DNA from: Candidatus Caccousia avistercoris
GTDB lineage: Bacteria; Bacillota; Clostridia; Oscillospirales; Acutalibacteraceae
DNA length: 32,313 nucleotides
Assembly (NCBI GenBank): GCA_018715025.1
Contig: DVMK01000218.1
Location: 1-32,313 of the forward strand
Direction of reading: 5' to 3'
Each line of letters starts with the position of its first letter. Positions within the stretch are counted from its first letter, which is position 1. This document shows positions 1-32,313 of the stretch, in pieces. The notes below the pieces were generated by a model. The model did not search any database. It had not been told where the DNA came from and worked only from the letters and a program-made list of their open reading frames with translations. Made by a program: the position numbers and the translations under genes.

Positions 1-34
1 CCACCGCTATCGCCGCTAACTCCCATATACTCAT
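1..34 (-). CDS. mntP: N-terminus of a truncated gene (MSIWELAAIAV...), probably MntP-type manganese efflux pump
   Basis: Minus-strand ATG at 34 preceded by AAAGGAGG (about 43-50). The 11 visible residues resemble MntP N-termini (S-L-L-E-L-x-L-I-A-x). The call rests mostly on the Mn riboswitch-like leader upstream; the gene runs off the window. Confidence 0.5.
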   Translation of the reverse strand, partial: MSIWELAAIAV

Positions 35-66
35 TTCTGTTTCCTCCTTTGAAGGCCGGCAAGGGC

Positions 67-107
67 AAAAAAAAGAAAGACTCATCTGCTCCCCGTGCAG
101 ATAAGTC
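67..107 (-). terminator. Intrinsic terminator in the leader of the left-edge gene
   Basis: Stem GACTTATCTGC/GCAGATGAGTC (11 bp with one G-U, 7-nt loop) at 79-107, followed on the minus strand by TTTCTTTTTTTT. Its 5' arm overlaps the closing strand of the riboswitch P1. Confidence 0.85.
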
Positions 108-182
108 TCGTCATTTAAGAAGATGCCAGGAAAAATTCCAGTCTGTTGGCATTTTCACACCGTGTGCCGACTACTCCCTTAT
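101..182 (-). ncRNA. yybP-ykoY (manganese) riboswitch aptamer
   Basis: Minus strand reads ATAAGGGAGTAGTCGGCACACGGTGTGAAAATGCCAACAGACTGGAATTTTTCCTGGCATCTTCTTAAATGACGAGACTTAT. It has the GGGAGUAG and CAACAgACUGG motifs, an ACgAGACUU 3' end, and P1 AUAAG/CUUAU. Confidence 0.8.
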
Positions 183-190
183 GTCCCCCT

Positions 191-219
191 ATTATACAGG
201 AAAACAGAAATTCTGACAA
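191..219 (-). promoter_or_regulatory. Sigma-A-type promoter of the riboswitch transcript
   Basis: TTGTCA (214-219), 17-nt spacer, TATAAT (191-196) on the minus strand. Confidence 0.8.
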
Positions 220-312
220 GAGGAAACGGAGTATTTTTTGACAAAAGAGAGCATCTGGGGGCGGGGGAAGAACCCTCCCGGCCGGGATTCCCCCAGCCGG
301 GCAGGTATGCTC

Positions 313-1707
313 TTATGCTTCCGCCTGCTTTTTTTCCGGCGGCGTGTCCGCATTCTTCTGAAGCCGGCGGAAAAGACGGGCCAAAACCACCACAGCCGCA
401 ATGGAAAGGATAACCTCGGCAACCAGCTGGGCATACGCCAGCCCGTACAGGGGGAACAGGAAATTCAGCAGACAGAGGGCCGGAATTTCCAGCACAATTT
501 TTCTGAGTATGGCGAAGAGGAAGGATTCCCGGCCCATTCCGGTGGCCTGGAACACGCCCACGGCAAGAAAATCCACACACAGGAAGGGAAGCCCCAGGCA
601 GAAGCCCCGCAGAAAGCTGGCGCCGTAGGCCACAATACTCTCGCTCTCCATAAACATCCGCACAAGGAAATCAGCCCCCACAAAATACAGAGCCGATACC
701 AGCAGGACGAAGCCCAGCGCCAGCTTGACGGAAAAAGTGACGGTTTTCTTCATGCGCTTCACATTCCCGCTGGCGTAATTGTAGCTGATGAGCGGCATAA
801 TACCCTGAGAAAGCCCCATGGAAATATAGGTGGGAACCATATTGATCTTCTGCGTAATTCCCATGGCGGCCACCGCGTCGGCCCCAAAGGCGGCGGTGAA
901 ATTGTTCAGCACCGTCATGCCGGTAACGTTCAGCAGGTTCTGAATGGAGGCGGGAATGCCCACAGAGCAGACCCCCACCACGATGCTCCTGTTCAGGCGG
1001 AACATGCTGGGGCGGATGCACACGTAGGTTTTGCCCCGCTTTACAAACAGCAGCACAAAGAAGTACAGACAGGCCACACAGTTGGAAATGAAAGTGGCAA
1101 GCCCCGCGCCCTCGGCCCCCATGTGAAAGCCCCAGGGCAGGACGAAAACAGGGTCGAGCACAATGTTCAGCAGGCAGCCGCTCATGGTGCCCACGCTGGC
1201 GTGCAGGGCCGAGCCTTCCGCCCGCACCAGGTACGCCATGACCACGTTCAGAATGGCCGGGGCGGCCCCCCAGGACACCGTCCATTTCAAATAGGCGGCG
1301 GTGGCGCCCGCCGTTTCGGCGCTGGCCCCCAGCAGGGTGAGAAGAGGGCCGCTGAAGGCCGTGTAGAAAACGGAAAACAGCAGGCCGAAAAAGATGGAGC
1401 AGTAAAAGCCGAAGGCAGAACTGCGGTACACCGTGTCGTAATCCCTGCGCCCCAGGGCGCGGCTCATCATGCTGGAGCTTCCCACGCCGAACAGGTTGTT
1501 GATGGCGTTGAAGGCCAGCAGCATCGGGGCCGCCAGGGTGACGGCCGCGTTTTCAACGGGGTCGTTCAGCATGCCCACAAAATAAGTGTCTGCCAGGTTG
1601 TAAAGCACCGTTACCAGAGAACTGAGCACAGTGGGCACCGCCAGCTTCATAACGGCTTTGGGAATGGAGGTCTTTTCAAACAGAAGGACCTTGCTTGCGT
1701 CTTCCAT
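313..1707 (-). CDS. MATE family efflux transporter
   Basis: MEDASKVLLFEKTSIPKAVMKLAVPTVLSSLVTVLYNLADTYFVG... is typical MATE. ATG at 1707 is preferred over the longer ORF start at 1908, which lies upstream of the predicted transcription start. Confidence 0.92.
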   Translation of the reverse strand: MEDASKVLLFEKTSIPKAVMKLAVPTVLSSLVTVLYNLADTYFVGMLNDPVENAAVTLAAPMLLAFNAINNLFGVGSSSMMSRALGRRDYDTVYRSSAFGFYCSIFFGLLFSVFYTAFSGPLLTLLGASAETAGATAAYLKWTVSWGAAPAILNVVMAYLVRAEGSALHASVGTMSGCLLNIVLDPVFVLPWGFHMGAEGAGLATFISNCVACLYFFVLLFVKRGKTYVCIRPSMFRLNRSIVVGVCSVGIPASIQNLLNVTGMTVLNNFTAAFGADAVAAMGITQKINMVPTYISMGLSQGIMPLISYNYASGNVKRMKKTVTFSVKLALGFVLLVSALYFVGADFLVRMFMESESIVAYGASFLRGFCLGLPFLCVDFLAVGVFQATGMGRESFLFAILRKIVLEIPALCLLNFLFPLYGLAYAQLVAEVILSIAAVVVLARLFRRLQKNADTPPEKKQAEA

Positions 1708-1810
1708 TATCCGGCCCGCCCCCCTTCCCAGCGGAAAAATATTGCTATGGCACTGTTCAAAGCTGAGACCCTCCTTCTGCTTCTCTCCCGCCTGTACCCT
1801 CGCCGCCGGG

Positions 1811-1868
1811 AAAAAAGCGCCGCCCTGCCCGCCCGAAAACCGCCGGAACAGGACGGGCAGGGCAACGC
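1811..1868 (-). terminator. Terminator/attenuator hairpin in the leader of the MATE gene
   Basis: GCGTTGCCCTGCCCG (1854-1868) pairs with CGGGCAGGGCGGCGC (1817-1831), 15 bp with two G-U pairs, followed by TTTTTT (1811-1816). Confidence 0.7.
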
Positions 1869-1898
1869 GCGGCAAATTGTTGTTCTGGATTACTGATA

Positions 1899-1926
1899 AT
1901 AGTACCATATTTTAAGAAATTGTCAA
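1899..1926 (-). promoter_or_regulatory. Putative promoter of the MATE gene
   Basis: TTGACA (1921-1926), 16-nt spacer, TACTAT (1899-1904) on the minus strand. Confidence 0.6.
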
Positions 1927-1938
1927 ATCCTGCACAGC

Positions 1939-1970
1939 AAAAACCGCCCGGCAGAAGCCAGGCGGTTTTT
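1939..1970 (-). terminator. Terminator of the zinc-ribbon gene
   Basis: AAAAACCGCC...GGCGGTTTTT inverted repeat immediately downstream of the minus-strand stop at 1983. Confidence 0.8.
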
Positions 1971-1982
1971 CGGTTTCATGGG

Positions 1983-2489
1983 TTACGGTTCATTTCCCTC
2001 AGAGGGATCCTTTTCCTCCGAAGGCGGCGTGCTTTTTGCTGTGCCGCAGAAGGGGCAGAACATTCCCTCCTTCGGGAGGACGGCCCCGCAGGAAACGCAT
2101 TTTTCTTCCGGCGTTTCCTCCTCCTCCACCTGAGGCGGATCGCTCTTTTCCCCGCAGAACATGCAGTACTGAGACTCAAAGGGAATCTCTTTCCCGCAGG
2201 CCGGGCAGCTGCGCAGGCTCTTCAGCCGCTGCATTCTGGCTTCCACCTTTTCTGCCCGCAGGCGGGAAGCTGTGGTCTTCCCGAACAGGAGCAGGTACTC
2301 CTCGCCGGGGCAGTCATGGTTCTGCTCGTAGTAAAGGCGGCCGATTTCGCCGTAGAGGCGCTCTGTTTCCGCCCTTTCGGCAGCCAGCACCGAGGCAAGG
2401 CGCGAAAGCTCTGCCAGGTCTTTGGTCCTTTGCACTACGTTTTTGCCGGTGGAGGTGATCACTTCGCCCAGATCATCAAAAAAGTTCAT
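1983..2489 (-). CDS. Zinc-ribbon domain protein (two CxxC...CxxC ribbons)
   Basis: CPACGKEIPFESQYCMFCG and CVSCGAVLPKEGMFCPFCG modules after a coiled N-terminal half. Confidence 0.85.
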   Translation of the reverse strand: MNFFDDLGEVITSTGKNVVQRTKDLAELSRLASVLAAERAETERLYGEIGRLYYEQNHDCPGEEYLLLFGKTTASRLRAEKVEARMQRLKSLRSCPACGKEIPFESQYCMFCGEKSDPPQVEEEETPEEKCVSCGAVLPKEGMFCPFCGTAKSTPPSEEKDPSEGNEP

Positions 2490-2597
2490 AGGTCTTCCTC
2501 CTTACTTTTTACAGAAACAGGTTTTTGTTTTTCCCATGCTCTCATTTTATGCGGCAAATATTGAAAATATATGGGTTATTTGTAAAGTATTTGTCAA

Positions 2598-3251
2598 TCA
2601 CACGCCGCGGCGGTAGAGAATATAAGAGTACGCCACCGGGGCAAGGGCAACTGCCGGAAGGACAACCGCCAGAAGCGGCCCCATCGCCCCGCCCCAAAAG
2701 CCTGCAAGCGCCACCAGAAGGCCGCCCGCCACCCACAGCCGCCCGGCCAGGCGGTGGGTACGGTTCCAGTTTTCCGGGCTGTGCAGCGTCCAGGGGGTGC
2801 GCACCCCCATGGTGTAGTTCTGCCTGCACTTCGGCATATAGTTCCCCACCAGCACAAAGGCCGCCCCCAGCAAAGCCGTGCAAAGCATGGGGAAGGGCAC
2901 CGGCACGCCCAGCGACGCGAGGAGCGTGGCCGGGTGAAGCACCAGGCACAGGGCGGGGCACAGCCATTTGGCCGCCGCCCGCAGCTTCTTTGACTGCCCG
3001 GCCTGCTTTGGGTCGTGGTCAAGGGCGGCGTGGCACACCAGATTGCAGAGGGTCATGAGTACGGGAAGAAAGAAAGCGGCCTGCGCCTTTGGCATGTACC
3101 CGTTCGCTTCGCCGGAAAAATCAAAGTGGACGGGCACCTGCTCCGGCAGGGCGGGGTACAAGGCCAGCGAAAGGGCAAGGGGAAGCAGGCACAGCCCTGT
3201 GGTGAGCGGCAGAAGGCTACGATTCTTTTTCCGGCGGTTCTTCATGTTCAT
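2598..3251 (-). CDS. sdpI: SdpI / DUF1648 family membrane protein
   Basis: MNMKNRRKKNRSLLPLTTGLCLLPLALSLALYPALPEQVPVHFDFSGEANGYMPKAQAAFFLP carries the DUF1648 signature. It lies directly downstream of an ArsR gene, as in sdpRI. Start chosen at the internal ATG near 3251. Confidence 0.8.
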   Translation of the reverse strand: MNMKNRRKKNRSLLPLTTGLCLLPLALSLALYPALPEQVPVHFDFSGEANGYMPKAQAAFFLPVLMTLCNLVCHAALDHDPKQAGQSKKLRAAAKWLCPALCLVLHPATLLASLGVPVPFPMLCTALLGAAFVLVGNYMPKCRQNYTMGVRTPWTLHSPENWNRTHRLAGRLWVAGGLLVALAGFWGGAMGPLLAVVLPAVALAPVAYSYILYRRGV

Positions 3252-3513
3252 CCCTCCCTGTGAACTGTGAAAGCCACATGACAATCTCCTCAAATACCGA
3301 CATGTTCAGCTCGTAGTAAATGAAATTTTTCACCCTGGTTTCCGTCACCAGCCCGGCCTTCTTCAGCTGGGACAAATGGTAGGAGATGGTCGCCCCCGTC
3401 ATGGAAAAACGGCTGCCGATCTCCCCTGCGGACATTCGGCCGCCCCGCAGCATGAGCAAAATTTCCCGCCGGACCGGATCGGCCAGGGCCTTGAAGGTTT
3501 CCGGAAACCCCAC
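3217..3513 (-). CDS. sdpR: ArsR/SdpR-type winged-helix autorepressor
   Basis: MGFPETFKALADPVRREILLMLRGGRMSAGEIGSRFSMTGATISYHLSQLKKAGLV... (GTG start). Overlaps the sdpI start. Confidence 0.88.
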   Translation of the reverse strand: MGFPETFKALADPVRREILLMLRGGRMSAGEIGSRFSMTGATISYHLSQLKKAGLVTETRVKNFIYYELNMSVFEEIVMWLSQFTGRDEHEEPPEKES

Positions 3514-3552
3514 GTCGTCTCCCCCTTTCCCGCCGTCTTTTGCTTTAATATC

Positions 3553-3581
3553 ATTATACCGCGTCCAAAGGCGGGGATCAA
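3553..3581 (-). promoter_or_regulatory. Promoter of the sdpRI-like operon
   Basis: TTGATC (3576-3581), 17-nt spacer, TATAAT (3553-3558) on the minus strand. Confidence 0.7.
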
Positions 3582-3695
3582 TAATATTTTGATATTTTTC
3601 TAAATACCATTCATCCCCCGCAAGGCAGGAAAAAGGCCGGTTTTAAGAACCGGAAAAGGCATGGCGGAAACAGGGAAAAATTTGTCTGGACTCTC

Positions 3696-3723
3696 TTGAC
3701 GGATGAAAAAAAAAGTGTATGAT
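3696..3723 (+). promoter_or_regulatory. Promoter of the second MATE gene
   Basis: TTGACG (3696-3701), 16-nt spacer, TATGAT (3718-3723). Confidence 0.65.
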
Positions 3724-3758
3724 AGAGGACGTATCTTACTTGGAAAGAGGGTCAGCCC

Positions 3759-5147
3759 ATGACCAAAAATATGACGGTCGGAAACCCGGCCAAGCTTATT
3801 TTCTTCTTTACCATTCCTCTGCTGATTGGAAACCTGTTTCAGCAATTTTACAGTATGGCCGACACTCTCATTGTGGGGCGCACCATCGGCGTAGACGCCC
3901 TGGCGGCCGTAGGCTGCACCGGCAGCATTTCCTTCCTGATCCTTGGCTTCGCCCAGGGCCTGACCTCGGGCCTTTCCATCATCACCGCCCAGCGGTTCGG
4001 CGCGCAGGATATGGACGGTATCCGCAAAAGCTTTGCGCACAGCGCCGTCATTTCTCTTGCGGTAACGGTGGTGCTCACCGCCATTGCCCTGCCTGCCGCC
4101 ATGCCCTTTCTGCGGCTGCTGCAGACCCCGGAGGAAATCATTCAGGATTCTTACTCATATCTTTCCGTCATCTACGGCGGCATCATCGCCTCGGTGCTGT
4201 TCAACCTGTTCTCCAACATTCTTCGCGCTTTAGGCGACAGCCGCACCCCGCTCATTTTCCTGGTAATCGCCTGCATTTTAAACATTGTGCTGGACTTCGG
4301 ATTCATTTTGATTTTTCAAAGCGGAGTGGCCGGGGCCGCCTGGGCCACCGTGATTTCTCAGCTTTTTTCCGCACTTCTCTGCTTTGTGTACATGATGAAG
4401 CGATTCCCGGTGCTTCACCTCCGGCGGGAGGACTGGCGCTTTTCCTGGGAAGAAGCCTCTCGCCACCTGCGGTTGGCTCTGCCCATGGCCTTTCAAAGCT
4501 CCATCATCTCCATCGGCGCTATTGTGCTGCAATTCACCCTCAACGGGTTGGGGGCCAACGCGGTGGCGGCTTACTCCGCTTCTCAGAAAATCGATCAGCT
4601 GGCCAGCCAGCCGGTGAATTCCTTCGGCGTGACCATGGCCACCTTCGCGGCGCAGAACTACGGGGCCGGAAAATTTGACCGGATCCGCAAGGGGGTGCGC
4701 CAGTGCTGCGCCATGTCCCTCTCGTTCGCGGTGGTAATCGGGCTGGTGAACATTCTGTTCGGCTACCAGCTTTCCACCCTGTTCGTAGGCCCGGAGGAGG
4801 TGGAGGTTCTGAACCTTTCCCACACCTACCTGAGCATTACCGGCTGCGCCTACTGGGTGCTTGCCCTTCTCTTCATCCTCCGCTTCACCCTGCAGGGGCT
4901 GGGGCAGTCCTTCGCCCCCACCATTGCGGGGATTATGGAGCTGATCATGCGCTCTTTCGCTGCCATTGTGCTCTCCATCTTCTTCGGCTTCGCCGGGGTA
5001 TGTACCGCCAGCCCTCTGGCCTGGGTAGGTTCCTGCATTCCCCTTTCCATCGCTTACCTGCTCACCATGCGGCGTGTGTTCGCCCAGCAGAAAAATTCCC
5101 CCCAGTTCCTCCCCGGGGGAATTGAGAAGGCAGAGGAAAATGCTTAG
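3759..5147 (+). CDS. MATE family efflux transporter
   Basis: MTKNMTVGNPAKLIFFFTIPLLIGNLFQQFYSMADTLIVGRTIGVDALAAVGCTGSI... is typical MATE. Confidence 0.93.
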   Translation: MTKNMTVGNPAKLIFFFTIPLLIGNLFQQFYSMADTLIVGRTIGVDALAAVGCTGSISFLILGFAQGLTSGLSIITAQRFGAQDMDGIRKSFAHSAVISLAVTVVLTAIALPAAMPFLRLLQTPEEIIQDSYSYLSVIYGGIIASVLFNLFSNILRALGDSRTPLIFLVIACILNIVLDFGFILIFQSGVAGAAWATVISQLFSALLCFVYMMKRFPVLHLRREDWRFSWEEASRHLRLALPMAFQSSIISIGAIVLQFTLNGLGANAVAAYSASQKIDQLASQPVNSFGVTMATFAAQNYGAGKFDRIRKGVRQCCAMSLSFAVVIGLVNILFGYQLSTLFVGPEEVEVLNLSHTYLSITGCAYWVLALLFILRFTLQGLGQSFAPTIAGIMELIMRSFAAIVLSIFFGFAGVCTASPLAWVGSCIPLSIAYLLTMRRVFAQQKNSPQFLPGGIEKAEENA

Positions 5148-5245
5148 ATTTCAAGATAAATATAACCATTCCAAAAGCCCGCTGACTGCACGGGGCGAAC
5201 TAAAAAATCCATCTGCAAATCTTTTTATGCAAGGAGGCTGACGGC

Positions 5246-5848
5246 ATGACGTATTCATCTTGGGAAACGCTGAAAAAGGACTGCCTTTCCTGCGAAAAAT
5301 GCCAGCTGAAAAACGGGCGCACCCAGGTGGTGTTCGGCACAGGGAACCGGCAGGCCAAGGTGCTGTTCATTGGGGAAGGCCCCGGCGAACAGGAGGACAA
5401 GCAGGGCAAGCCGTTTGTAGGGCGCAGCGGCCAATATCTGGATAAAATGCTGGCCGCGGTGGGCCTTGATCGGAACAAAGACCTGTACATTGCCAACATT
5501 GTAAAATGCCGCCCGCCGCAGAACCGGGATCCCCAGCCGGAGGAGCAGGAGGCCTGCCTGCCCTGGCTGCGGGCGCAGACGGCTCTGATCCGGCCGAAAA
5601 TCATCGTCTGCCTGGGCCGGATCGCGGCGATGAAGCTGATCCGGCCGGATTTTAAGATCACCAGGGAGCACGGCATCTTTTTTGAGAAGGCAGGCGTGGC
5701 CATGATGGCCACCCTTCACCCCGCCGCCCTGCTGCGGAACCCGGCTGCCAAGCCCGGCGCCCTGCAGGACATGCTGGCTTTGAGGACCAAAATGGAAGAG
5801 CTGGGGCTGGCGGAGCCGGAAACCTTTCCCGACGAGCCCTGCCCGTAA
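5246..5848 (+). CDS. Uracil-DNA glycosylase, family 4 (Fe-S type)
   Basis: CLSCEKCQL Cys motif, GEGPGEQEDKQGKPFVGRSGQYLD, NIVKCRPPQNRDP and TLHPAALLRNP motifs; AAGGAGG upstream. Confidence 0.92.
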   Translation: MTYSSWETLKKDCLSCEKCQLKNGRTQVVFGTGNRQAKVLFIGEGPGEQEDKQGKPFVGRSGQYLDKMLAAVGLDRNKDLYIANIVKCRPPQNRDPQPEEQEACLPWLRAQTALIRPKIIVCLGRIAAMKLIRPDFKITREHGIFFEKAGVAMMATLHPAALLRNPAAKPGALQDMLALRTKMEELGLAEPETFPDEPCP

Positions 5849-5861
5849 CAAGAGAACGAAA

Positions 5862-5898
5862 AAGCCTGGAAAGCGGAGGGATCTCCGTTTCCAGGCTT
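5862..5898. terminator. Bidirectional terminator between convergent genes
   Basis: AAGCCTGGAAAGCGGAG...CTCCGTTTCCAGGCTT with flanking A/T tracts. Confidence 0.8.
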
Positions 5899-5901
5899 CT
5901 T

Positions 5902-7146
5902 TTATTTTTGCCGCGGCATTTGGAACACGTCCAAAAAGCGCTTGGCCAGCACATCGTATTCGTAATTTTCCAGAATGAACCGGTGGCCTCTCTCTCCCAT
6001 GGCCTGCAGCTCCTGAGCCGGCGCGGCCGCCAGCTGTTCCGCCGCCCTGGCAATGGCGCCGCTGTCCTCCGGCGGGATGGAAACGCCGCACCCGGCCTCC
6101 GCCACCATGTCGTTCCCCGCCTCAATGGCGAAAATGACAGGCTTTCCGGCCATCATGTAGTCCATCAGCTTATTGGGGCTCACGCCGAACCGGAACAGGG
6201 GCTGGCGCTGAAGGCCCACGTACAGGGCGTCGAACTGGGAAAGAAGCTCCGGCACCTGATCCCGCTTGACGGCGGGGAGAAACTCCACGTTTTCTTCCAC
6301 ATGGAGCTGCCGCACCTTTTCCATGAGCCTTTCCCGCTCGGGGCCCTGCCCCACCGCGATAAGCTTTATTTTCTTCCCTTTCAGCTGCCGGCCGGCCTCC
6401 ACATAGCTGTCCAGCGCGTTGGCGATGCCATGGGCCCCAGTGTAGCCGATGAGAAACCAGCCGTCCCTTTTGTAGGCCCCCAGCTTGTCGCTGTACACCG
6501 CCGGGTCGTGGAAGGGGATCTCCCAGTCTGCTTTTACAATGCCGTTGGGGATGCAGACGAATTTTTCCGGCTTCATGCCGTGCTCAACGAAATGCTCCTT
6601 CGAGCAGGGCAGCAGGGACACAATGTAGTCACTGTACCGGCAGCAGTCGTTTTCCGCCCGCTGCATCACCATAATATAGGGGTGCTTGGGGCTCATGCCT
6701 CCCAATTCAATGGGGCTCAGGGGCCAAAGGTCGTGCACCTCATAAATCAGCATGGCGTTGTGCTTTTTGGCCAGCCGCCGGGCAGGGTAAATGTCCAGCG
6801 GATAGGTGGAGGAAGCGATGACCACGTCGGGCTTGCCGCAGGCCGCCAGCTCTTCCCCGTGGGTGTATAAGCCGTGAAGGAAGCCCAGCATATTGCGGAT
6901 GCGCCCTACCCCGTTCCCCTCATAGGGATTCCCGTAAATCCAAAAATAGCGGATTCCGTCAATCTCCTCTTCCTGGTATTTTTTTCCGTGAAGATCGGGA
7001 TTTTTAGTGCGCAGGTGGGAGAAAGAGCTGGCGGCGACAGTAACCTGGTGGCCCATCTCCACCCAGCGCTTGGCCATGAAATAAGGCCGGTATTCCATGC
7101 CGTGGGCGGCGCCGCCCGCGTAATGGTTAATCAGCAGGATGTTCAA
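5902..7146 (-). CDS. Glycosyltransferase family 4 (WbuB-like)
   Basis: MNILLINHYAGGAAHGMEYRPYFMAKRWVEMGHQVTVAASSFSHLR... and VGLQRQPLFRFGVSPNKLMDYMMAGKPVI donor-site region. Confidence 0.88.
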   Translation of the reverse strand: MNILLINHYAGGAAHGMEYRPYFMAKRWVEMGHQVTVAASSFSHLRTKNPDLHGKKYQEEEIDGIRYFWIYGNPYEGNGVGRIRNMLGFLHGLYTHGEELAACGKPDVVIASSTYPLDIYPARRLAKKHNAMLIYEVHDLWPLSPIELGGMSPKHPYIMVMQRAENDCCRYSDYIVSLLPCSKEHFVEHGMKPEKFVCIPNGIVKADWEIPFHDPAVYSDKLGAYKRDGWFLIGYTGAHGIANALDSYVEAGRQLKGKKIKLIAVGQGPERERLMEKVRQLHVEENVEFLPAVKRDQVPELLSQFDALYVGLQRQPLFRFGVSPNKLMDYMMAGKPVIFAIEAGNDMVAEAGCGVSIPPEDSGAIARAAEQLAAAPAQELQAMGERGHRFILENYEYDVLAKRFLDVFQMPRQK

Positions 7147-7164
7147 TTGCCCACCCCCTGCCTG

Positions 7165-8250
7165 TCAGGCCCCTGCCCCGCAGAGAATCTGCGCAATGCA
7201 GGCGGAGGCGCTGCCGTCGCCGAAGGGCTTGCTGTCCCTGGCGGCCGGGTCCGGCACGGTGTGCAGGGCCTTGTCCAGAATATCCTCTGTGGTCAGGGAG
7301 GCCAGGATGTTCCAATTTCCATGGAGGGTTTCCACCCATTCCGTTTCTGTGCGCAGGGTGACGCAGGGAACCTCCATGAAATAGGCTTCCTTCTGCAGCC
7401 CGCCGGAATCGGTGAGCACCTGGCAGGCCCCGCTGGTGAGCAGGAGCATTTCCAGGTAGCCCACCGGGTCAATGAGCTGGATGTTGGTGAAGCCGTTTTC
7501 CCGGATAGACTGCTCTGCCAAGCCTCTGGTGCGGGGGTGAATGGGGATGACCACCCGCTGGGGAAGCTGCTGGAAGGCGGCGAAAATACGGGTAACTGCC
7601 TCCACGCCCCCGTCGGTGGTTTCTGCCCGGTGCAGGGTGGCCAGCCGGTACTGCTTGGGGGTGAGGGAAAGCTCCTGGTAAATTTTCATCTTTTCCGGGT
7701 TTGCCCGGGCCACCTGCAGGAAGTGAAGCACCGAGTCCAGCATCACGTCGCCGGTGAGGGAAACGCCCTTCGTCAGGCCCTCCTTCGCCAGGTTTTCCAC
7801 CGCCGTCTGGGTGGGGCACAGCAGCCAGGCGGAAATATGGTCGGTGAGCACCCGGTTCTGCTCCTCGGGCATGCGCATGTTGTAAGAACGGAGCCCCGCC
7901 TCCACATGGGCCACCGGAATGTGCAGCTTGCTGGCGGCCAGCGCGCCGGCCAGGGTGGAGTTGGTGTCGCCGTACACCATCAGGATGTCAGGCCGTTCCT
8001 TCTGGATGACCTCTTCAATGCGGATGAGCATTTCCCCGGTCTGCCTGCCGTGGGAACCGGAGCCCACCCCCAGGTTGTAGGCGGGGCGGGGAATCCCCAG
8101 CTCTTCAAAGAACACGTCCGACATGTTTTTGTCGTAGTGCTGGCCGGTGTGCACAATCACCTCATGGCACAGGGGCTGCAGGGCCGCGCTCACCACAGAG
8201 GCTTTTACAAACTGCGGGCGCGCCCCCACAATCGTCAAAATCTTCTTCAC
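7165..8250 (-). CDS. wecB: UDP-N-acetylglucosamine 2-epimerase (WecB/WbpI family)
   Basis: MKKILTIVGARPQFVKASVVSAAL..., VHTGQHYDKNMSDVFFEELGIP, VMVYGDTNSTLAGALAA, and TDSGGLQKEAYF motifs. Confidence 0.93.
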   Translation of the reverse strand: MKKILTIVGARPQFVKASVVSAALQPLCHEVIVHTGQHYDKNMSDVFFEELGIPRPAYNLGVGSGSHGRQTGEMLIRIEEVIQKERPDILMVYGDTNSTLAGALAASKLHIPVAHVEAGLRSYNMRMPEEQNRVLTDHISAWLLCPTQTAVENLAKEGLTKGVSLTGDVMLDSVLHFLQVARANPEKMKIYQELSLTPKQYRLATLHRAETTDGGVEAVTRIFAAFQQLPQRVVIPIHPRTRGLAEQSIRENGFTNIQLIDPVGYLEMLLLTSGACQVLTDSGGLQKEAYFMEVPCVTLRTETEWVETLHGNWNILASLTTEDILDKALHTVPDPAARDSKPFGDGSASACIAQILCGAGA

Positions 8251-8262
8251 GGGGAACCCTCC

Positions 8263-9363
8263 TTACTTTACCTTCACGTCGGCGGAGCACATGTCCAGCG
8301 TGGAGAAGGAAAGGCCGTCGTATTTCACCGGCAGGCCGGTCTTTTGGCTCTTGTAGGCGGCCAGGATGATCTTCATGCCCTTCATGCCCTCTTCGCCGCT
8401 CACCAGGGGCTTGCGCCCGGTGCGGACCGCGTCGATGTAGTCGGCGTACAGGGCGTTGTGGCCGCTGCCGTACACATCCTTGGGGTCAGCCCCGGCAAGC
8501 TTTTCCACCTCTGCATCCTGGGCGGCGGGGGCGGAAAAGTTCCAGGTCTGCATCCGGTTCACCGCCAGGCCGCCAATGACCACGGCGCCTGTCTCGCCAA
8601 AGATAGAGAGGGTTTCCTCCAGGTTTTTCGGGTAGGTGCAGGCGGTGCCCTCCACAATGCCGATGGCCCCGTTTTTGAAGCGGATCAGGATAGCGCCGAA
8701 GTCCTCCGCCTCAATGTCGCGGATATAGTTGCCCGTCATGGCCATGACGGTGTCGGGCTCGCCGCCCAGGCTCCACTGAAGCAGGTCGATGTCGTGGATG
8801 CACTGGTTCATGAGGGTGCCGCCGTCCTGGGCCCAGGTGCCCCGCCAGGGGGCCTGCTGGTAGTAGGGCATGGTGCGGTTCCACAGAATGCGGGCGGTGC
8901 CGTTCACCAGCTTGCCGAAGCGGCCGTCCTCCAGCGCCCGGTGAAGCTGCTGCACTGGGGGGTTGAACCGGTTCTGGTGGCACACGCCCACCGTGACACC
9001 CTCCTCCTCGGCCTGGGCCAGAATCTGCTCCGCATCGCCGGTGGAAAGAGCCATGGGCTTTTCAATGAGCACATGCTTGCCGCGGGCAATGCAGTACAGG
9101 GCGATTTCCGCATGGTAGCCGCTTTCAGTGGCAATGGCGCAGCAATCGACAGGCTGTTCCTCCAGCGCCTTCCTGTAGTCGGTGTACACCAGGGGCCGTT
9201 CCCCGGTAAGCTCCTCCAAATCCTGGGCCTTCTTTTCCGCCAGCTCACGCACCGGATCGCACACCACTGCCAGCCGGCAGGTGTCCCGGTTGGCAGCCGC
9301 GGCCGCCACATGGTTTTTGGAAATCCGGCCGCAGCCAATCAACATAAAACGGAGTTTCTCCAT
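8263..9363 (-). CDS. Gfo/Idh/MocA oxidoreductase, WbpB/WlbA-like (UDP-GlcNAcA 3-dehydrogenase)
   Basis: GCGRISKNHV nucleotide-binding start, HVLIEKPMAL, and CHQNRFNPPVQQLHRAL; position in the sugar operon. Confidence 0.85.
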   Translation of the reverse strand: MEKLRFMLIGCGRISKNHVAAAAANRDTCRLAVVCDPVRELAEKKAQDLEELTGERPLVYTDYRKALEEQPVDCCAIATESGYHAEIALYCIARGKHVLIEKPMALSTGDAEQILAQAEEEGVTVGVCHQNRFNPPVQQLHRALEDGRFGKLVNGTARILWNRTMPYYQQAPWRGTWAQDGGTLMNQCIHDIDLLQWSLGGEPDTVMAMTGNYIRDIEAEDFGAILIRFKNGAIGIVEGTACTYPKNLEETLSIFGETGAVVIGGLAVNRMQTWNFSAPAAQDAEVEKLAGADPKDVYGSGHNALYADYIDAVRTGRKPLVSGEEGMKGMKIILAAYKSQKTGLPVKYDGLSFSTLDMCSADVKVK

Positions 9364-9412
9364 TCTGATCCGCCTTTCCTCCCCGCCGGAGCGGGGGATT
9401 ATATTTTGTCAG

Positions 9413-9454
9413 AAAACCAGCGGAACTTCCCGGCTGAGAGGCTCCGCTGGTTTT
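9413..9454 (-). terminator. Intra-operon intrinsic terminator
   Basis: Perfect 12-bp stem AAAACCAGCGGA (9413-9424)/TCCGCTGGTTTT (9443-9454) between the dehydrogenase stop and the oxidoreductase start. Confidence 0.75.
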
Positions 9455-9462
9455 TGCATCAT

Positions 9463-10782
9463 TTACAGAAGCTCAATGTTGGAACGGTCTTTCACGTTCT
9501 TCATGGCGTTGCGGGTGTCGAACACTTCCTTGGAAAGCCGCTGGATGCGGTCGTAGTCAAAGCACTCGTGGGCGGTGCAGATGATGACGATGTCGGCCTC
9601 CTTCAGTATTTCGTCGGTGAGCTCCTTCTCGCCGGTGTGAACCTTCCCCTTGTGCTTGTACTCGGGGATGTAGGGATCGTAATAGGTGGTCTGGGCCCCC
9701 TGCTCCAGCAGGTGATCAATCACGTTGAGGGCCGGGCTTTCCCGGTAATCGTCAATGTCGTTTTTGTAGGCCACGCCCAGCACCAGCACCTTGGCCCCGT
9801 TCATGGCGATTCTGTTTTTATTCAGCACCTTCATGGCCCGGTCTACCACATACTCCGGCATGCCGGTGTTGATTTCGCCCGAGGTTTCGATGAGCCTGGT
9901 GTGGTAGTCGTACTCCCTGGCCTTCCAGGTGAGGTAGAAGGGATCCAGCGGGATGCAGTGGCCGCCCAGGCCGGGGCCCGGGTAGAAGGCCTGGAAGCCG
10001 TAGGGCTTTGTCTTGGCCGCGTCGATTACCTCCCACACATTGATGCCCATGCGGTTGCAGATGATGGCCATCTCATTGGCAAGGCCGATGTTGATATTCC
10101 GGTAGGTGTTTTCCAGCAGCTTCTCCATCTCGGCCACGGCGGGGGAAGAAACCTCGTACACGCCGCCTTCCAGCACATTGCGGTACAGGGCGGCCGCCAC
10201 CTGGGTGCAGTCCTCCCCTACGCCGCCCACCACCTTGGGGGTGTTCTTCGTCTTGTACTGCTTATTGCCGGGATCCACACGCTCCGGGGAGAAGGCCAGG
10301 AAAAAGTCCTCGCCGCATTTGAGGCCGCTCTTTTCCAGAATGGGCTTGAGCAGCTCCTCGGTGGTGCCCGGGTAGGTGGTGGATTCCAGCACCACCAGCA
10401 TGCCGGGGTGCACATGCTCCGCCACGCTTTCGGTAGAGCCCTTCACATAGCTGATGTCGGGCTGCTGGTACTTGTCCAGCGGGGTAGGCACGCAGATGGC
10501 TACCGCGTCCACATCCTTGATGAAATCGAAGTTGGAGGTGGCCCGCAGGTAGCCGGTGTCCACCATCTCCTTCAGGGTGTCGCCCACAATATCGCCAATG
10601 TAGTTGTGGCCGGCGTTCACCGAATCCACCTTTTTGGCCTGCACGTCAAAGCCGATGGTCTTGTAGCCGGCCTTGGCCATTTCCACCGCCAGGGGCAGGC
10701 CCACGTAGCCCAGGCCCACAATGCCCACCACGGCGGACTTGTCCTCAATTTTTTTCAGCAGCTCTGCTTTTACATTCGGCAT
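9463..10782 (-). CDS. wbpA: Nucleotide-sugar dehydrogenase (UDP-GlcNAc 6-dehydrogenase, WbpA family)
   Basis: MPNVKAELLKKIEDKSAVVGIVGLGYVGLPLAVEMAKAGYKTIGFDV..., GGHCIPLDPFYL active-site Cys motif. ATG at 10782 with an upstream purine-rich SD; the longer ORF start is not used. Confidence 0.93.
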   Translation of the reverse strand: MPNVKAELLKKIEDKSAVVGIVGLGYVGLPLAVEMAKAGYKTIGFDVQAKKVDSVNAGHNYIGDIVGDTLKEMVDTGYLRATSNFDFIKDVDAVAICVPTPLDKYQQPDISYVKGSTESVAEHVHPGMLVVLESTTYPGTTEELLKPILEKSGLKCGEDFFLAFSPERVDPGNKQYKTKNTPKVVGGVGEDCTQVAAALYRNVLEGGVYEVSSPAVAEMEKLLENTYRNINIGLANEMAIICNRMGINVWEVIDAAKTKPYGFQAFYPGPGLGGHCIPLDPFYLTWKAREYDYHTRLIETSGEINTGMPEYVVDRAMKVLNKNRIAMNGAKVLVLGVAYKNDIDDYRESPALNVIDHLLEQGAQTTYYDPYIPEYKHKGKVHTGEKELTDEILKEADIVIICTAHECFDYDRIQRLSKEVFDTRNAMKNVKDRSNIELL

Positions 10783-10836
10783 TTTCTTTCCCTCGTTTTC
10801 TTTCCTATTCTTTATTTCATTTGAACGCTTTATGAC

Positions 10837-10875
10837 AAAACCGGGCTGGGCGGAAGAAGGCCGCCCGCCGCCCGG
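10837..10875 (-). terminator. Probable weaker intra-operon terminator hairpin
   Basis: Minus strand CCGGGCGGCGGGCGG...CCGCCCAGCCCGG followed by TTTT, just after the aminotransferase stop at 10881. Imperfect stem. Confidence 0.45.
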
Positions 10876-10880
10876 CAGGG

Positions 10881-11999
10881 TTACCCGTTCAGAAGGGCGT
10901 CGTACACCTGGCCGATCTCTTCCTCTGTGATGTAGCCGTGCATGGGCAGGCTCAGCACCCGGCCGGCCAGGGACTCGCACACCGGCAGGTCGCCCCTGCG
11001 GTACCCGAAAGGCAGGTACACCTTCTGCAGATGCAGCGGGCAGGGGTAGTACACCATGGTGGGGATCCCCCTGGCCTTCAGCGCATCCTGCAAGCGCTCC
11101 CGCTCTTCCGGGCCGCCGGTGAGAATGGTGTAGTAGCCGAAGCTGGAATAATACCCCTCCGGCTCCTGCTGCAGCTGGAACCGGCCGGAAAGCCGTTCCG
11201 CATAGCGGGCGGCCGCCCAGCGGCGGTGCTCGTTTTCCTTCGGAAACGCGTGCAGCTTGGGCAGCAGAACAGCGGCCTGCAGGGTGTCGAGGCGGGCGTT
11301 CAGGCCGACGCGCACATTCTCATATTTGAAGGAGCCCTTGCCGTGCACGCGGATAGACTGCAGGGTGCGGCACATTTCTTCGTCGTCGGTAAACACCGCG
11401 CCGCCGTCCCCGTAGCAGCCCAGCGCCTTGGCGGGGAAAAAGCTGGTGGCGGAAACGTCCCCGAAGGAGCAGGCCTCCTGCTCCCCGATACGCCCGCCGA
11501 AGCCCTGGGCGCCGTCCTCCATAAGGAAGAGCCCCTCCCTTTGGCAAATAGCGGAAATGGCCGGGTAATCGGCAGGCAGGCCGAACAGGTCCACCGCAAC
11601 CACGCCCCTGGGCGACAGCTTCCCTTCCCGCTTTACCCTGGCAATCTGCTCTTCCAGGGAAGCGGGGGACATATTGAAGGTGGCCTCGTCAGAGTCCACG
11701 AAAACCGGGGTGGCCCCGCACAGGCTCACCACCTCGGCGGTGGCGTAGAAGGTGAAGGCGGGCACGAACACCGCGTCGCCGGGGCCTACCCCCATGGCCA
11801 TGAGGGGCATGCGCAGGGCGTCGGTGCCGTTGCTGGTGCTGACGCAGTACTTCCGCCCGGTAAATTGGCACAGCTCCTGTTCCAGCTGCTCCACCTGCGG
11901 GCCGGAAATAAAATGGCAGCCCTCGATTACCTGGGCGATGCCCTCGTCGATTTCCTTTTTCAAATGGCGGTATTGAGCCGCCAGATCATTAAATTCCAT
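10881..11999 (-). CDS. wbpE: DegT/DnrJ/EryC1/StrS aminotransferase (WbpE-like)
   Basis: MEFNDLAAQYRHLKKEIDEGIAQVIEGCHFISGPQVEQLE..., EDGAQGFGG, and SFFPAKALGCYGDGGAVFT (PLP lysine). Confidence 0.92.
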   Translation of the reverse strand: MEFNDLAAQYRHLKKEIDEGIAQVIEGCHFISGPQVEQLEQELCQFTGRKYCVSTSNGTDALRMPLMAMGVGPGDAVFVPAFTFYATAEVVSLCGATPVFVDSDEATFNMSPASLEEQIARVKREGKLSPRGVVAVDLFGLPADYPAISAICQREGLFLMEDGAQGFGGRIGEQEACSFGDVSATSFFPAKALGCYGDGGAVFTDDEEMCRTLQSIRVHGKGSFKYENVRVGLNARLDTLQAAVLLPKLHAFPKENEHRRWAAARYAERLSGRFQLQQEPEGYYSSFGYYTILTGGPEERERLQDALKARGIPTMVYYPCPLHLQKVYLPFGYRRGDLPVCESLAGRVLSLPMHGYITEEEIGQVYDALLNG

Positions 12000-12002
12000 G
12001 TG

Positions 12003-12650
12003 TTATGCCTTTCCTTTCTCCACAAGGCCCTGGGGGCCCTTTTCATATTGCCGCCCGCACTTGGGGCAGGCCAGATCCTCTGAAAGGGAGGCCCCGCACT
12101 CGCAGGCCCAGCCCCGCTGGCGGGCGGGGTTCCCCATCATTACGGCATGGTCGGGCACGTCGCGGGTGACGACGCTTCCCGCCGCAATGAAGGCGTTGCG
12201 CCCTATGCGGTGGCCGCACACAATGGTGGCGTTGGCGCCGATGCTGGCCCCCTCCCCCACCGGCGTGGGGGTGTAAAACTCGTGGCTGGCCTGGGGGTAT
12301 TTGCACCGGGGCCGCTGCACATTGGTGAACACCATGGAGGGGCCGCAGAACACGTAATCCCCCAGCTGAACGCCGTCGTACACGCTCACGTTATTCTGTA
12401 TTTTGCAGTGGCTGCCTATTTTCACCCCCGGGGCTACAAACACATTCTGCCCCAGGTTGCACCCTTCCCCAATCTCAGCGCCGGCGCTGATATGGCTGAA
12501 ATGCCAGACCCGGGTGCCTGCGCCGATCCTTGCGCCTTCGTCCACACAGGCGCTGGGGTGGACAAAATATCCTTTTTTCTCTTCCACTTCCCAGTCAAAT
12601 CCTTCCGGAATGGTTTTTCCTTTATTCTGCGCCGCTTCCCCGCCGGCCAT
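12003..12650 (-). CDS. wbpD: Left-handed beta-helix N-acetyltransferase (WbpD-like) with C-terminal Cys4 ribbon
   Basis: Hexapeptide repeats ([52 protein letters not shown]...), then [17 protein letters not shown] tail. Confidence 0.9.
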
Positions 12651-12698
12651 GCGGGCAGAGGGGAAAATGGCGGAAAGAAAGGAATTATATACCGGTAT

Positions 12699-12727
12699 AT
12701 TATACCCCGGCAGGCCCCGCTAGTCAA
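12699..12727 (-). promoter_or_regulatory. Promoter of the minus-strand polysaccharide operon
   Basis: TTGACT (12722-12727), 17-nt spacer, TATAAT (12699-12704). Confidence 0.75.
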
Positions 12728-12759
12728 TAATTCCTGCGGAAATCCCGCCGGAATTGCGG

Positions 12760-12788
12760 TTGACATCCGCCTGCAATGGAGGTATGAT
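12760..12788 (+). promoter_or_regulatory. Divergent promoter for the plus-strand aminotransferase
   Basis: TTGACA (12760-12765), 17-nt spacer, TATGAT (12783-12788). Confidence 0.75.
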
Positions 12789-12956
12789 GAAACCTGGGCG
12801 GCGGCGCCTGTGGAAATTTCTGCCGCCGCCTGCATGAACGCTGTATGCAAGCCCCAGAATAACAGGGGGCGAAGCTTCAAAAGAAAGAAAGCCCGGCCCT
12901 TGCCCAGCGCATCGCTGCGCGCCGGGAAACGGCCGGGAAAAGCGAGGAATGGAGAA

Positions 12957-14132
12957 ATGAGCCAATTTGTCAAACGAGAGGATTTCATCCCCTACAACCT
13001 GCCGGACATTACCGAAGCGGAGGTAAACGAGGTGGTGGACACCCTGCGTTCCCGCTGGATCGCCAAGGGCCCCCGCACCTTAAAGTTTGAAAAGGAATTT
13101 GCAGAGTACTTGGGGGCCAAGCACGCGGTGGCCGTCAACTCCTGCACGGCCGCCCTGCATGTGGCCCTGCTCACCCAGGACATTGGGCCGGGGGACGAGG
13201 TCATTACCACGCCTATGACCTTTGCCTCCACCGCCAGCACCATTCTGCACTGCGGCGCGAGGCCTGTCTTTGCCGACATCGACTACGCCACCGGCTGCAT
13301 TGACCCGGCCCAGGTGGAAAAGAAAATTACGCCCCGCACCAGGGCCGTCGTGCCGGTGCATTACAGCGGCCAGGTGTGCGACCTGGACAAGATTTACGCC
13401 CTGGCCGACAAGTACGGCCTGTTTGTTTCTGAGGACGCCGCCCACGCCCTGTGGAGCCGCTACAAGGGCAGGCTCATCGGATGCGGGCTGAAGGGCGCCG
13501 CCAGCTACAGCTTCTACGCCACCAAAAACCTGACCACCGGCGACGGCGGCATGCTGGTGACCGACCGGGACGACGTCGCCGAGCGGGCCCGCATCCTGGT
13601 GGGCCAGGGCATGAGCCACAACGCCTGGAACCGGTACGCCAAGGGGGGCAGCTGGCACTACGACATTGTAGAGCCCGGCTACAAGTACAATATGTTTGAC
13701 CTGCAGGCCGCTTTGGGGCTGGTGCAGCTTTCCCGCCTGGAAGAGATGCAGGCCCGCCGCCTGGTGATTGCCAAGCGCTTCCAGGAGGAATTCAGCAAAA
13801 TAGACGCTCTGGACCCGCCCTTCGTGCCGGAGTACGCCACCCACTGCTGGCACCTGTATGTGCTGCGCATCCGGCCGGAGCTTCTCACCATAGATCGGGA
13901 TCAGTTTATTGTGGAGCTGAACGAGCGGAACGTGGGCACCAGCGTGCATTTCATCCCCACCCACACCATGACCGCCTACCGGAAGCTGGGCTGGAAGCCG
14001 GGCGACTTCCCCATGGCGGAAAAGCACTTCCAGCGGATTATCTCCCTGCCCCTGTACCCCTCCCTCACCGACGAGCAGACCGAGTATATCATCGCCGCCG
14101 TGCGGGACATTGTAGAGAAATACCACAAGTAA
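12957..14132 (+). CDS. DegT/DnrJ/EryC1/StrS aminotransferase (ArnB/PseC-like UDP-4-keto-sugar aminotransferase)
   Basis: MSQFVKREDFIPYNLPDITEAEVNEVVDTLRSRWIAKGPRTLKFEKEFAEYLG...; SFYATKNLTTGDGGML PLP lysine motif. The internal ATG at 12957 is preferred to the 12147 ORF start. Confidence 0.93.
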   Translation: MSQFVKREDFIPYNLPDITEAEVNEVVDTLRSRWIAKGPRTLKFEKEFAEYLGAKHAVAVNSCTAALHVALLTQDIGPGDEVITTPMTFASTASTILHCGARPVFADIDYATGCIDPAQVEKKITPRTRAVVPVHYSGQVCDLDKIYALADKYGLFVSEDAAHALWSRYKGRLIGCGLKGAASYSFYATKNLTTGDGGMLVTDRDDVAERARILVGQGMSHNAWNRYAKGGSWHYDIVEPGYKYNMFDLQAALGLVQLSRLEEMQARRLVIAKRFQEEFSKIDALDPPFVPEYATHCWHLYVLRIRPELLTIDRDQFIVELNERNVGTSVHFIPTHTMTAYRKLGWKPGDFPMAEKHFQRIISLPLYPSLTDEQTEYIIAAVRDIVEKYHK

Positions 14133-14193
14133 AAAAGTTTGGTGCGCCCGGCCGCCTTCTCCGGGCCTCTGCCCTGCGCACCGGCAGCAAAGG

Positions 14194-14222
14194 AACGGGC
14201 CTTTCTCTGGAAAGGCCCGTTT
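14194..14222 (+). terminator. Hairpin, probable weak terminator after the aminotransferase gene
   Basis: AACGGGCCTTTC-TCT-GGAAAGGCCCGTTT. No long U-run. Confidence 0.4.
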
Positions 14223-14249
14223 CGCAAAGAGGAAAGGAGGAAACCTCTC

Positions 14250-15032
14250 ATGGCATATTTGAAAGGTTCTATTTATTCCGAGGCCCTGCAAATGCGCTCC
14301 GGTTTGGTGATTGTCACGCCGAAAAACGTGGCGGATCTGCGGGAAAAGCCCCCGAAGGCGGTGTACCTGCTGCACGGCTTGTCTGACAACTGCGACGACT
14401 GGGCCCAGAACGCCCAGCTTCCCCTTCTGGCGGACGCCTACCGCCTTATTTTCCTGGTGCCTGAGGTACAGCGCAGCTTTTACACCGACATGGCCTACGG
14501 CCCCGCCTATTTCACCTACATCGCCGACGAGCTGCCCCAGCTGTGCCAATCCCTGCTGCCCCTTACCGGCAAGCGGGAGGACACCTACGTGATGGGCCTT
14601 TCCATGGGCGGGTACGGCGCGCTGAAATGCGCCCTCTCCCGGCCGGAGCGGTTTGCCGGCTGCGCCGCCTTTTCCGCCGCCTGTATTCTGGAGGACTGCG
14701 TGGAGTTCGCCCAGGGGCAGGTCATGCAGGAAATGCGTTCCGTATTCGGCCTGAACAGTGAGCTGCTTCCCCAGAACGACCTGCGGTTCCTGGCGAAGGA
14801 GTGCGAAAAGAAGCCCCAAAAGCCGGAAATTTTCATGACCTGCGGCACAGAGGATTTTATCCATGAGCAGAGCGTGAAATTCCGGGAATTTATGAAGGGA
14901 GTGGACATTCCCTTTACGTACCAGGAATGGCCCGGCGTACACGAGTGGTACCTGTGGAACAAATCCCTTCATCTGGCCTGCCGCCATTTCTTCCCCCGCG
15001 TCACACCGGAGGATTACTGCAACATTGTGTGA
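14250..15032 (+). CDS. Alpha/beta hydrolase, esterase D / tributyrin-esterase-like
   Basis: MAYLKGSIYSEALQMRSGLVIVTPKN...YLLHGLSDNCDDW, GLSMGGYGALKCAL nucleophile elbow; AAAGGAGG SD. Confidence 0.88.
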   Translation: MAYLKGSIYSEALQMRSGLVIVTPKNVADLREKPPKAVYLLHGLSDNCDDWAQNAQLPLLADAYRLIFLVPEVQRSFYTDMAYGPAYFTYIADELPQLCQSLLPLTGKREDTYVMGLSMGGYGALKCALSRPERFAGCAAFSAACILEDCVEFAQGQVMQEMRSVFGLNSELLPQNDLRFLAKECEKKPQKPEIFMTCGTEDFIHEQSVKFREFMKGVDIPFTYQEWPGVHEWYLWNKSLHLACRHFFPRVTPEDYCNIV

Positions 15033-15069
15033 GAATGTCAAAAAATCCCATGTTCCCCAAAGCAGAAAA

Positions 15070-15118
15070 GCCCGTGCCGGGAAGCCGCAGCAGCTTCCCG
15101 GCACGGGCTCTCTTTTTC
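15070..15118. terminator. Bidirectional terminator between convergent genes
   Basis: Perfect 16-bp stem GCCCGTGCCGGGAAGC/GCTTCCCGGCACGGGC followed by TCTCTTTTTC. Confidence 0.9.
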
Positions 15119-15144
15119 TATGTCAGGGCAGGGAACGATCCGTT

Positions 15145-16908
15145 TTACCCCTTTTCTGCCAGCCTTTCCGCCAGATCCTTCTCCGGGGTGACGTACACCG
15201 TATTGTAGGAGACGTAGATGACCATGCCGGGCTTGGCCCCGTTGGGCTTGCTCACGTTGCGCACCTGGGTGTAGTCCACCGGCACCTGGGAGGATTCCCG
15301 GCCGCGGCTGTGCCAGGCAGCCAGCAGGGCGGCCTCCCGCAGGGCCGTCTCGGTGGGGGCGCGGCCCTCTGTCACCAGAATGGTGTGGGAACCGGGGATG
15401 TTCTTGGTGTGGAACCAAACGTCGTTGTTGCTGGCCTGCTTCATGGTAAGCCTGTCGTTCTGCCGGTTGTTGCGGCCCACTAGGATGGGGAAGCCGTCGG
15501 AGGAACGGAATTTCAGGGGGGCCGCCGCTGCGGCCGGCTTCTGCCGGCCCCGGGGGGCGCGGACATAGCCCTGTTCCATCAGCTCCTGGCGGATCTCCGA
15601 CAGATCCCTCTCTGTTTCGGCCCGGCTCAATTCCTCAAAGACAGAATCCAGGTAGGCAAGCTCTTCCTCCGCATGGGCGATCTGTTCGGTGAGCTTTTCC
15701 TCTGCGGTGCGCGCCTTCCGGTATTCCTTAAAATACTTCTGGGCGTTCTGGGTGGGGGTCAGCAGGGGATCCATCGGAACGGAAACCCGCGGCATCCCCT
15801 CCTCATAGAAGTTTTCCACCTCTGCCGAGGCCTGCCCCTTTTCCAGCCGGTACAGGTTGGCGCTGATCAGCTCGCCGTACAGGCGAAGCTCCTCCCGCCG
15901 GGCGCACTGCTCCAGCTCTGCCCGCTGCTTGTTGATCTTGTTGGTAAGCCGTTCGGAGGTATTGGTGAGCAGGCGGAGCAGATCCTGAGAGCGCACCCGC
16001 ATTCGGTCCTGCCGGTCGCGCTCGTCGTAGAATGCGTCCAGAAGCTCCGAGAAGGAATCCTGCCGGCGGACAATGGCGGCAAGGCCGTACTGCTCTATGG
16101 GAAGATAGGTGAAGTCCAGGGGCTTGCCGTCCGGCTTTACCGCCATGTGGGGCGTGCCGGAGGCCTGCCGGATGGTGGTGAAGGTGCGGTCCAGGAAAAA
16201 GGCCAGCCGCAGCCAGTGCTCCTCGCTCATCTGGCCTACCTTCAGCTCGGCCCCATGGCCGGTCAGGTACGCCAGCTCCCGGGCGGCAATGGGGGAAAAG
16301 CCCTGCAGGGAATTCAGGATCGCCTTGTCCAGGGCTGTGCCCTCCGGGCAGGCACGGATCCGATCCCCCGCCTCTGCCGGGGAAGCCTCCAGGGCGCACA
16401 GCTTGTCCTGGGGCGGGGGCAGCTGGTAGGAAAGGCCCGGCAGCACCAGGCGCTCTGAGGACATGTCGGCGTCCACCCGCTTGAGGGCGTCGATGATTTT
16501 CCCCTTTTCATCCACAAAGACAATGTTGCTGTACCGGCCCATAATCTCTGCGTACAGGGAAAGGGTGATCCGGTCGCCCAGCTCGTTCACCGCGTCGAAG
16601 CAAAGGCGCAGGACGCGCTCCAGCCCCGGCTGCTCCACGGCGGCCAGGCGGGCCCCCTGCAGGCGCTTGCGCATAAGCATGCACAGCATGGGGGGCTGGG
16701 GCGGGTTTTCCGGAACAAAGCGGGTAAAGTGAATGCGGGCGCTGTTGGCCCGGGCGGAAATCAGCAGTTTAAAATGATCCGTGCGGGTGCGCAGCAGGAG
16801 GACCATCTCCTCCTTGTTGGGCTGGTAAATCTTTTCTACCCTGGCTTCCAGGGCGTTTTCCTCCAATTCCCGCCGGATATGGTGCAGGAACGCACCGTCA
16901 AGAGCCAT
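15145..16908 (-). CDS. rqcH: NFACT family protein (RqcH / fibronectin-binding-like)
   Basis: MALDGAFLHHIRRELEENALEARVEKIYQPNKEEMVLLLRTR..., NDVWFHTKNIPGSHTILVTEGRAPTETALREAA...VDYTQVRNVSKPNGAKPGMVIYVSYNTVYVTPE (NFACT-R). Confidence 0.94.
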   Translation of the reverse strand: MALDGAFLHHIRRELEENALEARVEKIYQPNKEEMVLLLRTRTDHFKLLISARANSARIHFTRFVPENPPQPPMLCMLMRKRLQGARLAAVEQPGLERVLRLCFDAVNELGDRITLSLYAEIMGRYSNIVFVDEKGKIIDALKRVDADMSSERLVLPGLSYQLPPPQDKLCALEASPAEAGDRIRACPEGTALDKAILNSLQGFSPIAARELAYLTGHGAELKVGQMSEEHWLRLAFFLDRTFTTIRQASGTPHMAVKPDGKPLDFTYLPIEQYGLAAIVRRQDSFSELLDAFYDERDRQDRMRVRSQDLLRLLTNTSERLTNKINKQRAELEQCARREELRLYGELISANLYRLEKGQASAEVENFYEEGMPRVSVPMDPLLTPTQNAQKYFKEYRKARTAEEKLTEQIAHAEEELAYLDSVFEELSRAETERDLSEIRQELMEQGYVRAPRGRQKPAAAAAPLKFRSSDGFPILVGRNNRQNDRLTMKQASNNDVWFHTKNIPGSHTILVTEGRAPTETALREAALLAAWHSRGRESSQVPVDYTQVRNVSKPNGAKPGMVIYVSYNTVYVTPEKDLAERLAEKG

Positions 16909-16930
16909 GGGAAACACTCCGTTTCATCAA

Positions 16931-17689
16931 TCAGGATTCCAGGCGGCCCCAGTAGGCCTTCGTCTCGTTGGGGACGCAGAGAAGGCCGTCTTCGGCATAC
17001 TGGTCAAACAGGCCTTCCAGGGCGGCCAGGTACGCGGTGTAGCCCTCGTCCCCCGGGCCGATGCTGTAGGAGGAGGACAGGCTGCGCTGGATAAACTTTT
17101 CTTTTGTGTAGTACAGGTTGTGGGGGATTCGGATGCAGGCCGGCTTACCGCCGAAGAAAACCTCCATGGCAGCCTGCTTCTCCTCCCAATTGCCGCCGCT
17201 GAAGCCGCGAAAAGCCGGGCAGAAGCGGCGAAAGATCTCCCCGTTCCGCTTTACGGATTCCGCTTCCTCCACGCGGCTGTTCCACACCAGCACCGCCATT
17301 CCCCCGGGCCGCAGGATGCGCAAACACTCCCGGCGGAAGCCCTGGGGCGAAAACCAGTGGAAGGCCTGGGCCGCCGTCACGAGGGACACGCTGCCGGAGG
17401 GCAGGCCGGTGGCCTCGGCGGTCCCCTCCCGAAGGAAAATCCCGGGGGTGTTTCCCAGCAGCAGTTCCGCCTTCCGCCGCATGTCGCCGTTGGGCTCTAC
17501 GGCCCAGACGGAGCAGCCCAGCTCCTCCCGCAAAAAGCGGGAGAAAATGCCGGTGCCGGCCCCCACGTCGGCGGCGTCAGCCCCTTTCATGCCCAGCTCA
17601 GCCAGGCGGGCCGCCAGCTGTTTCGGGTAGCCGGGGCGGGCGGACTGGTACGACTCCGCCTTTCCGGAAAATTTAGCGGTATTGTCCAT
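16931..17689 (-). CDS. Class I SAM-dependent methyltransferase
   Basis: MDNTAKFSGKAESYQSARPGYPKQLAARLAELGMKGADAADVGAGTGIFSRFL... (motif I). Start at 17689 rather than the long ORF start. Confidence 0.88.
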   Translation of the reverse strand: MDNTAKFSGKAESYQSARPGYPKQLAARLAELGMKGADAADVGAGTGIFSRFLREELGCSVWAVEPNGDMRRKAELLLGNTPGIFLREGTAEATGLPSGSVSLVTAAQAFHWFSPQGFRRECLRILRPGGMAVLVWNSRVEEAESVKRNGEIFRRFCPAFRGFSGGNWEEKQAAMEVFFGGKPACIRIPHNLYYTKEKFIQRSLSSSYSIGPGDEGYTAYLAALEGLFDQYAEDGLLCVPNETKAYWGRLES

Positions 17690-17699
17690 CTCTTTCTCC

Positions 17700-18470
17700 T
17701 TACACATAGCGCGACGGCGGCTGAGAGCCTTCGGCCAGCTGGAATTCCACCTGGGGGAACTGCCCGCGCAGGCGAAGACGCAGGGGCTCCAGCACCACGG
17801 CCTCTGTGTGGAAATGGCCCGCGGCCACCAGAGTGAGGCCCGACTCCGCCGCGGCCAGCAGCTCATGGTGCTTTGCCTCGCCGGTGACAAAGGCCTGCAC
17901 GCCGCTGTCTTCCGGGCGGGGCATGCAGAAAGCGCCGGCCCCGCTGCACAGGCCTGCGGTGCGCACCTTTCCGCTTCCCTCGGTGTATTCCACCGCCTGG
18001 CAGCCCAGGGCGTCCCGCACAAAGAGGGCGAACTCTCTGGGGGAAAGCTCCTGCTCCAGCTCGCCGCACAGGGACTCGGGCAGGCCGGAGGGGCCGTCAA
18101 CCGAGAGCGTGCGCACATTCCGCAGGCCCAGCCGTTCCGCCAGGCAGGTGTTCACCCCGCCGGGGGCCAGATCCAGATTGGTGTGGGCGCAGATGGCCGC
18201 CACCCCGTGGGCGGCCAGCAGGAAGGGGGCCGAACCGGGAACCAGGCGGCGCAGCGGGTCAAAAATGACAGGGTGGTGGCTCACCACCAGCTGCGCCCCC
18301 TTGGCGGCGGCCTCCCGCACCACCTGGGGGGTAATGTCCAGCGCCAGCAGGGCCTTCTGCACCGGTTCCTGCCCGCTGCCCGCCAAAAGGCCCGCGTTGT
18401 CAAAGCTCATGGCGGTGGAAAAGGGGGCGAAGCTGTCCAGATATTCGTAAATGTCCCGTACTGTGGTCAT
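17700..18470 (-). CDS. Nif3-like dinuclear metal-centre protein
   Basis: MTTVRDIYEYLDSFAPFSTAMSFDNAGLLAGSG...VVSHHPVIFDPL...TGEAKHHELL...AAGHFHTE. Confidence 0.93.
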   Translation of the reverse strand: MTTVRDIYEYLDSFAPFSTAMSFDNAGLLAGSGQEPVQKALLALDITPQVVREAAAKGAQLVVSHHPVIFDPLRRLVPGSAPFLLAAHGVAAICAHTNLDLAPGGVNTCLAERLGLRNVRTLSVDGPSGLPESLCGELEQELSPREFALFVRDALGCQAVEYTEGSGKVRTAGLCSGAGAFCMPRPEDSGVQAFVTGEAKHHELLAAAESGLTLVAAGHFHTEAVVLEPLRLRLRGQFPQVEFQLAEGSQPPSRYV

Positions 18471-19183
18471 GTGGCGTCTCCTTTCTCTCCTGCCCGGCGT
18501 TCCAGCTCCTGCTGAAGCCGTTCCGCCCGGGCGGCCTCTTCCGCCCTGCCCGCCATGCGCAGGCCGGCGGCTCGCTTTTTCAGGGAAGCGGCCCGGGCCA
18601 GCAGGTAGGCCCGGCCGGCCCCGGTGTTGCCGTCTACCAGGCCGGCGTAGGGGAAGGCCTCCTCCGCGCCCTGCCGGGCCGCCAAGGGCGGGTCGTACCA
18701 GCAGAGCATGGCGCTGTAGGTATGGCCATCCTCGGTGACGGCCTCCTCCCGAAACAGGGCGAAGCCCTCCCGGCTGAGGAAGGCCCGCAGATCCTCCGCA
18801 GAGGTCATGGGCTGGAGGATCAGATGCTTTTCCGGCGTGCGCAGCCAGGGCGCCTGAGACACAATGCGGGCGATGAGCTCGCCCCCCATGCCGGCCACCG
18901 CCACGTCGTCCGCCTCCTCTGGGCGGAAGGCCGACAGCCCGTCAGAAAGCCTGGCGCTGACGGCGCCCTCCGCCCCGTATTTCGCTATGTTCTGCCGGGC
19001 GCTCTGCAGCGGCCCTTCCCGCACATCGGCCGCTATGGCCTGGGAAACCAGCCCGTTCTTCGCCAGCCAGATGGACAGGTAGCCGTGGTCGGCCCCAATG
19101 TCTGCCAGCCGGGCCCCTGGCCGCACCAGGGAAGCGCACAGGCTCAGCCGTTTGCCCAGCTGGAACATGGTGTGCTCTTTCAA
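18467..19183 (-). CDS. trmK: tRNA (adenine(22)-N(1))-methyltransferase TrmK
   Basis: MFQLGKRLSLCASLVRPGARLADIGADHGYLSIWLAKNGLVSQAIAADV...DDVAVAGMGGELI. 4-bp overlap with nif3. Start uncertain: TTG 19183 with AAGGAG, or ATG 19168. Confidence 0.9.
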   Translation of the reverse strand: MKEHTMFQLGKRLSLCASLVRPGARLADIGADHGYLSIWLAKNGLVSQAIAADVREGPLQSARQNIAKYGAEGAVSARLSDGLSAFRPEEADDVAVAGMGGELIARIVSQAPWLRTPEKHLILQPMTSAEDLRAFLSREGFALFREEAVTEDGHTYSAMLCWYDPPLAARQGAEEAFPYAGLVDGNTGAGRAYLLARAASLKKRAAGLRMAGRAEEAARAERLQQELERRAGEKGDAT

Positions 19184-19206
19184 CTCATCTTCTCCTTCCA
19201 AAGGGG

Positions 19207-19238
19207 AAAAGAGCCGCCCGGCAGACGCCGAACGGCTC
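19207..19238 (-). terminator. Terminator downstream of the DUF1858 gene
   Basis: GAGCCG...CGGCTC stem (with inner CGGC/GCCG) followed by TTTT on the minus strand. Confidence 0.65.
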
Positions 19239-19255
19239 CCATGTGCGTTTTTCTG

Positions 19256-19462
19256 TTACTGGTTCTTGGCCATGTGGTCGTTCAGCTTCTTCAGAAGCTC
19301 GTCCACACTGACGCCGTGAACCATACAGGCCTGCTCCAGGGTTTCGCCCCGGGAAGCGGGGCAGCCCAGGCAGTGCATGCCCATCTCCAGAAAATAGGGC
19401 GCCGTGGTCTGATCCATGGTGAGAATATCCCCAATCAGGGTGTCTTTTGTAACAGCAGCCAT
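19256..19462 (-). CDS. DUF1858 domain protein (ScdA N-terminal/hybrid-cluster-associated type)
   Basis: MAAVTKDTLIGDILTMDQTTAPYFLEMGMHCLGCPASRGETLEQACMVHGVSVDELLKKLN. Confidence 0.9.
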   Translation of the reverse strand: MAAVTKDTLIGDILTMDQTTAPYFLEMGMHCLGCPASRGETLEQACMVHGVSVDELLKKLNDHMAKNQ

Positions 19463-19504
19463 GCGTAAACCTCCATTATTCTGCAAACGCAGATTCTTTT
19501 TTCC

Positions 19505-19533
19505 ATTATAATACCCCGAAAGCGTTTTTGCAA
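19505..19533 (-). promoter_or_regulatory. Promoter of the DUF1858 gene
   Basis: TTGCAA (19528-19533), 17-nt spacer, TATAAT (19505-19510). Confidence 0.75.
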
Positions 19534-19554
19534 TACCTGAAATTTCCGACGCAG

Positions 19555-19584
19555 AAAAGGCCCGGGGCTTTTGCGCCCCAGGCC
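19555..19584 (-). terminator. Terminator downstream of the Zn-ribbon gene
   Basis: GGCCTGGGGC-GCAAAA-GCCCCGGGCC then TTTT on the minus strand. Confidence 0.75.
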
Positions 19585-19597
19585 TGCGTACTGCGGA

Positions 19598-19876
19598 TTA
19601 TTCCTCCCCGCGCATTCTGGCGAAGCACTCGCTGCAGTACACCGGGCGGTCCTCCCTGGGCTGGAAGGGCACCCTGGCCTCTCTGCCGCAGTTGGCGCAC
19701 ACAGCGGTGTACATCTCCCTCTCCCCTTTTGCGGCGTTCCTGCGGGCGTCGCGGCAGGCCTTGCACCGCTGGGGCTCGTTCACAAAGCCCTTGGACGCGT
19801 AGAATTCCTGTTCGCCGGCGGTAAACACAAATTCCTGGCCGCATTCCTTACAGATGAGAGTCTTGTCCTCGTACAT
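19598..19876 (-). CDS. Small zinc-ribbon protein (zf-trcl / probable zinc-binding type)
   Basis: MYEDKTLICKECGQEFVFTAGEQEFYASKGFVNEPQRCKACRDARRN...YTAVCANCGREARVPFQPREDRPVYCSECFARMR. Confidence 0.88.
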   Translation of the reverse strand: MYEDKTLICKECGQEFVFTAGEQEFYASKGFVNEPQRCKACRDARRNAAKGEREMYTAVCANCGREARVPFQPREDRPVYCSECFARMRGEE

Positions 19877-19904
19877 GGATTCCTTACCTCGCTTCAAATG
19901 AAAT

Positions 19905-20041
19905 ATTTGCCCGTAGACGGATTCACACCGCCGCCTTTGAAAAACAACGCTCTATTGCTAAGCTACCGGGGCATGAACAGGGGTTTCCCCTCTCTGAACC
20001 GGCGGCGGTCAACATGCCTGCCGCCGCGTGCAAGTCCATCC
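19905..20041 (-). ncRNA. Structured RNA with tRNA-like D-arm and T-arm elements; raiA-motif-like candidate (class not confirmed)
   Basis: Has its own promoter; the 5' end coincides with a 13-nt strand (20028-20040) pairing 12/13 with 19916-19928. Also contains a 7-bp GC hairpin (20000-20026), AGGGG-AAA-CCCCT hairpin (19979-19991), GGUAGCUUAGCAAUAGAGC D-arm-like element, GGCGG-UGUGAAU-CCGUC T-arm-like element, and a potential GGCAUG/CAUGCC pseudoknot. No sizeable plausible ORF. Confidence 0.72.
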
Positions 20042-20043
20042 TT

Positions 20044-20072
20044 ATTATAGCAATAGAGCCATCAGAATTCAA
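20044..20072 (-). promoter_or_regulatory. Promoter of the structured RNA
   Basis: TTGAAT (20067-20072), 17-nt spacer, TATAAT (20044-20049) on the minus strand. Confidence 0.78.
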
Positions 20073-20114
20073 CCATTCTATAAAAAATATATCATTATTT
20101 CATAACATACAATA

Positions 20115-20139
20115 GAAAAGAGACCGCAAAGGAGCGGCC
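20115..20139 (-). terminator. Terminator of the sigma-factor gene
   Basis: Minus strand GGCCGCTCCTTTGCGGTC hairpin followed by TCTTTTCT. Confidence 0.6.
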
Positions 20140-20142
20140 CCC

Positions 20143-20742
20143 CTATTCCAAAGGGAACAGCTTTTTCAGCTTGGCCCTGGCCCGCTGCACCGCGTTGCCC
20201 ACCGCCTTTTCGGTGGTGCGCAGCCGCTTGGCCGCCTCGCCGTAGCTGCAGCCCTGAAGCCGCAGAAACAGCACCTCACGCTCCAGCCGGGAAAGAGAGC
20301 TGCTGATCTTCTGCAGAAGCATCCCATAGGATTCGCTGTCCGCCAGAAGCGCCTGGGGATCCGCGCTGGGATCGGCCGGAAGCTCCAGCGCGCCCTGGCC
20401 GCTGTTCAGGGAAAGGTGGGCGGCCTCCCCGCCGCTTTGGCGCTGGGCCCGGCGCACCGCGGTAATCATCCGGTTGCGGATGCACACGTCGGCGTATGTT
20501 TTGAACGAAGCCTTCCGCCCCGGCTGGTAAAACCTGGCCGCCGAAAGAAGCCCCAGCATTCCTTCCTGGGACAAATCCTCGTTGTCGAGCCCCTGCCCCT
20601 GGAAGCGGACGGCCTTGGCCCGGATGAAGGAAACATACCGTTCCGCCAGCTGCCAAAAGGCGTTGGGGTCCCCCGCCTGCACCTGCAGGCAAAGCTCCCC
20701 GTCTGTCAAAGCGGGGGACTCCGCTCTCTCGTCGTCCGGCAC
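20143..20742 (-). CDS. sigH: Sigma-70 family RNA polymerase sigma factor, SigH-like
   Basis: FIRAKAVRFQGQGLDNEDLSQEGMLGLLSAARFYQPGRKASFKTYADVCIRNRMITAVRRAQRQ...LSRLEREVLFLRLQGCSYGEAAKRL resembles SigH regions 2 and 4. Start ambiguous (GTG 20742 or 20751). Confidence 0.82.
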   Translation of the reverse strand: MPDDERAESPALTDGELCLQVQAGDPNAFWQLAERYVSFIRAKAVRFQGQGLDNEDLSQEGMLGLLSAARFYQPGRKASFKTYADVCIRNRMITAVRRAQRQSGGEAAHLSLNSGQGALELPADPSADPQALLADSESYGMLLQKISSSLSRLEREVLFLRLQGCSYGEAAKRLRTTEKAVGNAVQRARAKLKKLFPLE

Positions 20743-20771
20743 TGGCCTCACCTCCCCTGTTTCTTGCTTTT

Positions 20772-20800
20772 ATCATACTGCACTTTGGCAAAATCGTCAA
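20772..20800 (-). promoter_or_regulatory. Promoter of the sigma-factor gene
   Basis: TTGACG (20795-20800), 17-nt spacer, TATGAT (20772-20777). Confidence 0.7.
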
Positions 20801-20869
20801 CACAGGCGGAAAAGGGGCGGCCTCCCGGCAAATGTCAATTCTTTTCACCAACCAGATACCGGGAAGGAA

Positions 20870-20898
20870 TTGTTTCTCCCGGGCAATCGATTTATAAT
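20870..20898 (+). promoter_or_regulatory. Promoter of the comM-like gene
   Basis: TTGTTT (20870-20875), 17-nt spacer, TATAAT (20893-20898). Confidence 0.7.
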
Positions 20899-20930
20899 GA
20901 AAAACAACACCATTTCAGGAGGACGGAGCC

Positions 20931-22463
20931 ATGGTTTCAAAAATCCACAGCATGGGGCTTTGGGGGATCGACGCGTTCCCCGTTGAGATTGAGGCGGACC
21001 TGAGCACAGGCATGCCTTCCTTCGAGGTGGTAGGCCTGCCGGACGCCGCGGTGCGGGAATCCCGGGACAGGATTCGCGCCGCCTTCAAGAACGCCGGGTT
21101 TGCCTTCCCCATTTCCCGCATTACCGTCAACATGGCGCCGGCGGACCAGAAAAAAGAAGGCACCCTGTACGACCTGCCCCTGTTCATCGCCCTTCTTTCC
21201 GCCTCGGGCCAGCTTCGCACGCCCAGCCCCTCCTCCGTCTTTCTGGGCGAGCTTTCCCTTTCCGGCGAGGTGCGCCCGGTAAAGGGGGTGCTGCCCATGG
21301 CCATCGCCGCCCAGGAGGCGGGCTTTTCCTCCCTGTTTGTTCCCGCGGCCAACGCCGCCGAGGGGGCTGTGGTGGAGGGGCTTTCGGTGTACCCGGTGCG
21401 CCATGTGGCAGATCTGTACCGGCACCTCACCGGCGAGGCCCCCCTTACCCCTGCCAAGCCCTCCGCAGAGGACGGGCCGCCTGCCGCCCCGCTGCCGGAC
21501 TTTGCGGAGGTGCGGGGCCAGGAGCTGGCGAAGCGCGCTTTGGAAATTGCCGCCAGCGGCGGCCACAACGTGCTGCTCATCGGAAGCCCCGGCACGGGAA
21601 AAAGCATGCTGGCCAAACGGCTGCCCTCCATTCTGCCTGACATGACAATGGCAGAACAGATTGAAACCAGCAAAATTTATTCCATCGCCGGGGCTCTTCC
21701 CGCGGGCGCGTCCCTGGTGCGGACCAGGCCCTTCCGCGCGCCTCACCACACCGTTTCCGCCGCCGGGCTTTCCGGGGGCGGCAGCATCCCCCGCCCGGGG
21801 GAAATCTCGCTGGCCCACAACGGGGTGCTGTTTTTGGACGAGCTGCCGGAGTACGAGCGCTCTGCCATGGAGGTGCTGCGCCAGCCCATTGAGGACGGCG
21901 TTGTCACCATTTCCCGGGTAAGCGGCAGCATCTCCTACCCCTGCTCCATCATGCTGGTGGCCGCCATGAACCCCTGCCCCTGCGGCTACTTCGGCCACCC
22001 CAGCCGGAAGTGCACCTGCAGCCCCCGGGCGGTCAACCGGTACCTGGGGCGCATCAGCGGCCCTCTGCTGGACCGTCTGGACCTTCATGTGGAGGTGCCG
22101 CCGGTCAGCTTCGACAGGCTTTCCTCCAGCGAACGGGCAGAACCCTCCAGCCAGATCAAAAAGCGGGTGAACGCGGCCCGGGAGCGGCAGCGGGAACGGC
22201 TGGCCGGAACCGGAATCCCCTGCAACGCCGGCATCACGCCCGGCCTTCTCACAGACCTGTGCCGCCCCACAGAAGCCGCCCGGAAGCTTTTGAAGGAAGC
22301 CTTCGCCCAGATGGAGCTTTCTGCCCGCGCCTACGACCGGGTGCTGAAGGTGGCCCGCACCATTGCGGATCTGGCCGGCAGCGCCGACCTGCTGCCCCAG
22401 CATGCCGCCGAGGCGGTGCAGTACCGCAGCCTGGACCGGAAATACTGGCTGCGGGAGCTGTAA
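20931..22463 (+). CDS. comM: YifB/ComM family Mg-chelatase-like AAA ATPase
   Basis: MVSKIHSMGLWGIDAFPVEIEADLSTGMPSFEVVGLPDAAVRESRDRIRAA..., GSPGTGKSMLAKRLPSILP Walker A, MNPCPCGYFG. Confidence 0.95.
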   Translation: MVSKIHSMGLWGIDAFPVEIEADLSTGMPSFEVVGLPDAAVRESRDRIRAAFKNAGFAFPISRITVNMAPADQKKEGTLYDLPLFIALLSASGQLRTPSPSSVFLGELSLSGEVRPVKGVLPMAIAAQEAGFSSLFVPAANAAEGAVVEGLSVYPVRHVADLYRHLTGEAPLTPAKPSAEDGPPAAPLPDFAEVRGQELAKRALEIAASGGHNVLLIGSPGTGKSMLAKRLPSILPDMTMAEQIETSKIYSIAGALPAGASLVRTRPFRAPHHTVSAAGLSGGGSIPRPGEISLAHNGVLFLDELPEYERSAMEVLRQPIEDGVVTISRVSGSISYPCSIMLVAAMNPCPCGYFGHPSRKCTCSPRAVNRYLGRISGPLLDRLDLHVEVPPVSFDRLSSSERAEPSSQIKKRVNAARERQRERLAGTGIPCNAGITPGLLTDLCRPTEAARKLLKEAFAQMELSARAYDRVLKVARTIADLAGSADLLPQHAAEAVQYRSLDRKYWLREL

Positions 22464-22476
22464 AAGTACAATATAC

Positions 22477-22527
22477 GCAGAAAAGCGGCGTCCAGACGGG
22501 TTTCTCCTCCGGACGCCGCTTTTCTGC
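22477..22527. terminator. Bidirectional terminator between convergent comM and ftsK
   Basis: Perfect 17-bp stem GCAGAAAAGCGGCGTCC (22477-22493)/GGACGCCGCTTTTCTGC (22511-22527). Confidence 0.85.
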
Positions 22528-22540
22528 GCGCAGCCCCCGC

Positions 22541-25093
22541 TTATTCCGCCGGTTTGGACTTGGCGGAGGCCTCGGCCTCGTCTGCCTTGCGCATGTTCAT
22601 TTCCAGCCACTGCTGGTAGGTGATGAGCACCTGCCGCGGCTTGCTGCCCTCGTGGGGGCCTACCACGCCCATCTGCTCCATCTCGTCAATCAGGCGGCCG
22701 GCCCTGGCGTACCCCAGCCGCAGCCTGCGCTGCAGCAGCGAGGTGGAGGCCTGCCCCGCTTCCACCACGCACTGGATCGCCTCGGCCATCATGGGATCGG
22801 CGTCGCCGTTTTCATCCCTGCCGCCGTCCTGTTCCTTCTCCGCCACGGCGTTTTTCTCAATCTCGTCAATAATCGCCTCATCGTACTCCTGCTGGGAGGC
22901 GGATTTCAGGAAATTGGCAATGCTCTCGATCTCCCCGTCGCTCACAAAGCAGCCCTGCACCCGAATGGGCTTCTGGCTGCCGATGGGGGCGAACAGCATA
23001 TCGCCCCGGCCCAGCAGCTTTTCTGCGCCGCCGGTGTCCAGAATGGTGCGGGAATCCACCTGGGAGGACACGGTGAGGGCAATACGGCTGGGGATGTTGG
23101 CCTTGATGAGGCCGGTGATTACGTCCACCGAGGGGCGCTGGGTGGCGATGACCAGGTGCATCCCGGCCGCGCGGGCCATCTGGGCCAGGCGGCAGATGGA
23201 GTCCTCCACCTCGTTGGGGGCGGCCATCATCAGGTCGGCCAGCTCGTCCACAATAATCACAATCTGCGGCATGTGAAGCATGGGCTGGCCCTGGGCGTCC
23301 ACATAATTGCTGGATTCCGCCAGCGCGTTGTACCCCTGCAGGTCGCGCACGTTGTTTTCTGCAAACAGCTTGTAACGCTTGAGCATTTCGGTGACGGCCC
23401 AGCTCAGGGCCCCGGCCGCCTTGCGGGGGTCGGTCACCACAGGCACCAGAAGGTGGGGAATGCCGTTATACACCCCCAGCTCCACCACCTTGGGGTCAAT
23501 CATCAGGAAGCGAACCTCCTCCGGGGTGCTCTTGTACACCATGCTGATGATCATGGAATTGATGCACACCGATTTGCCGGAGCCGGTGGTACCGGCGATG
23601 AGCAGGTGGGGCATCTTGGCCAGGTCTGCCACCGTCACCTCGCCGGCAATATCCCGGCCCAGGGCCACCGTCAGCCTGCTTTTTGAGGTTTGGAAAGAGC
23701 TGCTCTCAATCAGCTCGCGCATGCGCACGGTGGAGGATCGCTTGTTGGGCACCTCCACCCCCACCGCCGCCTTGCCGGGAATGGGCGCTTCGATGCGCAC
23801 CCCGGTGGCCGCCAGGTTCATGGCCAGATCGTCGGAAAGGTTTGTAATTTTGCTGATTTTCACCCCCGGCGCGGGCTGCAGCTCATACCGCGTCACCGTG
23901 GGCCCCCGGCAGATGTCTACGATTTTCGTCTGCACCCCGAAGCTTTTCAGCGTCTCTACCAGAAGGCGGCCGTTCGTCTGAAGCTCTTCCGTCACATCGG
24001 CCTCATTGGGCATTTTCGACGCTTCCAGCATGGAAACGGGAGGGAAATGGTAGCTGCCGTCTCTGGGGGGATCCTCCGGCAGAAGGGTCATCTGCACCGG
24101 AGTGCCGATGGAAGCCCCGCGCCCAGGGGCCGCTTCCTCCTGCCGGGCGGCGGGAATTTGCTGGGCGGCCGCCACAGCGGCCACCGGATCCGGCAGATTC
24201 CCTGGGGCCGGTTCCTCCTTCTCCGCCTTTTTCTTCTTCTCGCTCGGCTGAATGGCGAACACCTTTTCCAGTTCCTCCAGCTTTTCGTTCCGCTGCCGGG
24301 GGCGGCCGGGGGACTGTACCGGGTGCTGGGGAAGCTCCTCTTTGTCTAAAGAGATGTCAATGTCCTCCATGGCGCGGTTCCGCTCCTCCCGGCGGCGGTC
24401 CCTGGCGCTGCCTACCGCCGCCGTGACGGCCCCCGCAGGCTTGGCCACCACCCGGAACAGCTTGATAAGGCTGGTGCCTGTCAGCACCATGACCGCCACG
24501 AACAGCAGAAGCATCACCACAATTTTTGCCCCTATGGAGCCAAGCCCGGCCACCAGGGGGATGCCCAGCAGGCCGCTGAAGAACCCGGCGCCCCGGCGCT
24601 GCATGCCGTCGCTGTACAGGGCTGTCAGCTCCTCCCAGAAGGGCACCTGCCGGTACTCGTTGCTGAACACATAAACGGCGGCGCTCACCAGAATGATGAT
24701 GATCACCATCAATATGATTTTCATGCCCATTTTATTGTCGTGCCGGTCAAGGGCTGTGACAATGGCTATGTAGAGCAGAAGGATGGGCCACAGGATGGCG
24801 CACACGCCGAACAGGCCCATCAGCTGGCTGTGCAGCCAAAGCCAGATGGCTTCGCCGGGGATGAGCACCAGACAGCCCATGAGAATGGCCAGGGCAAACA
24901 GCACCACCGCCATCATCTGGTTCCTCTGCTTGATAAGCTCCAGCTCCCGCAGGCGCTGCTGCTCCCGTTCCGCCTTCGTCATAGGCTTCTTCCGCGCCTC
25001 CCGCCTGGGGGCAGCTTTCCGCTCCCCTGTTCTCCGGCTGCCGGAGGGGGCGCTGTGCCGCGCCGCGCTCTTCCCTTTTTTTCGTTCCGCCAT
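22541..25093 (-). CDS. ftsK: DNA translocase FtsK/SpoIIIE
   Basis: Four-TM N-terminus, linker, then [20 protein letters not shown]...[21 protein letters not shown]...[21 protein letters not shown] and C-terminal gamma domain. Confidence 0.95.
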
Positions 25094-25293
25094 GGCAAAT
25101 CTCTTCCTCCCTCTATGGCGATTTCATCCGCAAAGCAGCGCCTGTATCCATATCAAAAGACAGGCGCAGGCACGTTCAGCCCTGGGGGGCCAGGGCGCTG
25201 TGGGCCTCATACCCTTAGTGGACAAGCCGCTCTCTCCCTGGGGAGAGCGGCAAAGCATCCCCCGCCCCTGGCGGGCAAAGGGAGAAGCGCTTC

Positions 25294-26244
25294 TCACCAC
25301 AGGGGCGCGCCGGTGAACAGGTTCACCCCGGTGTTCTGTTCCACCAGGCTTATCACCACAGCCGCCGCGCCGATCACCGCGGTGTAGGCCACAAAGGGAA
25401 TAAGCCTGTTGCTGGAAACCATCCACCGCAGCAGCTTGATGCAGAAAAAGCCCACCACCGCGGCGGTAATCATCCCCACGAGAATGGGGGCAAGCTGAAT
25501 GGCCTCGTGCGCTTCCACCGCGTCCTTCAGTTCCAGGGCGGCGGCAGCCACAATGGCGGGGATTCCCAGCACAAAGGAATAATCCAGGGCAGCCTGGCGG
25601 TTAATGCCCCGCAGCAGGCCCGCAGAAAGGGTGGAGCCGGAGCGGGAAAGGCCGGGGAACACTGCGGCCACGCACTGCACCAGCCCAACCGTCAGCGCGT
25701 CCCCCGCATGGAAGCGGCGGCGGCCCGCCGTCACCTTCTGCCCGCCTGCGCCGGCCTTTTTGCGGGCGGCATCCAGAAGCTGCCCGCTCTTCCGGTTGGC
25801 CAGAAAGAGCAGTACGCTGGTGGCCAGCAGGGCGACGCCCTCTATCAAAATGGAGGAATCCGTCCCCCAAAGGTCGGCAAAATCTTTCACATTTCTGCCC
25901 GTTCCCGGCACCGGGACGAACAGCAGGAACAGGGGAAGAAGGCCGAGAATGAGCATCATCACCAGGTTCCGGTCCGGATCCATCGCGCTCCATTTGAATT
26001 TTCCGGTAAAAATGTCCCGCAGCATGAGGAAAAACGCCTTGATGAGCCGCCACAGCAGCTTGTGGTACACCAAAACCACCGCCGCCAGGGTGCCCAGGTG
26101 AAGCATCACGTTGAACAGAAGGCTGGTCTGCTGCGCCCCCATGAGATGCTGCACCAGGGAAAGGTGCCCGCTGCTGGAAACCGGCAGGAACTCGGTGGCC
26201 CCCTGGACAATCCCCTGCACAATCGCTTCTATAATCTCCTGCAT
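25294..26244 (-). CDS. uppP: Undecaprenyl-diphosphatase UppP (BacA family)
   Basis: MQEIIEAIVQGIVQGATEFLPVSSSGHLSLVQHLMG...VFPGLSRSGSTLSAGLLRGI. ATG at 26244 or 26253. Confidence 0.95.
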   Translation of the reverse strand: MQEIIEAIVQGIVQGATEFLPVSSSGHLSLVQHLMGAQQTSLLFNVMLHLGTLAAVVLVYHKLLWRLIKAFFLMLRDIFTGKFKWSAMDPDRNLVMMLILGLLPLFLLFVPVPGTGRNVKDFADLWGTDSSILIEGVALLATSVLLFLANRKSGQLLDAARKKAGAGGQKVTAGRRRFHAGDALTVGLVQCVAAVFPGLSRSGSTLSAGLLRGINRQAALDYSFVLGIPAIVAAAALELKDAVEAHEAIQLAPILVGMITAAVVGFFCIKLLRWMVSSNRLIPFVAYTAVIGAAAVVISLVEQNTGVNLFTGAPLW

Positions 26245-26290
26245 CTTCTCCATACCTCCAATTATGTATGGGCGCGGTGACCCGCGCCGG

Positions 26291-27022
26291 TCAGGAGGCG
26301 GCTTTCCCGCCGCCCCGCTTCTTTTTCTCTTTTTTCTTTTCCCCGTCTATCATGCGGTACAGGCACGACAGCGCATCGGAAAGGCTGCCGAGGGAATCGA
26401 TGAGCCCCTCCTCCACTGCGTCGGCCCCGTCCAGCACGGTGCCCACGTCCATCACCAGCTCCTGGGTATTCATGGCAAGCTCGTAAAACCGCTGGGAGGA
26501 GATGTGGGAGTTGGACGTGACAAAACGGGTGATCCGCTCCTGCATGCGCTGGAAATAGTCCATGGTCTGCGGAACGCCCAGCATGAGGCCGCTCATGCGC
26601 ACCGGGTGAATGGTCATGGTGGCGCTGGGGGCAATGAAGCTGTGCTTTGCCGCCACCGCCAGGGGAACGCCGATGGAATGCCCGCCCCCCAGCACCAGGC
26701 TGACGGTGGGCTTTTTCATGCCCGCCACCAGCTCTGCCAAAGCGAGGCCGGCCTCCACATCGCCGCCCACTGTGTTCAGAATCATCAGCAGGCCGTCGAT
26801 CTTCGGTTCCTCCTCAATGGCTACCAGCTGGGGAATGACGTGCTCGTACTTGGTGGTCTTGTTCTGGGAGGGAAGCACGTTATGCCCTTCGATTTGCCCA
26901 ATGATGGTGAGGCAGTGGATGGTACGCCCGCTGCCGGTAATGATGGAACCGGCGTCCACAATCTGCCGGTACTGCTCTTCGTCCTTTTCTTCCAGGTTTT
27001 CTTCCTTGACTTCGTTCTTCAA
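26291..27022 (-). CDS. tepA: ClpP-fold protease, TepA/YmfB family; probable TTG start
   Basis: [83 protein letters not shown]...[21 protein letters not shown] at 27022 preceded by AGGAGG. Confidence 0.87.
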
Positions 27023-27199
27023 TCTGCTGCACCTCCTGCATATATTCGGGAACACACTCCCTAGTCTATGCAGGAACCCGCCCATCATACGCCCCGGGCG
27101 GGCGGCGCCTGCCGCCGGGCCTTTCCGGAGGAAGCGGAACCGCACATGCCCCGGCCAGCGCCTGGGGCATTTTCCCCGCACTCCGCTGATCCAAATGTT

Positions 27200-27228
27200 A
27201 TTATACCATCGCTCCGTTTATTCATCAA
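27200..27228 (-). promoter_or_regulatory. Promoter of the tepA-like gene
   Basis: TTGATG (27223-27228), 17-nt spacer, TATAAT (27200-27205). Confidence 0.75.
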
Positions 27229-27302
27229 GGGCTTTTGGCAGGGGGAAAATCTGAATGAATTGTGAATTTAACCTTGTAAAGCGAGAAAACATCGTGAAAC
27301 GA

Positions 27303-27331
27303 TTGACAATCCACCTATTTTAGAAGATAAT
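27303..27331 (+). promoter_or_regulatory. Promoter of acn-icd(-rex)
   Basis: TTGACA (27303-27308), 17-nt spacer, GATAAT (27326-27331). Confidence 0.75.
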
Positions 27332-27451
27332 AAGGAAGGAATACCTGAAGAGAACGCAGCCTGGGCGCGCCCGGAACGAAGAAACGCCGGGACGGCGGGC
27401 CCTGCGGGGCCTTTGGCGCGGCCAGAGAAAGGAACAGGAGGAAATAACCCT

Positions 27452-29392
27452 ATGGGACTTACCCTTGCACAGAAAATCATCAAGAGCCATATTGTAAGCG
27501 GAACCATGGAGGCCGGCGCCGACATTGGTTTGAAAATTGACCAGACGCTCACCCAGGACGCTACCGGCACCATGGCGTACCTGGAGTTCGAGGCCATGGG
27601 CGTGCCCCGGGTAAAAACGGAAAAAAGCGTGGCTTACATTGACCACAACACCCTGCAGACCGGCTTTGAAAATGCGGACGACCACCGGTACATTCAAAGC
27701 GTGGCGAAAAAGCACGGCATCTGGTTCTCCCGCCCGGGCAACGGCATTTGCCACCAGGTGCATCTGGAGCGGTTCGGCGTGCCCGGCAAGACCCTCATCG
27801 GTTCCGACAGCCACACCCCCACCGGCGGCGGCATCGGCATGCTGGCCATGGGCGCAGGCGGGCTGGACGTGGCGGTGGCCATGGGCGGCGGGGCGTACCA
27901 CATTTCCATGCCGAAAATGCTGCGGGTCAACCTGACCGGCCGCCTTTCCCCCTGGGTTTCCGCCAAGGACGTGATCCTGAAGGTGCTGGAGCTTCTCTCT
28001 GTAAAGGGCGGCGTAGGGAAAATTGTGGAATACGCGGGCGAGGGCGTAAAGACCCTCACGGTGCCGGAGCGCGCCACCATTACCAACATGGGGGCCGAGC
28101 TGGGGGCCACCACCTCCATTTTCCCCTCCGACGAGGTAACCCGTTCCTTCCTGAAGGCCCAGGGCCGGGAGCAGGACTGGATTCCCCTTTCCTCTGACCC
28201 GGACGCAGTGTACGACGAGGAGATCACGGTGGATCTCTCCTCCCTCGCTCCGCTGGCGGCCTGCCCCCACAGCCCTGACAACGTGAAATCCCTGGCGGAC
28301 ATCGGCCCCATCAAGGTGGATCAGGTGTGCATCGGCTCCTGCACCAACTCCTCTTACCTGGATTTGATGCGGGTGGCCTCCATTCTGAAGGGCAAAACGG
28401 TTCACCCGGACGTGAGCCTTTCCATCGCTCCCGGCAGCAAGCAGGTGTACAATATGCTGGCGAAGAACGGGGCCCTGGCCGACATCATCGCGGCGGGCGC
28501 CCGGGTGCTGGAATGCGCCTGCGGCCCCTGCATCGGCATGGGGCAGTCCCCCAACTCCCACGGCGTTTCCCTGCGCACCTTCAACCGGAACTTTGAGGGC
28601 CGTTCCGGCACGGCGGACGGCCAGGTGTACCTGGTAAGCCCGGAAACCGCCGCGGCCTCCGCCCTGGCGGGCGTGCTCACCGACCCCCGCACCCTGGGGG
28701 AGGAAACGGCCATTCCCATGCCGGAAACCTTCCTCATCAACGACAACATGGTGCTGGCCCCCGCGCCGGAAAGCGAGATGGACTCGGTGGAGATCCTTCG
28801 CGGGCCCAACATCAAGGAATTCCCCGTCACCGGCCCTCTGGAGGAAACCGTAACCGCCAAGGCGCTGCTGAAGGTGGGCGACAACATCACCACCGACCAT
28901 ATTATGCCCGCAGGCGCCAAGATCCTCCCCTACCGTTCCAACATTCCCTACCTTTCCAACTTCTGCTTTGGGGTGTGCGACAAGGAATTCCCCGAGCGGT
29001 GCCGCCAGTACGGCCCCAGCATTGTGGTGGGCGGCCAGAACTACGGCCAGGGCTCTTCCCGCGAGCACGCGGCCCTGGTTCCCCTGTACCTGGGGGTGAA
29101 GGCGGTGCTGGTGAAAAGCTTTGCCCGCATCCACTGCGCCAACCTGGCCAACGCCGGCATTCTGCCGCTGGTGTTCCAGAACGAAGCGGATTACGACAGG
29201 ATTGACCAGATGGACGACCTGGAGCTGCCCGGCGTGCGGGAAGCGCTGGAGAAGGGCGGCCCTGTCACCGTGGTGAACAAGACGAAGGGAATCTCTATTC
29301 CTGCCGAGGCGGTTCTTTCCGAGCGGCAGCGGAAAATGGTGCTGGCCGGCGGGCTGCTGAACTACACCCGCGAAAACGGGCAGGACGCCTGA
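27452..29392 (+). CDS. acn: Aconitate hydratase
   Basis: MGLTLAQKIIKSHIVSGTMEAGADIGLKIDQTLTQDATGTMAYLEFEAMG..., GSDSHTPTGGGIGMLAMGAGG, IGSCTNSS, CGPCIGMGQSPNS, GGQNYGQGSSREHAAL. Confidence 0.96.
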   Translation: MGLTLAQKIIKSHIVSGTMEAGADIGLKIDQTLTQDATGTMAYLEFEAMGVPRVKTEKSVAYIDHNTLQTGFENADDHRYIQSVAKKHGIWFSRPGNGICHQVHLERFGVPGKTLIGSDSHTPTGGGIGMLAMGAGGLDVAVAMGGGAYHISMPKMLRVNLTGRLSPWVSAKDVILKVLELLSVKGGVGKIVEYAGEGVKTLTVPERATITNMGAELGATTSIFPSDEVTRSFLKAQGREQDWIPLSSDPDAVYDEEITVDLSSLAPLAACPHSPDNVKSLADIGPIKVDQVCIGSCTNSSYLDLMRVASILKGKTVHPDVSLSIAPGSKQVYNMLAKNGALADIIAAGARVLECACGPCIGMGQSPNSHGVSLRTFNRNFEGRSGTADGQVYLVSPETAAASALAGVLTDPRTLGEETAIPMPETFLINDNMVLAPAPESEMDSVEILRGPNIKEFPVTGPLEETVTAKALLKVGDNITTDHIMPAGAKILPYRSNIPYLSNFCFGVCDKEFPERCRQYGPSIVVGGQNYGQGSSREHAALVPLYLGVKAVLVKSFARIHCANLANAGILPLVFQNEADYDRIDQMDDLELPGVREALEKGGPVTVVNKTKGISIPAEAVLSERQRKMVLAGGLLNYTRENGQDA

Positions 29393-29428
29393 GGCTCAGG
29401 CAAAAAACGGTACAGGAGGCGAAAGGCC

Positions 29429-30637
29429 ATGGATAAAATTCAAATGAAAACCCCCTTAGTGGAGATGGACGGGGACGAGATGACCCGGGTGATTTGGAAA
29501 ATGATCAAAGACACCCTGCTCACCCCTTACATCGACTTGAAAACAGAATATTACGACCTGGGCCTGGAAAACCGGGACGCTACCCGCGACCAGGTGACGG
29601 TGGACAGCGCCGAGGCCACCAAGAAATACGGCGTGGCCGTAAAATGCGCCACCATTACCCCCAACGCAGCCCGGGTGAAGGAATACAACCTGCATGAAAT
29701 GTGGAAATCTCCCAACGGCACCATCCGCGCCATTCTGGACGGCACGGTGTTCCGGGCGCCCATTCTGGTGAAGGGGATCGTGCCCTTCCTGCCCGCATGG
29801 AAAAAGCCCATCACCATCGCCCGTCACGCCTACGGGGACGTGTACAAGAACACGGAATGCACGGTGCCTGCCGGTTCCAGGGCAGAGCTGGTGATTACCG
29901 CCCCGGACGGCACCGAAACACGGGAGCTCATCCACCAGTTCCAGGGCCCCGGCGTGGTGCAGGGCCAGCATAATCTGGACGGCAGCATCGCCAGCTTCGC
30001 CAGAACCTGCTTCCGCTATGCGCTGGACACCCGGCAGGATTTGTGGTTTGCCACCAAGGACACCATTTCCAAAAAGTATGATCACCGGTTCAAGGATATT
30101 TTCCAGGAGATTTTCGACCAGGACTACAAGGATAAATTCCAGGAGGCCGGAATAGAATATTTCTACACCCTCATCGACGACGCGGTGGCCCGCGTGGTCC
30201 GCTCGGAGGGGGGATTTATCTGGGCCTGCAAGAATTACGACGGCGACGTAATGAGCGACATGGTAGCCACCGCCTTCGGCAGCCTGGGCCTTATGACAAG
30301 CGTTCTTGTTTCCCCCGACGGGGTGTACGAGTACGAGGCGGCCCACGGCACCGTGACCCGCCACTACTACAAATGGCGGAACGGGGAAACCACCTCTACC
30401 AACTCCATGGCCACCCTGTTTGCCTGGACAGGCGCGCTGCGCAAGCGCGGCGAGCTGGACCAGCTGCCCGACCTGTGCCGGTTTGCCGGCAAGCTGGAGC
30501 AGGCCGCCGTGCAGACCATTGAAGAGGGCGTTATGACCGGCGACCTTATCCCCCTCTCTTCCCTGGAAAACAAGCGCAAGGTGGACACGGAAGCCTTCCT
30601 CACCGAGGTGGCCAAGCGGCTGGAAGCCCTGCTGTAA
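29429..30637 (+). CDS. icd: NADP-dependent isocitrate dehydrogenase (eukaryotic-like homodimeric type)
   Basis: [64 protein letters not shown]...[12 protein letters not shown]-like [23 protein letters not shown]. Confidence 0.95.
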
Positions 30638-30679
30638 AGCCTTGGCGGACTCAGTTTATCGTGAAAGGAGGTTATTACC

Positions 30680-31324
30680 ATGCCAAAACGCGAAAACATA
30701 TCCATGTCGGTAATACGCCGCCTGCCGCGGTACTATCGCTTCCTGACCCAGCTGAGGGAAAAGGGGATTACCCGCATTTCTTCCACGGAGCTTTCCGCCA
30801 AGCTGGGGCTCACCGCCTCTCAAATCCGGCAGGATTTGAACTGCTTCGGCGGTTTCGGCCAACAGGGCTACGGTTATATTGTGGAGCAGCTGTGCAAGGA
30901 GATCGGGAACATTCTGGGCCTGCAGAACGGGTACAAGGCGATTCTCATCGGCGCGGGAAACCTGGGCCAGGCCATTGCTTCCCACATGAGCTTTGACGCC
31001 GACGGTTTTCTCCTCACCGGAATTTTCGACAGCTCTCCCTTCAAGATCGGCAACAAGATCAACGGGATTGAGGTTTCTGACATGAGCACCCTGGAGGCGT
31101 TCTGCGCCCGGGTAAAGCCGGTGATGGCGATTCTCTGCGTTCCCCGGGAGGCGGTGGACGCCCTCAGCGACCGGCTCTACGCCATTGGGATCCGCTGCTT
31201 CTGGAATTTCAGCCACTATGACATTGCGGTGAAGTACCCAGACGCCATTGTGGAAAACGTCCACTTGAACGACAGCCTGATGACGCTTTGCTACCAGATT
31301 AAAAGCGCTTCCCCGCAGGCATAA
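30680..31324 (+). CDS. rex: Redox-sensing transcriptional repressor Rex
   Basis: MPKRENISMSVIRRLPRYYRFLTQLREKGITRISSTELSAKLGLTASQIRQDLNCFGGFGQQGYGY...ILIGAGNLGQAIASH. Confidence 0.96.
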   Translation: MPKRENISMSVIRRLPRYYRFLTQLREKGITRISSTELSAKLGLTASQIRQDLNCFGGFGQQGYGYIVEQLCKEIGNILGLQNGYKAILIGAGNLGQAIASHMSFDADGFLLTGIFDSSPFKIGNKINGIEVSDMSTLEAFCARVKPVMAILCVPREAVDALSDRLYAIGIRCFWNFSHYDIAVKYPDAIVENVHLNDSLMTLCYQIKSASPQA

Positions 31325-31339
31325 CGGAAACCGTCTCTG

Positions 31340-31371
31340 GCCGTCCGCCTTCCCCGGCGGGCGGCTTTTTT
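31340..31371 (+). terminator. Terminator of the acn-icd-rex unit
   Basis: GCCGTCCGCC/GGCGGGCGGC 10-bp stem followed by TTTTTT. Confidence 0.88.
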
Positions 31372-31373
31372 CA

Positions 31374-31427
31374 GCCCGCCGTGAAGCCGCGGGCGCGGGC
31401 GCGCCCGTTCTCGGCCCGCCGTGAAGC
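31374..31427 (+). repeat. Two direct copies of GCCCGCCGTGAAGC, 40 nt apart
   Basis: Identical 14-mers at 31374-31387 and 31414-31427. Confidence 0.85.
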
Positions 31428-31465
31428 TGGGCGATAATTTTTGATCCCGGCAAGGCGGGGCAGTA

Positions 31466-31494
31466 ATGACAGGCTCCCGAAGGTGTGGTATAAT
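31466..31494 (+). promoter_or_regulatory. Promoter of the lemA leader
   Basis: ATGACA (31466-31471), 17-nt spacer, TATAAT (31489-31494). Confidence 0.7.
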
Positions 31495-31704
31495 AGCCAA
31501 AGAAAGGCTGCAGTGTGGCGCGGCTTTGCCGCGCCACGCGTCGAAGCACTGCTTTTCTCAGGGTGAAACATACAGCGCGCGGCCAGTGCGCGGCTTCCTC
31601 GCTGGAGGCGCGCGGAGCAGCTGAGAAACCGTGCAGAACCGTGATAAAACCGCGGGCGGCGCGCCGGTGTGCCGCACCACGCCCAAGGCCGCGGGACGCG
31701 GCCG

Positions 31705-31778
31705 GTGCGCGAAGTCCCCGCCGGAGGCGCGCGAAGTCCCCACCGGAGGTGCGCGACTTGCCCGCCGCAGGCGTGAAG
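31705..31778 (+). repeat. Tandem repeat, 22-bp unit, three full copies plus a partial fourth
   Basis: GTGCGCGAAGTCCCCGCCGGAG (31705-31726), GCGCGCGAAGTCCCCACCGGAG (31727-31748), GTGCGCGACTTGCCCGCCGCAG (31749-31770), GCGTGAAG (31771-31778). A related isolated copy GTGCGCGGCTTCCTCGCTGGAG lies at 31586-31607. Confidence 0.85.
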
Positions 31779-31787
31779 AAGGAGGAA

Positions 31788-32313
31788 ATGATGATGATGA
31801 AATGGATTCCCTTGGCGATGTCAGTAGGACAAATAGCTGCCGTTGTGCTGTGCGTGGCGGCTGCTGCGGTTATTTTCCTGGTGATCTGGATGGTGTCCTC
31901 GTACAATAAGCTGGTAAAGCTTTCTTCCCGGGTAGACAACAGCTGGGCCCAGGTGGACGTGCAGCTGAAACGCCGGTTTGACCTTATTCCGAACCTGGTG
32001 GAGACGGTCAAAGGGTATGCCTCCCATGAAAAGGCGCTCTTTGAAGAAATCACCCGGCTCCGCGGCGAGGCCATGAACGCCGGTACGCCGGAGGAAGCCT
32101 CCCGCAGCAACGCCAGGCTGAACCAGGCCATGACGAATTTCTTTGCCGTTATGGAAAATTACCCCGAGGTGAAAGCCAGCGCCAGCTTTACAAGCCTGCA
32201 GAACCAGCTTTCAGACTTGGAAAGCAAGGTGGCTATTTCCCGCCAGTTTTACAACGATACGGTGATGCGGTACAACGAGGCCATCCAGCGCATTCCGGCC
32301 AGCTTCCTTGCGG
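31788..32313 (+). CDS. lemA: LemA family protein, C-terminus truncated by window end
   Basis: MMMMKWIPLAMSVGQIAAVVLCVAAAAVIFLVIWMVSSYNKLVKLSSRVDNSWAQVDVQLKRRFDLIPNLVETVKGYASHEKALFEEITRLR...; open to the window end; SD GAAGGAGGA. Confidence 0.93.
   Translation, partial: MMMMKWIPLAMSVGQIAAVVLCVAAAAVIFLVIWMVSSYNKLVKLSSRVDNSWAQVDVQLKRRFDLIPNLVETVKGYASHEKALFEEITRLRGEAMNAGTPEEASRSNARLNQAMTNFFAVMENYPEVKASASFTSLQNQLSDLESKVAISRQFYNDTVMRYNEAIQRIPASFLA

Follow-up and report, generated by a model that had tools for sequence, protein, structure and literature searches.

What kind of RNA lies in front of the zinc-finger gene zf_Tbcl of Candidatus Caccousia avistercoris? The window, that is, the whole stretch of 32,313 nt analysed here (contig DVMK01000218.1), carries this gene on the minus strand, and an original prediction made from the letters alone had placed before it a promoter-driven RNA of about 140 nt with tRNA-like arms, further helices and a pseudoknot, for which the raiA motif was the first comparison. 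Our analysis confirmed that a structured, tRNA-like RNA that is not a tRNA lies in the 5' untranslated region of the gene and that no terminator precedes the ATG. This RNA is real, yet it is smaller than first claimed and of another kind, tRNA-like and not raiA. The element at 19907-19975 of the minus strand is very probably a conserved, tRNA-derived leader of zf_Tbcl, shared by many bacteria of the gut and of other anaerobic habitats. The features of the locus are listed in Table 1.

Conservation is confined to a short element

Relatives were searched in 58 related genomes and in 80 genome contigs encoding the downstream protein. The matches span only about 19905-19974, with 95-97% identity in the nearest genomes and an element identity of 75-97% across the relatives, and the flanks are unconserved; no counterpart of the 67 nt lying 5' of the matched part in the window was detected in these 58 genomes and 80 contigs. 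The element is 69 nt long in the window and 62-95 nt elsewhere. Because the matches in relatives cover just this part, the GC hairpin, the 13-nt outer helix and the pseudoknot of GGCAUG with CAUGCC are peculiar to the window genome, and the promoter seems to be so as well.

The promoter was present as described, and the features from which the 140-nt promoter-proximal architecture had been assembled can be read in the sequence, but that architecture is unconserved and nearly all relatives have no separate promoter. The 13-nt strand can indeed pair with 19916-19928; this helix is restricted to the window genome and conflicts with conserved strands. Likewise, the GC hairpin and AGGGG-AAA-CCCCT exist in the sequence but have no counterpart in relatives. 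The genome-specific helices compete with the 3' strand of the T-arm and the 5' strand of the acceptor stem, and the pseudoknot, being both genome-specific and in competition with conserved strands, was given up. The suggested alternative pairing of GUAG with CUAC did not hold either: its UAG is invariant and the partner reads CUAU, CUAA or CGCA elsewhere. Compared with shuffled sequences, the 142-nt fold showed only a modest excess (z -1.74, 10/200).

In contrast to the relatives, the window genome has zf_Tbcl uncoupled from sigH, by the terminator-like hairpin after sigH and by the new promoter. A stable hairpin just 5' of the element was seen in about a third of the loci (34% with z<-1.5 vs 2% with z>1.5). 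As a candidate conserved feature it was set aside and regarded as optional, having no conserved sequence.

Table 1. Features of the zf_Tbcl locus in the window (positions of the whole stretch)
Feature	Position	Strand	Evidence or remark
Conserved leader element, very probably tRNA-derived	19907..19975	-	R1 81.1 bits, Rfam tRNA 29.2 bits; tRNA core 19908-19972
Acceptor stem, 5' strand UGCCC (partner 19908-19912)	19969..19973	-	5/5 pairs compensatory, 98 sequences
D-arm GCUU...GAGC	19949..19963	-	97.7% of cells paired, almost invariant; U8, A14, A21 equivalents kept
Remnant anticodon arm UUG-UUUUU-CAA, without anticodon loop	19937..19947	-	3/3 pairs compensatory
T-arm GGCGG-UGUGAAU-CCGUC, 7-nt T-loop	19916..19932	-	4/5 pairs compensatory; U54, R57, A58 kept
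Acceptor stem, 3' strand GGGCA, then AAU, no CCA	19908..19912	-	sequence
Extended Shine-Dalgarno AAGCGAGG (AAG-N-GAGG), conserved	19887..19894	-	seen also without tRNA-like element
zf_Tbcl, 92 aa, PF13451 + PF23477, TIGR04272 CxxC-x17-CxxC	19598..19876	-	domain matches
Sigma-70-family factor, SigH-like, upstream	20143..20751	-	adjoins element in nearly all relatives
Terminator-like hairpin after sigH, in window genome	20117..20144	-	sequence
Promoter-like TTGAAT-17-TATAAT, apparently peculiar to window genome	20044..20072	-	10/12 matches, extended TG
Genome-specific 5' leader, unconserved	19976..20041	-	no counterpart in relatives
GC hairpin of the 5' leader	20000-20026	-	
AGGGG-AAA-CCCCT of the 5' leader	19979-19991	-	
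13-nt strand of the 5' leader	20028-20040	-	

The element matches the tRNA model and not raiA

The Rfam scan that the original prediction had proposed returned tRNA as the sole family in the window, scarcely above the gathering threshold of 29 bits, and when the thresholds were relaxed (E<=10, 19850-20130) tRNA was again the only one. Copies in relatives scored 29-49 bits with the same model. Neither the yjdF model nor the T-box model of Rfam matched the element at E<=10. We concluded that the element is a new RNA family, absent from Rfam as a family of its own; it is undescribed in the literature searched, subscription papers lying outside that search.

ARAGORN called zero tRNAs in the window. 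At two other loci it labelled the leader element as tRNA-Leu(caa) (L129:1501-1574) and tRNA-???(attt) (L146:1501-1576); annotation pipelines may therefore list such elements as tRNAs, and we would warn that they may be found annotated as tRNAs or pseudo-tRNAs.

The comparison with raiA failed at this locus. Within 19850-20130 the raiA model (RF03072) found nothing at E<=10, and its best score in the genome, elsewhere, was 10.9 bits against a gathering threshold of 101.3. The chance that the element is a divergent raiA (ModT) RNA is next to nil. The downstream gene is the same as that of true raiA RNA in other Clostridia, but the element shares its sequence with tRNA-Thr and forms a 68-position cloverleaf against the 209 positions of the raiA model; a raiA RNA of about 210 nt has helices P1-P8 and two pseudoknots, and the conserved element is a cloverleaf of 62-95 nt. 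Moreover, raiA RNA is absent from the 12 Oscillospirales genomes of the class sample.

Covariation supports a cloverleaf with the tertiary core of a tRNA

Two alignments were used together with R1, a covariance model with the cloverleaf: A1, a MAFFT alignment of 49 elements, and A3, the 101 matches (98 distinct) gathered with R1, which is thus fitted to the model. In A3, 95.5% of the cells are paired and double (compensatory) changes occur at 13 of the 17 cloverleaf pairs; none of 500 shuffles reached the observed pairing values, and controls with a slid structure were far lower. The un-fitted A1 showed the same trend with fewer sequences. We ranked the column pairs of the whole alignment with a home-made, tree-preserving covariation test modelled on R-scape. 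The top three belong to the acceptor, anticodon and T stems, with the anticodon-arm pair second; the E-values of this phylogeny-aware test are weak (best 0.4, the others above) and the ranking is striking. Fifth in the ranking comes the elbow between D-loop and T-loop (columns 29:109, tRNA 19:56), which 67 of 95 sequences form, mostly as G-C or A-U; in 2000 shuffles the mean was 54.6 and the maximum 64.

Of the sequences having a letter there, over 90% keep the equivalents of U8, A14, A21, U54, R57, A58, Y60 and C61; U8, A14, U54 and A58 are almost invariant, T-loop U54 and A58 being kept in 96 of 96. The tertiary contacts expected of a tRNA core (U8-A14, U54-A58 and the 19:56 elbow) are all found, and the conserved residues of the element are the tertiary core of tRNA. 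The tRNA-like D-arm and T-arm and the acceptor pairing noticed at the outset are therefore present and conserved. The anticodon stem had been called poor; it is short, yet it covaries. When the window element was folded as a single sequence, the full cloverleaf was not the minimum-energy structure.

The other parts depart from tRNA. In relatives the anticodon arm is a 3-bp covarying stem whose loop may have any length, so that the arm is very variable in length, with no 5-bp stem, 7-nt loop or anticodon. The acceptor is not a full 7-bp stem, 5:68 and 6:67 being often unpaired, and neither a CCA nor a clean 3' end follows the discriminator, GGGCA-AAU running on into the leader. Judged from its sequence, the element cannot act as an ordinary tRNA, because it has lost its anticodon and CCA end together with part of the acceptor stem. 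In this it is like the tRNA-Other of Bacillus cereus, a pseudo-tRNA gene beside a genomic island (PMC3399842), which is also tRNA-like and unused in translation; tRNA-Other is, however, a separate gene and the element a conserved mRNA leader.

Five loci (L063, L075, L084, L095, L112) carry eroded elements that keep the acceptor and the T-arm and have a shortened D-arm, which suggests a stepwise reduction of the cloverleaf.

A functionless degenerate tRNA pseudogene, one of the outcomes that would have undone the prediction, is very improbable. A score just at the cut-off of the Rfam tRNA model, the missing anticodon and CCA, and eroded versions such as L063, L075 and L112 would fit it, but the element has been kept in place across the order and in other families, its stems show compensatory changes and its elbow covaries.

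One element is linked to one gene

In all, 245 genomes of the order were searched with R1, and matches of at least 45 bits were considered, of which 60 of 78 were evaluable by position. Of these 60, 58 lie 100-500 nt upstream of a zf_Tbcl_2 domain on the same strand (Oscillospirales); one of the two exceptions (G067) also adjoins zf_Tbcl, but the contig end cuts its locus (L123). Matches with lower scores and a length of 76-78 nt are for the most part ordinary tRNAs. The element is thus linked to zf_Tbcl, one element to one gene. Some zf_Tbcl genes of the Oscillospirales have no recognisable element, and a second zf_Tbcl gene in the window genome (G000:C195:7246-7356, L227) likewise has no recognisable tRNA-like leader.

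The gene order in Oscillospirales is sigH followed by zf_Tbcl, with DUF1858 after zf_Tbcl in the window. In nearly all relatives the element has no separate promoter and lies between sigH and zf_Tbcl, usually starting 0-40 nt past the sigH stop codon and in some cases overlapping it. The AAG-N-GAGG extended Shine-Dalgarno precedes zf_Tbcl throughout the class (L168-L263), with or without the tRNA-like element. Further clade-specific leaders are found before zf_Tbcl at other loci (L185/L194/L206/L219/L230; L172/L177/L178; L171/L174; L179/L183/L184/L187; L181/L190; L229/L233), and those of L171/L174 resemble strongly eroded tRNA-like elements.

Such a position could be that of a processing signal (tRNA punctuation), at which RNase P and/or RNase Z would cut, separating the sigH mRNA from that of zf_Tbcl and determining for each mRNA its 5' end and its stability. 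Besides the location, mostly 0-40 nt past the sigH stop, an ancestral transcript of the order sigH - tRNA-Gly - tRNA-like - zf_Tbcl would necessarily have required processing. We nevertheless consider this explanation unlikely, since mismatches at 5:68 and 6:67 commonly interrupt the acceptor, the CCA is absent, and the window genome keeps the element despite its own promoter and the sigH terminator. In addition, the D/anticodon core is the most conserved part, and RNase P is not known to need this core.

Most likely origin from a tRNA-Thr(GGU)

Which tRNA gave rise to the element? In f47, another clostridial family, with the order yacP - sigH - tRNA-Gly - element - zf_Tbcl, the elements are closer to tRNA, having the T-loop UUCAAGU and a D-loop GG, and of six copies, four are found about 5-10 nt behind a tRNA-Gly(CCC). 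In further families tRNA-Gly(CCC) is also found 5' of a more eroded element or leader, and in other genomes an ordinary tRNA-Thr(GGU) stands behind tRNA-Gly(CCC). When elements were compared with 30 tRNA species, tRNA-Thr(GGU) was the best match for 13 of 16, with the qualification that it had more copies than the others. The complete genome G449 has a full tRNA set in addition to the element, which scores lowest among its 70 matches to the tRNA model.

From the f47 position behind tRNA-Gly(CCC), the best matches to tRNA-Thr(GGU) and the tRNA-Gly/tRNA-Thr pairs elsewhere, we infer that the leader most likely arose from a spare tRNA-Thr(GGU) that was situated between sigH and zf_Tbcl, 3' of tRNA-Gly(CCC). 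The element resembles functional tRNA-Thr(GGU) in the sequence of its acceptor, D-arm and T-arm, in its core residues and in occupying the slot behind tRNA-Gly(CCC); it differs in lacking the anticodon arm of 5 bp and 7 nt and the CCA, in its acceptor mismatches and in being joined to an mRNA leader.

Possible modes of action

The yjdF riboswitch is a homolog of tRNA-Lys whose folded state activates translation, and tRNAs grafted into leaders raise translation 2- to 6.3-fold (PMC9142559). Both yjdF and the element are tRNA-homologous cloverleaves before the Shine-Dalgarno of a protein gene, with the elbow kept and no CCA; unlike yjdF, the element is tRNA-Thr(GGU)-like, linked to zf_Tbcl only and mostly inside the sigH operon. 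It probably has a part in the translational control of zf_Tbcl, and by analogy a cis translation element resembling yjdF is its likeliest function. We propose that a tRNA copy was retained as an intercistronic mRNA leader in which, by covariation and the conserved core residues, cloverleaf and elbow are kept. Upstream of the zf_Tbcl Shine-Dalgarno (element end to GAGG, median 18 nt), the folded element may, as we tentatively suggest, act in cis on translation initiation and so permit ribosomes to initiate at zf_Tbcl, the second cistron of the sigH mRNA. The full explanation, a tRNA-Thr(GGU)-derived intercistronic leader acting in cis on zf_Tbcl translation, is our best one, at a little under an even chance.

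In the OFF state of yjdF the T-arm/loop pairs with the Shine-Dalgarno, whereas the element shows no such pairing. Since pairing between element and Shine-Dalgarno was no better than chance (own -8.2 vs mismatched -8.4 kcal/mol) and no convincing covariation of the element with the Shine-Dalgarno column was found, a yjdF-like OFF state is unsupported. Also rejected was a switch based on pairing of AAGCGAGG with the D-arm (GCUU) or with the anticodon strand (GCGUUG), because AAGYGAGG is kept without the element, convincing covariation was not seen and there was no excess pairing energy. A small-molecule riboswitch on a tRNA scaffold, as in yjdF, which binds azaaromatic ligands and activates translation, is accordingly quite improbable: yjdF is the closest known relative in design and the compact core is highly conserved in a 5' UTR position, but a single regulated gene is seen and no competing Shine-Dalgarno pairing.

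Alternatively, the element could be a protein operator, bound by zf_Tbcl itself, with its two treble-clef fingers, or by another protein that binds tRNA, for instance an aminoacyl-tRNA synthetase or a modification enzyme, and repressing or activating zf_Tbcl. AlphaFold2 modelled zf_Tbcl with high confidence as two zinc-finger modules (pLDDT 90.5). In other Clostridia the gene adjoins hpf, a gene of ribosome hibernation, and an RNA- or ribosome-binding role is therefore plausible; the pairing of one element with one gene, and a D-stem and anticodon-stem core less variable than in ordinary tRNAs, also agree with an operator. On the other hand, the anticodon loop varies freely in length and sequence, contrary to what an anticodon-reading synthetase would need, and a search of the PDB with the zf_Tbcl model returned nothing at E<=0.001, hence no RNA-binding protein. 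We regard an operator as rather unlikely. The thrS operator of E. coli is a precedent, in which tRNA mimicry in a 5' leader controls a synthetase gene. Operators of this type share with the element the tRNA mimicry in a 5' leader and possible autoregulation; thrS, however, mimics the anticodon arm, which is the variable part of the element, and the gene of the element is no synthetase.

Given a position and fold like those of yjdF without its OFF switch, we infer a preference for a constitutive or protein-modulated cis translation element, followed by the protein operator and then the processing signal.

raiA RNA precedes the same gene in other Clostridia

The raiA comparison was productive all the same. 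True raiA RNA (RF03072, 160-187 bits) stands directly 5' of zf_Tbcl in many other Clostridia (L170, L186, L196, L199, L208, L222, L231, L237, L252), in the order comFC - raiA RNA - zf_Tbcl - hpf, and 20 of the 24 genomes having both carry it directly upstream of zf_Tbcl on the same strand. The published synteny of raiA/ModT names the comFC and raiA genes and makes no mention of the zinc gene zf_Tbcl, and ModT is a highly abundant, trans-acting RNA (PMC11706538). The raiA/ModT RNA thus occupies in these Clostridia the slot of the element, to which it is unrelated in sequence and size.

The two RNAs might be alternative partners of one zinc protein in a ribosome-hibernation/transition-phase circuit, the tRNA-like one reporting the translational state to zf_Tbcl; this reading is improbable as it stands. 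Translational state would here mean the availability of the ribosome or of a tRNA-binding factor, and each lineage may have placed a different structured RNA before zf_Tbcl.

Taken together, the locus carries a tRNA-derived mRNA leader that is conserved order-wide and has a predicted function. It looks like a second, independent conversion of a tRNA into an mRNA leader, the steps of which are visible in living genomes, from the tRNA-Gly/tRNA-Thr pair through a near-tRNA leader to a leader without anticodon. It also connects zf_Tbcl, an uncharacterised zinc protein, with sigH on the one hand and with raiA RNA and ribosome hibernation on the other, and this connection offers a fresh handle on the function of raiA/ModT.
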